54,119 bases of DNA from Cyanobacteriota bacterium. GTDB lineage: Bacteria; Cyanobacteriota; Vampirovibrionia; LMEP-6097. The DNA is taken from positions 1-54,119 of the forward strand of contig JAQCFG010000006.1 of NCBI GenBank assembly GCA_027618255.1, given 5' to 3'. A program made the translations under genes and the position numbers. Shown piece by piece: positions 1 through 54,119 of this stretch; position 1 is the first letter of the stretch; each line of letters starts with the position of its first letter. Below the pieces are notes generated by a model. It worked only from the letters and a program-made list of their open reading frames with translations, had not been told where the DNA came from and ran no database searches.

Positions 1-1
1 C

Positions 2-808
<807 letters not shown>

Positions 809-1286
809 AAATAGAGCTTCAAGTAGGTTTATCAAGACTTTGTTCCTTGGGAGTTGCTGATGAGTTGACTAATTTATCTAGGAGCTTGTCATCCAGCCCA
901 AATTACTAAATATAAAGATCTCAGTTAATCAATATGGGCTGGGTTACACGCTCCTATAGCAAACTAGATGACGAGAATTAATTCAAAAACATAGATTTGT
1001 GTTTTGTAAATTAATTCTCGTTCATAGTTTAACAATTCAAAAAATAGCTTTTGGAGTAAGAATTCTTCTTGCAAAAATAAAAACCACTCAGGGAACAAGT
1101 TTGCAAGAATGAGAGTCTTTGTAACAAGTCAAAAACTTTACGGCCCTGGCCTATCTTAAAAAAAATTAAGAGAATTATTCCAGTCTAATCTTCTATAGTT
1201 GGGAAGTTGAGAGTTTTACGAAGGACAGTAAAACATTGGTCGCAAAGTTAATACAATTTAAGAAAAAAAAGGAAAGGTGCTAAGCA
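809..1286. other. Long intergenic region between ahcY and the sigma factor
   Basis: No coding frame of note in 478 bases. Positions 840-1098 contain nested inverted repeats listed separately as an ncRNA candidate. The remainder holds GTTTTAC/GTAAAAC (a 7-bp stem at about 1212-1233), a GGCC-CT-GGCC palindrome near 1143 and an A-rich tract just before the sigma factor. I see no convincing terminator and no clear sigma-70 promoter for the downstream gene. Confidence 0.5.
840..1098. ncRNA. Candidate structured RNA with a closing stem and two long hairpins
   Basis: Three inverted repeats nest here. The outer one pairs 840-851 with 1087-1098 (12 pairs, two of them G-U). Inside it, 879-956 forms a 20-pair hairpin: TAGGAGC with GCTCCTA, then CCAGCCCA (893-900) with TGGGCTGG (935-942), interrupted by two single mismatches. 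Next, 971-983 pairs perfectly over 13 bases with 1009-1021, and the stem continues imperfectly inside. I find no RNase P, tmRNA, SRP or known riboswitch motifs. It could be a free RNA or the leader of the sigma-factor gene, and the strand is not determined. Confidence 0.4.
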
Positions 1287-2240
1287 ATGGCTAAAGGTAC
1301 TTTTATTGGCGAAGAATTAATTAGAAAGCATACGCAAGACGATGCTGATAAGTTAGAAGAGAGAGAAGTAGAGAAGGTTTACAGTGTTAGATCTGATGGT
1401 GCTGAAGACTCTATCAAGCTTTATTTGAAAGAGATAGGGCGTATTTCGCTCTTGACAGCAGAGCAAGAAATTAAACTAGCTCGAGAAATTGAAAAGGGTG
1501 GAAGCCTTGGTGATGAAGCTAAGCGTCAATTAGTACAAGCTAACTTACGTTTGGTAGTTAGTATCGCTAAGAAATACCTCAATCGTGGTTTATCATTTTT
1601 GGATTTGATCCAGGAAGGCAATCTTGGTTTGATTCGAGCAGCTGAAAAATTTGACCACGAAAAGGGTTATAAGTTCTCTACTTATGCAACTTGGTGGATT
1701 AGACAAGGTATCACAAGATCACTTGCCGATAAGAGTCGTACAATTAGGGTGCCTGTGCACATGGTTGAGACTATTAATCGTTACAAACGTGTATCTAGAC
1801 AATTATCATTAGAGCTTGGGCGTAAGCCGAGTGATCAAGAATTAGGTTTGGCTCTTGGAGTTACTCAGAAAAAACTCAAAGAGATCATGAATGCTAACAA
1901 GACACCTGTTTCATTAGAAACACCACTTGGTAAAGAGGAAGATAGTACTTTATCTGATTTTATCGCTGATGACAATGGATCTCGTCCAGATACTACTAGT
2001 ACTGATAGAATGCTCAAAACGCATATCAAAGAGTTGTTAGTTGATTTGCTTCCTCGAGAAGCAGAAGTGCTCAAGCTCAGATATGGTCTTGAGGATGGAC
2101 AAGCTCGCACTCTTGAACAAGTTGGGCGTATTTTTAATATCACTCGCGAACGTGTTCGTCAGATTGAATTTAAAGCAATGAAAAAATTGCGTGAGCCGAC
2201 CAAATTTGAGAAACTTGAAGGGTATTTGAGTCAAGTATAA
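1287..2240 (+). CDS. rpoD: RNA polymerase primary-type sigma factor (sigma-70 group)
   Basis: 317-residue sigma-70 factor that directs RNA polymerase to promoters. Domains in order: region 1.2 ([21 protein letters not shown], about 41-62), regions 2.1-2.4 with [30 protein letters not shown] and the -10-recognising [14 protein letters not shown] (to about 155), region 3, and region 4.2 with the helix-turn-helix [20 protein letters not shown] (about 270-290). It lacks the acidic N-terminal region 1.1 of E. coli RpoD, like SigA of cyanobacteria and some group 2 factors. Thus it may be the housekeeping factor or a close group 2 paralog. ATG is preceded by an AGGAAAGG ribosome site. It follows the long structured intergenic region and stands alone. 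Confidence 0.92.
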
Positions 2241-2260
2241 AGTTTTGCCGGTCAATCCTC

Positions 2261-2282
2261 CGAGAGCAAGCTCTCGAGTTTT
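2261..2282 (+). terminator. Probable weak intrinsic terminator after the sigma factor
   Basis: CGAGAGC (2261-2267) pairs with GCTCTCG (2270-2276) and is followed by AGTTTT. The stem is short and the T-run has only four bases. A second small inverted repeat, ACTCAC-TTT-GTGAGT, follows at 2303-2317. Confidence 0.4.
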
Positions 2283-2348
2283 CACTAGATTCGGAATAAA
2301 ATACTCACTTTGTGAGTAGCATATATCACTTCAAAGAAGCCCAGTTGC

Positions 2349-2354
2349 TATAAT
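2349..2354 (+). promoter_or_regulatory. -10 box of pyrH (near-leaderless)
   Basis: TATAAT preceded by TGC, which gives an extended -10. It ends 11 bases before the pyrH ATG, so the expected transcript start leaves only about 4 bases of leader and no room for a ribosome site. Confidence 0.6.
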
Positions 2355-2365
2355 AGAATTCAACG

Positions 2366-3082
2366 ATGAATGTCAAATACAAACGTATACTACTTAAATT
2401 AAGCGGAGAAGCTTTGTGCGGGGATGGAACACTTGGAATTTCTACAGAGATTGTTGATCGCATTGCTGAAGAGGTAGCTATGGTGACTACACTTGGAGTT
2501 CAGGTTTGTGTTGTTGTCGGTGGTGGCAATATTTTTAGAGGTTTACAAAAATCTACCGAGCTAGGAATGGATAGAGCGGCAGCTGACTATGTTGGGATGC
2601 TTGCAACTATCATGAATGCTTTGGTGCTACAGGGTGTACTTGAAAAACGCGGAGTCGCAACTCGAGTACAAACGGCAATTACGATGAATTCTATTGCTGA
2701 ACCATATATTCGTAGAAGAGCACAACGACATCTTTCCAAAGGAAGAGTGGTGATTTTTGGTGGTGGTATTGGCAACCCTTTCTTTACAACAGATACTGCG
2801 GCAGCTTTAAGAGCTTCTGAGATGGATTGTGATTTGATGATGACAGCCAAGAATGGTGTTGATGGTATATATGATTCTGATCCAAGAGAGAATCCCAATG
2901 CCAAGAAGATCAATACTCTAACGCATCAAGATTTAATTACTCGCAACCTGAAGGTCTTGGATACATCTGCTATTGCACTTTGTCGTGATAAGCATATCCC
3001 TATATCTGTTTTTGATTTTGCTCGCCCTGGAGCTGTAAGAGATATCGTTACTGGGCTTGATGTAGGGACTTTGGTACAGTAG
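2366..3082 (+). CDS. pyrH: Uridylate (UMP) kinase
   Basis: Phosphorylates UMP to UDP with ATP in pyrimidine nucleotide synthesis; the bacterial enzyme is a hexameric amino-acid-kinase-fold protein. At 238 residues it has the family's normal length. The N-terminal YKRILLKLSGEAL motif, the glycine-rich VVVGGGNIFRG loop, the DYVGMLATIMNALVLQ segment and the C-terminal TSAIALCRDKHIPISVFDF are all typical of PyrH. The ATG has no Shine-Dalgarno sequence and sits just downstream of a perfect TATAAT, suggesting a leaderless mRNA. hemC follows 23 bases after the stop with its own ribosome site, so the two are probably co-transcribed. In many bacteria pyrH adjoins frr or tsf instead; that is not so here. 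Confidence 0.97.
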   Translation: MNVKYKRILLKLSGEALCGDGTLGISTEIVDRIAEEVAMVTTLGVQVCVVVGGGNIFRGLQKSTELGMDRAAADYVGMLATIMNALVLQGVLEKRGVATRVQTAITMNSIAEPYIRRRAQRHLSKGRVVIFGGGIGNPFFTTDTAAALRASEMDCDLMMTAKNGVDGIYDSDPRENPNAKKINTLTHQDLITRNLKVLDTSAIALCRDKHIPISVFDFARPGAVRDIVTGLDVGTLVQ

Positions 3083-3091
3083 TGCTTTAAC

Positions 3092-3097
3092 AAGGAG
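3092..3097 (+). promoter_or_regulatory. Ribosome binding site deciding the hemC start
   Basis: AAGGAG lies 10 bases after the pyrH stop. Eight bases downstream is CTG (3106), in frame with hemC. No ATG, GTG or TTG exists in that frame between the upstream stop codon (3088-3090) and TTG at 3151, which is too late to include the conserved N-terminus. Confidence 0.6.
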
Positions 3098-3105
3098 TAA
3101 GTGGT

Positions 3106-4053
3106 CTGGTATTTTCGCAACTAAGAATTGGAACCAGAGATAGCAAGCTTGCCTTGGTGCAGACTCGTTGGGTTAGAGACATCCTGCTTTTACAATATCC
3201 TGATCTTGCAATTGAGATTATTGAAATCAAAACTCAGGGTGACAAGATTCTTGATATAGCACTGTCCAAAATTGGCGATAAAGCATTATTTACCAAAGAA
3301 CTTGAAAATGAATTATTACTGGGTACTATTGATCTTGCGGTCCATTCAATGAAGGATCTGCCAACACAATTGCCTAAGGGACTAGAGATTTGTGTAACTA
3401 GCACTAGGGAAGATATTCGGGATGTCGTTTGTTTTTCTGGTTATAGCGGGGTTGTATCGCTCAAACAAGCCAAAACAATCGGCACTTCTAGTTTAAGAAG
3501 AATCGCTCAGCTCCAAAATAAATATCCGCAAATCAATTTCGTTGATATTCGTGGCAACTTGCAAACTCGTTTTAAAAAACTCAATAATCCAGCCAATGGT
3601 TTTGATGGTATTGTACTTGCGGCAGCAGGACTCAATCGTCTTGGTATGCAAGACTCGATTGGTGAGTACTTGAATCCATTAGAGATTTTACCAGCTGTTG
3701 GACAAGGTGCTCTTGCTATAGAAATCAAGTCTGGTCGTGATGACTTGACTGAGTTTTTGCGCAAAAGTCTCAACTCTCCAGTTGATGAAGCGATAGTTAA
3801 AGCAGAGAGAGCATTTTTGCGTAGGCTTGAGGGCGGTTGCCAGGTGCCGATTGGTGTTTACTCGACTTTGCGTGGCTTTGGCGAGAATGCATTAATTGAA
3901 ATTGTTGGCATTGTTGCTAGTCTTGATGGTTCTCAAATTATTCGTTTAGAACATAGCGGCTCAGTGACTCAGCCAGAACGGCTTGGTCAAGAATTAGCCG
4001 AACAGTTTTTAGCGACTGAAGCGAAAGAGATTTTGGCGGGTTTGAGGACTTAG
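3106..4053 (+). CDS. hemC: Porphobilinogen deaminase (hydroxymethylbilane synthase), probable CTG start
   Basis: Condenses four porphobilinogens into hydroxymethylbilane in heme biosynthesis. The 315-residue product has the three-domain PBGD hallmarks: LRIGTRDSKLALVQ at the N-terminus, KDLPTQLP, GTSSLRRIAQLQ, DIRGNLQTRFKKL, and EGGCQVPIG, whose cysteine (about residue 245) holds the dipyrromethane cofactor. A start at GTG 3154 would delete LRIGTRDSKLAL, which belongs to the active-site domain. The frame extends upstream, and the only plausible initiation point is CTG at 3106, eight bases after AAGGAG. This non-canonical start is inferred from conservation plus the ribosome site. Two other heme genes (hemH, hemY) lie elsewhere in the window. 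The 3' end overlaps a convergent gene by four bases. Confidence 0.93.
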   Translation: MVFSQLRIGTRDSKLALVQTRWVRDILLLQYPDLAIEIIEIKTQGDKILDIALSKIGDKALFTKELENELLLGTIDLAVHSMKDLPTQLPKGLEICVTSTREDIRDVVCFSGYSGVVSLKQAKTIGTSSLRRIAQLQNKYPQINFVDIRGNLQTRFKKLNNPANGFDGIVLAAAGLNRLGMQDSIGEYLNPLEILPAVGQGALAIEIKSGRDDLTEFLRKSLNSPVDEAIVKAERAFLRRLEGGCQVPIGVYSTLRGFGENALIEIVGIVASLDGSQIIRLEHSGSVTQPERLGQELAEQFLATEAKEILAGLRT

Positions 4054-4553
4054 TTCCAAAAAGAATATCTTCTGTTTATGCTTGGGTCAAAGCGAGGGTC
4101 GCTTCCTGGTAGTGATCTGCTATGCCAATAGTTCCTTTTATTATAAGATCGAGGGTAGATTGTTTCACCTGGACGGTAGACTCTGCCGTTGGGTGCAAGA
4201 ATCCAGTTGCCTCTTGTTGCAGGTTCCACTCTGGATCGACTTTTAGGATAGCCATCTGGCTCAAGATTTTGCAATCCTGGAATTCCATTAGCTCCTGGTG
4301 GCGCATAACTTGGTTGGAAGATCCAGTGTTTTTTTTGTTGAGTTGAGTCTGAAGTAATTTTGTGTGCTAATCTTTTTACCTGCTTACGTGACTCTGCTGC
4401 TGGTCTTTGGTATGGAACAACTGGAGTGGTTTGTTCAGTCTCAGAATAAATAGAATTTGGTTTTGCTGCAGGCTCTGCTGCCTCAAGATCTTGACCGCCT
4501 GATGGTAATAAGCTAGCTGCTGCCAATGTTAATGCTGGTAATATTTTATTCAT
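4050..4553 (-). CDS. Secreted hypothetical protein
   Basis: I do not recognise a family. The preferred ATG (4553) gives 167 residues starting MNKILPALTLAAASLLPSGG, a plausible signal peptide, with a weak CAAGGCG ribosome site before it; an upstream ATG at 4613 would add 20 residues ahead of the signal. The mature part is rich in Pro, Arg, Ser, Asn and Tyr, with low-complexity character. Near the C-terminus is a segment rich in aromatic residues (GNWILAPNGRVYRPG ... RRYSFWN). It probably lies outside the cytoplasm. The stop overlaps hemC by four bases in convergent orientation. Its 5' flank abuts a copy of the intergenic MITE-like repeat. Confidence 0.6.
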   Translation of the reverse strand: MNKILPALTLAAASLLPSGGQDLEAAEPAAKPNSIYSETEQTTPVVPYQRPAAESRKQVKRLAHKITSDSTQQKKHWIFQPSYAPPGANGIPGLQNLEPDGYPKSRSRVEPATRGNWILAPNGRVYRPGETIYPRSYNKRNYWHSRSLPGSDPRFDPSINRRYSFWN

Positions 4554-4611
4554 ACGCCTTGCTTGAGATAAGAATATCAACAGAAGCTCCTTTAAGTCAA
4601 GTGAAGCTTCC

Positions 4612-4681
4612 ATTAGACTTATTGCAAAAGTCGGAATTATCCTTAAAGCAAACGCAACATTCGTTGCGGTTGCTACTTTTT
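4612..4681 (-). repeat. MITE-like repeat, truncated copy
   Basis: From the left terminal sequence ATTAGACTTATTGCAAAAG through the CGCAAC-ATTC-GTTGCG hairpin to TGCTACTTTTT, this matches the reverse complement of the complete element at 9565-9680 nearly base for base. The other terminus is missing. It lies upstream of the minus-strand secreted-protein gene. Confidence 0.75.
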
Positions 4682-4696
4682 ATGCCCGATATTTTA

Positions 4697-5806
4697 TTAA
4701 ATGACCAATTTTAGCTTATTGAGAACATCTCTCAGCGCATTGAGCCCCATATCTATATTTTCATCACTTACAAATCCAAGATGACCCATACGGAAGATCT
4801 TGTCCTTGAGTTCTTTTTGGCCGTTGGCAACTACTATATTGTGATCTTGCTGGAAGGCTTTGCGGATATCTGGCACTGCAACTCCTTCTGGCGGATAGAT
4901 TGCTGTAATCGCGGCAGAAGCTGAACTATCTTCAGTAAGTAATTTAAGACCAAGGTCTCTAAGACCGTTGCGTAGTTTGTCTCGCACTCTAGTGTGACGA
5001 TCGAGGATATTCTGTAATCCTTCTTCAACCATCATCTGCAGCGCAAGTTCCAAAGCCACTATGTGAGAGACATTGGGAGTCCACGGTGTAGTGCTGTCAG
5101 CAAGTGCTTTTTTGGCTTGAGTCCAGCAGAAATAATAACTTGGACTAGTACAACTTGCTTTAGCTTTGTAAGCATTTTCTGAAACATAAATAAAGCTAAG
5201 TCCCGGAGGAATCATAAAACCCTTCTGTGAACCACTAAGCATCACGTCTATGCCCCACTCATCCATGCGTACATCCATGCAGCCAAGTGAAGTAACCACG
5301 TCAACGATGCTGAGTGCGCCATGCTCTTTGATAAGCGGCACTAGTGCTTTGATATCGTTTGCCGTTCCAGTACTGGTCTCTGAGTGAGTTAGCGTAACTA
5401 CTTTGTATTTGTCTTTAGTGAGCGCTTCTTTTAATTCTTGAGGACTAATACACTTGCCAGATTCTGCTTTGAGTACTGTAACGTCAGCGCCATAGATCTT
5501 GGCGATATCAGCAAAACGCTGACCGAAAACACCAATGGCAAGACAGAGCACTTTGTCACCAGGGTTGATGGTATTAGAAATTGCTCCTTCCATCGCACCA
5601 GTACCAGATGCTGTGTAAATAAAGACATCGTTGTTGGTTTGTCCTAACCACTGAAGCTTTTCAGTTGCTGACATAAAGATCGCAGAAAATTCTTTCGAGC
5701 GGTGTCCCAGTGGGTGCTCTGCGAGCGCGCTTAAAATCTCTTGAGGGACTGGAGTAGGTCCAGGGATCATGAGGTAAGGGTGTTTTTGTTTTGTTAGTTG
5801 TGCCAT
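4697..5806 (-). CDS. Class V aminotransferase (alanine/serine-glyoxylate aminotransferase family)
   Basis: PLP enzyme of fold type I that probably transfers an amino group from serine or alanine to glyoxylate or pyruvate. From MAQLTKQKHPYLMIPGPTPVP the product is 369 residues, the usual size. Seen are the N-terminal PGPTPVP motif, the cofactor-phosphate loop TASGTGAMEGAI, the LTHSETSTGTANDI segment, DVVTSLGCMDVRMDEWGID, and the lysine motif SGSQKGFMIPPGLSF. An in-frame GTG at 5824 adds six residues and sits only five bases after a TATACT box, so either start is possible. Neither has a good ribosome site. Substrate specificity cannot be told from the sequence. Confidence 0.88.
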   Translation of the reverse strand: MAQLTKQKHPYLMIPGPTPVPQEILSALAEHPLGHRSKEFSAIFMSATEKLQWLGQTNNDVFIYTASGTGAMEGAISNTINPGDKVLCLAIGVFGQRFADIAKIYGADVTVLKAESGKCISPQELKEALTKDKYKVVTLTHSETSTGTANDIKALVPLIKEHGALSIVDVVTSLGCMDVRMDEWGIDVMLSGSQKGFMIPPGLSFIYVSENAYKAKASCTSPSYYFCWTQAKKALADSTTPWTPNVSHIVALELALQMMVEEGLQNILDRHTRVRDKLRNGLRDLGLKLLTEDSSASAAITAIYPPEGVAVPDIRKAFQQDHNIVVANGQKELKDKIFRMGHLGFVSDENIDMGLNALRDVLNKLKLVI

Positions 5807-5858
5807 GGCAATTAATGTTAGCACGGTTCAGTATAAGGTCTTTGAGCTCTATAGAGCA

Positions 5859-6872
5859 TTAGGGTTTTAAGTAAGTTTTAATCCCTTGTTCACTTTTACA
5901 ATTTTGGATTTTTGTTCCAAGTTCACTTAATTTAGATTTGTTTGTAATTAAATTATCTACTTTAATAACACCCTTAGCTAGTAAATTAAGAGCTTCTTTG
6001 AGATTATCAAGATTGGGTGAGTAGCTAGCTCTGACAGTTAGTTCTTTGTAATAAATATCGTTGTTTGCAAAACTAGTCTCTGCTGGTGTTGAAGAGAAAA
6101 CTACTATCGTTGCCCCATTAGCTGCATGTTTGCTAGCTAGCTCGACTGTGGTGTTGGCGCCAGCACAAAGAAAGATGATGTCAAAGATGTTATCGGTTTG
6201 TAATGCAGAGAGACTCTGGTCAAAACCTAATTCCAAGGCAAGCTTGAGTCTAGTTTCTTGTAAGTCTAGTCCTGTAATTTGTGAATTTGGAAAATTATGT
6301 CGAATCACTTGTCCCATAATAAGCCCGATGGATCCAAGCCCTATAACTAAGACCTTTGTCTGGATTGCTTCACTGCGCTCGCAATGACGGACCGCCTTGA
6401 TACAACACGCCACCGGCTCAGTAAAACTTGCCACCTCATCTGTCATCCCCTCAGGAATCTTTTGCACAGTATGCTTCAGATGATCTTCACTAAGTTCAAG
6501 GTACTCGCAAAAAGCACCAGGATTAAAATTAGTTGATTTGAATTTAGTACAAAGACTCTCTTTGCCGCGCAGACAGTAATCACACTCTAGGCAAGGTACA
6601 TGATGAGAACTCAGGATCCTATCGCCTTTTTTAAAACCATATTGCAGAGACATAGTTTCAGAAATCTCATCAATAATTCCTACCATCTCGTGACCGAGTA
6701 TAGTACCGGGTTTGATAAGTGCGCGGTTGAGTTTAAGCAAATCAGAACCACAAACACCAACACCCGTGACTTTGACAATAGCGTTATTGTCTTTAAGTAG
6801 AGGTTTTTCTACTTCACTTAGCTCAAGGAATGAGGTTTGAGGAGAATTGGGTTGGTATATTAGTGCTTTCAT
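5859..6872 (-). CDS. Zinc-binding alcohol dehydrogenase family protein with an in-frame repeat insertion
   Basis: Medium-chain dehydrogenase/reductase, NAD(P)-dependent, substrate unknown (threonine/sorbitol-dehydrogenase-like). It shows the catalytic zinc site CGSD and GHEMVG, the structural zinc cysteines CLECDYCLRGKESLC, and a Rossmann motif VLVIGLGSIG. Starting at ATG 6872 (MKALIYQPN) gives 337 residues. Between the catalytic and nucleotide-binding domains sits RHCERSEAIQT, the translation of a palindromic repeat at 6359-6388. This linker is a place where relatives carry only a few residues. The start region overlaps the 3' end of hemH, and a second copy of the same repeat lies exactly at that junction. 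Confidence 0.87.
   Translation of the reverse strand: MKALIYQPNSPQTSFLELSEVEKPLLKDNNAIVKVTGVGVCGSDLLKLNRALIKPGTILGHEMVGIIDEISETMSLQYGFKKGDRILSSHHVPCLECDYCLRGKESLCTKFKSTNFNPGAFCEYLELSEDHLKHTVQKIPEGMTDEVASFTEPVACCIKAVRHCERSEAIQTKVLVIGLGSIGLIMGQVIRHNFPNSQITGLDLQETRLKLALELGFDQSLSALQTDNIFDIIFLCAGANTTVELASKHAANGATIVVFSSTPAETSFANNDIYYKELTVRASYSPNLDNLKEALNLLAKGVIKVDNLITNKSKLSELGTKIQNCKSEQGIKTYLKP
6359..6388 (-). repeat. Palindromic repeat (CERSEAIQ type) inside the alcohol dehydrogenase gene
   Basis: TGGATTGCTTCACTGCGCTCGCAATGAC is an imperfect palindrome. On the gene strand it is read in frame as HCERSEAIQ. Other copies are at 6875-6910, 25609-25642, 27547-27576 and 30032-30058. Confidence 0.85.
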
Positions 6873-7890
6873 GTCTGGATTGCTTCGTCGTTTCACTTTT
6901 TGCAATGACACTTGCCAATGCCTCAATCAATAAGGGATTAGCTTTGGGTAATCTAGTGATCCGGTAGTCAATGATACCACTTTGGGCAGCGACTTCTTTA
7001 TATTCAATACCAAGCTCATGCAGGGTTTCGATGTGATCACCAACAAAACTCACAGGTAGTATGATGAGCGTTTTGACGCCGTTATCACCTAGTTCTTTGA
7101 TCTTGTCTTCGGTATTGGGTTCTAGCCATTGAACAGGTCCTACTCGGCTTTGATAACTAATTGAATAATTCAGAGTCAAGTGATCAGAGACTAATTTATC
7201 TGGATAAATCTTGAGATTGAGCGAGTCAGCCAGTCTTTGACAAATCAAAGCAACACTATCTTGGATTTGTTTTTGGTAAGGGTCGCCATTGCTGATGTAT
7301 TTAACTGGCAAACCATGAGCAGAAAAAAGAATATGAGCTTCTTTAAGATCACCAATGGCATCTTCTAGTCGCCTTGTTAACAGCTCAATAAAAAATGGAT
7401 TGTCGTGCCAAGATTCTATATAGTTTATTTTGGCTCTTTGGTCAAAGCCAGTCTCTGAGAACATCTCTAAGCATTCGATGATACTTGAGCCGGAAGTGGC
7501 TGTTGAATAATGTGGGTAGAGTGGAATGACAGTAAGCTCATCAATTCCATCGGCTTCGATTTGTGGCAAAGTTTCTTTGAGGAAGGGAGAAGAATAACGC
7601 ATGGCAATATAGCATTGGTATTTGCCGCCGAGTCTTTTTTCAAGAGCCTTGGCTTGACATTGAGTCTCAAAAAGTATCGGTGATTTGCCACCAATCATGT
7701 CATAGTTCTTAGCTACATTAGGCGATCTTTCTCTAGCTATATATGCAGCGAGGTTTTTTTGAAAAGGCTTGATAAAGCTAGGTAGTTGAATGATATAAGG
7801 ATCGTTAAACAAATTATTGAGGAATTTTTCAACTCCGTATGTTGAAGCAGGTCCGCCCATTTGTAGTAGTAGTATGCCTTTTGCCATCAT
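6823..7890 (-). CDS. hemH: Ferrochelatase, 3' end extended by a repeat
   Basis: Inserts ferrous iron into protoporphyrin IX, the last step of heme b synthesis. From MMAKGILLLQMGGPAS the product has 355 residues. The catalytic motif SAHGLPVKYISNGDPY (metal-binding His) and the signature FVGDHIETLHELGIEY with its acidic residues are both present. The family normally ends near LIEALASVI. Here the frame runs on through a palindromic repeat (6875-6910, read as IAKSETTKQS) and 17 more residues into the start of the downstream dehydrogenase gene. The original stop codon therefore appears to have been lost when the repeat inserted. The leader contains a hairpin next to the ATG. An in-frame TTG at 7926 is a less likely start. 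Confidence 0.93.
   Translation of the reverse strand: MMAKGILLLQMGGPASTYGVEKFLNNLFNDPYIIQLPSFIKPFQKNLAAYIARERSPNVAKNYDMIGGKSPILFETQCQAKALEKRLGGKYQCYIAMRYSSPFLKETLPQIEADGIDELTVIPLYPHYSTATSGSSIIECLEMFSETGFDQRAKINYIESWHDNPFFIELLTRRLEDAIGDLKEAHILFSAHGLPVKYISNGDPYQKQIQDSVALICQRLADSLNLKIYPDKLVSDHLTLNYSISYQSRVGPVQWLEPNTEDKIKELGDNGVKTLIILPVSFVGDHIETLHELGIEYKEVAAQSGIIDYRITRLPKANPLLIEALASVIAKSETTKQSRHESTNIPTQFSSNLIP
6875..6910 (-). repeat. Palindromic repeat at the hemH/alcohol dehydrogenase junction
   Basis: CTGGATTGCTTCG...TTGCAATGACA is a diverged copy of the family. It is read in the third frame of the element as KSETTKQS at the end of HemH and finishes two bases before the dehydrogenase ATG. Confidence 0.75.
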
Positions 7891-7930
7891 AGAGTTGTCC
7901 AGTGATTTCTTGAACCTTTCAGACAACTCT
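7891..7930 (-). promoter_or_regulatory. Hairpin in the hemH leader abutting the start codon
   Basis: AGAGTTGTC and GACAACTCT are perfect 9-base inverted repeats separated by 22 bases. On the minus strand the second arm ends directly at the hemH ATG, and a GAAAGG sequence lies in the loop. With the -10 box at 7931-7936 the whole hairpin falls within the predicted mRNA leader or promoter-proximal DNA, so it may be an operator or a translational control element. Confidence 0.45.
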
Positions 7931-7936
7931 ATTATA
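7931..7936 (-). promoter_or_regulatory. -10 box of hemH
   Basis: TATAAT on the minus strand. The predicted transcript start near 7925 leaves a leader of about 35 bases holding the inverted repeat. Confidence 0.5.
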
Positions 7937-8043
7937 ACCTTGCGTGTGTATAAAGATATTATGAACAATAAATATATCATAATATATTAAAAATGCATTA
8001 GGGAATAAGTAAAGGCGCTTTAGCTGTTTTAAGATGCTTGCTT

Positions 8044-8607
8044 ATGACTATTAGATTCCCCGGATTTGTGCCAAGCTCTGCAATAGCAGGAGGCTCTTTT
8101 GATGCAAGGGCAGTTAGAGATACGATGCATCATCGCAGATTGAAGATGATGGATGGGCTGCACGTTGTATCTAATACAATTGGAGACAGGCTTACTGATC
8201 TAAGTTGGAGAAATAAAGCTGGTTTATCCCCAGCAACTAGAACAGATACGCTTGAATTATTACATGGCTATAGCTCAATGCTTGGTGATTTTAGTTCTAC
8301 TTTTAGATCAGCTTACAATTTTATGGATACTTTAGTTAGCTTAATTGGTAAGTCAACAAGGTTTACTAAAAATGGGACCACGTTTGATCAAGCGAAACAT
8401 CATGATTTATTAGTTAAATCAAGAAGCGTTCTCAGGGTAGCTATGGCTCAGTTAACTAAGATTCTTAATACAGATGTGCTACCTCTAATTGCGGAGACTA
8501 CAGGATTGGATTTAGCTGTGAAGCCTAGTGTGATGAAAGCTAAAGTGCAGCCGGGAGACATGGCTTTTTCATCTCCCCCTGTTCAGATGGCTATTGCCCT
8601 CAGTTAA
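8044..8607 (+). CDS. Hypothetical protein, helical
   Basis: 187 residues from ATG 8044 (an in-frame TTG at 8038 adds two). No family recognised. The sequence contains no signal peptide and no clear membrane segment; it reads as a mostly helical cytoplasmic protein with a His/Met-rich stretch near the start (DTMHHRRLKMMDGLHVV) and a central LLHGYSSMLGDFSSTFRSAYNFMDTLVSLIG segment. A TAAGAT hexamer ends eight bases before the ATG and no ribosome site is seen, the same near-leaderless arrangement as the neighbouring chorismate mutase. It stands between the divergent hemH and aroH with no obvious functional link. Confidence 0.55.
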   Translation: MTIRFPGFVPSSAIAGGSFDARAVRDTMHHRRLKMMDGLHVVSNTIGDRLTDLSWRNKAGLSPATRTDTLELLHGYSSMLGDFSSTFRSAYNFMDTLVSLIGKSTRFTKNGTTFDQAKHHDLLVKSRSVLRVAMAQLTKILNTDVLPLIAETTGLDLAVKPSVMKAKVQPGDMAFSSPPVQMAIALS

Positions 8608-8653
8608 TGAATTTCTTAGACAGAGCTGTTTATGTAGTGACCTGACCATAAGC

Positions 8654-8659
8654 TATAAT
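8654..8659 (+). promoter_or_regulatory. -10 box of aroH (leaderless)
   Basis: TATAAT ends seven bases before the ATG at 8667, so the predicted transcript starts at about the A of the start codon. Confidence 0.6.
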
Positions 8660-8666
8660 GTGATCC

Positions 8667-9044
8667 ATGCAAGCAATTGCCATACGTGGAGCAACAACAG
8701 TAGCAACTAATAACGCCGATGAGATTAAATCAGCGAGTGTTGCTATGGTTCAACAGATTGTCAAAGAAAACAATATAGACCCAGAACAAATTACTATGGT
8801 TTTTTTGACTATGACTTCAGACCTTACTGCTTATAATGCATCTGCAGCTATTCGGCTTGGGATGAATTGGGCAGATGTACCTTTCTTTACTTCTCAAGAA
8901 CCTGATATAGACGGTGGCTTAGCTAAATGTATTCGAATTTTAATTCAAGTGCAAAGTGATAAACATAGATCTGAGGTTAAGCATGTTTATTTGGGCGGTG
9001 CAGCGAGTTTGAGACCAGATCTTAATTTAGGCAAGCAAAGCTAG
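8667..9044 (+). CDS. aroH: Chorismate mutase, AroH type
   Basis: Converts chorismate to prephenate for phenylalanine and tyrosine synthesis. 125 residues, matching the small trimeric AroH family of Bacillus subtilis rather than the helical AroQ type. Conserved blocks are AIRGATTVATNNADEI at the N-terminus (with the active-site Arg), EQITMVFLTMTSDLTAYNASAAIR, DVPFFTSQEPDIDGGLAKCIRILIQVQ, and HVYLGGAASLRPDL at the C-terminus. No ribosome site precedes the ATG, consistent with leaderless initiation. The next gene starts five bases after the stop, so the two are probably one transcription unit, though no pathway link is evident. Confidence 0.93.
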   Translation: MQAIAIRGATTVATNNADEIKSASVAMVQQIVKENNIDPEQITMVFLTMTSDLTAYNASAAIRLGMNWADVPFFTSQEPDIDGGLAKCIRILIQVQSDKHRSEVKHVYLGGAASLRPDLNLGKQS

Positions 9045-9049
9045 ATATC

Positions 9050-9565
9050 ATGAATGTCATGCTCAACATCCCCAACACAATTTGTTATTTCCGTATTTTA
9101 TTAGCATTCTATGCTTTTTATCAATTTTCGGTTGCAGCAAATCAATTGAATTTTTTGATACTAACTATCATTGTCATTGGTTTAGATGGGCTTGATGGAA
9201 TAATTGCTCGCAAGCTCAATCAATGTACAGAGTTTGGAGCTAAATTAGATATCCTAGCTGATCGCGTGATTGAATTAGCTTATTGGCTGTTTTTTGCGAT
9301 GATGAATTTGTTACCCTATTGGGTTTTCGGATTTTTTCTGCTAAGAGGTGTGGTTGTTGATTACTTATCAATGACACAAACTAAACCACTAGGCAATTCT
9401 TGGTTACGCTCTAGTAGAATCATGAGGGCTAGTTATGGTAGTCTCAAGCTTGCTAGTTTTGCTTTAATAATTATGCTACCTGCAGCTAGCTTGACGACTA
9501 TCATTGTCTATCTTACGGTTTTTGTTTGCGGACTTAGGGCTGTGCCTGTATTGCTCGACCGTTGA
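9050..9565 (+). CDS. CDP-alcohol phosphatidyltransferase family membrane protein
   Basis: Integral membrane enzyme predicted to transfer a phosphatidyl group from CDP-diacylglycerol (or similar) to an alcohol acceptor. The complete family signature is visible as DGLDGIIARKLNQCTEFGAKLDILADR, that is D-G-x2-A-R-x8-G-x3-D-x3-D, with its metal-binding aspartates. 171 residues with about four to five membrane segments, close to PgsA size. It might be phosphatidylglycerophosphate synthase or an inositol-phosphate or other variant; the acceptor cannot be read from sequence. It follows aroH by five bases. A complete MITE-like repeat starts exactly at its stop codon. Confidence 0.85.
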   Translation: MNVMLNIPNTICYFRILLAFYAFYQFSVAANQLNFLILTIIVIGLDGLDGIIARKLNQCTEFGAKLDILADRVIELAYWLFFAMMNLLPYWVFGFFLLRGVVVDYLSMTQTKPLGNSWLRSSRIMRASYGSLKLASFALIIMLPAASLTTIIVYLTVFVCGLRAVPVLLDR

Positions 9566-9680
9566 TTAGACATCCTGCAAAACCCCGTTTTGCTAGTGAT
9601 GTCGCTTTAAAAAAGGTAGCAACCGCAACGAATGTTGCGTTTGCTTTGAGGATAATTCCGACTTTTGCAGTAAGTCTATT
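9565..9680 (+). repeat. MITE-like repeat, complete copy with terminal inverted repeats
   Basis: The left end ATTAGACATCCTGCAAAAC and the reverse complement of the right end, AATAGACTTACTGCAAAAG, match at 15 of 19 positions. Inside are CTGCAAAAC...GTTTTGCTAG and GCAAC-GAAT-GTTGC hairpins. It encodes no protein. Related copies: 4612-4681, 15445-15561, 19200-19255, 50670-50706. Confidence 0.8.
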
Positions 9681-9738
9681 GAACAATGTTTTGTATAAGA
9701 CTTCGGGGCTATAGCTCAAAACCAATATGATACTGCTA

Positions 9739-9744
9739 TATAAT
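9739..9744 (+). promoter_or_regulatory. -10 box of the MaoC gene (leaderless)
   Basis: TATAAT ends six bases before the ATG at 9751. The upstream promoter sequence lies beside the right end of the MITE-like repeat. Confidence 0.6.
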
Positions 9745-9750
9745 GAATTT

Positions 9751-10668
9751 ATGGCAATCTCAGAAAAATTCATCGGTAAAAAATATCCAGACCTTGTCTA
9801 CACAGTAGGCAAAGAAAAACTACTTGAGTTTTTGATTGCCACCAAGACTGATCAGGAGAAATTCAAGGAAATCGTTCCACCTACTTTTCCGGTAGTTTAT
9901 GCACATGAATTATTGTGGTCTGTTTTATTTGATCAAGACCTCAAGCTCAATTTAGCCAAGCTTGTTCACGGTGAACAAGAGTTTATTTATCATAAGCCAG
10001 TACGAGTTGGTGATACCATCACCACCAAAGCAAGAATAGACAAGATCTTCCAAAAAGGCCCTCATGATTTTGTGGTAATGGTTTCTGATTCTACTAACCA
10101 AGCTGGTGAAGATGTTTGTACTAGTATTTGGACTTTTGTTATTCGCGGTGGTAATGATAAGGATTTTAGTTTCAAAGAAAAGCTCATGGTGAAATTAATG
10201 AGCATGGCTCCTCCTTGTCCGCGTGCTAAAGCTAAGCAAATGAAGGCATTGGCTGAACTGCAAGAACTTTCTGGCACAAATATTGCTTTAGATAGAGCAG
10301 TGCAAGATGCTCATTATAATACTGGAGACCAGTACAAAGTTTTTATCGATAAATATATGCCTCAAGTCTATGCCGGTGCAAGTGGAGACTTCAATATTAT
10401 TCATTTAGATGTAGATTTTGGACGCAAGGTAGGATTGGGCGGTAATATACTTCACGGTATGGCAACTATGGCACTTGGTGCCAATTTATTTATGCGTGAT
10501 AAGGAGCCAGGTTCTATCAAGCGTTATCGAGTACGTTTCTCAGATATTGTTAAACCGATGGATACACTGACCTATCAAGGTAAATGGCAAGGCACTAGTT
10601 TTGAATTCAAGGGCAAGAATCATCTAGGGAAAGATGTCCTTAGTGCAGGTATTGCTGAATTTGTTTAA
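9751..10668 (+). CDS. MaoC-type hydratase with two hot-dog domains
   Basis: 305 residues. The N-terminal half (MAISEKFIGKKYPDLVYTVGKEKLLEFLIATK...) resembles the MaoC N-terminal hydratase domain found in FAS1-type dehydratases. The C-terminal half carries the hydratase-2 motif ASGDFNIIHLDVDFGRKVGLGGNILHGM, in which Asp and His are catalytic. It probably hydrates an enoyl thioester or dehydrates a 3-hydroxyacyl thioester in fatty-acid metabolism. The fused two-domain layout recalls mycobacterial HadAB and eukaryotic type 2 enoyl-CoA hydratase. Translation from an in-frame ATG at 9727 is unlikely, because the TATAAT box lies between it and 9751 and no ribosome site is seen. No partner genes are adjacent. 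Confidence 0.82.
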   Translation: MAISEKFIGKKYPDLVYTVGKEKLLEFLIATKTDQEKFKEIVPPTFPVVYAHELLWSVLFDQDLKLNLAKLVHGEQEFIYHKPVRVGDTITTKARIDKIFQKGPHDFVVMVSDSTNQAGEDVCTSIWTFVIRGGNDKDFSFKEKLMVKLMSMAPPCPRAKAKQMKALAELQELSGTNIALDRAVQDAHYNTGDQYKVFIDKYMPQVYAGASGDFNIIHLDVDFGRKVGLGGNILHGMATMALGANLFMRDKEPGSIKRYRVRFSDIVKPMDTLTYQGKWQGTSFEFKGKNHLGKDVLSAGIAEFV

Positions 10669-10704
10669 GGACAAACCCTTTCTGAACAACTCTGACAAGC
10701 AGGT

Positions 10705-12564
10705 CTATTCAGGTTGCTCAGTTTTAATTCTGTCTTGTTTGCTTTCAACAGCAAATCTTGTTATTAATTTTTCGACTTCAGATACTGCAATATCTTGCCC
10801 ATGAACTAGTAACATAATGCTTAGTAACTTAAGAGCTTCAAAGCAAAAAATAAGCGGATGTTGACCCTTGGACTTTTCAAGTAATTGATTACCAAGTTCC
10901 GGCTTATTTACTAATCTATGAGGACTGATTGAGCTGAAATAGTCATTAATTATTTTTGATTTGAAATTTTCTTCCTTTGGGTTTATTTCTAATATTTGAG
11001 AGAAGAAATTGCTGCGTAATTGGCTGATTGCCATCATTGTAGTCTCACTTTGTATTTCTTCAGCACTTTGGTTGATTGATCCTATTAAATATGACTTTGT
11101 ATCTAGGGCTTGTATATAAAGTGTTTGAGCAAACTTGCTTCTATAATTTGCAGCCTGACTTTTATCGGAAGGATACATAAGTTCAGGATGATCAATATAA
11201 AGAAGATATGGTTTACGTATGTCTGCCAATATAGCATTTGATTTATTGTAATCCTCTTTGCCATTGATATTTGCAATATTGAGATAGCCAAAATTGAGAC
11301 CCGATTCTCTAGCAAATGCTTTTGCAAAATATAGTTTTGTAATTTCATCGTTGCCAGTTAACAGAACCCCCCCATAGATCTTTTGACAGGATATTTGTGC
11401 TATGACAGTTGGAGCAGCAAAAAGTTTTTTGAAACTTTCATAGGCTTGATAAAAAGGTCGAGGAATAGGAGAACGAACCTCAAGAGGATTTTCTGCTCGA
11501 AGAATTTCTTTGGAAATTGAATTCTCCCTCTGTTTGGCTATACAAATACTTTCAATTTCATCGGACTCTAGCCCATGAATACTAGCTATTGCTCTGCGTA
11601 AGTGGTTTTGCGAGTCGTCTGTAAGTAAAGTCATAGCGTAGATCTCAGCAATCCTTAAATTGTCTTTTTCTTGTCGCGCTCTTTTCATTAATGGTTCAAT
11701 TGCTAATTTGTGGATATGTAAATTAGAATTGCAGGCTAGTTGGAAGACTTCAAGAAATTCTTTTTTCGCTATATTTAATGCGGCATCGTTAAATAAGTCT
11801 TCCAAAATTTCCTTGTCATTTTCATCAGGTGCTTTAGCAATATTGTTAAAGTGTTTGAGTTCTGCTCTTAAGGTTTCAAGCACTATACTATCTTGGATTG
11901 CTGAGTCAAACTTCTTGATCGACCTAAGAGCGTGTGTCCTAATGGTGAAGACCTCTAGGTGGTTTGTAATAATTGATATTGTTAAGCCTGAACCAAAGGA
12001 TTCTAATTTAGGCAGTATGTCGATAATTATTTTTTTGCGTTCTAGTTCGGATTGGATGTTTGATTTGCGGTCAAACTCTTCACTTAGGGTTTTGAGAGCA
12101 AGTTGAGGATTAATTATTGTAAGTATCGTTGCAGATTTTTTATAGTAATTAGGTATGCTTCTGTATTCATTCCAGAGTTTGCCTGAGCGCAGAAAGAATT
12201 TTGCAACTATATGCCCGGCACCTTCCTCTGTAAAGATCGGCAGTGCATTGAGGGCTTCTAGTGTAATTGGGCCCCAATGCTTGGCTGGCTCATTAAAATG
12301 ATCGTTTAATAATATTAGTGCTTGGCTTTTAGTGTTTTTATTTTCTTGTTGGATCCATTGCATCCAGTCTTGTTCGGACTGGTGATTGTATTTATAAAAA
12401 ATATTATTTAATGTATGGACTTTGTTTATTTCGGTTGACCCAGTAGATTTACCTTCAAAGGAGAATTCAGGGATATTGTCTAAGATCAAATAGGCTACTA
12501 ATGCAACAAAAACTATAAAGACTGCCAGAAGGCTTAGTTGATCATGGAGGATCACATCAAGCAT
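10705..12564 (-). CDS. Membrane-anchored protein with helical repeats and a degenerate AAA-like domain (paralog B)
   Basis: 619 residues. An N-terminal membrane helix (about 11-29, LLAVFIVFVALVAYLILD) is followed by a motif shared with the upstream gene (NNIFYKYNHQSEQDWMQWIQ), a long alpha-helical, HEAT-like middle, and a C-terminal region shaped like an AAA+ domain. In the P-loop position is GNDEITKLYFAKAFA: the lysine is kept, but the glycines and the Ser/Thr of GxxGxGK(S/T) are gone. The Walker B-like strand reads PYLLYIDHPEL. It is clearly paralogous to the neighbouring 12557-14311 gene, with which it overlaps by eight bases. Third gene of the motB operon. ATP binding is doubtful; function unknown. 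Confidence 0.65.
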   Translation of the reverse strand: MLDVILHDQLSLLAVFIVFVALVAYLILDNIPEFSFEGKSTGSTEINKVHTLNNIFYKYNHQSEQDWMQWIQQENKNTKSQALILLNDHFNEPAKHWGPITLEALNALPIFTEEGAGHIVAKFFLRSGKLWNEYRSIPNYYKKSATILTIINPQLALKTLSEEFDRKSNIQSELERKKIIIDILPKLESFGSGLTISIITNHLEVFTIRTHALRSIKKFDSAIQDSIVLETLRAELKHFNNIAKAPDENDKEILEDLFNDAALNIAKKEFLEVFQLACNSNLHIHKLAIEPLMKRARQEKDNLRIAEIYAMTLLTDDSQNHLRRAIASIHGLESDEIESICIAKQRENSISKEILRAENPLEVRSPIPRPFYQAYESFKKLFAAPTVIAQISCQKIYGGVLLTGNDEITKLYFAKAFARESGLNFGYLNIANINGKEDYNKSNAILADIRKPYLLYIDHPELMYPSDKSQAANYRSKFAQTLYIQALDTKSYLIGSINQSAEEIQSETTMMAISQLRSNFFSQILEINPKEENFKSKIINDYFSSISPHRLVNKPELGNQLLEKSKGQHPLIFCFEALKLLSIMLLVHGQDIAVSEVEKLITRFAVESKQDRIKTEQPE

Positions 12565-14311
12565 TCTCTACCCCCCTCATTTTTGTAGCAATTGATTCTA
12601 GTTCTTCGAATCGTTTTAATTCAATTACTTTTCCTTCCGTAAGTAAGCCTGCTTTGAAGTATTTAACTAATGCATCATCATATTCCAATCGGGAATTAGC
12701 GCTTATTGAACCAATAATATTTTCCATATTGAAACTACCAGACTTATTTTTCTGTTGTATTTTGTCAAGTTTATGTTTAAAGATGGTGGCTTTGCCTATT
12801 GGTCTAAGTTCTGGAATATCACAGGTGCTTGTACTAAAGTATGGTTTTAGTTTTTCTGGAATTACTAATTCAGCTTCTTCTTTATTGCTTGTCATAATGA
12901 ATTTTGTACGTGAATCATTAGCTAGATTTTTGATTCTATTCATGAAATCTATGTTGTTTGATTGCAGCATTGAATCTATTTCACTGATATAAACCAGTAT
13001 CGGTCTATTCGCTAGTATCTTGTCGTGAAAGTCATTAAACACAATGTCAGAACTTTGTAAGTCTTGATATTGTGCATAGAGAAACGTCCACTGATTCTCT
13101 GCGGCTATAGCTCGAGCAAAATGTAGTTTATCTAATTCCGAAGAACCACTAATTAATGGAACAGTTTGTCTCTCTGCTTCTGCAACTGCAGTTTTGGTTT
13201 GTTCATAAAGTTCGTTCATTGCAGCTGTAATAGGTAGTTTTTTAATGTTTTCATGAGCTAGTAGCTCTGCTTTGAATGGTATATTGATTGGTAGGTGATC
13301 ATTGAGGCAGAGTTGGATTTCAGCGGTGTTGAGACCAAAGTTTTTAGCAATAGCGTGGATGACATTTTCGATTGCAGTTAGTACATATAATGTTTCAGGA
13401 TTAAATAGATCAGGTTTTTCTGTGATCACATTGGCTAATGAACGGATAGCATATTTGCCAAGATGTTTATGTTGGCAGACTTGCATGATCAGTTGAATCA
13501 CACTATCGTCAAGATTGTCTCCAAGTAGACTTAAAAGCCCAGTTAAGAGTTTGCCTGTGTCATCATTTGCATTTGCATACTCGATTTGAGTTATGTTCTT
13601 AAGAGTAGCAATGATGGTTTTGTTTGTTTCTTCTTCATTTCTTCCTTCTGCCATGATTTCTAACACTTGTTTTTTAACTTTGAAAGCTTCGATGGGGTCA
13701 GTTAGTATTTTGCAAAGGATTGTACTGATATCAAAATCTTGTTCAAACAGCGCAAAAGACTTAACCATGCTTGTATTGATCTCATAATGATTTTTATGAT
13801 TCTCAAGTTCTTTGAGTATTAATGTTTGAGCTGACTCTGTATCTATCTCAATAAGTACTTCCCAGCAAGCTTGATAGATTTTTTCTGTGATAATATATTT
13901 GTCCCATATTTTTTTACAGGTATTGATTACTGTTTTGATTTCTTTAACTAGCTGCTTTGCATGTGGATCATTTTGATCTTCAACAAAGACAGCTAAGGCT
14001 CTTATTGCTTCAGGACTGATTAGTCCCCATGCGCCAGGATCTTGTTCTAAGTGAGTAATGAGTAATGCAATTGCTGTTTCTTGAGTTGCTTTGTCTTGTT
14101 TACTGATCCATTGTTTCCAACCTTTGATGTCATTATGGTCAAAGAGGTAAAAAATTGAACTCAATGAATTCGCTGGATTAAAATCAAACAAATGACCAAG
14201 ATTGAAAATTTTAGCAATAAACTTTAATGCACTAGCTATCTTGTGAAAGCCAGCAATAAAGATGACTACAAGGACAATCGTTATTGAAATTATAGTTAAG
14301 CTAACTGACAT
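12557..14311 (-). CDS. Membrane-anchored protein with helical repeats and a degenerate AAA-like domain (paralog A)
   Basis: 584 residues. N-terminal membrane helix (about 4-22), then SIFYLFDHNDIKGWKQWIS, matching paralog B, then helical repeats and an AAA-like C-terminal third. The nucleotide-binding loop reads GSSELDKLHFARAIA, which keeps Lys but lacks GxGK(S/T). The Walker B-like segment is PILVYISEIDSML, and the sensor-1-like segment KFIMTSN keeps its Asn. The order of elements resembles FtsH-like AAA proteins without the protease. It begins four bases after the motB stop and overlaps paralog B, so all three are surely co-transcribed. A role around the flagellar stator or cell envelope is inference from context only. 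Confidence 0.68.
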   Translation of the reverse strand: MSVSLTIISITIVLVVIFIAGFHKIASALKFIAKIFNLGHLFDFNPANSLSSIFYLFDHNDIKGWKQWISKQDKATQETAIALLITHLEQDPGAWGLISPEAIRALAVFVEDQNDPHAKQLVKEIKTVINTCKKIWDKYIITEKIYQACWEVLIEIDTESAQTLILKELENHKNHYEINTSMVKSFALFEQDFDISTILCKILTDPIEAFKVKKQVLEIMAEGRNEEETNKTIIATLKNITQIEYANANDDTGKLLTGLLSLLGDNLDDSVIQLIMQVCQHKHLGKYAIRSLANVITEKPDLFNPETLYVLTAIENVIHAIAKNFGLNTAEIQLCLNDHLPINIPFKAELLAHENIKKLPITAAMNELYEQTKTAVAEAERQTVPLISGSSELDKLHFARAIAAENQWTFLYAQYQDLQSSDIVFNDFHDKILANRPILVYISEIDSMLQSNNIDFMNRIKNLANDSRTKFIMTSNKEEAELVIPEKLKPYFSTSTCDIPELRPIGKATIFKHKLDKIQQKNKSGSFNMENIIGSISANSRLEYDDALVKYFKAGLLTEGKVIELKRFEELESIATKMRGVENA

Positions 14312-14315
14312 TTAG

Positions 14316-15431
14316 TTAGTGACCGCCTCCACCACCACTTGGTGCTGGAGCAGCTTCGTTACCGCCACTCGCTTCTTCACCGTGCCCACCGGCCGCAGGC
14401 ACAGATCCCGTTCCTTCAGGGTGTCTTTTTCTGAAAGATTGGCGTGCTTTTTGGCGTTTTAATTCATCTAGACTAAGAGGTTTGTCAGATTTGCCAGCTG
14501 ATGCACCGTATTCTTTTATACTGAGGTTGCCACTTTGTTTCTGCTCAGATTCTTTTTGTCTTGCTGCTCTAACTTCTTTACCCAAGCTTGCTTGTTCATC
14601 AAGATATTTTGGTTTCAAGTTTTTTTCTTCACCATCTTGCAGTAACAGAATTGTAATTCTTCTATTTGCTGCAGCTAGTGGAAGCTCAGGATCTTTAAGT
14701 TGGCTATCTGCGTAACCTTCGACTCTAGCAAATCTGGTTTTGTTTACTCCATCGTAGATCAAGCGAGTTTTGATTGCAATTGCTCTATCCGTTGATAGAT
14801 TCCAGTTATCGTAATTTCCATAAGAAAAATCCTTACCGTCTGTATGCCCTGCAACAACTATGGAGCTGATTTTATTCTTGATTACATTAGCGACTTTGTC
14901 TATTAGTGATCTTGCTTCTCCAGTCAATGCCGCTGAGCCAGAGGGGAAGACCTCCATGTTCTCATCGTCTTTAATTTCAATTAGGATACCTTGTTCAACT
15001 AAATTAAATTCAACTTTGTCGAGTAAGCCTTCATCAGAGCTAATTTCTAATTGCTTCTGTAAATCATTTTTCATTTTACTTTGTACTTCTTTTTTGTTTT
15101 GCCCAGTGAGTACGAGTTTTTGGAATTCAAGGAAGCTAGCACCACCTTCCATTCTCCCTGGGTTACCAGGTCTTTTGGCACCGCCAAAAATGAAAACATT
15201 GCCTTGCATAGGACCAGTTTGAGTTGGTTGTTTAAAGAAATTGGCAACGGCTGATTTTGCACTTGGGTCGACATTGACTAACCATAGAAGTAAAAACAAA
15301 CACATCATCGCCGTAACAAAATCGGCATAGGCAACTTTCCAGGCACCACCATGATGTCCATGTCCTGCTACTTTCTTAATTATCTTTTTGATAATTATTG
15401 GTTCGTCTTTTTTAATTTGTGCTGCAGCCAT
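14316..15431 (-). CDS. motB: Flagellar motor stator protein MotB
   Basis: Stator subunit that conducts ions and anchors the motor to peptidoglycan. Start chosen at ATG 15431 (MAAAQIKKDEP), eight bases after GAAGGGA; an upstream frame extension exists but lacks a ribosome site. The product has 371 residues. The membrane helix WKVAYADFVTAMMCLFLLLWLV (about 31-52) contains the ion-carrying Asp37. A plug/linker region follows, then an OmpA-like peptidoglycan-binding domain (VVAGHTDGKDF ... NLSTDRAIAI ... VEGYADSQ ... AAANRRITILLL). The tail is rich in Gly, Ala, His and Glu and ends in repeated glycines. No motA is adjacent in the window. It is the first gene of an operon with two degenerate AAA-like proteins. 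A MITE-like repeat sits directly upstream. Confidence 0.92.
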   Translation of the reverse strand: MAAAQIKKDEPIIIKKIIKKVAGHGHHGGAWKVAYADFVTAMMCLFLLLWLVNVDPSAKSAVANFFKQPTQTGPMQGNVFIFGGAKRPGNPGRMEGGASFLEFQKLVLTGQNKKEVQSKMKNDLQKQLEISSDEGLLDKVEFNLVEQGILIEIKDDENMEVFPSGSAALTGEARSLIDKVANVIKNKISSIVVAGHTDGKDFSYGNYDNWNLSTDRAIAIKTRLIYDGVNKTRFARVEGYADSQLKDPELPLAAANRRITILLLQDGEEKNLKPKYLDEQASLGKEVRAARQKESEQKQSGNLSIKEYGASAGKSDKPLSLDELKRQKARQSFRKRHPEGTGSVPAAGGHGEEASGGNEAAPAPSGGGGGH

Positions 15432-15444
15432 TTTTTTCCCTTCT

Positions 15445-15561
15445 AATAGACTTCCTGCGAAAGTCCTCTTTATCTTCACTAACGGAACTAGTGCTTCTCA
15501 CCGTTCCGACCTTTTTTGTGTCGACATCACTAGCAAAACTTCGTTTTGCAGGATGTCTAAT
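15445..15561 (+). repeat. MITE-like repeat, complete copy between motB and fliS
   Basis: The left end AATAGACTTCCTGCGAAAG and the right end, whose reverse complement reads ATTAGACATCCTGCAAAACG, match the termini of the copy at 9565-9680. The interior differs and has its own inverted repeat, AACGG...CCGTT. The right arm forms GACATC-ACTAGCAAAAC-TTC-GTTTTGC-AGGATGTC. Confidence 0.8.
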
Positions 15562-15704
15562 ATAGTTATTCCTGTAAAGCTCTCGGTTATATGCTCGATC
15601 CCCTAGTTCAAAAAGATGATTTTTGTTGATTTTGCTTGTGTTTCACTGATAAAAGGCCGATTATATAAAGCACCCAGAGGTGGGTCAAAATAAGAGAGGC
15701 AAAT

Positions 15705-16130
15705 TTGGAGCTTAGTAAAAAGGTCAATAAATTATCAGGTATCAAGAAAAAATTTTTGAAAAACGTTGTTGAGACTTCAAGTCCAATTCAATTAGTGATT
15801 TTGCTATATGAGGGTTGTCTTCAATGGTTACATATGTCCAAAGAAGAGATTCGCAAGAACAAGAATAATAAATTAGCTAATTGGTCAGACTATGCAAATT
15901 ATATGGCTATGGCTATTGATATTTTGAATTATATGCATGATACCTTGGACGTTGAAGCGAGTAAGGATTTTGCAATCCCAATGTCAGAGCTTTATACTTT
16001 TATGAAGATGAGATTGTTTAAGGCGAACATCGCGAAAGATCCCAAGGTGATAGATGAGGTTGTTGATCTTGTGAAAGATCTTAAGGACACGTGGAAACAA
16101 GCCATAAAGCAAGATGTTTCAATTAGCTGA
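15705..16130 (+). CDS. fliS: Flagellar export chaperone FliS-like protein
   Basis: Small helical chaperone predicted to bind the C-terminus of flagellin and prevent premature polymerisation. 141 residues, normal length. The family core VETSSPIQLVILLYEGCLQWLHMSKEEI (about 24-51), a YMAMAIDILNYMHDTLDVEAS helix and a C-terminal VIDEVVDLVKDLKDTWKQA helix are visible. The start is TTG at 15705, preceded by GAGAGG at good spacing, which decides for this codon. Divergent from motB, so it marks the region as flagellar. fliD and flagellin are not in the window. A GCCGATTA sequence at 15656-15663 resembles a sigma-28 -10 element, but no matching -35 is seen. Confidence 0.82.
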   Translation: MELSKKVNKLSGIKKKFLKNVVETSSPIQLVILLYEGCLQWLHMSKEEIRKNKNNKLANWSDYANYMAMAIDILNYMHDTLDVEASKDFAIPMSELYTFMKMRLFKANIAKDPKVIDEVVDLVKDLKDTWKQAIKQDVSIS

Positions 16131-16135
16131 TAAAA

Positions 16136-16152
16136 TACAGGTGCTACCTGTA
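16136..16152. promoter_or_regulatory. Inverted repeat overlapping the ABC ATPase start
   Basis: TACAGGT-GCT-ACCTGTA is a perfect 7-base inverted repeat ending at the first base of the ATG (16152) and following TAAAAT (16131-16136). Its position suits a repressor site or a hairpin hiding the start. Confidence 0.4.
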
Positions 16153-17141
16153 TGCTGCAATTAAAAAACATCCGTAAAAGTTTTGGTGACAATCTAATAC
16201 TCAAAGATATCAATCTTGAGATAGAAGATGGTGAGTTTATAGTTTTTTTGGGTCCGAGTGGTTGCGGTAAGACAACACTAGTTCGCATTATTGCTGGCTT
16301 AGAAGAAGCAGATTCTGGTCTGATCAAACATGGTGATAGAGAGATTCAGCAACTTGCTCCCAAGGATAGAGACTTGTCTATGGTTTTTCAAAACTACGCG
16401 CTCTACCCGCACAAATCAGTTTATGACAATCTTGCCTTTCCTTTGCAAATTGCAGGAGCTGCCAAGTCAGAGATCGATGCAACTGTCAAAAGACTCGCTG
16501 CAAAATTAGGGTTGCTTGAGTACTTGGAACGTAAACCCAAAGAACTTTCTGGTGGTCAAAGACAAAGGGTCGCACTGGCACGGGCAATGGCAAAGAAACC
16601 AAAAATATTTTTACTAGATGAGCCTTTGAGTAACTTAGACGCTAAGTTACGCACTCAGATGCGTCATGAACTTTTTAATTTGCACAAAGAATCATCGGCA
16701 ACATTTATATATGTAACCCATGATCAAATTGAAGCCCTGAGTTTGGCCGATAAGATAGTTGTGCTAAATGATGGTGAGATTCAACAGATTGCTAGCCCAG
16801 AAGAAATCTATTCAAATCCAGCGAATATGTTTGTCGCAGGTTTTATTGGTGCTCCTGCAACGAATATCTTTATGCTTAATGGGCAGCAGGTCGGTATTCG
16901 GCCCGAGTTTTTTGCTTTAGAAGAATCAGCCATGCAGCAAGAATCTATTGAAGTTATGGTATCTAATATCGAAATCCTAGCTAGTGAAGTCCTCATTTAT
17001 TGTCAATATAAGGATCAACAAGTTATAGTCAAGCTCACAAGAGCCAATTTAGACACTAATTCACTGAAAACACGCTTAATGACTAAAAATAATAGTGTAT
17101 TACCTTTATTTTATGATCCAAATGTGATATATTATTTTTAG
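16152..17141 (+). CDS. ABC transporter ATP-binding protein, MalK/UgpC type
   Basis: Cytoplasmic ATPase subunit of an importer of the sugar or glycerol-3-phosphate class. 329 residues. Seen: Walker A GPSGCGKTT, Q-loop VFQNYALYPH, signature LSGGQRQRVALARA, Walker B IFLLDEPLSNLDAKLR, and the switch His in YVTHDQIEALSLADKI. The segment PEEIYSNPANMFVAGFIGAPATNIF and the following GIRPEFF motif are typical of the CUT1 subfamily's regulatory TOBE domain, which is short here. No permease or binding protein is adjacent, so it may serve several transporters, as MsiK-type ATPases do. It starts 21 bases after fliS, across a small inverted repeat, and is probably an independent unit. Confidence 0.9.
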   Translation: MLQLKNIRKSFGDNLILKDINLEIEDGEFIVFLGPSGCGKTTLVRIIAGLEEADSGLIKHGDREIQQLAPKDRDLSMVFQNYALYPHKSVYDNLAFPLQIAGAAKSEIDATVKRLAAKLGLLEYLERKPKELSGGQRQRVALARAMAKKPKIFLLDEPLSNLDAKLRTQMRHELFNLHKESSATFIYVTHDQIEALSLADKIVVLNDGEIQQIASPEEIYSNPANMFVAGFIGAPATNIFMLNGQQVGIRPEFFALEESAMQQESIEVMVSNIEILASEVLIYCQYKDQQVIVKLTRANLDTNSLKTRLMTKNNSVLPLFYDPNVIYYF

Positions 17142-17218
17142 TGACTCAATGGAGAGAATTATGACAAGGGTGAGGTAGTTTACTTTCCTTCTTACATAAT
17201 TCGTAATATAGTAAAGGC

Positions 17219-18022
17219 ATGACACAAACAGACCCATTTATCTCTCGTCAAATCGATCTTAACCTAGATATAGGCCAAGGTGTTACACAGTTCTTAACTG
17301 AACAGGAAATTATGCCTTATGCTACATCAGTCAATGTTTCTACTGGCGCTCATGCCGGTGAACCAGCTTTAATTAATAAGTCACTTGAAACAGTCAAAGA
17401 AAACGGCCAACTTGCATTAGGTGCTTTAGTTTCTTACCCGGACTTGATTGGTTATGGTGAGCGCAAGATCCAATTATCGAATGAAGAACTAAGAGCTACT
17501 ATATTAGTTCAGCTCGGTGGTCTTGCTGCTCTTGCAAAAACTCACAATCTTGAGTTGCAACAAGTGAGAACTCATGGTTATTTATATCAGCAAATGGCAA
17601 GCAATTATTCAGTCGCTGAGACGGTTGCAAAGTCAATCCAAGAATTTAGTAAGTGGTTAACTTTAATTGGACCTGTGAGCCCAGCTCTTCAAGAAGTTGG
17701 TTCTTGGACTAATGTGCGCGTTGCTTTTGAAGGAAGGGTAGATCTTCGCTATAAGGCGGATGGGTCCGTAATCCCTTTTGATATGGAACATGATTCTAAT
17801 TTAGATACTGAGACTATTGCTCAAAGAGCAAGAGATTTAGTATATAAATCCGTAGCCAAGATAGAAAATGGTAGTGAAATTGAACTTAATTTTCAGACTA
17901 TTCATCTTCCATCCAGAATTAGAAACGCTGTGGAGATTGCTAAGTTAGTGAGAGGAATGGTCCTTAAGCCTCTGTCCCTTAAGACAGTAGATTATGAGCC
18001 TTACTTATCAGAATTTATTTGA
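17219..18022 (+). CDS. LamB/YcsF (PxpA)-like protein, divergent
   Basis: PxpA is the A subunit of ATP-dependent 5-oxoprolinase PxpABC. This 267-residue protein keeps the family frame: RQIDLNLDIGQG near the start, VNVSTGAHAGEPALINKSLE, SYPDLIGYGERKI, QLGGLAALAKTHNLELQQVRTHGYLYQQ. Several strongly conserved residues are changed, notably DxGEG to DIGQG, and the usual GAHPxYPD to GALVSYPD, which loses a His. It may therefore act on another substrate or have lost activity. No PxpB/C partners are adjacent, although a fused OPLAH-type 5-oxoprolinase lies at 24.7 kb. A TAATAT box ends nine bases before the ATG (near-leaderless). Confidence 0.75.
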   Translation: MTQTDPFISRQIDLNLDIGQGVTQFLTEQEIMPYATSVNVSTGAHAGEPALINKSLETVKENGQLALGALVSYPDLIGYGERKIQLSNEELRATILVQLGGLAALAKTHNLELQQVRTHGYLYQQMASNYSVAETVAKSIQEFSKWLTLIGPVSPALQEVGSWTNVRVAFEGRVDLRYKADGSVIPFDMEHDSNLDTETIAQRARDLVYKSVAKIENGSEIELNFQTIHLPSRIRNAVEIAKLVRGMVLKPLSLKTVDYEPYLSEFI

Positions 18023-18122
18023 TCTTTTAAAAAAAGATGCTAGAATAAAATAACATAAATGGGGACCAGGGAAAACACCTAACGGGGAAAACAAAAAAAG
18101 ATAAAATAAGAGGGACACATAA

Positions 18123-19133
18123 GTGAAAGATGAACAAGTGAAAGATTTAGTAGAACAATATGTAGAGTCGTTAGAGAAAGATAACGATACCATTAAAGCT
18201 TATAGGCTTGACCTTGAGAAGTTTACAGCTGCTTATGGTGAAACCAAACCGCTAGCAATCAAGTCGCCCGAAATCAAGGTTTATTTGGATGGACTAACAA
18301 CAAGAACCGGCAAGAGAGTCAGTGTTTCAACACAGAACAGGCATTATGCAACTATTAGTTGTTTTTTCAATTGGCTAATCAAACAATCTAAATTGATTGA
18401 AAATCCAATTAAGAATGTTGAGAGACGCAAACCAAACAAAGATCTAGGTGAGACTAACTCAAAAGATATCATTCGTTATTTAGACAGAGAAATTGTTGGA
18501 AAGATAATGACTGAGTCAAAGTCAATCAGAGAGGAGTTCTTATTTGACTTACTTTATTCAAGTGGTTTGAGAATCTCTGAAGCATTAGCACTTAATGTTC
18601 AGGATATCCGCAATGGTGTTATTCAAGTTCGTGCTGGCAAAGGTAACAGAGCAAGAGTAACTTACATGTCTAAGCAGACAGAAAAACTTTTTAGAAAGTA
18701 CTTAGAGAAGAGAGTTCCTGATCGTTCAGTTTTATTCCAGGCGACAACAATTGAAGAAGCTCAAGCTTTGAGAAATGAAGGTGCTTTGTTTACAACAAAC
18801 AATGGTACTCGTCTTGGTTACCATAGAGCTAATCAATTATTCAAACAGGCTTCTAAAGGAATTAAGAATCCAGATAGCACGCCGTTGACTATTCACCAAC
18901 TTAGACATACTTTCTGTACTGAAAGAGTAGGCCATATTGATATTAGAGTTCTTCAGAAATTAGCTGGCCACAGTGATATTAGAACTACTTTGAGATATGC
19001 CAAAGTCGCTGATATAGTGGCTAGAGAGCAATTTGATAAATATGACAGAGAAAGAAATGCTGGTTTCAACGATTCAGGTGAATTCAAGCTTCCTACTCAA
19101 GAAGATTTTGAAAAAGCAACAGCTTTAATATAA
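18123..19133 (+). CDS. Tyrosine site-specific recombinase, XerC/XerD type
   Basis: 336-residue recombinase, probably resolving chromosome dimers at dif. The N-terminal SAM-like core-binding domain (VKDLVEQYVESLEKDNDTIKAYRLDLEKF) is followed by the catalytic domain with the complete set: Arg in SSGLRISEAL, Lys in GKGNRARVTYM, HxLR in IHQLRHTF, His in LAGHSDIRTTLRYAK, and the nucleophile Tyr in the same segment. GTG start with AGAGGG upstream at good spacing. It has about 30 residues beyond the Tyr motif, somewhat longer than E. coli XerD. No phage or integron features surround it, so a housekeeping Xer is more likely than a mobile integrase, but the element's repeats nearby leave this open. 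Confidence 0.88.
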   Translation: MKDEQVKDLVEQYVESLEKDNDTIKAYRLDLEKFTAAYGETKPLAIKSPEIKVYLDGLTTRTGKRVSVSTQNRHYATISCFFNWLIKQSKLIENPIKNVERRKPNKDLGETNSKDIIRYLDREIVGKIMTESKSIREEFLFDLLYSSGLRISEALALNVQDIRNGVIQVRAGKGNRARVTYMSKQTEKLFRKYLEKRVPDRSVLFQATTIEEAQALRNEGALFTTNNGTRLGYHRANQLFKQASKGIKNPDSTPLTIHQLRHTFCTERVGHIDIRVLQKLAGHSDIRTTLRYAKVADIVAREQFDKYDRERNAGFNDSGEFKLPTQEDFEKATALI

Positions 19134-19199
19134 AGTTTGTTGATCGCTTTGCGTACTTACGATTTTCTCAGTTAGAGAAATTTCTGCTTCGCATCGTCT

Positions 19200-19255
19200 C
19201 TACTTTTTTGTGTCAACATCACTAGCAAAACTTTGTTTTTCGGAATAGGTCTAAT
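19200..19255 (+). repeat. MITE-like repeat, right half of a degenerate copy
   Basis: CTACTTTTTTGTGTCAACATCACTAGC and the following AAAACTTTG...GGTCTAAT match the right end of the copy at 15445-15561. The left part (about 19135-19200) is too diverged to align by eye. Confidence 0.65.
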
Positions 19256-19268
19256 GACTTTTAGCATC

Positions 19269-19274
19269 TATAAT
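19269..19274 (+). promoter_or_regulatory. -10 box of the alpha/beta hydrolase gene (near-leaderless)
   Basis: TATAAT ends ten bases before the GTG start at 19285. Confidence 0.5.
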
Positions 19275-19284
19275 ATGAATACCA

Positions 19285-20202
19285 GTGTTTGAACAAGAAA
19301 AACAGTTAATTATCATCGCAGGGTCTTGCTCAGGAAAATCAAATTGGTTTGATCAAATCAATTATTACAAGAATCAGGGTTATCAAGTTGAGTTTTTGGA
19401 AGTTGATGCTGGGGCTGCTAACAGTTTACTGGAAGCTTCCAGTAAATTATTCTCTAAGCTTAAGCACAGAGTAAAACAAAAGACAATAATCCTAAGCCAT
19501 TCAATGGGCTCTATGCTATTACTTAAAATCCTTTCAGAGCCCAAGTTCTATGCCAGTGAGAATCCCGAGCTTTATCGCAATATTGTTAATTCCAAGTTGA
19601 TCTTTTTGCAAGTGCCTTTACATGTCAATGCTGTAGCTCTTGGGATTTTGGATATTCTCAAGTACTTCTTCTATCCCTTCCTCTTCGTTTATAACTTGTT
19701 AGTTTTCCCGGTGATTGATTTTATTTTGTTGATGCTTAAAACCTTGATGGTAATTCTTGAGAAGTTAATTGCAGTTGGATTTATAAAATATCCAGCGATG
19801 CTGATATTCAAACCGATTGCTTTGTCTCTAAATATGCTTTTAGTGATTAATACTTTTTGGGGTACAAAGCCTAGAGAATTTTTTAATGTCATCAAGTTTT
19901 ATAAACAATGGCAAGATTTTGCACTTGATGGTTTTTTTGCCAAAGAGCAAGATGGTACAGCTTTTGATAAAGCAATGATCGGTGCCACTGAAAATACCAT
20001 GGATAAGTTTGATCGTTCTAATGTCAGTAATTACTATTTTACTCACTGTTTCACTGATTTTTTCTGTGATCCAGGTTTAACAAAAGAGTTTGCTAATCGA
20101 TTGGGTGCTAATAGCAAGAGCTTGAATTATGGTTTTCATAGCCCTCAGCATTGCTTTTGGCATCAAGGCGCTATTAATCGGTTAATTGAGACGTCGCTGT
20201 AA
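19285..20202 (+). CDS. Alpha/beta-hydrolase-like protein with a membrane insertion
   Basis: 305 residues. The N-terminus shows a hydrolase-like strand-turn (LIIIAGSCSGKSNWFDQINYYKNQGYQVEFLEVD), then the nucleophile elbow ILSHSMGSMLLLKIL (G/S-x-S-x-G with Ser near residue 74). The central third (about 115-205) is strongly hydrophobic with two to three likely membrane segments, an unusual cap. Near the end, NYGFHSPQHCFWHQGAINRLI supplies candidate catalytic His residues, and CFTDFFCDPGLTKEF a candidate Asp. It may be a lipase/esterase acting at the membrane; the substrate is unknown. The GTG start lacks a ribosome site and lies 10 bases after a TATAAT. The next gene starts about 120 bases downstream with its own -10 box. 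Confidence 0.6.
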   Translation: MFEQEKQLIIIAGSCSGKSNWFDQINYYKNQGYQVEFLEVDAGAANSLLEASSKLFSKLKHRVKQKTIILSHSMGSMLLLKILSEPKFYASENPELYRNIVNSKLIFLQVPLHVNAVALGILDILKYFFYPFLFVYNLLVFPVIDFILLMLKTLMVILEKLIAVGFIKYPAMLIFKPIALSLNMLLVINTFWGTKPREFFNVIKFYKQWQDFALDGFFAKEQDGTAFDKAMIGATENTMDKFDRSNVSNYYFTHCFTDFFCDPGLTKEFANRLGANSKSLNYGFHSPQHCFWHQGAINRLIETSL

Positions 20203-20231
20203 GGTTAAGAAGGACACCTAAATACGTATTG

Positions 20232-20237
20232 TATAAT
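20232..20237 (+). promoter_or_regulatory. -10 box upstream of the first unknown paralog
   Basis: TATAAT lies one base before an ATG at 20239. A transcript from it would start near 20244, beyond that ATG, so translation must begin further downstream. Confidence 0.5.
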
Positions 20238-20325
20238 TATGCCAGGTATTTTGTATTTTTACAAAAGGCCTAAATTCGTCGTGATTAATGGCGCAAATAA
20301 TATCAATACTAATTTGGGATCAACC

Positions 20326-21345
20326 ATGGCTGATTTACAGGATGGCGCGTCTCAAATTACAAGAGAAGAAAGTTATTTTACTGAACCAAGTAGTTCTATT
20401 ATTGCTAAGCCAGTTCAAACTGATACGGACGACTATATGAATGCGTTCATTAACAATAAAATGGTTAGAGATATTGTGCCACATTTGATGAATTTGACAA
20501 ATATTGCTGGTAATATTTTTTCTTTTTCTTCTTGGGCTTTTGGTTTTAATGATGCATCCAAAAAATTTGCCAAGACTGTTGGATCGCTTGCGACAAAATC
20601 TTTTCTTGTTGCAACTAGTGTCATTAATGTTGTTGAACGACTTCACACAAAAAATTATTTCTCTGCATTGGGTTACTTTAATGACATTGTTATTGCAGGT
20701 ACTGTTGATCAGGACAATACTTACTTAGCACGTGGTATTGCTTCTGGTACTTACAATATGGCAAATTCACTTAATATTGCTAATGATCGTACTGGTTTTG
20801 ATAGTTTCGAAGATCACTTGCAGCATTTGGTTAAGGGCTTTGGCAAGTTCTTTAAGAATCTATTCTCGGCAGATGTTGCGAAGAACTTTATAAAGAGTGA
20901 AAATGGTATGTGGGCTACTATTGGTGGGCTGTTTGCCAATGTCGGTGCTTTATCTTGGATGTTTACAGGCAAGGTACAGATACCTACCTTCATTAGAGAT
21001 CTTGCTGGAATCGTTATGGATATTGAGCAGCTCAATTTTGGTCATTATAAAGCTGGACGTAAGGATTTGTTTAAGTCTGGCTTGGCACTGGTCGTTGGTA
21101 CTGTTGCAGATTGGTTATCAAAGTTGATGCCTCAATACAAAGATGCTTTTGTGCCATTGACATTTATTTTTGATGGTATTGGAAAGCATTGGTTGAGATT
21201 GCATCAAAATGAGCATGAGATGGGTGACAAGAGAGACGATGAGAAGCAGCTTGAAAAGCTTCCAGCCGTCAAGCTTGCTCAAAAGGAAGACATGCCATTG
21301 GTTGCTAGAAGGGGGTCTGAGCTTTTGGCTCAGCAGGTAGCATGA
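20326..21345 (+). CDS. Unknown protein, member 1 of a three-member paralogous family
   Basis: 339 residues from ATG 20326, which has GGGA seven bases upstream; an ATG at 20239 lies too close to the -10 box to be in the transcript, and a GTG at 20281 is another option. No known family recognised. The hydrophobic, glycine/alanine-rich body has about five amphipathic or weak membrane helices. The segment LARGIASGTYNMANSLN, followed by a conserved helix (FGKFFKNLFS) and GGLFANVGALSW, corresponds to LAQGLSSGTTMMASAHN and GGNMNFFGGLGG in the paralog at 32376-33407. The stop overlaps the next gene's ATG (ATGA), so members 1 and 2 are translationally coupled. The tail is charged. Confidence 0.55.
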   Translation: MADLQDGASQITREESYFTEPSSSIIAKPVQTDTDDYMNAFINNKMVRDIVPHLMNLTNIAGNIFSFSSWAFGFNDASKKFAKTVGSLATKSFLVATSVINVVERLHTKNYFSALGYFNDIVIAGTVDQDNTYLARGIASGTYNMANSLNIANDRTGFDSFEDHLQHLVKGFGKFFKNLFSADVAKNFIKSENGMWATIGGLFANVGALSWMFTGKVQIPTFIRDLAGIVMDIEQLNFGHYKAGRKDLFKSGLALVVGTVADWLSKLMPQYKDAFVPLTFIFDGIGKHWLRLHQNEHEMGDKRDDEKQLEKLPAVKLAQKEDMPLVARRGSELLAQQVA

Positions 21346-22382
21346 CTTTAGCACAGCTTAACTTACAAACAGCATCAACACCAGCATCAAATGATCTTGA
21401 TACCAAGGTTGGAATTGCTTTTGTTGAGCAACCTATAGAGGCAGTAGACGCGAAGCTTCATCAAGAGTCAATTAAACAAGAGCCAGCTAAGCTGCTTGTA
21501 AAAAACTCTTGGCAGGATTTTATTAGAAACAAAATGCCACCTTGGGCTTATGGTATATCATCTCTTTGGCATTTGGCTACTGCAGCTATGCTTTCTAAAT
21601 CCAAGGCGCATGCAAGTAAGGGCAAAGCTTGGGCTGCTAATTCAACACGGTTTACTAAGTTGATCAATTCTTCTGTCTATATGAGCTTAGCTTATGAAGC
21701 CTACAAAAATAATTTCACTTTTGATTTTATTGGTAGGATTGCTGAGCCGATAATGAATACTTTTGTTGATTTAAATCATTACCATTTGTTTAGAGGTTTA
21801 AGTTCAGCCTTCAACCAATTACATTCAATTAATTTACCTCGGGTTAAGAAGGGACTTAATCTTAAAGACAACTTTCTTGCCAATATCGATGTCAGTATTG
21901 AATTTTTTAAAGAGGCTTGGATTAATGGAGGTATTAGTAAATTATTTAAAGGTGATTTGTCGGGCTTTAAAAAAGATCTTTTTGGTGGAGAAAATGATCG
22001 AGGACATACTTTGGCAATAGCTTCACATGCTCAAATGCTCATTAGTGGTTTAGCACTTTTGAATGGTACTAAACGTAACTTATTAAATAGGATATTAGGT
22101 ATATTTAGAAATGCAGCTGGAGTACTTGCAGATATTGGTTTATTGTTTGAGAAGGATCCCTCTGCAAGAGGCGTTGGGGTATTTTATTTATTACATGCTG
22201 TTGGTGATACTATTAAGCGTTTTGTTGCTAATGAAACGCAGGATCTTATCGATAATATGATTATGCCGTTCTATAACGGTGGTTTGTATTGTTTTGGTTT
22301 GATGACTCGCAGACAAGTTGACGGAACTTATTTATTTAATGAGGCTAAAAAGAAACCGGAACTTAACTCGCTTGCAGTCTAA
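21342..22382 (+). CDS. Unknown protein, member 2 of a three-member paralogous family
   Basis: 346 residues, start coupled to the preceding gene through an ATGA overlap. No family recognised. The layout matches members 1 and 3: a polar N-terminus (about 60 residues), then PPWAYGISSLWHLATAAML, helical stretches, HLFRGLSSAFNQLHSIN (the RGL/SS motif), a helix with FFKEAWINGGISKLF, ASHAQMLISGLALLNG, and a last part with RNAAGVLADIGLLFE, equivalent to RDLAGIVMDIEQL and RNLGGVICDVAKI. Weak membrane character, no signal peptide. The stop directly abuts the convergent tdh stop, with no room for a terminator. Confidence 0.55.
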   Translation: MTLAQLNLQTASTPASNDLDTKVGIAFVEQPIEAVDAKLHQESIKQEPAKLLVKNSWQDFIRNKMPPWAYGISSLWHLATAAMLSKSKAHASKGKAWAANSTRFTKLINSSVYMSLAYEAYKNNFTFDFIGRIAEPIMNTFVDLNHYHLFRGLSSAFNQLHSINLPRVKKGLNLKDNFLANIDVSIEFFKEAWINGGISKLFKGDLSGFKKDLFGGENDRGHTLAIASHAQMLISGLALLNGTKRNLLNRILGIFRNAAGVLADIGLLFEKDPSARGVGVFYLLHAVGDTIKRFVANETQDLIDNMIMPFYNGGLYCFGLMTRRQVDGTYLFNEAKKKPELNSLAV

Positions 22383-23405
22383 CTACCACTCAAGAATGAT
22401 TTTGCCGCAATTGCCTGATTCCATAATTTCAAAACCTTGTTGAAATTCTTCAATTGGATAAATATGAGTAATGATAGGTGAAATATCGATGCCGCCTTTG
22501 ATGAGCTGTGCCATTTTGTACCAAGTCTCAAACATTTCTCTACCATAAATACCTTTGAGTTGTAGACCTTTGAAGATCACATTATCCCAGTCTATTTGTG
22601 TTGAGCTTGGCAATAGCCCCAGTAGAGCGACTTTGCCGCCATGGAACATATATTTGAGCATAGAGTTAAAGGCATCAGCAGAACCAGACATTTCTAATCC
22701 AATATCAAAACCATTAGTCATGGATAATTCACTCATTACTTTGTCGAGTTTTTCTCTTTGAGGATTGATAGTTCTGGTTGCACCCATCTTCTTGGCTATC
22801 TCTAATCTATAGTCATTGACGTCGGTAACCACTATATTGCGAGCACCTACCGCTTTGCAGACGGCGACGGCCATATTGCCGATTAAACCAGCACCGGTAA
22901 TAAGCACATCCTCGCCTACCATTGGGAAAGACAGCACGGCATGTACCGCATTGCCAAAGGGATCAAAGATTGCTGCAATATCGTCAGAGATCGCAGCGTC
23001 TAGCTTTACTAGGTTGCCAGCTGGAACGCTAATGTATTCAGCAAAGGCGCCATCACGTTGGATACCGATGCCAATTGTATTTGCACAAAGATGAGTTATA
23101 CCTCTCTTGCAATTTCTGCAAATACCACAAACAATATGCCCCTCGGCAGTTACTCTATCGCCAATCTTAAAATGTTCTACCGCTTCGCCAAGCTCAGTGA
23201 TAATTCCAGAAAACTCGTGCCCTATTACTCTTGGTACAGCGATATTTTTTTGTGACCATTCATCCCATTTGTAAATATGCAAGTCAGTCCCGCATATCGC
23301 TGTTTTGATGACTTTAATTAGAACATCATTAAGTCCAAGACTAGGTAGTGGGACATCTTCCATCCAAATACCTTTCTGGGCTGATTTTTTGACGAGGGCT
23401 TTCAT
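22383..23405 (-). CDS. tdh: L-threonine 3-dehydrogenase
   Basis: Oxidises L-threonine with NAD+ to 2-amino-3-ketobutyrate. 340 residues, standard length. The catalytic zinc site is in [17 protein letters not shown] and GHEFSGII; the structural zinc cysteines are in [15 protein letters not shown]; the Rossmann motif is [15 protein letters not shown]. The [13 protein letters not shown] signature and the [11 protein letters not shown] segment are diagnostic of TDH within medium-chain dehydrogenases. It is divergent from kbl, which encodes the next enzyme, with only 37 bases between their start codons. Both promoters must overlap there. A TATAAT ends eight bases before the ATG. Confidence 0.96.
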
Positions 23406-23413
23406 TAGTTATC

Positions 23414-23419
23414 ATTATA
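23414..23419 (-). promoter_or_regulatory. -10 box of tdh (near-leaderless)
   Basis: TATAAT on the minus strand, eight bases from the tdh ATG. It faces the kbl -10 box only 11 bases away, so the two divergent promoters overlap. Confidence 0.55.
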
Positions 23420-23430
23420 GCTCTATAAGC

Positions 23431-23436
23431 TATACT
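23431..23436 (+). promoter_or_regulatory. -10 box of kbl (leaderless)
   Basis: TATACT ends six bases before the kbl ATG at 23443, placing the predicted transcript start at the start codon. Confidence 0.55.
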
Positions 23437-23442
23437 TTTATT

Positions 23443-24636
23443 ATGGTCAACAAGATAGAAAAAGAAGCTATTTCCATAGTAAATCAAGAGCTTGAGGCGA
23501 TTAAAGCCAAGGGTATTTATAAAACCGAGCGTTTGATTAGTTCAGCTCAGGGACGTGAGATAGAAACTATTGCTGCAGATCAAAGCCAGAAGACTTTTCT
23601 TAATCTCTGTGCTAATAACTATCTTGGTCTTGGTGGCTCACAGGAATTGATTGATTTTGCAAAAGAGGGACTTGATCGTTATGGTTTTGGTCTTAATTCA
23701 GTTAGATTTATTTGTGGTACTCAGACTATTCATCGTGAGCTTGAGCAGAAGGTAGCTGAATTTGTTGGTTGCCAGGATGCGGTGCTTTATTCGTCTTGTT
23801 TTGATGCCAATGGTGGTTTGTTTGAAACATTGTTGAATAAAGAAGATGTGATTATTAGTGACAAGCTCAATCACGCAAGTATCATTGATGGCATTCGGCT
23901 TTGCAAGGCTGAGCGTAAGCTCTATGACAATAATGATATGGAGCAGCTTGAGACTTTGCTGCAAGAGAGTGAAACGAGTCGCATACGCTTGATTGTGACT
24001 GATGGTGTTTTTAGTATGGATGGAGTTATTGCTAATCTCTCTAAGATAGTTGAATTAGCTGAAAAATATAATGCCCTTGTGATGGTTGATGATTCTCATG
24101 CAACTGGTTTTGTTGGTAAAACTGGTCGCGGGACTGCAGAGCATTGCGATGTTTTTGGTAAAATAGATATTATTACTGGTACCTTTGGCAAGGCTCTGGG
24201 AGGGGCTTCTGGAGGTTTTACTGCTTGTCATAGTAGCATTGCTGATCTTCTGAGACAAAGATCTAGACCTTATCTTTTTTCTAACTCACTAGCTCCGGCG
24301 ATTGTCTGGACAGAGATCAAGGTTTTGGAGATGCTCAACAAGGGTTCTGAACTGATAGCTCAAGTACAAGCAAATAGCAAATACCTTAGAGAGAAACTAA
24401 CAGAAGCTGGAATTGATATTGTGCCAGGTGAGCATCCTATTATTCCGGTGATGATTTATGATGAGGTCAAAGCTATTGCAGTGGCTGAGAAACTTTATCA
24501 AGAAGGAATCTATGTTGTTGGGTTTTGTTATCCAGTTGTACCATTAGGCAAGGCTCGCATTAGAGTACAAGTTTCAGCCATTCATCGCAGAGAGGATTTG
24601 GATAGATTGGTAGCAGCTTTGAAGAAATATTTGTGA
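23443..24636 (+). CDS. kbl: 2-amino-3-ketobutyrate CoA ligase (glycine C-acetyltransferase)
   Basis: PLP enzyme of the alpha-oxoamine synthase family that cleaves 2-amino-3-ketobutyrate with CoA to glycine and acetyl-CoA. From ATG 23443 (MVNKIEKEAIS) it has 397 residues, matching the family; the frame is open farther upstream, but that part overlaps tdh and is not conserved. Visible are the LNLCANNYLGLGG motif, the HASIIDGIRLCKA segment, the VDDSHATGFVGKTGRGT cofactor region and the lysine motif GTFGKALGGASGGFT. With the divergent tdh it forms the threonine-to-glycine degradation pathway. No ribosome site: the start is preceded only by a -10 box. Confidence 0.96.
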   Translation: MVNKIEKEAISIVNQELEAIKAKGIYKTERLISSAQGREIETIAADQSQKTFLNLCANNYLGLGGSQELIDFAKEGLDRYGFGLNSVRFICGTQTIHRELEQKVAEFVGCQDAVLYSSCFDANGGLFETLLNKEDVIISDKLNHASIIDGIRLCKAERKLYDNNDMEQLETLLQESETSRIRLIVTDGVFSMDGVIANLSKIVELAEKYNALVMVDDSHATGFVGKTGRGTAEHCDVFGKIDIITGTFGKALGGASGGFTACHSSIADLLRQRSRPYLFSNSLAPAIVWTEIKVLEMLNKGSELIAQVQANSKYLREKLTEAGIDIVPGEHPIIPVMIYDEVKAIAVAEKLYQEGIYVVGFCYPVVPLGKARIRVQVSAIHRREDLDRLVAALKKYL

Positions 24637-24672
24637 AGAGAGTCAGAACCTATTTGAAAAGCTTCCAGATGC

Positions 24673-24753
24673 AAGGCTTGCGACGAAAGAGGTGGCTGAG
24701 TTGACTGAGCTGTCAATGATGACACTACTTAAGGAGCGTAACGCAGCAGATGG
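24673..24753 (+). repeat. Coding repeat, SMMT type, at the 5' end of the 5-oxoprolinase gene
   Basis: About 80 bases from AAGGCTTGCGACGAAAGAGG through GAGTTGACTGAGCTGTCAATGATGAC to GAGCGTAACGCAG match 30337-30419 inside trmFO (AAGGCCTGCGAAGAG...GAGCGAAACGCAG) at most positions. Here it provides the presumed start region (AELTELSMMTLLKERNA). Confidence 0.75.
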
Positions 24754-27700
24754 GACTTTGCGGATAGGTTCTAACTATCAGTTTTTTATAGATAGGGGCG
24801 GCACCTTCACCGATTGCTATGCCGTTACTGATAAAGGTTCTAGGATTATTAAGTTATTGTCTGTTGATCCTATGAATTATGCTGATGCACCTCGTGAAGC
24901 GATTCGTAGAGTCTTGTTGCAGGATCATGACTTGGCTATTTTAAAAGATCCGTATAAACCCTTTCCAACTTCTTGTGATCATTATCATATTGAAACTATT
25001 AGGATGGGGACTACTGTTGCAACTAATGCTTTGCTTGAACATCAAGGAGCCAAATTTGCATTCATAACTACTAGCGGTTTTGCTGATTTATTAGAAATTG
25101 CCTATCAGAATCGTCCCAAGATTTTTGATCTTGAAATTATAAAAGTTAAGCAGCTTTATTCTCGTGTGATAGAACTTGATGAAAGGATTTTAGTTAGTGG
25201 AGTTGAAAAAGAATTAGATCTAGATCAAGTTTGCAAGCAATTACAAGAGCTGCTTGATGCTGGTATTGATAATTTGGCTATAGCTTTGATGCATTCTTAT
25301 GCTAATCCGCAGCATGAGTTGAGACTTAAGGATCTCGCTCAGTCAATGGGTTTTAAGCAAGTCTCTATCTCATCGGAGATTAGTCCAATGATCAAAATCG
25401 TGCCGCGTGCCGATACTACTTGTATCGATGCTTATTTAAGTCCTGTCTTAAAGCAGTATGTAAATAATTTCAAGAATGGTTTTAGTGATGGTTTAGCTAA
25501 GACTCAGTTGATGTTTATGAAGTCAGATGCTGGCTTGACCAAGGCTGAAAGTTTTGCTGGTTACAATTCTATTTTGTCAGGTCCTGCGGGGGGAGTGGTG
25601 GCGCTTTCGTCATTGCGAGGCCCAGAGGAGTGCGGCAATCCAGTTATCGGTTTTGATATGGGCGGCACCTCAACTGACGTCTCGCGTTATGCTGGTGAGT
25701 TTGAAATGAGTTTTGAATCAGAGATCAATGGTCATCGAATTCAAGCGCCTCAACTTGATATCAAAACAGTAGCTGCTGGCGGCGGTTCAAGATTGTTCTA
25801 TGACAATGGAATGTTTAGGGTGGGACCAGAAAGTGCTGGTGCTGATCCTGGTCCAGTCTCTTATGGCAAAGGCGGGCATCTTGCAATCACAGATGCTAAC
25901 TTGGTTCTGGGGCGATTGATACCAGAGTATTTTCCGCAAGTCTTTGGCAGGAACGCAGATCAACCACTTGATAAAGCAGCAGCCATTAGAGCATTTGAAG
26001 AATTACGCGAAGAAAATAATCTGGATTTGACTATTGAAGAAATTGCCAGTGGTTTTATTAAAGTAGCTAATGAAATAATGGCAAGACCAATACGTGAGAT
26101 TTCAATTATGAAAGGACATGACATTAAAACTCATAGTCTTGCTTGTTTTGGCGGGGCTGGCGGGCAGCATGCTTGTGCCATTGCTAGAGACCTTGGAATT
26201 AACAAGGTCATTATTCATAAATATTCTGGGATACTTTCTGCTTATGGTTTGGCGCTTGCTGATGAAGTGGTAGAAAGACAAAAGCCGGCATCATTGCCAG
26301 GAGCAACGGAGCTGCGACGCGGCATTCTAGAGCTAGAAGCAGAGTTTTCATCTTTAATAGAAGGGATTGAAATAATTAAACAGTGTATAATTATTAAATA
26401 TCTCAATCTGCGCTATCAAGGTACTGATACACAGTTTATGATCAAAGAGCCTGAGGATGGGGATTATAGTAGAGCATTTAAAGAACAATATCTTAGGGAG
26501 TTTGGTTTTGATTTAACTGATAGAGAGATTCTTGTTGATGATGTGAGGGTGCGAGTTGTTAAGTCTTCGGCTTTAGCTCAGCAGGGAATAGGGAATAGGG
26601 AGAAGGGACTAGGGAGCAAGGATCTTGCTTTCAGTGCACAAGTTTATTTCGATAAGTGGTATGAAGTACCAGTATATTTGTTTGGTAACTTGGGTTTTGA
26701 ACAAGAGATTATGGGACCAGCAATTATTATGCAGGATACGGCAACGCTTGTGATTGAACCTGAATCAACTGCTTCATTAAATTCTGATGGCAACTTGGAG
26801 ATCCAAGTCAAGCCCTATTCCCTATCTCCTATTCCCTATTCCCATCAAATTGATCCTGTCAGTTTAACCATCTTTGCCAACCGCTTTATGTCTATAGCTG
26901 AGCAAATGGGACGCTCTTTGCAAAAGACTTCTATCTCTACTAATATCAAAGAGCGTTTAGATTTTTCTTGTGCGATTTTTGATCAGGATGCTGGCTTAGT
27001 TGCTAATGCGCCTCACCAACCGGTGCATCTAGGATCAATGGGGCATGCAGTCTCTAAGCAAGTTCAAGGCTCTGAGATTCAGGTTGATAAAGTGCAGTCT
27101 GGAGATAGTTTCTTGACTAACCACCCTGCTATGGGCGGTTCTCACTTGCCTGACCTTACTGTAATCACGCCAGTATTCCCGTCTTCACTACGTTATGACG
27201 CGGCAAGTGCTCCAATTTTCTATGTCGCTAATCGCGCTCACCATGCTGATATTGGTGGTATTAGTCCTGGTTCGATGCCTAGTTTTTCAACTAGTTTGGA
27301 TCAAGAAGGAGTGGCAATCAAGAGTTTTAAATTAGTTGACGCTGGTGAGTTTCAAGAACAAAGTTTGCGTGAGCTTTTGAGTTCTTCAAGAACACTTGAA
27401 GACAATATTTCTGATTTAAGAGCACAAGTCGCCGCAAATAAAAAAGGTATAGAGTTGATTGAAGCGCTTATTGCTGAGTTTGGACAAGAGCCGGTTGCCT
27501 TTTATATGAAAGAAATTCAAGCGAATGCTGAAGAAGCTGTGCGTTCGTCATTGCGAGCGTCAGCGAAGCAATCCAGTCTAGAGGCTCGTGACTATCTTGA
27601 TGACGGTTCTGTGATTAAGCTTAAAGTAGAAATAAACCAAAAAACAGGTTCAGCGATTTTTGATTTCACTGGTACTGCTGCAAGATTAAAAAACAACCTC

Positions 27701-28399
27701 AATACTCCTGAAGCTGTTACTAGCTCGGCTATTCTCTATGCGCTTAGAGCCATGATCAATAAAGAGATCCCGCTTAATCAAGGTTGTCTAAAACCAATCA
27801 CGATTGTTATTCCAGAAGGGTCTTTATTGAAGCCGCCAGAAGATGCAGCGGTGGTTGCAGGTAATGTGCTTACCAGTCAAAGAATCGTTGATGTGATTTT
27901 CAAAGCTTTTGGAACTTGTGCTGCTTCGCAAGGTTGCATGAACAATATTAGTTTTGGCAATGACCACTTTGGCTATTACGAAACCATCGGTGGCGGAGCT
28001 GGGGCTGGACCGACTTGGCATGGAGCGTCTGGAGTGCACACTCACATGACTAATACTCGCATCACTGATCCTGAGATTTTGGAAACAAGATACCCGGTAA
28101 TTCTTAGAGAGTTTTCTATTCGCAAGGGCTCTGGCGGCCAAGGGAAATTCAAGGGTGGTGATGGTTTAGTTCGTGTCTTTGAATTTCTTGATAACTTGCA
28201 AGTCTCGATTTTAACTGAGAGAAGAGTCTACGCGCCTTATGGGATGGCAGGTGGAGAGGATGGAGCGAGGGGGGAGAATAGGCTTGATAAGGCAGATGGA
28301 TCTAGTATTCAACTTGAGGGCAAGTGTTCTATAGATCTTGCCAAGACTGATAGATTGAGGGTTTTAACCCCTGGTGCTGGTGGATATGGTGAGAGCTAA
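24692..28399 (+). CDS. 5-oxoprolinase, fused HyuA-HyuB (OPLAH) type, with repeat insertions
   Basis: ATP-dependent opening of 5-oxo-L-proline to glutamate, or a related hydantoin. 1,235 residues. HyuA part: FFIDRGGTFTDCYAV near residue 31 (phosphate-binding loop), GTTVATNALLE, VIGFDMGGTSTDVSR, AGGGS and GADPGPVSYGKGG. HyuB part from about residue 715: TSISTNIKERLDFSCAIFD, HLGSMGHAV, NHPAMGGSHLPDLTVITPV and the C-terminal GGGAGAGPTWHGASGVHTHMTNTRITDPE. Five repeat-derived segments are read in frame: the N-terminal AELTELSMMT, SSLRGPEECGN (about 306), IGNREKGLGS (about 632), PYSLSPIPYS at the HyuA-HyuB junction (about 708), and SLRASAKQSS (about 953). All lie in probable loops. The start is uncertain: GTG 24692 abuts AAAGAGG, and ATG 24716 is an alternative. 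Confidence 0.9.
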   Translation: MAELTELSMMTLLKERNAADGTLRIGSNYQFFIDRGGTFTDCYAVTDKGSRIIKLLSVDPMNYADAPREAIRRVLLQDHDLAILKDPYKPFPTSCDHYHIETIRMGTTVATNALLEHQGAKFAFITTSGFADLLEIAYQNRPKIFDLEIIKVKQLYSRVIELDERILVSGVEKELDLDQVCKQLQELLDAGIDNLAIALMHSYANPQHELRLKDLAQSMGFKQVSISSEISPMIKIVPRADTTCIDAYLSPVLKQYVNNFKNGFSDGLAKTQLMFMKSDAGLTKAESFAGYNSILSGPAGGVVALSSLRGPEECGNPVIGFDMGGTSTDVSRYAGEFEMSFESEINGHRIQAPQLDIKTVAAGGGSRLFYDNGMFRVGPESAGADPGPVSYGKGGHLAITDANLVLGRLIPEYFPQVFGRNADQPLDKAAAIRAFEELREENNLDLTIEEIASGFIKVANEIMARPIREISIMKGHDIKTHSLACFGGAGGQHACAIARDLGINKVIIHKYSGILSAYGLALADEVVERQKPASLPGATELRRGILELEAEFSSLIEGIEIIKQCIIIKYLNLRYQGTDTQFMIKEPEDGDYSRAFKEQYLREFGFDLTDREILVDDVRVRVVKSSALAQQGIGNREKGLGSKDLAFSAQVYFDKWYEVPVYLFGNLGFEQEIMGPAIIMQDTATLVIEPESTASLNSDGNLEIQVKPYSLSPIPYSHQIDPVSLTIFANRFMSIAEQMGRSLQKTSISTNIKERLDFSCAIFDQDAGLVANAPHQPVHLGSMGHAVSKQVQGSEIQVDKVQSGDSFLTNHPAMGGSHLPDLTVITPVFPSSLRYDAASAPIFYVANRAHHADIGGISPGSMPSFSTSLDQEGVAIKSFKLVDAGEFQEQSLRELLSSSRTLEDNISDLRAQVAANKKGIELIEALIAEFGQEPVAFYMKEIQANAEEAVRSSLRASAKQSSLEARDYLDDGSVIKLKVEINQKTGSAIFDFTGTAARLKNNLNTPEAVTSSAILYALRAMINKEIPLNQGCLKPITIVIPEGSLLKPPEDAAVVAGNVLTSQRIVDVIFKAFGTCAASQGCMNNISFGNDHFGYYETIGGGAGAGPTWHGASGVHTHMTNTRITDPEILETRYPVILREFSIRKGSGGQGKFKGGDGLVRVFEFLDNLQVSILTERRVYAPYGMAGGEDGARGENRLDKADGSSIQLEGKCSIDLAKTDRLRVLTPGAGGYGES
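25609..25642 (+). repeat. Palindromic repeat in the 5-oxoprolinase gene, first copy
   Basis: GTCATTGCGAGG...GTGCGGCAATCCAG, a variant of the CERSEAIQ-type element, is read in frame as SLRGPEECGNP just before the VIGFDMGGTSTD motif. Confidence 0.7.
26583..26620 (+). repeat. GGGAATAGGG-type repeat in the 5-oxoprolinase gene, first copy
   Basis: Short G-rich units (GGGAATA, GGGAGAA, GGGACTA) read in frame as GIGNREKGLGSK. An inverted copy lies at 26811-26843. Confidence 0.75.
26811..26843 (-). repeat. GGGAATAGGG-type repeat in the 5-oxoprolinase gene, inverted copy
   Basis: The complementary C-rich form (CCCTATTCCCTATCTCC) read in frame as PYSLSPIPYSH at the boundary between the HyuA and HyuB parts. 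Confidence 0.75.
27547..27576 (+). repeat. Palindromic repeat in the 5-oxoprolinase gene, second copy
   Basis: GTCATTGCGAGCGTCAGCGAAG plus CAATCCAG. This is a near-consensus copy read in frame as SLRASAKQSS just before the conserved DYLDDGS motif. Confidence 0.85.
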
Positions 28400-28490
28400 A
28401 GTAAATGCGGTAAAATAATACATATGGGGTTTGTGACAGATTGCCTACTCGCATGAGCATTGTTGATTTTAATATAAGGACTTGGTTTTA

Positions 28491-29561
28491 ATGATGGCGG
28501 TTAAATCGGTTTTGCATCAATTAACAGGACCTAGTGATGGGTTGGTGATACCAAATTGGATAGATCTTGGTGCTAATTTACAAGAAGTAATTGACTATAG
28601 ACCTATAGCACAAGACTTGGCACAACCAAGTCTCGGTCTAGGGCGTTTTCGTTTGGATTCAGCTCAATCACTTGTAGACTTGAAAGAAGATTTATTGCCT
28701 TACAGACCACATTGGTTACTAAACAAAGTTTGTTCTGATAAAGAGGGTTTCACTGCTAAGGATCTTTCGAGGGCTTTAAAAGAATTATATGTTGAGTTTG
28801 AATCAGCATTACGTTATCGTGGCTGTTCATTTATAAATCCTAAGCCAGCTCTTGGTGAACATATTGATAAGTCTATTAAGATTGCTTGGAAGATATTGGC
28901 TGATGCAGGAATTAAATCAGAGAGTCGTTTTGGTGAAATACTGGAGTGGATGATTCGTATGCATGATGCTGGTGAGATTCTTGGTGAGTTTAGTACAGAG
29001 AGTGAAAGACAAGCGGAAAGAGGTTTTGAGCAAAAAGCCTTTCGTGCAAGAATTGAAAGAAGAATTGCTAGCTTGGCATTGGTTTTGAAGATTGATTCGA
29101 TAATCAGAAATGACTCAAATCAATTTGATAAATTTGTAACGGAGGGACGTAACTTAATATCACCGAGTAAAGGACGTGATGCTTTGATTAAGGCTTCTAG
29201 ATTTTTATTAAACTTTACCAGTAAACCTCTTGTGATTACAGATGATGCAATGCAAATTAGAGATCGATTAATGGTGTTCTATGATGCTGTAGAAGATGGG
29301 GTTGGTTTTGCAGCTGCAACAGCTAAGGTAATTGAAAAGCTGGAAACCTTTGCATACGTAGCTGATAAGAATATCCCAGAGAATTTTGAAGCTCATGATA
29401 TCGTGAATGTGATTAAATATCCTCGTAAAGCTATTAGGCATATTATGGATTTAGCTCAAGAAGCAACAGAACCAATTCTTATTAAAATAGCTAACGCAAT
29501 TAATATTTTTTATGAGGGTAAAAAAGCTAAACTAATAGAGCTATTAAAAAAGAAATTATGA
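28491..29561 (+). CDS. Hypothetical protein with a probable HD-type phosphohydrolase core
   Basis: 356 residues from ATG 28491, ten bases after AAGGA; an in-frame TTG lies at 28482. The middle looks like an HD domain: H124 in GEHIDKSIKIAWKILADAG, H158-D159 in EWMIRMHDAGEILGEFS, and acidic residues downstream, resembling YfbR/HD_3 proteins that hydrolyse nucleotides. The rest is helical and unrecognised, and a helical C-terminus ends in a lysine-rich tail. Its stop overlaps the trmFO ATG (ATGA), so the two are translationally coupled; a link to tRNA or nucleotide metabolism is possible but only inferred. Confidence 0.6.
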   Translation: MMAVKSVLHQLTGPSDGLVIPNWIDLGANLQEVIDYRPIAQDLAQPSLGLGRFRLDSAQSLVDLKEDLLPYRPHWLLNKVCSDKEGFTAKDLSRALKELYVEFESALRYRGCSFINPKPALGEHIDKSIKIAWKILADAGIKSESRFGEILEWMIRMHDAGEILGEFSTESERQAERGFEQKAFRARIERRIASLALVLKIDSIIRNDSNQFDKFVTEGRNLISPSKGRDALIKASRFLLNFTSKPLVITDDAMQIRDRLMVFYDAVEDGVGFAAATAKVIEKLETFAYVADKNIPENFEAHDIVNVIKYPRKAIRHIMDLAQEATEPILIKIANAINIFYEGKKAKLIELLKKKL

Positions 29562-31144
29562 ATATGCTTAAAGAAATCAAAATCATTGGCGCAGGACTTG
29601 CAGGCACAGAAGCTGCTTGGCAATTAGCGCAAGGAATCCAAGCGAGAGGACTTGATTGGAGAATTAAGCTCTATGAAATGCGCCCAAAGGTCAAGACTCC
29701 AGCGCATCATACTGATAACTTGGCTGAATTGGTTTGTTCTAATTCATTGGGTTCTGAGTTCCTCACGACGGCTCGAGGAGTTTTGATTCATGAGATGCAA
29801 GAGTTTGATAGTTTGATTATTCGCGCTGCCAAAGAAGCTAAGGTACCAGCTGGGCAAGCACTGGCTGTTGACAGAGATCTTTTTGCAAAAGTAATCACGG
29901 AAGCTATTACTAATCATCCTTGTATAGAATTGATTCGCGAGGAGTATTGTGATGATTTAACTAAGGAAGAGGGGATTGTGATTGTTGCTTCTGGTCCGCT
30001 TACTTCGCCGCATCTTGCTGAGAATATAACAGGATTGCTTCGCTCTGCTCGCAATGACATTGAATTCTCAGAATCACCTTTTCTACATTTCTTCGATGCT
30101 GCTAGCCCAATAGTCAGTGCTGATTCAATTGATATGGATATTGCTTTCCGCGCTTCGCGTTACGGGAAAGGGGATGAGGGAGAAGGGAAAGGGGATTACA
30201 TAAATTGCCCCTTCTACTCCGAAGAAGAGTTTCAAAAATTTTATGATGCCTTAATGTCTGCTGAAAGAGCGCCACTCAAAGACTTTGAACTAGAATCTAT
30301 GGCTAAGCAACAGCTGCCGCAATTTTGTTCAAATTCAAGGCCTGCGAAGAGTGTGAAGGCTGAGTTGACTGAGCCGTCAATGATGACTTCACAAGATGAG
30401 CGAAACGCAGAACTTGGACAAAAGGGCAAAGCTGTTAAGTTCTTTGAGGGCTGTATGCCAATTGAGGCAATCGCTGAACGCGGCAGTCAAACAATGTGTT
30501 TCGGTCCACTCAAGCCAGTTGGTCTAACGGATCCTCGTTATCCAGATCGCAGAGCTGTTGCAGTTGTGCAGTTGCGTCAGGATAATGTAGCAGCGTCACT
30601 TTATAACATAGTTGGCTTTCAGACTAATCTTAAGTGGGGAGAACAAGCAAGAGTATTTTCTATGATTCCTGGATTGAAGAACTTAGAGATCTTGCGCTAC
30701 GGAGTGATGCATCAAAATATTTTTATTAACTCGCCTTTGTTTTTGAATGCGGATATGTCTATGAGGGGAATGGGGAACAGGGAAAAGGGAAAAGGGATAT
30801 TTTTTGCAGGGCAATTGACTGGAGTGGAAGGTTATACTGAGTCAGCAGCAACTGGAATCATTGCAGCTAGATCAATTCTTGAGCCTGACGCGCAGCCTCT
30901 GCCTCAAGAAACCATGATGGGAGCTCTTTCTCACTATATTTCTCATGCCGAAGCAAAACATTTTCAACCCATTAATTCTAATTGGGGCTTGATTAATACT
31001 CAACCTGAGAATTTAGAAAAACAATATCGTAAGAATAAGAAGCTAAGGCAAGAGTTTTTGGCTAATAGAGCACTTGGATTGATCAGGGATAGTGGCAAAT
31101 ATAGTGGCAAATATACTGGTAAAAAACTATTAGAAATACTATGA
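29558..31144 (+). CDS. trmFO: Methylenetetrahydrofolate-tRNA (uracil-54-C5)-methyltransferase, enlarged by repeats
   Basis: Folate- and FAD-dependent enzyme making ribothymidine-54 in tRNA. FAD loop IIGAGLAGTEAAWQLA at the start, then YEMRPKVKTPAHHT, LVCSNSLGSE, FLHFFDAASPIV, DMDIAFRASRYGKG, INCPFY, FEGCMPIEAIAERG, CFGPLKPVGL, AVVQLRQDN and GQLTGVEGYTESAATG. 528 residues against about 440-450 usually. Most of the excess is repeat-derived: LLRSARNDIE (about 159), GDEGEGKG (about 205), a 27-residue SVKAELTEPSMMTSQDERNA segment (about 262) and GMGNREKGKG (about 404). All inserts keep the frame and fall between conserved motifs. The C-terminus ends in a short tandem repeat, YSGKYTGKK. Confidence 0.94.
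   Translation: MNMLKEIKIIGAGLAGTEAAWQLAQGIQARGLDWRIKLYEMRPKVKTPAHHTDNLAELVCSNSLGSEFLTTARGVLIHEMQEFDSLIIRAAKEAKVPAGQALAVDRDLFAKVITEAITNHPCIELIREEYCDDLTKEEGIVIVASGPLTSPHLAENITGLLRSARNDIEFSESPFLHFFDAASPIVSADSIDMDIAFRASRYGKGDEGEGKGDYINCPFYSEEEFQKFYDALMSAERAPLKDFELESMAKQQLPQFCSNSRPAKSVKAELTEPSMMTSQDERNAELGQKGKAVKFFEGCMPIEAIAERGSQTMCFGPLKPVGLTDPRYPDRRAVAVVQLRQDNVAASLYNIVGFQTNLKWGEQARVFSMIPGLKNLEILRYGVMHQNIFINSPLFLNADMSMRGMGNREKGKGIFFAGQLTGVEGYTESAATGIIAARSILEPDAQPLPQETMMGALSHYISHAEAKHFQPINSNWGLINTQPENLEKQYRKNKKLRQEFLANRALGLIRDSGKYSGKYTGKKLLEIL
30032..30058 (+). repeat. Palindromic repeat in trmFO
   Basis: GGATTGCTTCGCTCTGCTCG plus CAATGAC, in inverted orientation relative to the copies in the oxoprolinase gene, read in frame as LLRSARND. 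Confidence 0.8.
30163..30195 (+). repeat. GGGAATAGGG-type repeat in trmFO, first copy
   Basis: GGGAAAGGGGATGAGGGAG and further G-rich units read as GKGDEGEGKGD inside the conserved SRYGKG..DYINCP motif. Confidence 0.65.
30337..30419 (+). repeat. Coding repeat, SMMT type, in trmFO
   Basis: About 80 bases matching 24673-24753, read in frame as SVKAELTEPSMMTSQDERNA between conserved blocks of TrmFO. Confidence 0.75.
30763..30798 (+). repeat. GGGAATAGGG-type repeat in trmFO, second copy
   Basis: GGGGAATGGGGAACAGGGA and following GGGAAAA units read as RGMGNREKGKG just before the conserved FFAGQLTGVEGY motif. The GNREKG peptide recurs in the oxoprolinase. Confidence 0.75.
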
Positions 31145-31200
31145 AATTGTGGTATAATCATACATACATACAAGCATTAGTGGCAAAAATAGTGGCAATC
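31091..31200 (+). repeat. Paired AGTGGCAA direct repeats around the fic promoter
   Basis: AGTGGCAA occurs at 31091, 31103, 31179 and 31191: two pairs, each with a 12-base period. The first pair is at the trmFO 3' end, upstream of the fic -10 box (31153-31158). The second pair is in the fic leader, just before the ribosome site. Confidence 0.6.
31153..31158 (+). promoter_or_regulatory. -10 box of the Fic gene
   Basis: TATAAT 54 bases before the ATG. Unlike many promoters here it leaves a normal leader containing a GAGGG ribosome site (about 31203). Confidence 0.5.
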
Positions 31201-31212
31201 TAGAGGGTAATT

Positions 31213-32385
31213 ATGGCTAAAACAACAACTTATTCTATGGAACCTATGTTACCTAGAGAAGGTGATAAAGAACTTGAGAATTTGGCTCTTGATTTGGTTG
31301 CAAAGTCTCAAGCACTTGCTGTTAGATTAAATCCACAGTTAGAAAAATCTATAGGTGATTTAGTTAGGTCTATGAATTGCTATTACAGTAATTTAATTGA
31401 AGGTCATCATACTCATCCAATAGAAATAGAACAAGCTTTGAATGATAATTATTCTATTAATCCTGAAAAGAGAAATCTACAATTAGAGGCTCGTGCACAT
31501 ATTGAGGTACAAGCATACATTGACCAAGCAGAAATAAGTGATGAAATTTCTTCCTTGCAATTTATTTGTAGTATCCACAAAAAGTTTTATGATTTATTGC
31601 CTGATGAATTAAAATGGGTTGGCAGCTCTAGTGCCAGCAAGCGGAAAAAAGTTGAAGCAGGTAAATTACGTGATGGCGATGTACAAGTAGGGCAACATAT
31701 TGCTCCTGCTGCTAGTGATTTAGAGTCTTTGTTGCTTCGTTATCAAGAGGTTTATGATTTTACTTCTTTGTCCAAACTTAGGTCAATCATTGCTGTTGCT
31801 GCTGCTCATCATCGTTTTGTTTGGATACATCCATTTTATGACGGCAATGGTAGAGTTGTGCGCTTGTTGTCACATGCATATTTAAAACAATTAGGTATAG
31901 GTAGTAGTATCTGGTCTGTCTCTAGGGCTCTTGCTCGCAATGTTCAAGAATACAAAACTTTGTTGATGGCAGCAGATGGACCAAGACAGGGGGATTATGA
32001 TGGCAGAGGTAATCTTTCTGAAAAGGCATTGAAGGATTTTTGTGTATTTTTTTTAGGTGCTGCTATCGATCAAGTTGAATTTATGGATTCTCTTTTGGAA
32101 CCAATATCATTTAGAGAAAGAGTAAGCCAGCACATCCAGATGGAAATAACGAAAGGAGCTTTACCAAGAGGTTCTTTAGCTTTGATTAAAGAAGTAATTT
32201 TGCGAGGTGAGGTCGAGCGTGGCACAGTAGCTGAGATTGTTGATTATAGTCCTCGCCAAGCAAGAACGATTTTATCAAAATTACTTGAATATGGCATCTT
32301 AACTTCTTCAAGTCCAAGAGGAGCTGTGCGCTTATGCTTTCCCGTTAAGGTGCTTGAGTATTGGTTCCCGCGACTTTATGCATAA
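31213..32385 (+). CDS. Fic family protein with N-terminal inhibitory motif and C-terminal winged helix
   Basis: Fic enzymes transfer AMP (or other nucleotide moieties) to target hydroxyls. 390 residues. The active-site loop is HPFYDGNGRVVR, with catalytic His206 and the complete HPFxxGNGR motif. An N-terminal S59-N-L-I-E63-G matches the inhibitory (S/T)xxxE(G/N) helix, so this is a self-inhibited class II Fic. The C-terminal part (ERGTVAEIVDYSPRQARTILSKLLEYGILTSSSPRGAVRL) is a winged helix-turn-helix, suggesting DNA binding or autoregulation. Start supported by GAGGG. The direct repeats around its promoter are candidate operators. No antitoxin gene is adjacent. The 3' end overlaps a convergent gene by ten bases. 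The domain order is common for Fic proteins of many bacteria. Confidence 0.93.
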   Translation: MAKTTTYSMEPMLPREGDKELENLALDLVAKSQALAVRLNPQLEKSIGDLVRSMNCYYSNLIEGHHTHPIEIEQALNDNYSINPEKRNLQLEARAHIEVQAYIDQAEISDEISSLQFICSIHKKFYDLLPDELKWVGSSSASKRKKVEAGKLRDGDVQVGQHIAPAASDLESLLLRYQEVYDFTSLSKLRSIIAVAAAHHRFVWIHPFYDGNGRVVRLLSHAYLKQLGIGSSIWSVSRALARNVQEYKTLLMAADGPRQGDYDGRGNLSEKALKDFCVFFLGAAIDQVEFMDSLLEPISFRERVSQHIQMEITKGALPRGSLALIKEVILRGEVERGTVAEIVDYSPRQARTILSKLLEYGILTSSSPRGAVRLCFPVKVLEYWFPRLYA

Positions 32386-33407
32386 GCCATACGTTTGTCT
32401 TTGATCCTATCCTTAAACTCATTATTTGCCATGGTTTCAGAGGGCTTAATGTAGAAGTAATTAGCAATAGTAGAGAGCCATTGTACATAGTGACTAATTA
32501 CTCGTGATTTATTATTGTTCTTGCTTGAAATTGCTGACTGCCAGACATCAAGCCCATGAGCTGCGATATAAAGCGATCCAGAAATCATGTAATTAATATC
32601 GCCATGCAAGATTTTGGCAACGTCGCAAATCACTCCTCCTAGATTTCTTACTAGAGAGAATCCGGTTTTGATTCTTGGATGTATTCCATCGGCAACGAGC
32701 CCACCAAGCCCGCCAAAGAAATTCATGTTACCGCCAAGATGCATTAAGTGAAAATCATCTTTACTGACAAGTCTCTGGAGACCACCCTTGCTAAAGATCT
32801 CACTAATCATTTCTTTGTAACTGTTCCAGTGTTGTTTTAGGTTAGCCATAAAACTAGTTTTGTCATTGATGCGTGGATTGTGTGCACTTGCCATCATAGT
32901 CGTGCCGCTACTAAGTCCTTGGGCTAGAAACATGTCATCGACAGGGAACCATGTAACAATTGCAGGGAATAAGAACTTGGAAAGACCGTCAAGTGAGTTG
33001 TTGTCTCGCAAGGAGAGCTGCCCTTTGTCTGTGTAATTAAAGAGGTTGACCACCTTAGAGACTTTGGGCGCTAGCGAGTCGATCGTTTTACTAAAGGACT
33101 TAGGGAAAAAATTAAAGCTACCGTTGAGTCCAACTAATAAATGGAAGTGTGAGGCAATTCCAACAAGTATTTGCCAAACACGATCTGGCACAATTGATTT
33201 GGCTTTTTCTTGATTGGTGTTTGTTTGCTTTGGTGCTTCTGGTATTGAGCTAAGATCAGGTAGTCCTTCTGCACTATTAAGTGCTTGAATGACTTTTTCG
33301 TTTTCTAGTTCTTTGGAGAGGTAGTCTTGAGCAGGGGCAAGGCCGGCTGAGCCAACCATACTTGGTCGGTCAGTTAAGATAGCCAAATTAAGCGGATTAC
33401 TTTGCAT
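32376..33407 (-). CDS. Unknown protein, member 3 of a three-member paralogous family
   Basis: 343 residues from ATG 33407 (a GTG directly before it is also possible). No known family. It shares the arrangement of the proteins at 20326-21345 and 21342-22382: a polar N-terminus, a hydrophobic helical body, the motif LAQGLSSGTTMMASAHN, a helix EIFSKGGLQRL, GGNMNFFGGLGGLVADG, RNLGGVICDVAKILHG, and a final helix with a short charged tail. The body is rich in Gly, Ser and Phe and has weak membrane character; no signal peptide. A TATATT box ends five bases before the GTG/ATG region. The 3' end overlaps fic convergently. Confidence 0.55.
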   Translation of the reverse strand: MQSNPLNLAILTDRPSMVGSAGLAPAQDYLSKELENEKVIQALNSAEGLPDLSSIPEAPKQTNTNQEKAKSIVPDRVWQILVGIASHFHLLVGLNGSFNFFPKSFSKTIDSLAPKVSKVVNLFNYTDKGQLSLRDNNSLDGLSKFLFPAIVTWFPVDDMFLAQGLSSGTTMMASAHNPRINDKTSFMANLKQHWNSYKEMISEIFSKGGLQRLVSKDDFHLMHLGGNMNFFGGLGGLVADGIHPRIKTGFSLVRNLGGVICDVAKILHGDINYMISGSLYIAAHGLDVWQSAISSKNNNKSRVISHYVQWLSTIANYFYIKPSETMANNEFKDRIKDKRMAYA

Positions 33408-33563
33408 CACTCAATATATGTAAGTATATAATAGATGGGGATAGGTATTATGCCATTTGGGCGAAATACATTTGTTTCTTTCAGATAGTCGATCAAATAT
33501 GGCTCGATATAAGGATTTTGGGCCAATAGGTGTTTCGCCTCTCGGGCATAGTAGACTAGGGTT

Positions 33564-34961
33564 ATGACAAGTGATTTTAGAGTTGAGAAAGATACTATGG
33601 GTGAAATTCAAGTCCCGGTATCTAGTTATTATGGAGCCCAAACAGCCAGATCTTTGGTTAATTTCAAAATTGGCAAGGACAAAATGCCAATAGAAGTTAT
33701 TCGTGCTTTTGGTGTTCTCAAAAAAGCAGCAGCCCTAACTAATTGCAAGCTAGGAATTCTTGATCAAAGCACAGCAGATTTAATTTCCCAAGCGGCTGAT
33801 GAGGTGATTGATGGCAAGCTCGATGAGCATTTTCCTCTTGTAGTTTGGCAAACAGGTTCTGGTACTCAATCTAATATGAACGTCAACGAAGTGATTTCTA
33901 ATCGTGGAATTGAAATAGCTGGTGGCGTGATTGGCTCTAAGACACCGGTTCATCCAAACGATGATGTCAATAAATCGCAATCCTCTAATGATACTTTTCC
34001 AGCAGCGATGCATATTGCAGCAGCAACTTTCACGTTGACTCGCTTGGCTCCTGCTATTTCTAAATTACGTGACGCCTTGAACGCCAAGTCAGTTGCTTTT
34101 GAAGATATAGTCAAGATTGGTAGAACTCATTTGATGGATGCAACTCCACTGACTTTGGGACAAGAATTTTCTGGCTATGTTCAGCAATTAACAAAATCAC
34201 TTGAGCGTATTGATGCGGTATTGCCAGATATGATGGAACTGGCACTTGGCGGAACAGCTGTTGGCACTGGTTTAAATAGTCATCCTGATTTTGCTGTAGC
34301 TGTTGCCAAATCTATTTCTGATATTACTGGTTTTAAATTCATCACAGCTCCAAACAAGTTTGAAGCACTTGCAGCACACGACGCGCTTGTAATGGGTCAT
34401 GGTGCACTGAAAACAATTGCTGTTTCTTTGATGAAAATAGCAAATGATATTCGTTTACTTGGTTCAGGTCCTCGTTGCGGCATTGGTGAATTAAATTTAC
34501 CAGAGAATGAGCCGGGTTCGTCAATTATGCCAGGCAAAGTCAATCCTACTCAATGTGAGGCTATGACTATGGTCTGTGCTCAGGTGATGGGTAATGATGT
34601 TGCAATTAATTTTGGTGGCGCGACAGGTCATTTCCAGCTTAATGTCTTTAAGCCGATGATGATTTTTAATTACCTCAACTCAGCTCGCTTGCTTAGTGAC
34701 GCTTGTGAGTCATTTACCGAGAACTGTGTAATTGGAATTGAAGCTAATGAAGCTAATTGTAAAAAGAACTTAGAAAACTCTTTGATGTTGGTAACAGCAC
34801 TCAACACTCATATTGGTTACGATAAAGCAGCCGCAATAGCAAAGAATGCCCATGTCAAAGGACTGACTTTGCGTGAGTCTGCTATTGCACTTGGTCATTT
34901 GAATGATGAACAATTTAGTAATTGGGTTAAGGCTGAAGAGATGACTGGTCCTAGGGTTTAA
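33564..34961 (+). CDS. fumC: Fumarate hydratase, class II
   Basis: Interconverts fumarate and L-malate in the TCA cycle; the iron-independent tetrameric class. 465 residues, standard. Seen: [25 protein letters not shown] at the N-terminus, [66 protein letters not shown], and the superfamily signature [16 protein letters not shown]. The active-site His of the [10 protein letters not shown] block is present. The TAGACT hexamer ends six bases before the ATG and there is no ribosome site, so it may be leaderless. Isolated from other TCA genes in the window. Confidence 0.97.
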
Positions 34962-35094
34962 GTCATTTGTTGAGTCGCTGTTAGAAAATTGAGTCCTTTA
35001 TGGTTACCGAAACAGAGCATTGTATTGACACATGGTTTGAAAACTTCATGTGGCAGACACTTAATTTCATGTAATTTCCTTCCTCGCCTGCTAC

Positions 35095-35100
35095 TATAAT
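35095..35100 (+). promoter_or_regulatory. -10 box of the Tad-like pilus operon
   Basis: TATAAT 54 bases before the first gene's ATG, leaving a leader of about 48 bases that contains GAGGGA. It is the best candidate for the main promoter of the locus. Confidence 0.5.
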
Positions 35101-35154
35101 TTCTTAAGCATTTATATTAACTTAATAGTTAATTGATTTGTTGAGGGAATTATC

Positions 35155-36537
35155 ATGCAAATAATAATAACGCCAGGAATTATAGGGAAACAACAATATC
35201 ACAAAGCTTTTCAGAGACAGCTTTTGACCAGAGGACTTGTACTGCTGGCCCTAATATTAAATTTTACTTCTTTAGCAGCGAATGCAGAGAGAACAAGATT
35301 AGAGTCAGTTTATTTTAATAGCGACTCATCTCTAATTATTGAAACAGAATCTAAATTAGAAATGTCTTTACCAAAACTAATTGGTGATACGTATATTGTG
35401 GCTATTAATGATTCTAAATTAGCAAACGATATTACAAAACAAATATCTACCGAACAGTTTGAAATTGAATTAATTAAAACTAAATCAGCAAATAAGAATT
35501 TTTGGTCTTTTAATAATTTGGTGGAGTTGAGAATTAAACCCAAAAAACAGAGTCGCTACGAAATTCAAACAAGAACTGTTTTAGAAGGTCTTGCTTATGA
35601 ATTTAATATAGTCGAGCTGGATGATTCGAGTCTTGTATTGAATGAAGTTCAAGATGAAGAAGTTTTTGAAGATAGTTTAGCTGATGATTTAGTTACTAGT
35701 TTAGGCTTAAAGAAAGTTGAAACAGAAACGATTCATCATTTATCAGCCAAGATTGATATAGGCAAAAATCACAAAACCAATAAGGGTAGGTTAGACAAGT
35801 TTATCGACAAGCTTGATAGTCCATTTGTTAAATCATTACAAGAAGATCAAAACTATCAAAATGAGAGTCAAGAAAAACAAGATTCTAGTGCTTTATTGCA
35901 TTTGGCAGATACTTTGGTAATCAAGGGACATCTTGCTGATGGTCTTAGGGCTTATAGAGAGGCATTGAAGTTAAACCCCGAGAACCATGATGCTCACCTG
36001 GCTTTAGCTAATGCCAGTACTGACCAGGCAGAGAAACTTAATAGTTATTTGGCAAGCGTTGATGATGATGCTTTGATGGCAATTTCGCAGAATTGGTTCA
36101 AGCAAGGACAAGAGTCACATGATCTTAAATCTATTGCCAAAGGGCTGGTCGCTTACCAATTTGCAGTTTTGAAAAATCCAAAACGGGCTCAATATCGTTT
36201 TGATTATGCCAGAGCCCTAGAGCAATCTGGACCAGTTTTTTATGATCAAGCAGCTAAGCGCTATCTTGAAGCGGCTGCTTTAGCCAAGAAACAATATTTG
36301 GCAGGTTTGGATTCTACCGAATTGTTATTGAGAGATTCTACTGAAGCTTTGATTCATATACATAGTTTGCGTGGAGATTTTCCAGTGGCTGCTAAGTATT
36401 GCAATTCCTATCTTAATCTAGGCTTCAAAAAATTTCAAAATGGTAAAGCGATTCTTGCCATTATGAAAGAAATCGAAGCTAATCGTAATCCATTTAAACT
36501 GGAACTGGCTTATTTAGGAGGCTCAGCGATTGACTAA
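35155..36537 (+). CDS. Exported TPR protein, first gene of the Tad-like locus
   Basis: 460 residues. A 26-residue lead-in precedes a signal-like helix (GLVLLALILNFTSLAANA, about 26-43), so it is probably exported. The N-terminal domain (about 44-150: RLESVYFNSDSSLIIETESKLEMSLPKLIGDTYIVAI ...) has beta-strand character resembling AMIN domains of envelope complexes, a tentative call. A linker is followed by TPR-like helices (about 240-430), for instance ALLHLADTLVIKGHLADGLRAYREALKLNPENHDAHLALANAS. By position and TPR content it could fill the role of the pilotin/TadD-like lipoprotein, although no lipobox is seen. It overlaps the next gene by eight bases. Confidence 0.6.
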   Translation: MQIIITPGIIGKQQYHKAFQRQLLTRGLVLLALILNFTSLAANAERTRLESVYFNSDSSLIIETESKLEMSLPKLIGDTYIVAINDSKLANDITKQISTEQFEIELIKTKSANKNFWSFNNLVELRIKPKKQSRYEIQTRTVLEGLAYEFNIVELDDSSLVLNEVQDEEVFEDSLADDLVTSLGLKKVETETIHHLSAKIDIGKNHKTNKGRLDKFIDKLDSPFVKSLQEDQNYQNESQEKQDSSALLHLADTLVIKGHLADGLRAYREALKLNPENHDAHLALANASTDQAEKLNSYLASVDDDALMAISQNWFKQGQESHDLKSIAKGLVAYQFAVLKNPKRAQYRFDYARALEQSGPVFYDQAAKRYLEAAALAKKQYLAGLDSTELLLRDSTEALIHIHSLRGDFPVAAKYCNSYLNLGFKKFQNGKAILAIMKEIEANRNPFKLELAYLGGSAID

Positions 36538-37453
36538 TCTGAGACGATTAATTCTGATACTCGTGCTTTGTCTACAACCAGTCAGTGCTTCTTATAGCGA
36601 ACACTTGGAATATTTATCTAAGTTGGTAAATCCTGTATCTGGTTTGTCACCTGAGTTTAATCAACTTGATTTGGATCAAGAATCGATAGCTTGGTTGAAT
36701 CAATTAGATAGGGAATTAGATCCAAGCAAGTTTGGTACTTATGATGCTAGCTTACTGTTGAACTTTGACAGAGCAGGTTATATTAGTGCTATAACTCTTG
36801 CCAATCTAAATTCTGTTAGTGGCAATTTAGATGATTTTAGTTCTTTGATAGCAAAGTTGTTAACTATTCACGCTGGACAGCTACCTAAGAAAATCGATAC
36901 GGCTACAGTTTTTCGTTTGGATACTAGTTTGTTGTTTGTTGATCGTAAGTTGGTGAGACGAACTGATACAGCAGCAGTAAGAGTGGTAGCGCCAGATTTA
37001 ATAACCAGCTTATCGTCAGAAATGGAGCTTGAGTTGATAGAGCCAAGCTATGTAGATTATCCAGAGATAGGTGAATTATTAGTTTTTAAATTAAAGCAAG
37101 ATCAATACTTAAAAGCTACAGTCGCTGCAATAGACTCTAAATCATTGTTACTAAAATTAGTTAGTCTTGAAGAGGGATCTAACAAAGAGTTTGATGATGT
37201 ATTTTTGCGTATAGCGAGACCGATCAAAGATAAACAAGAGCTGGTGGCAACTATTATTGGTTCAACAATGGCATCAGCATTGAGTGCTGGTATTTTAAGT
37301 TCAACAATGAGTTATGGTATAGTACCAGCTACTTTGGCAGTGGCTTCAATGACTAGTAGTATGATCAAGTCAAAGCAGCAGCTTTTATCATTTAATTTAT
37401 CACGGGGAGATAAAGTGAGAACAGAGGGGTTAACAAAAGGAGAAAAACAATGA
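36530..37453 (+). CDS. Exported protein of unknown function in the Tad-like locus
   Basis: 307 residues; signal peptide MTNLRRLILILVLCLQPVSAS. No family recognised. The mature part begins with a helical region (SEHLEYLSKLVNPVSGLSPEFNQLDLD), has a middle of beta character (TATVFRLDTSLLFVDRKLVRRTDTAAVRVVAPDL ... VLFKLKQDQYLKATVAAIDSKSLLLKL), and ends in a hydrophobic, glycine/alanine/serine-rich segment (IIGSTMASALSAGILSSTMSYGIVPATLAVASM, about 242-274) that could insert in a membrane. It overlaps the pilin candidate's ATG by four bases, and the pilin's ribosome site is inside this gene's last codons. Its role may be in pilus assembly or anchoring; this is inferred from context. Confidence 0.55.
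   Translation: MTNLRRLILILVLCLQPVSASYSEHLEYLSKLVNPVSGLSPEFNQLDLDQESIAWLNQLDRELDPSKFGTYDASLLLNFDRAGYISAITLANLNSVSGNLDDFSSLIAKLLTIHAGQLPKKIDTATVFRLDTSLLFVDRKLVRRTDTAAVRVVAPDLITSLSSEMELELIEPSYVDYPEIGELLVFKLKQDQYLKATVAAIDSKSLLLKLVSLEEGSNKEFDDVFLRIARPIKDKQELVATIIGSTMASALSAGILSSTMSYGIVPATLAVASMTSSMIKSKQQLLSFNLSRGDKVRTEGLTKGEKQ
37437..37442 (+). promoter_or_regulatory. Strong ribosome binding site of the pilin candidate
   Basis: AAGGAG seven bases before the ATG at 37450, the best ribosome site in the operon, as expected for a subunit needed in large amounts. Confidence 0.6.
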
Positions 37454-37605
37454 AGGAAGTACTAATTTATGGTGCACTTGTAGCAGCGATTCTTGGTGCA
37501 TCAGTACCGGTAATCACCAATATGGCAAATAATGCTACAACAGCAGCAAATGCAATCAACACATCAGTTAATCTGAGAATGGGTCAATTGTTGACTATTT
37601 TGTAA
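37450..37605 (+). CDS. Small hydrophobic protein, Flp-like pilin candidate without leader peptide
   Basis: 51 residues: MKEVLIYGALVAAILGASVP, then VITNMANNATTAANAINTSVNLRMGQLLTIL. A hydrophobic N-terminal helix of about 20 residues is followed by a Thr/Asn/Ala-rich amphipathic stretch, the profile of mature Flp pilins, whose N-terminus reads like xxEYxLIAAL. Glu3 and Tyr7 sit near where mature pilins carry Glu-Tyr. The charged leader and Gly cleavage site of type IV prepilins are missing, and no prepilin peptidase is seen in the locus. It stands exactly where flp lies in Tad loci, just before cpaB, with a strong AAGGAG. An alternative is a small structural membrane protein. Confidence 0.55.
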   Translation: MKEVLIYGALVAAILGASVPVITNMANNATTAANAINTSVNLRMGQLLTIL

Positions 37606-37641
37606 TGACAAAGTGGCGATCAGTCTTAACAAGCCAAAAAA

Positions 37642-37647
37642 TATAAT
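37642..37647 (+). promoter_or_regulatory. Possible internal -10 box before cpaB
   Basis: TATAAT in the 60-base gap between the pilin candidate and cpaB, 18 bases before the ATG, with AAGGA downstream. No clear -35 element. It may separate pilin expression from the assembly genes. Confidence 0.35.
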
Positions 37648-37665
37648 TACTAAGGAATAATATCA

Positions 37666-38553
37666 ATGAGTACAATTCATTCGGAGCTTGGAAGCGGTCA
37701 GTTAAACCGCTTCCTCTGGGGCTTTTCGTATAAAAATCGAAAGATTTTGATACCGGTTTTAATAGCGATAATAATTATTGCTGCAATATTCTTATTGCAA
37801 AAATATATTGCAATGGATATGCAACTCAGTAAGTTAAGTCGTTATGAGCCAATTTATGTTCTTGCTGTTAAGCGTGATATTAATATTGGCGAGGTGATTT
37901 CAATAAGTGATCTAAAACCAGTCGTATTTTATAAGGAAGAATTTCACAAAATGACTTGGAAGAACCCAGAGACACAAGTGCTTGAGCCATCTTTTATCAG
38001 TTGTGATTTTGATCCTGAGACTCAGAGATTGACTGGCTTTGCTGATATTTTAGGACGTGTTGCAAGTATTCCAATACCCACTAATTCAATTTTACAGCGA
38101 GAACAACTTGCTGCTCAAGGTACATTGCCAGGACTAATTAATTTACTAGATGAAAATCATAGTTTGATTGATCTATCAGTCCCGCAACTTGGCTTTAATG
38201 TTTTTATTAAGCCAAATGATTTTGTCGATCTTTATCAAGTACAAGAATCTAGATCTAAATTAATAGCTAGTAAGGTCAAGGTGATCTTGGTTGATTCAAT
38301 GCCACTAGGCAAGGCGCCCTTGAGTGTGCCCGTGAGTAGTAAGTCAAGACGAGAGCTTACCGTCTCTATCCCGGAAGAATATTTTTCTACGGTTGTCAAA
38401 GCTAAAAAAGACAAGAGTTTGATAGTGACCTATAAAAATAAAGAGCGAGAAGAAGTACAGGTGGCAAGAATCGATCAATCTTTTAAATCTAAGTCATTGT
38501 TTCAGTCATTGTTGATGATTCACGGGCCCCAAAAGGAGGTTTACGCACAATGA
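37666..38553 (+). CDS. cpaB: Tad pilus assembly protein, CpaB/RcpC type
   Basis: Periplasmic/inner-membrane component that works with the secretin in Tad pilus biogenesis. 295 residues. A membrane helix (about 27-46, ILIPVLIAIIIIAAIFLLQ) is followed by an SAF domain (PIYVLAVKRDINIGEVISISDLKPVVF ... GRVASIPIPTNSILQREQL, about 62-150) and the C-terminal RcpC/CpaB part (SLIDLSVPQLGFNVFIKPNDFVDLYQV ... AKVILVDSMPLG ... RRELTVSIPEEYFSTVVKAKKDKSLIVTYKN). Domain order and length fit the family. AAGGA precedes the ATG. It overlaps tadZ by four bases, beginning a run of overlapping genes that continues to the small membrane proteins. Confidence 0.85.
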   Translation: MSTIHSELGSGQLNRFLWGFSYKNRKILIPVLIAIIIIAAIFLLQKYIAMDMQLSKLSRYEPIYVLAVKRDINIGEVISISDLKPVVFYKEEFHKMTWKNPETQVLEPSFISCDFDPETQRLTGFADILGRVASIPIPTNSILQREQLAAQGTLPGLINLLDENHSLIDLSVPQLGFNVFIKPNDFVDLYQVQESRSKLIASKVKVILVDSMPLGKAPLSVPVSSKSRRELTVSIPEEYFSTVVKAKKDKSLIVTYKNKEREEVQVARIDQSFKSKSLFQSLLMIHGPQKEVYAQ

Positions 38554-39872
38554 CAGATATCCTTTTTGTTTCAGAATCGGTAATTAGTTCTGAGCTTAAA
38601 CTCGCTCAGGCAGAGATTAATCATAGAGCTTATAGCCTAAGCCAGGAAGTAAAGTTTGCTCGAGCTGTTGAAATACTTAAACATAGTTCTATTAATATAG
38701 TATTGATTAATGCTGATTCTAAGAAAATGGAAGCTTATGATTTAGCTAGAGAAATTAAAGATAGCTTTAGAGGAGCAATCAAGACTTTTGTTTATTTACC
38801 CAACTCTAGTCCAAATGAAGGTAGTCGTTTTGGCTTGGTCAATGCTGAAGTTGAAGATGAGACTAGTATCCAGTCTATTGTTAACAAGCTTGCACCAAGA
38901 AAAACGCGTGATTATGTATTGGAAGAAAACATCACCTCTTTTTATTCGCTCAATGGTGGAGTTGGTTCTAGTTTCATTACAATATTGCTTGCTTATGTAT
39001 TAGGACAAAACTCTCATGAATCTTTGGTATTAGAAAGCTCAAACAATTTTGCTATTAAACAGAGCCTGAGGATTCAAGCGAGACTCGCACTTTTAAGCAG
39101 AGATCGTTCTAAGGAAATTAATCAAGCTCGAGATTTTGATTGGTTCAGCGGTTTTATTACAAAACCAGCTTTGATCCCACAGATGTCGTATTTGAATTTG
39201 TTTGGGACTATTAAAGAGAGATCACAATATTCGGATCAATTAATAGGTTTTGGAGCTAGTCTTGCGGACAAACTAGAAGCTGTTGCAGCAACGGATCTTA
39301 GCTTGGATACTGCCAGTGAACACCGCAGTAAATTATTGAATATAGCTAATTCATTACGCTTATTGACTAAAGAATTTGATGGAGATTCTTTTTCATTATT
39401 TGATGAGATCTTACAACTTGGTTCTAAGATCTCAAAAAACATGCTTTTTGATTTATCAAGTGATATCTCCTCCCCCTTGAATAAACAGCTATTGCGTTTG
39501 TCAAAAAATATAGTTGTAGTTTTCCGTGATACTCAGTCTATGAAACAAGAGTTTCAGGAGCATCAACTGCTTTTGGAACAATACAAAGTTAATATTATTC
39601 CGGTAATTGCACCTGGTTATTACCATTATGAAAAATATGCAAAACTCAAAGAAGCTGATTGGTTGGAAATCCTTGGTGAATTACCTTTGATCTACCCATA
39701 TAGTCCTGAACTTGTCACCAATTTTATTTTTGAGGGCAATAATATTGCAAAGTCTGAACCATTGTATCGATTTGCAAAACAATTATTGCAGAGATTAGGT
39801 ATTAAGCTTGATTCTGGATTAGCTCGTTCTCGTTCAGGTTTTTTGAAATTACTGGTAGGTTCTCATGCTTAG
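38550..39872 (+). CDS. tadZ: TadZ/CpaE-like protein with degenerate nucleotide-binding loop
   Basis: Localisation ATPase-like protein of Tad systems. 440 residues. The N-terminal 110 residues look like an atypical receiver domain (DILFVSESVISSELKLAQAEIN ... INIVLINADSKKMEAYDLAREIK). The MinD/ParA-like domain follows, with LNGGVGSSFITILLAYVL (about 132-149) in the place of KGGVGKT: glycines kept, both lysines lost. Later MinD-like strands are NMLFDLSSDISSPLNKQLLRLSKNIVVVF and NIIPVIAPGYYHYEKY. Loss of the Walker lysine is known in some TadZ proteins and suggests weak or absent ATP hydrolysis. It overlaps cpaB by four and tadA by eight bases. Confidence 0.8.
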   Translation: MTDILFVSESVISSELKLAQAEINHRAYSLSQEVKFARAVEILKHSSINIVLINADSKKMEAYDLAREIKDSFRGAIKTFVYLPNSSPNEGSRFGLVNAEVEDETSIQSIVNKLAPRKTRDYVLEENITSFYSLNGGVGSSFITILLAYVLGQNSHESLVLESSNNFAIKQSLRIQARLALLSRDRSKEINQARDFDWFSGFITKPALIPQMSYLNLFGTIKERSQYSDQLIGFGASLADKLEAVAATDLSLDTASEHRSKLLNIANSLRLLTKEFDGDSFSLFDEILQLGSKISKNMLFDLSSDISSPLNKQLLRLSKNIVVVFRDTQSMKQEFQEHQLLLEQYKVNIIPVIAPGYYHYEKYAKLKEADWLEILGELPLIYPYSPELVTNFIFEGNNIAKSEPLYRFAKQLLQRLGIKLDSGLARSRSGFLKLLVGSHA

Positions 39873-41349
39873 TACAATGATTGAGAAGGCGGATATTTAT
39901 GGTTCAGATTTTAAGCAAGATCTTAAAATAGGACATCTGGATCGTGCCTTGAATTATAGGTCAATAATTTATCCTGTGCTTGATAGTTACTTGAGTCCAC
40001 AAAATCAAAGTCTGATTGCACAACGTTTACAAAAACAATTAGAACAGATCTTTGAATCAAATTTATATCAAGCTAAGGCAATAAAAGCTAAGATACTTGA
40101 CAGCTTTATTGATGAATTATTTAAAACACCTTTGGTTTATGGTTTAAGCTTTGACCAAGCACCTTCAGTCAATGACAAGGTTTGGACCAAGATTCTATTG
40201 ATTCATGATTTTATTTATTATGGTCCAACCACTATACTATCTATTTGTTCGATCCTTAAACAGTTTGAAAATCTTGATTCCAATCCTTTATATCTTTTGC
40301 TTAAACAAAACGTTGATGCTAATAAGATAACTGAAATAAGAGTAAATAATTTCCAAGATATATATTATGAAGCGGAAAATAAGATATTTAGCTGGCCGAT
40401 TCCTTTTCTTTCTAATGCACATTTGGTCAGCATTATAGAGAGAATTGTTAGTGAGAATAATATGCTCAATAACGCAAGTGTTAGTATCAATAATTCAAGT
40501 CCGATTGCAGATTTTGAACACCCATGTGGTTATATTCGTGCCTCTGCCTTAGTGCCTCCTGCTGCTGAAGCAGCGTTCTTGACTTTGAGAATTCACCCTG
40601 GTGAACCCTATACCCTTGATAATTTGCTTAACTTTGCTATGTTGTCTGTTGAGATGAAGGAATTCCTTCTTGCAATTCAGCAAGCGGGCACCACCATTGC
40701 AATTGCAGGCACAATGGGATCAGGCAAGACTACTTTATTAAGCGCTTTGTCAGAACACTGGCCTAGTGCTGGTGGACGCAAGGCGACAATTGAAGATACT
40801 CCAGAACTAAGACCAAGAATTGCTGATTTGGTTAAGATGCGCACTATTGAGTATGAGCGTGATGATCTTAAAAATATAGATGTAACTCGATTGACTAAGG
40901 CATGTAAGAGACATAGTGTACGCTATGTGGTTCTGTCAGAAGCTCGCGATGGTTCAGCTTGGGAAATATTGCAATTGTCTCAAGCTATTTTAGGAACACT
41001 TTTGACTTTTCATTATACTTTACGTTCTAATAAGTATCTTGTTGATCAAGCCCTTAATACATTAGTCGCACTTTGTAAACAACACCCACTTGCCCCTAGC
41101 GGAGATGATATTAAGTACTTAATAGCAGATATGGTACAGATCTTAATTCTGGTTGAACAAAGCCCATTAGACAACTTGAGACGTCTGATTAAGATTTATT
41201 ACGTTACCGGTTTTGATTCTCTGAATGGCGGACATTTTAAATCTGTTGAATTATTCTCATTTGATGAAGGAAAGGGATTTCACAAGGTCAATGTTTGTAG
41301 TGAGTTGGAGGACTATTTGAGCCTTAAAGGAGTTGCTTACAAGTTCTAA
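39865..41349 (+). CDS. tadA: TadA/CpaF secretion ATPase (VirB11/PilB family)
   Basis: Hexameric motor powering pilus assembly at the inner membrane. 494 residues. N-terminal domain with NKITEIRVNNFQDIYYE (about 151-167), then AAFLTLRIHPGEPYTLDNLL, Walker A AIAGTMGSGKTTLLSAL (about 280-296), an Asp box KATIEDTPELRPR, Walker B-like YVVLSEARDGSAWEILQLSQ, and a His box TLLTFHYTLRS. The Walker B Glu and the His are kept, but the usual VGEVRGGEA is changed to LSEARDGSA and the usual HANS to HYTL, so it is a divergent member, probably still active. It overlaps tadZ, and its stop shares a base with the tadB ATG. Confidence 0.88.
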   Translation: MLSTMIEKADIYGSDFKQDLKIGHLDRALNYRSIIYPVLDSYLSPQNQSLIAQRLQKQLEQIFESNLYQAKAIKAKILDSFIDELFKTPLVYGLSFDQAPSVNDKVWTKILLIHDFIYYGPTTILSICSILKQFENLDSNPLYLLLKQNVDANKITEIRVNNFQDIYYEAENKIFSWPIPFLSNAHLVSIIERIVSENNMLNNASVSINNSSPIADFEHPCGYIRASALVPPAAEAAFLTLRIHPGEPYTLDNLLNFAMLSVEMKEFLLAIQQAGTTIAIAGTMGSGKTTLLSALSEHWPSAGGRKATIEDTPELRPRIADLVKMRTIEYERDDLKNIDVTRLTKACKRHSVRYVVLSEARDGSAWEILQLSQAILGTLLTFHYTLRSNKYLVDQALNTLVALCKQHPLAPSGDDIKYLIADMVQILILVEQSPLDNLRRLIKIYYVTGFDSLNGGHFKSVELFSFDEGKGFHKVNVCSELEDYLSLKGVAYKF

Positions 41350-42260
41350 TGTTGTATATCGCTTTAATTTCTATTGCCGCAATCTGCTTAGTTTATATTA
41401 GTTTAAGAGAGGCTCGTGATTATTCTTTCGCTTATAGACAGGCTTTGATTATTGAATCAGCAAAGACTCAAAGCAATAAATTAGCTGAGCTAGAACAAGA
41501 GCTTTTTAGTTCTTTACCTCATTTAAGCAATTATATTGGCAAGGGGGTAGTGCTTAAGTTTGTACTGCCTGCTTTATTTATAACGGTTGTTTCTATCGTT
41601 TTTATTGGTCCTCTTCTTACCAACCCTGGCTTGGGATTATTACTTGGTTTGATTATTGCTGCTGCATATTTAGCAAGATTGTTTTATCACAATAGTTCTA
41701 GTTTTAGATCAAAACTACTCAGTCAACTTGAAAGAGTTTTGATGTCTATCCGTAATAATCTTAGTACAGGAATGGTACTTGATTATGCTGTTGCTAATAC
41801 TCTCAAATTTAATAATGAATATCCACTTGGACCTAAACTAGCCAAGTTTATCAAGGTGTCGGAGACCAACTTTATAGAGAATTTTCCTCTTTGGTTAAAA
41901 TCACTCGAACAAAACTTTAGACTCAGGGAGCTTGCTCGAGCCTCGCAGTTGTTAAAGCTGGAATTGACTCATACAAGTAATCAGGAAGAGGCTTTTATTA
42001 ATGCAGCAGCTAATATCGCGGAACGAATTTCATTGAATCAAAAACAAAAAAATATCATTATGATTACATTTTTTACGATGGATTTTATGGTGATTGCTTT
42101 TCTCGCTGTTTTATTTTTTGTGATTCCTGGAATTAGCTTTAATCCTAATTTATCTTGGTGGGATTCTGAGTCAAGAGTCTTTGTCGTATTTATTTCTTCA
42201 TTAGTTATATGGTCAGCTTATTTACTGACTGTATTGATTACACTATGGAGGCAAGGCTAA
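41349..42260 (+). CDS. tadB: TadB-like inner-membrane platform protein (GspF domain)
   Basis: Membrane platform of the pilus motor; pairs with TadC. 303 residues, with hydrophobic helices at about 1-15, 70-88, 94-112, 238-260 and 275-298, and a cytoplasmic helical domain between them with SQLERVLMSIRNNLSTGMVLDYAVANTL (GspF-like) and RASQLLKLELTHTSNQEEAFINAAANIAERI. Starts in a TAATG overlap with tadA and ends in a TAATG overlap with tadC. Identification rests on topology, GspF-like helices and position rather than on strong sequence motifs. Confidence 0.72.
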   Translation: MLYIALISIAAICLVYISLREARDYSFAYRQALIIESAKTQSNKLAELEQELFSSLPHLSNYIGKGVVLKFVLPALFITVVSIVFIGPLLTNPGLGLLLGLIIAAAYLARLFYHNSSSFRSKLLSQLERVLMSIRNNLSTGMVLDYAVANTLKFNNEYPLGPKLAKFIKVSETNFIENFPLWLKSLEQNFRLRELARASQLLKLELTHTSNQEEAFINAAANIAERISLNQKQKNIIMITFFTMDFMVIAFLAVLFFVIPGISFNPNLSWWDSESRVFVVFISSLVIWSAYLLTVLITLWRQG

Positions 42261-43126
42261 TGCTTTTGGTTTATTGTTTAGTTCTGTTAATTAGCTTGTC
42301 AATTACTTACGTGCTTGTTATTGCCAATAGCAAGTATCTTTGGCTTAATTCTAGTTATCAAAGTCAATCACTGCTGAACAATAAGGGTGCAAGCAACCAA
42401 GCCAACATTGGTTTATATAAAATACTAATGATTAAATTTGGTACTTTAATATCACAAGTTTTAACCAGGCGAGTTTTGGAACAACTTGAATTAGACTATT
42501 TTAACTTAGATCGGACCCTTGATGAGATGTTGCAAATGATTGGCGAAGCGTTTTTGGTATTTACTGTGCTTTTGTTAGTTTATTTGGTCAATCATAATTG
42601 GATATTTTTATTACTCAGCTTTGTATTACCAGCCTTGATTGCCCTAGAAATCAATTTGGCTTTGTACCAATATAAAAAAGAACTTGAATCTAGTGTTGAA
42701 CACTTAGTGCGTTGTCTTAAGGTATTAGTGATCAAAACTGAAACCCCTATTATTAATGCGCTTGAAACAATAATCAAGGATTTGCCTATAGAATTCAAGG
42801 CAACCAAGCGGGAGCTTAGTAAATTAATTGCTAAGTCAACTAAGTCAGGGATGCGCCAAACCTTGATTGAATGGACGACAGATTTACCCAAGTTTCGAGA
42901 TTTTATTGGGCTCTTGATTTCAGTCAATGATGGTGCTAGTAAGCATGCACTCAAGTTGAGCTTTGATAATTTCTTGGACAAAATGGATGTTAATAAGATT
43001 GATGAAATTAACAATCAGGCTGACAATGCTCAATTATATTTAATGGGTCCAGTTGTTGTGATGTTAATAATCATTAGTTTACCAATGGTGGATGCCGTAA
43101 GGTTTTTGATGATGGAGTCTTTATAA
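42260..43126 (+). CDS. tadC: TadC-like inner-membrane platform protein (GspF domain)
   Basis: Partner of TadB. 288 residues from ATG 42260, which follows GGAGG (inside the tadB end) and overlaps its stop; a longer upstream frame has no ribosome site. Membrane helices at about 1-20, a pair at about 98-135, and a C-terminal one (YLMGPVVVMLIIISLPMVDAV). The cytoplasmic domain has SSVEHLVRCLKVLVIKTETPIINALETIIKDLP, typical of GspF folds, and later KHALKLSFDNFLDKMDVNKIDEINNQADNAQLY. The secretin gene starts nine bases after its stop. Confidence 0.72.
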   Translation: MLLVYCLVLLISLSITYVLVIANSKYLWLNSSYQSQSLLNNKGASNQANIGLYKILMIKFGTLISQVLTRRVLEQLELDYFNLDRTLDEMLQMIGEAFLVFTVLLLVYLVNHNWIFLLLSFVLPALIALEINLALYQYKKELESSVEHLVRCLKVLVIKTETPIINALETIIKDLPIEFKATKRELSKLIAKSTKSGMRQTLIEWTTDLPKFRDFIGLLISVNDGASKHALKLSFDNFLDKMDVNKIDEINNQADNAQLYLMGPVVVMLIIISLPMVDAVRFLMMESL

Positions 43127-43135
43127 GGAGAAGAA

Positions 43136-44893
43136 ATGAAGAAAGTAGTGATGATATTAGTTTTAGTGAGTTTGCAACTGCCAGTTTTGGCTGTTCCAGT
43201 GCTCAATTTTAGTAACCGTAATGCAATTAAGTTTGAAAAAATCTTAAAAGTTGGAGAGGTAGAGATTCTGGAGTTTGATAAACCAGTATCTTTGGCTCAC
43301 TATGGTAGTAGTGAACAATCTTTGGACTATATTGAACTTGTGAAATTACAACCAGAGCGTAATGGCTATCGCAAATTTATGCTCAAAGCGAAGAAGACTG
43401 GTACAGGTGAACTGACCTTCCAAGCCGGTGACGATATTATTAAAGTCAAGGTCTTGGTAGAAGATGATTATTCAGCTCTTGAAAATCAACTCAATAAATT
43501 ATTTGGTCTTGCTGACCCTAGTAAGGAGCAGAGAATCAAAGTTGTTTCAGCCCATTTGGTTAATACCAAGCTAGAAGGTTCTGATAACTCGGCTCACATA
43601 TATCTTCGTGGACTAGTTGAGTCATCAAAGAAAGCTCTTTTGGCTGTTGCTTTTGCTGGTAATGCTCTTGGCGATCATGGTGTCAAAATCTTCTCTAATC
43701 CTGGTGGGCAACTGAGATTAAAAGATCTTGATTCAGTAGACTCAGAAGCTAGAACTTCATCACAAAACAATGAAGATGCGAGTTTCGTTGAATCTTATGC
43801 GTCAACCAATAAACTAATTGACACAAATAATTTATATCGAGACTTAATACTCGCTTCGGAAAATGAGAGAGTCATTTCTTATATTCAAATAAAGGAACCT
43901 AAGCGCTATGCTGTCAAAGTGAGATTCTTGGAAATGGATTCCAAGTTTGCAGATGATTTCATTAATACTATCAATTCAACTATTACCGGTTCTGATGTCA
44001 AGGGATCTTTAGGTTCTAATGATATTAGCGCTGGGAGTGTTAGCAAGGTTTCCGATCTAGTTACAGCGGTCTTTCAAGATAGCTTCTCTGGGCTAACGGG
44101 TGGTCTGAGCCGCTTTCATGAGCAAATTACTGGTGGTAATTTAGTTAGTGGTAGTGCAAAGGTCTTTGACAATGCCTTTATTAATGTGCGGCTTAATGAT
44201 TTATTGCAAGAAGGAGTGCTGAGAGTTGTGAATGAATTCTCTTTGATTACACATTCCGGAGAGACGGTTTCACTTGGTAAGGGGACGCGTTTTCCTATCC
44301 CTAAACAAAACAATGGTCTCGGTAATTCAGCCATTACTTTTGAATATATTCCAATTGGTTTCAAGGGTGAACTAAAAGTCACTGGTCTTGAAAATAGTTT
44401 AATCGATGTGCAACTAGCTAGTCGTTTGTCTGCTGCTGAAGCTACAGTAGCAACGGTTCAAGGAATCAATATCCCTATTTTTAGCGAGGAGTATGTTAAT
44501 AGTGGAGCTTTATTAGGTGACGGACAAGAGGTAGTGCTAAACGCCTTTATGACAGAGTCAGAGACATTAGCCAAGTCAACCAGTCCTCTTGGCCGTATTA
44601 TTCCTTTCTTGGGACGATCTAAAAAGAAACGTAGGAGTAAAAACGTCTTGTTTATTGCCTTAGCGGCGCAAGAAATAGAACAAAGCTCTAAACAAACCGT
44701 CAGTGCAACTGTTGATATTCCCCATCTTGATATGTCATCAAGCAAGAATATTTATATTGAAGCGAACCGGAAGATGAGATCTCATGGAGTTACAGACACT
44801 GTTGATCTTGCTTTAATTAATCAAGGGACAAATGAAATCAAACAAATTCATCGTGAGCTTGATCCGCTTGAAATGGAGGAGCTTGATTTTTAG
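43136..44893 (+). CDS. rcpA: Secretin, RcpA/CpaC type
   Basis: Outer-membrane channel through which the pilus leaves; its presence shows a diderm envelope. 585 residues with signal peptide MKKVVMILVLVSLQLPVLA. The N-terminal beta domain (about 20-110) and an RYAVKVRFLEMDSKFADDF segment (about 261-279) precede the secretin domain: NVRLNDLLQEGVLRVVNEFSLITHSGETVSLGKGTRFPIPKQNN, FEYIPIGFKGELKVTG, IDVQLASRLSAAEA, GDGQEVVLNAFMTES, and LGRIIPFLGRSKKKRRSKNVLFIALAAQEI near the C-terminus. The order matches type II/IV secretins, with the usual lip motif. About 80 residues follow the domain; these might bind a pilotin. GGAGAAG lies just before the ATG. Confidence 0.85.
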   Translation: MKKVVMILVLVSLQLPVLAVPVLNFSNRNAIKFEKILKVGEVEILEFDKPVSLAHYGSSEQSLDYIELVKLQPERNGYRKFMLKAKKTGTGELTFQAGDDIIKVKVLVEDDYSALENQLNKLFGLADPSKEQRIKVVSAHLVNTKLEGSDNSAHIYLRGLVESSKKALLAVAFAGNALGDHGVKIFSNPGGQLRLKDLDSVDSEARTSSQNNEDASFVESYASTNKLIDTNNLYRDLILASENERVISYIQIKEPKRYAVKVRFLEMDSKFADDFINTINSTITGSDVKGSLGSNDISAGSVSKVSDLVTAVFQDSFSGLTGGLSRFHEQITGGNLVSGSAKVFDNAFINVRLNDLLQEGVLRVVNEFSLITHSGETVSLGKGTRFPIPKQNNGLGNSAITFEYIPIGFKGELKVTGLENSLIDVQLASRLSAAEATVATVQGINIPIFSEEYVNSGALLGDGQEVVLNAFMTESETLAKSTSPLGRIIPFLGRSKKKRRSKNVLFIALAAQEIEQSSKQTVSATVDIPHLDMSSSKNIYIEANRKMRSHGVTDTVDLALINQGTNEIKQIHRELDPLEMEELDF

Positions 44894-45084
44894 TGCAAGT
44901 TTCAACTATATTAGTTGCGGCAACGACTCTGATTCTATGCTTTAGCTCTATTGCGGTTAATTATAGACATTTATTGAGCGTTCTTAATATCGATATAGTT
45001 AAACTAAGTCAAAGTATTCTATATCTACAAGATCGTAATAGAGAACTTTCCAATATGGATTTAATTAATCTGGAGCTTCAATAA
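44893..45084 (+). CDS. Small single-pass membrane protein
   Basis: 63 residues starting with GTG in a TAGTG overlap with the secretin stop. A hydrophobic N-terminal helix (VSTILVAATTLILCFSSIAV) is followed by a helical, coiled-coil-like tail (LLSVLNIDIVKLSQSILYLQDRNRELSNMDLINLELQ). No family recognised. Its place, size and topology resemble the pseudopilin-like TadE/TadF slot, but no prepilin cleavage site is visible. It also shares one base with the next gene, so translation is tightly coupled. Confidence 0.55.
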   Translation: MQVSTILVAATTLILCFSSIAVNYRHLLSVLNIDIVKLSQSILYLQDRNRELSNMDLINLELQ

Positions 45085-45437
45085 TGCAATCATTGCCGTC
45101 TTTAGCTTTCGTTGCATTATTGGGTTTGACCCTGACGGTCACTTGGATTCTACCCTTGGTCAATTTGCATCTTGCACTTAATCAAGAAAAGTTTTTGCAG
45201 GAAACAGCTCAAGGGTTGATTGACAGTAATCGTTTAACAAGAACAGATACGGTAGCTTCGTTAGAGCAAATTATTATTCACGGGATTCAAGTAAATGGTG
45301 TTCAAGCTCTAGAACAAGGTGACTATATGATTTATCAATTAGATTTTAATCATACTGGACTTTTCGCCAATGAGTTTTTATCACGGGATAGTCTTGAAAG
45401 GCACAAGACGATTAGTATCTTGTCAGATTTAATATAA
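45084..45437 (+). CDS. Membrane-anchored small protein, possible minor pseudopilin
   Basis: 117 residues. An N-terminal membrane helix (SLAFVALLGLTLTVTWILPLVNLHLALNQEKFLQETAQGLI, extending as an amphipathic helix) is followed by an extracytoplasmic domain of about 70 residues with beta character (TVASLEQIIIHGIQVNGVQALEQGDYMIYQLDF). A long N-terminal hydrophobic-amphipathic helix with a small globular end is the shape of TadE/F or type II minor pseudopilins. As with the pilin candidate, there is no recognisable prepilin leader. It overlaps the 63-residue gene by one base and precedes the response regulator by ten bases. Confidence 0.55.
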   Translation: MQSLPSLAFVALLGLTLTVTWILPLVNLHLALNQEKFLQETAQGLIDSNRLTRTDTVASLEQIIIHGIQVNGVQALEQGDYMIYQLDFNHTGLFANEFLSRDSLERHKTISILSDLI

Positions 45438-45447
45438 AGGAGATTAT

Positions 45448-46308
45448 ATGAGTAACAATATTAGTTTAGGAAAATTACAGGAGCTTGCATCTCGATCTAC
45501 TGTTGAAGAACAGTTTGTTAAGCCACTAGACAAGGCTAAAGCCATAGTCGTTGAAGATCAGGCTGTCTTATGGGAATATATCGCATCTTGCCTTGAATCA
45601 TACTATGAAGTAGTTGCTTTTTGTTCTAATACGCATGAAGCAGAAATAGCTTTTCGCGAGCATCAGCCTGATTTGGTTTGGTTAGATTGTTACCTGGGTG
45701 AATTCTCTGATATAAGTCAAGGAGTCAAAAACAGTGGTATCGATTTGGCTCTTTGGATAAAGAATCATAGTCCCCGAACTAAAATATTTTTATTTACTGC
45801 TTCAAACGAACTTGGCATCCTCAATCGCGCTCATGAGATTGGCATTGACGGAATTGCTCTTGGCGGCAAGTTTCTTAAAAACAAGGATGTGATTCGTTCT
45901 GGTGTTGCAGCTGTAAGTTATGGAGCCAAGTGGATTAGTCCCAACATCATAGAAGATATTGAACTTGGCGAGATTGCCAATATAACAGTGTTTGAGTTTT
46001 GTGTGATCTTTTCACTTCTTGTCGGTAAGAGCTCTTTACAGATAGCTGAAGAGTTTGATACAACCCGCAAGCGTGTCAATAACTCTGTTTATAGAGTCAA
46101 GCAAAAACTCAATCTCGATGATGACACCAGCAAAGATGAGATGCTAGAAATATTTAAGGGGAAAATCAATCATTGTGTCGATCCCAATCATTTTTATAAT
46201 CTTTCTGAGCTAATTTCAGTCAATGCTGTTGTAGAACATTGCTTGAGTCCGTTGATTGATGAGATCAAGTCGGGTAACTTGAGTCGGGTTAGGTTGTCGC
46301 AGCTATAG
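45448..46308 (+). CDS. Response regulator with LuxR/NarL-type DNA-binding domain, last gene of the Tad-like locus
   Basis: 286 residues. The receiver domain (about 29-150) has the acidic pair in IVVEDQAV, the phosphoacceptor Asp80 in LVWLDCYLGE, Thr in IFLFTASNE, and a Lys in GGKFLKNKD. A helix-turn-helix (VFEFCVIFSLLVGKSSLQIAEEFDTTRKRVNNSVYRVKQKLNL) resembles NarL/LuxR regulators, and about 55 unassigned residues follow. No histidine kinase is adjacent. AAGGAG lies just before the ATG (GGAGATTATATG). Being last in the operon, it probably regulates pilus genes, possibly its own locus. Confidence 0.82.
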   Translation: MSNNISLGKLQELASRSTVEEQFVKPLDKAKAIVVEDQAVLWEYIASCLESYYEVVAFCSNTHEAEIAFREHQPDLVWLDCYLGEFSDISQGVKNSGIDLALWIKNHSPRTKIFLFTASNELGILNRAHEIGIDGIALGGKFLKNKDVIRSGVAAVSYGAKWISPNIIEDIELGEIANITVFEFCVIFSLLVGKSSLQIAEEFDTTRKRVNNSVYRVKQKLNLDDDTSKDEMLEIFKGKINHCVDPNHFYNLSELISVNAVVEHCLSPLIDEIKSGNLSRVRLSQL

Positions 46309-46354
46309 TTCTTAAAGAAGCATTACACTGTTGTGTTCTCACTACATTAGGAAT

Positions 46355-46382
46355 AAAAAAGCCCCCTTACGGAGGCTTTTTA
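46355..46382. terminator. Bidirectional intrinsic terminator between the pilus locus and groEL
   Basis: AAAAAGCC (46356-46363) pairs with GGCTTTTT (46374-46381), with a CC/GG inner pair, one C-A mismatch and a TTAC loop. A-run on one side and T-run on the other, so it serves both converging operons. Confidence 0.85.
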
Positions 46383-46438
46383 TTCAAAAATTAACAAGAC
46401 CCCACTCATGACTAAATAAGGAGAGTCTTGTAAGTCTT

Positions 46439-48073
46439 TTACATCATGCCGTGCATTCCTGCGCCAGCTGGCATTCCAGCCATTGAGTTTGAGTCTTTGA
46501 TTTCAACTACGATTGCATCAGTAAGCAGGATTTGACCAGCAACTGAAACAGCGTTTTGCAGTGAAGTACGAGCTACTTTAGCTGGGTCAACAATACCAGC
46601 GTCAAACATATCAACATACTGTCCAACAGCAGCATTGAAACCAACATTGTCTTTTTCGGACAATACTCTTTCAATTACAACTTCGCCAGAGAAACCGGCG
46701 TTTTGTGCAATCTGCATAGTAGGCTTGCGAAGTGCTTGAACAATGATTTCAGCTCCAAGTCTTTCTTCACCATCATAATCAGAAAGCTTAGCTTCTAATT
46801 TTTGAGATGCTTTAACTTGAGTTGTTCCACCACCAGGTATAATCCCTTCTTCAACAGCTGCGCGAGTAGCGTTAAGCGCATCTTCAAGTCTTAACTTACG
46901 ATCTTTCAGTTCAGGCTCGGTAGCTGCACCAACTTTGATTACTGCAACGCCACCACTCAACTTAGCTTTACGCTCGTTAAGTTTTTCTTTGTCGTAGTCG
47001 GAATCACTGTCAGCTATTAACTTATCGATTTGAGCAAGTCTTGAAGCAACTTCATCTTTAGTGTTTTCCGTAGCAACAATGATAGTTTTGTCTTTGCTGA
47101 CAACTACCTTGCGTGCAACACCAAGATCTTCGATGCTTATGTCTGCAAGTTTCATGTCAAGATCTTCAGAAACTACTTTGGCACCAGTCATTATTGCGAT
47201 ATCTTCAAGCATTGCTTTACGTCTATCACCAAAACCAGGAGCTTTAACGGCAGCTACTTTGATTGTTTGTCTTAGAGTATTGATTACAAGTGCAGCAAGT
47301 GCTTCACCTTCAACATCTTCAGCAATGATCAATAATGGTCTACCAGATCTTGCTACTGCTTCAAGAGTAGGAACAAGGTCATGGGCAGTACTGATTTTTT
47401 TGTCTACAGCAAGGATATATGGATCTTCTAAATTAGCTTCCATTCTCTCTGTGTTGTTTACGAAGTAGGGTGAGATATATCCTTTATCGAATTGCATTCC
47501 TTCAACAACTTCAAGTTCTGTAGTCATTGATTTAGATTCTTCGATAGTTATAACACCGTCTTTACCCACTTTCTCCATCGCTTCAGCAATCAACTGACCT
47601 ATTTGCGAATCGTTTGCTGCAGAGATAGTAGCTACTTGTTCTATGTCACGAGAAGACTTAACTTCTTTTGACATTTGTTTGAACTCAGTAACAATAAATT
47701 CACAAGCCTTATCCATTCCTCTTTTGAGAAGAACAGGGTTGGCTTTTGCAGCGAGGTGTCTCATGCCAGCTTCTACGATTGCACCAGCAAGTACAGTCGA
47801 AGTTGTTGTACCGTCACCTGCGATATCGTTAGTTTTGGTAGCTGCTTCTTTAAGTAAAGCTGCTCCAGCACTTTCAAATGGATCTTCAAGTTCTGTGATC
47901 TCTTTAACGATAGTGACACCATCACGAATTGATTGTGGTGCACCAAATTTTTTCTCGAGTACTACGTTTCTACCAGCTGGTCCAAGTGTTACTGATACTA
48001 TATCAGCGACAATTTGTACACCATTTGCTAATGCTCTACGTGCTTCGTCTTTTCTAAGTATTTTTTTAGCCAT
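46439..48073 (-). CDS. groEL: Chaperonin GroEL (60 kDa)
   Basis: Double-ring folding chaperone that works with GroES and ATP in the cytoplasm. 544 residues, normal. Contains [38 protein letters not shown] with the catalytic Asp-containing GDGTTT, the apical [36 protein letters not shown], and the flexible C-terminal Gly/Met-rich tail ([12 protein letters not shown]). ATG preceded by AGGAG. It follows groES by 23 bases in one operon. The bidirectional terminator at 46355-46382 lies beyond its stop. Confidence 0.99.
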
Positions 48074-48096
48074 TTTGTTTATCTCCTAATAAATGA

Positions 48097-48417
48097 TTAA
48101 CCTTCGATGATTGCAAGAATATCTTTCTCTGAAATGATCAGAAGTTCTTTGCCGTTTTGTTTAAATTCAGTTCCAGAGTACTTAGAATAAAGAACTCTCT
48201 CACCTTCTTTGATTTGCAATTCTTGTCTTTCACCTTTGTCATTGCGAGGACCAGGTCCAACTGCAATAACAATTCCCTCTAGTGGTTTCTCTTGTGAACT
48301 GCTCGGTAAATATATCCCGCCATCTGTTTTTGTCTCAGGTTCCGCTTTTTGCACAACGATTTTATCGTTGATGGGCTTGAGTTTTCTATTAGATGTTTTT
48401 GCTTCTGCTGTTGCCAT
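48097..48417 (-). CDS. groES: Co-chaperonin GroES (10 kDa)
   Basis: Heptameric lid for GroEL. 106 residues, about ten longer than usual because of an extended N-terminus (MATAEAKTSNRKLKPINDKIVVQKAE). The mobile loop (ETKTDGGIYLPSSSQEKPLEG) and roof strand motifs (IVIAVGPG, VLYSKYSGTEFKQNGKELLIISEKDILAII) are all present. The ATG is preceded by GGAG. First gene of the groESL operon. No CIRCE element (TTAGCACTC-N9-GAGTGCTAA) is seen upstream, so HrcA control is not indicated. Confidence 0.98.
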   Translation of the reverse strand: MATAEAKTSNRKLKPINDKIVVQKAEPETKTDGGIYLPSSSQEKPLEGIVIAVGPGPRNDKGERQELQIKEGERVLYSKYSGTEFKQNGKELLIISEKDILAIIEG

Positions 48418-48729
48418 AATGTACTCCTATATGATATTTGTATCCCCGCGTTCAATGATGAATTTTATCATGTATCACGCTATGTTCCTGTCAATGATTA
48501 TATATCCATAACAATTTGCTGCTTATCGTTGCTTAATCCCGTCTGTGACAATGATGCTGAGATTGATCATTTTGCTGGTCTAGAATAAATAAATTATAAA
48601 TCAACTTTTAGTACTAGCATATTGCTTCAAAAGGTTCCGCTGTCTACAGTGACCGGTGTATGTAAGAAATAATAAATAGCCTAGATATGCGGTCTTTTGC
48701 TTGCCTCCTTAAGGGTCAATTGTCTAAGA
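48418..48729. other. Intergenic region between groES and the subtilase
   Basis: 312 bases holding the groESL promoter (TTGACA at 48489-48494 on the minus strand) and a small ATGAT...ATCAT inverted repeat near 48457-48471. For the rightward subtilase, TAGATA (48682-48687) lies 9 bases before a possible TTG start (48697). No gene and no CIRCE operator seen. Confidence 0.5.
48489..48494 (-). promoter_or_regulatory. -35 element of the groESL operon (TTGACA)
   Basis: TTGACA on the minus strand, 72 bases upstream of the groES ATG. The -10 is not clear: ATGATA at 17 bases, or GATAAAAT a little farther. It is one of the few perfect -35 hexamers in the window. Confidence 0.4.
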
Positions 48730-50670
48730 ATGCCCTTCTTGATAACTATTCTCAAACGATTATCCTTAGTATTTGTATTACTTATTAACTTTGGTTTTTT
48801 GATCAACCCTGTTCAAGCAGAGCTAGAGACAGAGGAATTCGAAACTAAAGAGCTTATTATTAAATACAAATTTAAAAAAGAAGTTGTCAAAGAGTCAGAA
48901 GCGGAGTTTATTGATCAGTTTGCTAGCAAGTTTAATTTACAAGATGATTTGTCCCAAGGTTTATTTGCACAATTCAAAAAGAAAAAGCATGCCAAATTCC
49001 GTAAGCTTCGCAAACTTAACAAACTTAAGCTCAGGTCTCAATTAGCTTTGTTAAAACTAGACAAGGTCACTTCAAAATCAGATCTCAGAAAATTAGTTCG
49101 CAAATTGAATCTATCTCATTTTGCAGACACCGATTATGAAATTGAAGCGGTTTACCCAAACTATTTATATGAAGCAACAACAACAGTTTCTAATGATCCT
49201 TTGTCTCATAATCAATGGTCACATGATTTTATTAAACCAGAACAGCTTTGGTCAATCACCAAGGGTGATGGTATCACGGTCGCAGTAATTGATACAGGTG
49301 TAGATTATACGCATGAAGACCTAGCTGCCAATATTTGGAATAACACTGATGAGATTCCAGGAAATAGAATTGATGATGACAATAATGGTTTTATTGATGA
49401 TGTTAGAGGTTGGGATTTTGTAGTCAGTGGTGGAAGCAATTGTGCTTTTGGAGAGGACTGCGGTAGAAGCGATAACGATCCAAGTGATAAGAATGGTCAT
49501 GGAACTCATGTTGCAGGAATTATTGGTGCTGTGCAGAATAATACAATCGGCATCAGTGGAATTGCACCAGAAGTTAAGATCATGCCTCTTAGAGCTGGTT
49601 ACTCGACTGGCAGTTCTGCCTTCTTGAAAACATCAGATATTATAGATGCAATTTCTTATGCAATTAACAACAACGCTGATGTGATTAATATGAGCTTCGC
49701 TGGTGGTGAACTATCCGCTTTGCACGATGTGCTCAAACTCGCTGATAGCCTTGGTATTGTACTGGTGGCAGCAGCAGGTAATAATTCTACTTCTCAATTA
49801 ATGTACCCGGCAGCTTTCCCTGAAGTGATTTCAGTTGGTGCAATTGCTAATAACACAAGTAAATTGAGTTTTTCTAATTATGGTGATTGGGTGGATATAG
49901 TTGCGCCTGGTTCATGGATATTTAGTACTATCCCTGGTAATTCATATGATTACAAATCTGGCACTTCAATGTCAGCTCCTTTGGTTGCTGGAGTTGCTGC
50001 TTTAATCAAAGCCAAAAGCAAATTGCAAGACCTAGATGGTCAAACAATTAAAGCTCGCATCTTGGCTTCAAGTGTTGAGACTTTATTTAGACGTTACCGC
50101 GAGACAGGTGAGACCATAGGTGGACTTAGTGCTGAGATTCAATTCCCATTAGAGGTTGATGATATTGTAATGCAAGCTAATGCCGTTGTTGGAGATGCTG
50201 TTAGCATTCATGCGCAAGTGAGTGATCCTAATATTGTTGCTTATGAATGGAATTCAGATATCGATGATTTCATTGGTGATCAAGAAGATATAGTTGTAAA
50301 TAATTTAACAGAAGGCTCTCATGCTATTTCGGTCAGAGTGAGAAATATCCAAGGTGAATGGTCTGAACCAGTGTTTAGAATCTTAAATGTGACGAACACT
50401 CGTATAATTAGTCCAGCCGTTTTCGATACCTTTAGTTTTAAGATTAATCAGCGCAAGCGAACATTGTATGCGGGACTCGGTGGTAGAGAGAGACGTAGGG
50501 AAGTTCAGGCTTATAAATGGATCTCTAATGTAGATGGTACAGTAGGTAGTAGGCGAGGACTGAATTTGAATAATCTAACTAATGGGTTTCACAAAGTATC
50601 TTTATTAATCCAAGACAGAGCAGGTAATTGGTCTGAAGCCAAACAAAAAGTTATTAGCGTCGGCTCTTAA
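48730..50670 (+). CDS. Secreted subtilisin-like serine protease (S8) with C-terminal repeats
   Basis: 646 residues from ATG 48730 (MPFLITILKRLS); a TTG at 48697 would add 11. Signal peptide MPFLITILKRLSLVFVLLIN then GFLINPVQA. A basic propeptide (about 35-145) ends before the catalytic domain, whose triad is complete: D188 (AVIDTGVDYTHEDL), H260 (NGHGTHVAGIIGA) and S413 (SGTSMSAPLVAGVAAL); the oxyanion Asn is in AAAGNNSTS. Two similar C-terminal repeats of about 75-90 residues follow, each with (A)YEW.S.ID/VDG..G and NLTxGxHxxSxxxxxxxGxWSE, probably Ig/PKD-like adhesion or substrate modules. Anchored or released outside the cell. No neighbouring inhibitor gene. Confidence 0.93.
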   Translation: MPFLITILKRLSLVFVLLINFGFLINPVQAELETEEFETKELIIKYKFKKEVVKESEAEFIDQFASKFNLQDDLSQGLFAQFKKKKHAKFRKLRKLNKLKLRSQLALLKLDKVTSKSDLRKLVRKLNLSHFADTDYEIEAVYPNYLYEATTTVSNDPLSHNQWSHDFIKPEQLWSITKGDGITVAVIDTGVDYTHEDLAANIWNNTDEIPGNRIDDDNNGFIDDVRGWDFVVSGGSNCAFGEDCGRSDNDPSDKNGHGTHVAGIIGAVQNNTIGISGIAPEVKIMPLRAGYSTGSSAFLKTSDIIDAISYAINNNADVINMSFAGGELSALHDVLKLADSLGIVLVAAAGNNSTSQLMYPAAFPEVISVGAIANNTSKLSFSNYGDWVDIVAPGSWIFSTIPGNSYDYKSGTSMSAPLVAGVAALIKAKSKLQDLDGQTIKARILASSVETLFRRYRETGETIGGLSAEIQFPLEVDDIVMQANAVVGDAVSIHAQVSDPNIVAYEWNSDIDDFIGDQEDIVVNNLTEGSHAISVRVRNIQGEWSEPVFRILNVTNTRIISPAVFDTFSFKINQRKRTLYAGLGGRERRREVQAYKWISNVDGTVGSRRGLNLNNLTNGFHKVSLLIQDRAGNWSEAKQKVISVGS

Positions 50671-50706
50671 GGACACGCTGTAAAACGAAGTTTTTCTAGT
50701 CGGGTC
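50670..50706 (-). repeat. MITE-like repeat, degenerate single end
   Basis: GGACACGCTGTAAAACGAAG and following TTTTTCTAGT...GTCC match the reverse complement of the right end of the other copies (AGACATCCTGCAAAACGAAG). It begins at the subtilase stop codon. Confidence 0.6.
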
Positions 50707-50797
50707 CATGATGAAAGGTTCTGTCCGTGCAAAGCACGTGCCAGATAAGGGTTGAGACATTGCAATTTTTAGTGAATGCTTAAGTTAGATAAAAGTC

Positions 50798-50803
50798 TAT
50801 AAT
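50798..50803 (+). promoter_or_regulatory. -10 box of hemY (leaderless)
   Basis: TATAAT ends six bases before the GTG at 50810, so the predicted transcript starts at the start codon. Confidence 0.6.
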
Positions 50804-50809
50804 ATAGTA

Positions 50810-52153
50810 GTGCTCAAACAACACTACTCAGAAATTATTATTGGTGCCGGGATTGCCGGTCTTAGCTACGCCTATAAATCTACAAGCGATTTTTTATTAA
50901 TCGAAAAATCTTCTCAGCTTGGCGGTTCTTGGCAAAGTCGCAACTACAAGAATTCCATTTATGAATTTGGTCCTAATTCTTTCATGAACCGTTCTGAAGG
51001 ACTTGAAGCGATGATTGATACAATTGGTTTTCGTGATCAAGTGATTAGCCATGATTTTAAAAAATCCAAGCGCTATCTCTGTCAGAATGATCAACTCAAG
51101 TTGGCGAGTCCTGGTTCGTTGATATTTTCTGATTTGCTGAGTTTGCCAGCGAAGCTCTCGGTTTTGCGTGAGCCTTTTTTATCTAATAAATCACAGAGTG
51201 ATGATGAGTCAATTCATGACTTCATCTCAAGACGTTTTAATGCAGAGCTGGCTGATTTATTAGGTCACGCGCTCAAGGGTATTTGGGCTGGTGACGCTAA
51301 GATGCTTTCTGCTCAGGCTGCATTGCCGTTATTGAAGGATTTGGAATCAAATTATGGATCAATCTTGGCTGGATTTATACAAAAACCCAAGTCTAGTAAA
51401 CAACATAGCAAGACTTTACAAACTTGTTCTTTTATAAAAGGGATGTCAAGTTTCTGTGAGGCTCTTGGCGCCTATATTGGTGAAGAGGCAATACTACGAG
51501 GAGCCGATGCTCGTTTAATTAGTTATGATGGCGAGCGTTACTTGCTTGAAATTAATTCTCAACAAATCACTTGTGATCATTTAGTACTTGCGACCAAGGC
51601 TTATCAAGCAGCTGAATTCTTGTCAGTTGTTTATCCCAAGCTCAGTGAGCTATTGAACAGAATCTATTACGCAGATATTGAGCTAAATGCTTTTAGTCTT
51701 AGTCGCAATTTATTTAATCCAAACTTACTCAAGACTTTTGATGCTTTTGGTTTTATTAACGCGAATGCGGATTCAAGTCTGATGGGCACTATTTTTTCTT
51801 CAGAGCTTTTCCCTGAGAGGCGACTAGCAAATGAGTTATTGTTTACTAGTTTCTCGCGCTTTGCGAGGTCACAGTCTCCTGCAAATGAGTTAACAAGAAT
51901 ACTTCAGCCATACATAAATACCAAACTTAAAGTTGATGATTTCAAACTAATTGATCAGCAATTATGCAAGCAGGCTATTCCTCAGTACAATATCGGTTAC
52001 CTGAGTATTATCAGCCAGATTAATAATGAACTTCCTGCTAGCCTCAAGCTCTTGGGTAATTATATTGGTGGAGTGGCATTCAAAGATACGATTCAAAGAA
52101 GTTTTGAACTTGCGGGCCAAGCTAAAAGCTCTAGTGCTAGAATGGCCTTATGA
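50810..52153 (+). CDS. hemY: Protoporphyrinogen/coproporphyrinogen oxidase-like FAD protein
   Basis: FAD-dependent oxidation of protoporphyrinogen IX (or coproporphyrinogen III) in heme synthesis. 447 residues. N-terminal FAD loop IIGAGIAGLSYAY, then the family signatures LLIEKSSQLGGSWQS, YEFGPNSFMNRSEGLEAMI, ISRRFNAELADLLGHALKGIWAGDAKMLSAQAALPLL, and the C-terminal NIGYLSIISQINNELPASLKLLGNYIGGVAFKDTIQRSFE. GIWAGDAKMLS is close to the G(I/V)YAGDxxxLS hallmark of HemY. It starts with GTG directly after a -10 box. It is separate from hemC and hemH by tens of kilobases. The stop overlaps the start of a tiny membrane protein (ATGA), so the two are coupled. Confidence 0.86.
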   Translation: MLKQHYSEIIIGAGIAGLSYAYKSTSDFLLIEKSSQLGGSWQSRNYKNSIYEFGPNSFMNRSEGLEAMIDTIGFRDQVISHDFKKSKRYLCQNDQLKLASPGSLIFSDLLSLPAKLSVLREPFLSNKSQSDDESIHDFISRRFNAELADLLGHALKGIWAGDAKMLSAQAALPLLKDLESNYGSILAGFIQKPKSSKQHSKTLQTCSFIKGMSSFCEALGAYIGEEAILRGADARLISYDGERYLLEINSQQITCDHLVLATKAYQAAEFLSVVYPKLSELLNRIYYADIELNAFSLSRNLFNPNLLKTFDAFGFINANADSSLMGTIFSSELFPERRLANELLFTSFSRFARSQSPANELTRILQPYINTKLKVDDFKLIDQQLCKQAIPQYNIGYLSIISQINNELPASLKLLGNYIGGVAFKDTIQRSFELAGQAKSSSARMAL

Positions 52154-52293
52154 TCTTTGAAGGCATGTGGAAAGGGGTAGTTTTTGGATTCAGTATGCTG
52201 ACCCTAATTGGGATATTGTTCTTCACTGTATTTTCAAAAATAATGCCTGGAATGGACGACCCTGGTGATGAATTAAGACCAGATGAGATGTAA
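52150..52293 (+). CDS. 47-residue membrane protein coupled to hemY
   Basis: Begins in an ATGA overlap with hemY and reads MIFEGMWKGVVFGFSMLTLI, then GILFFTVFSKIMPGMDDPGDELRPDEM. One membrane helix (about 9-31) and an acidic, Pro/Asp-rich C-terminus facing one side. No family recognised. The start overlap and complete frame make it a likely real gene although below usual length cut-offs. It may be a small partner of the HemY-like oxidase, such as a quinone or membrane-docking subunit, but that is a guess from context. Confidence 0.6.
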   Translation: MIFEGMWKGVVFGFSMLTLIGILFFTVFSKIMPGMDDPGDELRPDEM

Positions 52294-52490
52294 ATATATC
52301 TGATCCAAGTTGGTTCTAATTCTCGAATTCACTTAATTTATACTATTTCTTCACAATTTTATGAGCTTTAGTCAAAATATTTACAAAAAACGTAGATATT
52401 AACGTAAATACATATTGCAAAGACGAGATACATTTGTTAAGATTGTGTTTAGCTTTAATTAACTTTTAATTATTGAGGCAAGAGACGCAA

Positions 52491-52718
52491 ATGAGCATAA
52501 CAGGATCAATTCGCACAACAGTAAAACACCTTCTCACTGACGGAGTTGTTGCGGCAGCTGTGAGATTTGTTGACCCATCAAAGACTGCGCAGGAAGCAAG
52601 AGATATTAGTCGTAATTTTTTTCATAAAAATACTTTTGCTGAAAATACTTTTGCTGAAAAATCAAGAAGCGTGGCAACGAGCATGGCTCATCCAGTAACA
52701 CCAAATTTAGCTATTTAA
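52491..52718 (+). CDS. 75-residue hypothetical protein with internal duplication
   Basis: From ATG 52491 (an in-frame TTG at 52473 overlaps the ribosome site GAGGCAAGAG, so ATG is preferred). No family recognised. The sequence MSITGSIRTTVKHLLTDGVV is helical and basic; then comes a directly repeated NTFAENTFAE, produced by a 15-base tandem duplication (TTTTGCTGAAAATAC). A disordered Ser/Pro-rich end follows. Next to a second small gene 15 bases downstream with its own ribosome site, so the two form a small operon of unknown role. Confidence 0.5.
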   Translation: MSITGSIRTTVKHLLTDGVVAAAVRFVDPSKTAQEARDISRNFFHKNTFAENTFAEKSRSVATSMAHPVTPNLAI

Positions 52719-52721
52719 TTT

Positions 52722-52727
52722 AAGGAG
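52722..52727 (+). promoter_or_regulatory. Ribosome site before an ATC start codon
   Basis: AAGGAG, six bases before ATC (52734). No ATG, GTG or TTG in this frame near it; ATT (52728) abuts the site too closely. Confidence 0.5.
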
Positions 52728-52733
52728 ATTAAA

Positions 52734-53033
52734 ATCGTAGTAGCATCACTATCATTAGTAGCAGCCAGAGTCCTTGAAAAAGGATTCAAGTCTGCTGCGC
52801 ATCCAAGCTTTTCAGAGCATACTGAGGGAGCCCATCAAGTTGCTCGTAATACTGAGAATACTAGATTAGCCATCACAAGTATGTCAAAAGGTTTTCATAA
52901 TCCAGTTCAAAGAGTTAGAATTCAAGAACATGCAGCGTCAGCTCACTTTAGCCCAGCAATGCAATTGCAAGAAAGTAGAAGAACAAGATTCGAGGATAAT
53001 CGCAGAGTCGCCTCTAAATTATTAGCTAGTTAA
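52734..53033 (+). CDS. 99-residue hypothetical protein with probable ATC start
   Basis: The frame reads (I)VVASLSLVAARVLEKGFKSA, then AHPSFSEHTEGAHQVARN, then TENTRLAITSMSKGFHNP, ending in ASKLLAS. 99 codons without a stop, and an ideal AAGGAG six bases before an ATC codon. The first normal start in frame is the internal ATG at Met 51, which would lose half the protein and has no ribosome site. No family recognised; the short alpha-helical N-terminus is followed by a basic, His/Arg/Gln-rich region. The 3' end overlaps the convergent fmt gene by 12 bases. An alternative is a pseudogene whose ATG mutated. Confidence 0.45.
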   Translation: MVVASLSLVAARVLEKGFKSAAHPSFSEHTEGAHQVARNTENTRLAITSMSKGFHNPVQRVRIQEHAASAHFSPAMQLQESRRTRFEDNRRVASKLLAS

Positions 53034-54068
53034 CTTATCCCCAGGCTTAAGCCTTTGTCCATTGAGCCAATCAAGAGCTCTCATTTCAGATTTCCCCTGA
53101 GCTTTAACTTTAATAATTTCGAGCTCAGATTCAAGACAAGCAACTGTAAATGACCCAATCTCCTTATCGACTTTAGTGATAGTGCTTGGAGCAACACCTA
53201 ATTCATTTGTCTCCATTTTGTTTACTCTGGTTTCAAGCGCTATGACTTTTTGTTCTTTCATTTTAAACCAAGCTCCAGGCCAAGGATAAGTGCCTCGTAC
53301 TAGATTATGAATCGCTGTTGCATTATTTTTTTGTCTAAATTCAAACTCGCCTTGTTTAGGGTTGGCTGACTTGAGCACGAGCTCTTTTGCGTTGAAATCA
53401 ATTTGTCCAAGGTTTTTATCCATGAAAGGTGCAAGTTGTTTTGCGGAAGTTAGTTTGTCTTGCGCTATCGGTTTTATATTTGCAAATTCATTTATTGTTT
53501 TGATTAATAAAGCAGCTCCTCGTTGACTTAGGCTTGCGGTGAGTTGGGAGGCGTTGATTGTTTCATCAATGCGAATCTCGTCTTTCAATAGCATTGCACC
53601 AGTGTCTACCCCTTTGTCTGTCAACATAGTTGTGATACCTACTTTGCTATCTCCATGCAAGAGCATCCAGTTTATCGGCGCAGGACCACGAAATTCTGGT
53701 AGCAAGCTAGCGTGGACATTGATTACTGGCGCAATTTCAAGGATATTGTCTTTGAGGATTTGCCCGTATGCGACAGTTATTAGGAAATCTGGTTTTAATG
53801 ATTTGAGTTTCTGAATTAAATCTTTATCTTCTGAAATCTTGGCTGGTTGCCAGACTTGAATGCCAGCAGCTCCGGCTACTAGTTTAGTTGGTGGTGGGGT
53901 CATTATCTGTTTACGTCCGACAGCTTTATCAGGTTGAGTAATGAGGGCAAGCACTTCAATATCATCAGTTTCGATGAGTGCTTTGAGGCTCGGAACCGCA
54001 AAATCTGGCGTCCCCATAAAGATTATTTTTTTTGCTCGCTTGCTTGACACTAATAGGAAGTTTATCAC
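53022..54068 (-). CDS. fmt: Methionyl-tRNA formyltransferase
   Basis: Formylates initiator Met-tRNA with 10-formyl-THF. From GTG 54068 the product is 348 residues; GTG 54050 (VSSKRAKKIIFMGT) and ATG 54017 (MGTPDFAVP) are alternatives, and the family usually starts one to four residues before KIIFMGT. Typical motifs: KIIFMGTPDFAVPSLKAL, PDKAVGRKQIMTPPPTK, the catalytic HASLLPEFRGPAPINWMLLHGDSKVGITTMLTDKGVDTGAML, and C-terminal NLVRGTYPWPGAWF. The 3' end overlaps a small rightward gene. Gene order with def or rsmB is not seen, but the window ends 51 bases upstream. Confidence 0.96.
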   Translation of the reverse strand: MINFLLVSSKRAKKIIFMGTPDFAVPSLKALIETDDIEVLALITQPDKAVGRKQIMTPPPTKLVAGAAGIQVWQPAKISEDKDLIQKLKSLKPDFLITVAYGQILKDNILEIAPVINVHASLLPEFRGPAPINWMLLHGDSKVGITTMLTDKGVDTGAMLLKDEIRIDETINASQLTASLSQRGAALLIKTINEFANIKPIAQDKLTSAKQLAPFMDKNLGQIDFNAKELVLKSANPKQGEFEFRQKNNATAIHNLVRGTYPWPGAWFKMKEQKVIALETRVNKMETNELGVAPSTITKVDKEIGSFTVACLESELEIIKVKAQGKSEMRALDWLNGQRLKPGDKLTS

Positions 54069-54091
54069 CTGTTTCCATCAACGCCGGGTCG

Positions 54092-54119
54092 TAACAAAGT
54101 AACGAACGTTACTTTGTTA
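54092..54119. repeat. Perfect 13-base inverted repeat at the window edge
   Basis: TAACAAAGTAACG and CGTTACTTTGTTA are separated by AA. The palindrome touches the last base, so its full extent is unknown. The AACGAA(C/T)GTT core recalls the GCAACGAATGTTGC hairpin of the MITE-like repeats. Confidence 0.7.

Follow-up and report, generated by a model that had tools for sequence, protein, structure and literature searches.

Two AAA-like paralogs with an altered P-loop are encoded directly behind motB in one family of Melainabacteria

The motB-B-A operon and its distribution

We analysed a 54,119-nt stretch of DNA from a Cyanobacteriota bacterium (hereafter, the window), in which motB is followed by the genes of two long proteins, named here B and A (Table 1). 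The original prediction had placed two long paralogs directly 3′ of motB, and re-examination of the open reading frames returns the same junctions, with a 4-base gap between motB and B and an 8-base overlap between B and A. The motB reading frame has an alternative GTG start at 15479; the starts of its orthologs agree with the ATG at 15431, so the end coordinate of 15431 given in that prediction is sensible. The encoded protein matches Pfam MotB_plug (PF13677, E = 6.6e-16) and OmpA (PF00691, E = 9.5e-14), and its best NCBIfam matches are MotB models (PRK09041 MotB, E = 7.9e-54). In a MotB_plug search of the window's genome, the motB of the operon is the sole match. In addition, each genome of the window's bacterial family carries one MotB and one FliG, indicating that the motB of the operon is the flagellar stator gene.

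Table 1. Features of the motB-B-A locus (window coordinates; residue numbers are those of the protein named)
Feature	Position	Strand	Basis or remarks
Protein A, 619 aa	10705..12564	(-)	Membrane helix, helical solenoid and degenerate AAA module; ortholog in 9/9 family genomes
AAA core of A with its C-terminal helical lid, ~residues 399-609	10738..11370	(-)	AF2 secondary structure; Foldseek
A altered P-loop GNDEITKLYFA, residues 404-414	11323..11355	(-)	Same alignment columns as B P-loop
A all-helical solenoid, ~residues 45-383	11416..12432	(-)	AF2 secondary structure, pLDDT 80-92 over residues 141-240; Foldseek ARM matches
A motif IFYxYxHxxxxxWxQWI, residues 55-71	12352..12402	(-)	Same alignment columns as B motif
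A N-terminal membrane helix (predicted), ~residues 10-30	12475..12537	(-)	Kyte-Doolittle peak 3.03 at residue 10; model helix 2-30
Protein B, 584 aa	12557..14311	(-)	Membrane helix, helical solenoid and degenerate AAA module; ortholog in 9/9 family genomes
B AAA module, ~residues 384-570	12602..13162	(-)	Pfam AAA 0.024, KAP 0.0013; family profile vs p97 2.5e-11; own model low-confidence
B altered P-loop GSSELDKLHFA, residues 389-399	13115..13147	(-)	G389 and K395 invariant, GK[ST] never present
B motif IFYxFxHxxxxxWxQWI, residues 53-69	14105..14155	(-)	H59, W65, W68 invariant in 29/29
B N-terminal membrane helix (predicted), ~residues 3-25	14237..14305	(-)	Kyte-Doolittle peak 2.77 at residue 3; model helix 4-35
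motB	14316..15431	(-)	Flagellar stator protein; MotB_plug and OmpA-like domains; YADF motif, proton-channel Asp present
fliS	15705..16130	(+)	Divergent neighbour of motB in 9/9 genomes; PF02561 5.7e-26, TIGR00208 5.8e-22, synteny

A first search with B recovered B-like proteins in all nine genomes of the window's family, which represent five genera, and in none of 51 other genomes of the class. A 26-member profile of the A/B family, run on 382 genomes of the class, matched over the full length in those nine alone, and all its other matches were confined to the AAA stretch; in a 386-genome sample of the phylum (Cyanobacteriota), it matched nothing outside the window's family at E <= 1e-10. A single B protein searched against 84,980 species genomes, a scan that detects close relatives only, matched only the sister species; the sister genome among the matches is 'Candidatus Melainabacteria bacterium isolate SI037S4_bin4'. 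Searches of viral contigs and plasmids, and of PDB sequences with B alone, gave no lead. Within the class and phylum samples searched, the A/B family is specific to one family of Melainabacteria (Vampirovibrionia).

The order of the three genes is conserved throughout this bacterial family. Specifically, motB, B and A are consecutive on one strand in eight genomes, adjoining reading frames overlapping by up to 8 bases or lying up to 9 bases apart, and the ninth genome (G002) has the same arrangement split across contig ends. The pair follows motB in 9/9 genomes and was never found without it. A gene labelled MaoC-like from its sequence is the convergent neighbour of A on the downstream side, also in 9/9 genomes. 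Nothing evident ties this equally stable gene to motility, so conserved adjacency says little about function on its own. Outside the window's family, MotB was found in 18 genomes among the 146 class genomes sampled; among the contexts listed, motB of these class relatives generally lies directly behind motA, or has no motA nearby, and is never found with A/B.

Elsewhere in the window, the open reading frames 8038-8607, 4050-4613 and 20239-21345 have no Pfam match at E 0.001; homologs of the first and last of these are present in the sister genome G001.

Architecture of A and B and the altered P-loop

A and B are paralogs with 25% identity over 466 aligned columns (BLASTP, E = 3e-24). In the window, each has one strong N-terminal hydrophobic helix with just a few residues ahead of it, and hydropathy indicates that this helix is absent from the B ortholog in 4/9 family genomes. 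The N-terminal motif reads SIFYLFDHNDIKGWKQWI in B and NIFYKYNHQSEQDWMQWI in A. Of the motif SIFYxFxHxxxxxWxQWI first put forward as common to A and B, the leading S is not common to the two proteins, and the remainder is.

AF2 models of both proteins were built from 4 sequences, with a mean pLDDT of 61.4 for A (64–81 in the AAA core and 80–92 in much of the solenoid), which can be used in parts, and 53.3 for B, whose model was too poor and was left out of the fold search. The model of A starts with a long N-terminal helix, is all-helical to about residue 383, alternates strands and helices over residues 400-526 and ends in a helical lid. Specifically, the AAA part runs strand 400-403, helix 407-420 and strands 424-429, 453-458, 492-497 and 523-526, followed by helices, so that, at moderate confidence, an alpha/beta core precedes a helical lid as in the AAA family (PF00004). 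In Foldseek, the solenoid of A matches the ARM repeats of SARM1, beta-catenin and importin with a probability near 1 and E values just above 1e-3, and the AAA part matches Vps4, i-AAA, Rpt and Cdc48 chains with a probability of 1.0 but E values above 1e-3.

The family profile searched against PDB sequences matches p97/CDC48 chains at E = 2.5e-11, exactly over the AAA module, and single proteins fall below threshold against Pfam AAA (PF00004; 0.0076 for A and 0.024 for B). On the profile match, the matching secondary structure and Foldseek, the AAA module of A/B is homologous to the AAA ATPase core. Hydropathy, the AF2 model of A and the profile match together bear out the predicted layout of an N-terminal membrane helix, helical repeats and an AAA-like C terminus. 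Membership in the KAP NTPases (PF07693) was rejected, with one of 26 members, B, matching at E = 0.0013 and 18.5 bits, below the cut-off of 20. A match of one family member to FliG_N (E = 0.078) is weak and was set down to chance. Pfam, NCBIfam and PADLOC hold no family spanning full-length A or B.

To describe conservation, we counted residues over 29 near-full-length members of the A/B family, numbered as in B. Besides the start methionine, six columns are invariant: H59, W65, W68, E331, G389 and K395. The last two are the first glycine and the lysine of Walker A, unchanged in 29/29 members, none of which has GK[S/T] (0/29), and the loop consensus is GxxxxxK[L/I/V/F/Y]. Position 394, preceding the lysine, is E in 16 members, D in 11 and T in 2 (D/E in 27/29), and position 396, after the lysine, is hydrophobic in 29/29 (L, I, V, F or Y). 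A scan for GxxxxGK[ST] along the whole length of every member found none, eliminating an overlooked second P-loop elsewhere in these proteins. The hhhhDE pattern of Walker B is not kept, with D at position 443 in 8/29 and E at position 444 in 4/29, and the sensor 1 region has no clearly conserved Asn; R522 is present in 23/29 members. A Walker B-like DE is retained in a few B proteins, such as that of G005 (VLYLDEVE).

These residues bear on whether A and B could be atypical AAA proteins that are still active or still bind nucleotide, with the lysine contacting phosphate and the pair using ATP to remodel the stator. The invariant glycine and lysine, the homology to remodelers of the p97/Msp1/Vps4 type and the DE of a few B proteins would fit such an activity. 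However, every member has D, E or T in place of the glycine before the lysine and a hydrophobic residue in place of the Ser/Thr after it, and the Walker B positions are not conserved, so that we regard an active pair as very unlikely. With the lysine retained, A and B could still bind nucleotide.

In a tree of the 29 sequences, branch lengths sum to about 28 changes per column, which indicates that the invariant G389 and K395 are strongly constrained and excludes chance. A and B form separate clades (support 97/95 and 91/90), and the other paralogs lie apart from both. The duplication that gave rise to A and B therefore predates the window's bacterial family, and the loss of Walker A most simply predates that duplication. 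Between two sister species, dN/dS is 0.135 for A, 0.229 for B and 0.076 for motB. Random decay of an ATPase was rejected, given the same P-loop change in 29/29 members and a dN/dS of 0.13–0.23; the change is a conserved motif, in agreement with the original prediction. The A/B family is under purifying selection and has lost Walker A in all members.

Paralogs beside flagellar genes and a possible role of the A/B family

Extra paralogs of A and B are present in five genomes of the window's family. One group adjoins flagellin (G000, G001, G002 and G005), and another is convergent with fliG (G000 and G001). In G004, one gene lies between the paralog (L044:8969-10768) and a second-type flhA (L044:5924-8026), while in G005 a paralog overlaps a CheY-like gene by 8 bases, with an MCP gene alongside. 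Two further groups (L032/L036 and L045) have no flagellar neighbour. With motB included, 5/7 locus groups adjoin flagellar or chemotaxis genes, for which the chance would be roughly 0.001 if flagellar genes made up 3–4% of genes, a rough guess and not a test. The presence of a larger paralog family beside other flagellar and chemotaxis genes widens the proposed role from a stator partner to a flagellum-linked scaffold family. At another locus (L040:302-9468, G002), three paralogs of ~1000 aa lie in tandem, and the one that was scanned has no Pfam match.

The gene neighbourhoods also bear on whether A and B are membrane proteins unrelated to the stator, carried on the motB transcript by history only. 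The MaoC-like gene, as stably placed and with no motility link, and the paralogs lacking a flagellar neighbour would be in accordance with such a history. Against it, the frames stay on the same strand, overlapping or nearly overlapping, across five genera although the wider surroundings of the operon differ between genera, and independent paralogs repeatedly adjoin flagellar and chemotaxis genes. We consider a purely historical gene order unlikely.

Our preferred reading, to which we assign about even weight, is that A/B are a catalytically dead, membrane-tethered solenoid-AAA family of scaffolds or chaperones dedicated to the flagellum, of which A and B would serve the stator, a function read from gene neighbourhood only. 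A and B would be founding members of a lineage-specific family of pseudo-ATPases anchored in the inner membrane. In each, a short membrane helix at the N terminus would be followed by an ARM/HEAT-like solenoid in the cytoplasm and then by an AAA fold without a catalytic P-loop, in which the fixed G...[DE]K[LI] loop may have been retained to support structure or binding. Presumably translated from one mRNA with MotB, A and B would assemble in the cytoplasm into a heteromeric scaffold or chaperone, which would burn no ATP and would bind MotB/MotA at membrane insertion or at docking on the rotor. Further copies of the family would then have been taken into service by other parts of the flagellar and chemotaxis machinery, as the paralogs by flagellin, fliG, flhA and the CheY-like gene suggest. 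Here we infer co-transcription, cytoplasmic topology, hetero-assembly, stator contact and the lack of ATPase activity. The stable MaoC-like neighbour, the paralog loci L032/L036 and L045, and the B orthologs without a membrane helix weigh against a scaffold. More tentatively, separate copies may serve the stator MotB, the switch FliG, flagellin, the export gate FlhA and CheY, and would together make an unseen cytoplasmic scaffold around the motor, in which the ring-forming AAA fold is structural only and carries a new GxxxxEKLY loop.

A narrower role as a stator-specific chaperone seems rather unlikely to us. In such a role, A and B would bind new MotA/MotB, shield them from membrane proteases until docking and have no role once the motor is complete, like FlgX in Campylobacter. 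The motB-first operon in 9/9 genomes is in line with this role, a solenoid joined to an AAA module could plausibly bind clients, and FlgX, which protects stator proteins from FtsH in Campylobacter jejuni according to the available part of its description (PMC6686046), is an earlier example of a stator chaperone restricted to one lineage. The paralogs, however, adjoin flagellin, fliG, flhA and cheY and not stator genes.

Among known systems, classical AAA proteins (p97/CDC48 D1, Msp1, Vps4 and i-AAA/Yme1; PF00004) share with A/B the homologous module, the same order of strands and helices, and the C-terminal helical lid. Msp1 and i-AAA are in addition anchored through one N-terminal membrane helix, as predicted for A and B. 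In contrast to classical AAA proteins, the A/B family lacks the GK[ST] of Walker A and a conserved Walker B, and carries a large ARM/HEAT-like solenoid between the membrane helix and the AAA module. AAA+ pseudo-ATPases include the clamp-loader subunits delta and delta-prime, Orc subunits, and AAA5 and AAA6 of dynein, in which the AAA fold is structural after loss of the P-loop, and A and B resemble them in keeping this fold as a structural or assembly module. These pseudo-ATPases work in rings alongside active subunits; the class genomes searched yielded no protein of the A/B architecture whose P-loop is intact and which could act as such a partner.

In rhizobia, motC follows motB. Zorya, in which ZorA/ZorB are encoded with ZorC/D/E, likewise has a MotB-like protein encoded together with other proteins; a Zorya defence system was rejected here, as A and B match nothing in PADLOC (no ZorC, ZorD or ZorE) and motB matches ZorB weakly (1.9e-11). 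To our knowledge, very little is known about the motors of non-photosynthetic cyanobacterial lineages. As far as the available text goes, MotC, MotE and MotK of alphaproteobacteria are likewise extra proteins acting on MotB, and they are periplasmic (PMC10954123), whereas the prediction for A and B is a cytoplasmic location and an AAA module. FlgX is, like A and B as judged from their operon, a lineage-specific stator accessory; it differs from A and B in that the available text does not present it as an AAA protein (PMC6686046). The open-access literature yielded no AAA-like MotB partner and, as noted, no database family covers full-length A or B, which agrees with the initial statement that no such partner of MotB is known. 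AAA pseudo-ATPases and lineage-specific stator accessories are already known kinds, and their combination in A/B is new as far as searched. Much of the diversity among flagellar motors is explained by lineage-specific accessories; if our reading is right, a dead-AAA pair serving MotB and strictly conserved across the bacterial family would be a new structural class of stator accessory, and would show clearly how a P-loop can be converted into another conserved motif ahead of a family's radiation.

The flagellar gene set of the bacterial family

Flagella are already known in Melainabacteria (PMC3787301, PMC4040986); no paper linking motB to Melainabacteria came up in the open-access literature. 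In the window's family, motA lies away from motB and is of the MotA1 type (L148:7622-8485), whereas the motA of a class relative is of the PRK09109 type (L131:4721-5503). The window's family therefore seems to differ from its relatives in stator type, and a stator replacement, perhaps through transfer, may lie behind this.

Two copies of flhA are present in 7/9 family genomes and two of fliP in 8/9, a few of them partial at contig ends; examples of duplicate copies are G000:C67:5064-7064 with G000:C42:1-1962 (L157, L158) and those on G000:C14 and G000:C18 (L163, L164). Each of the two FlhA types scores better against FlhA than against SctV. Together with the single fliG and single MotB per genome, the two copies of flhA and fliP suggest that the family has a second flagellar-type export apparatus without a switch or stator of its own.
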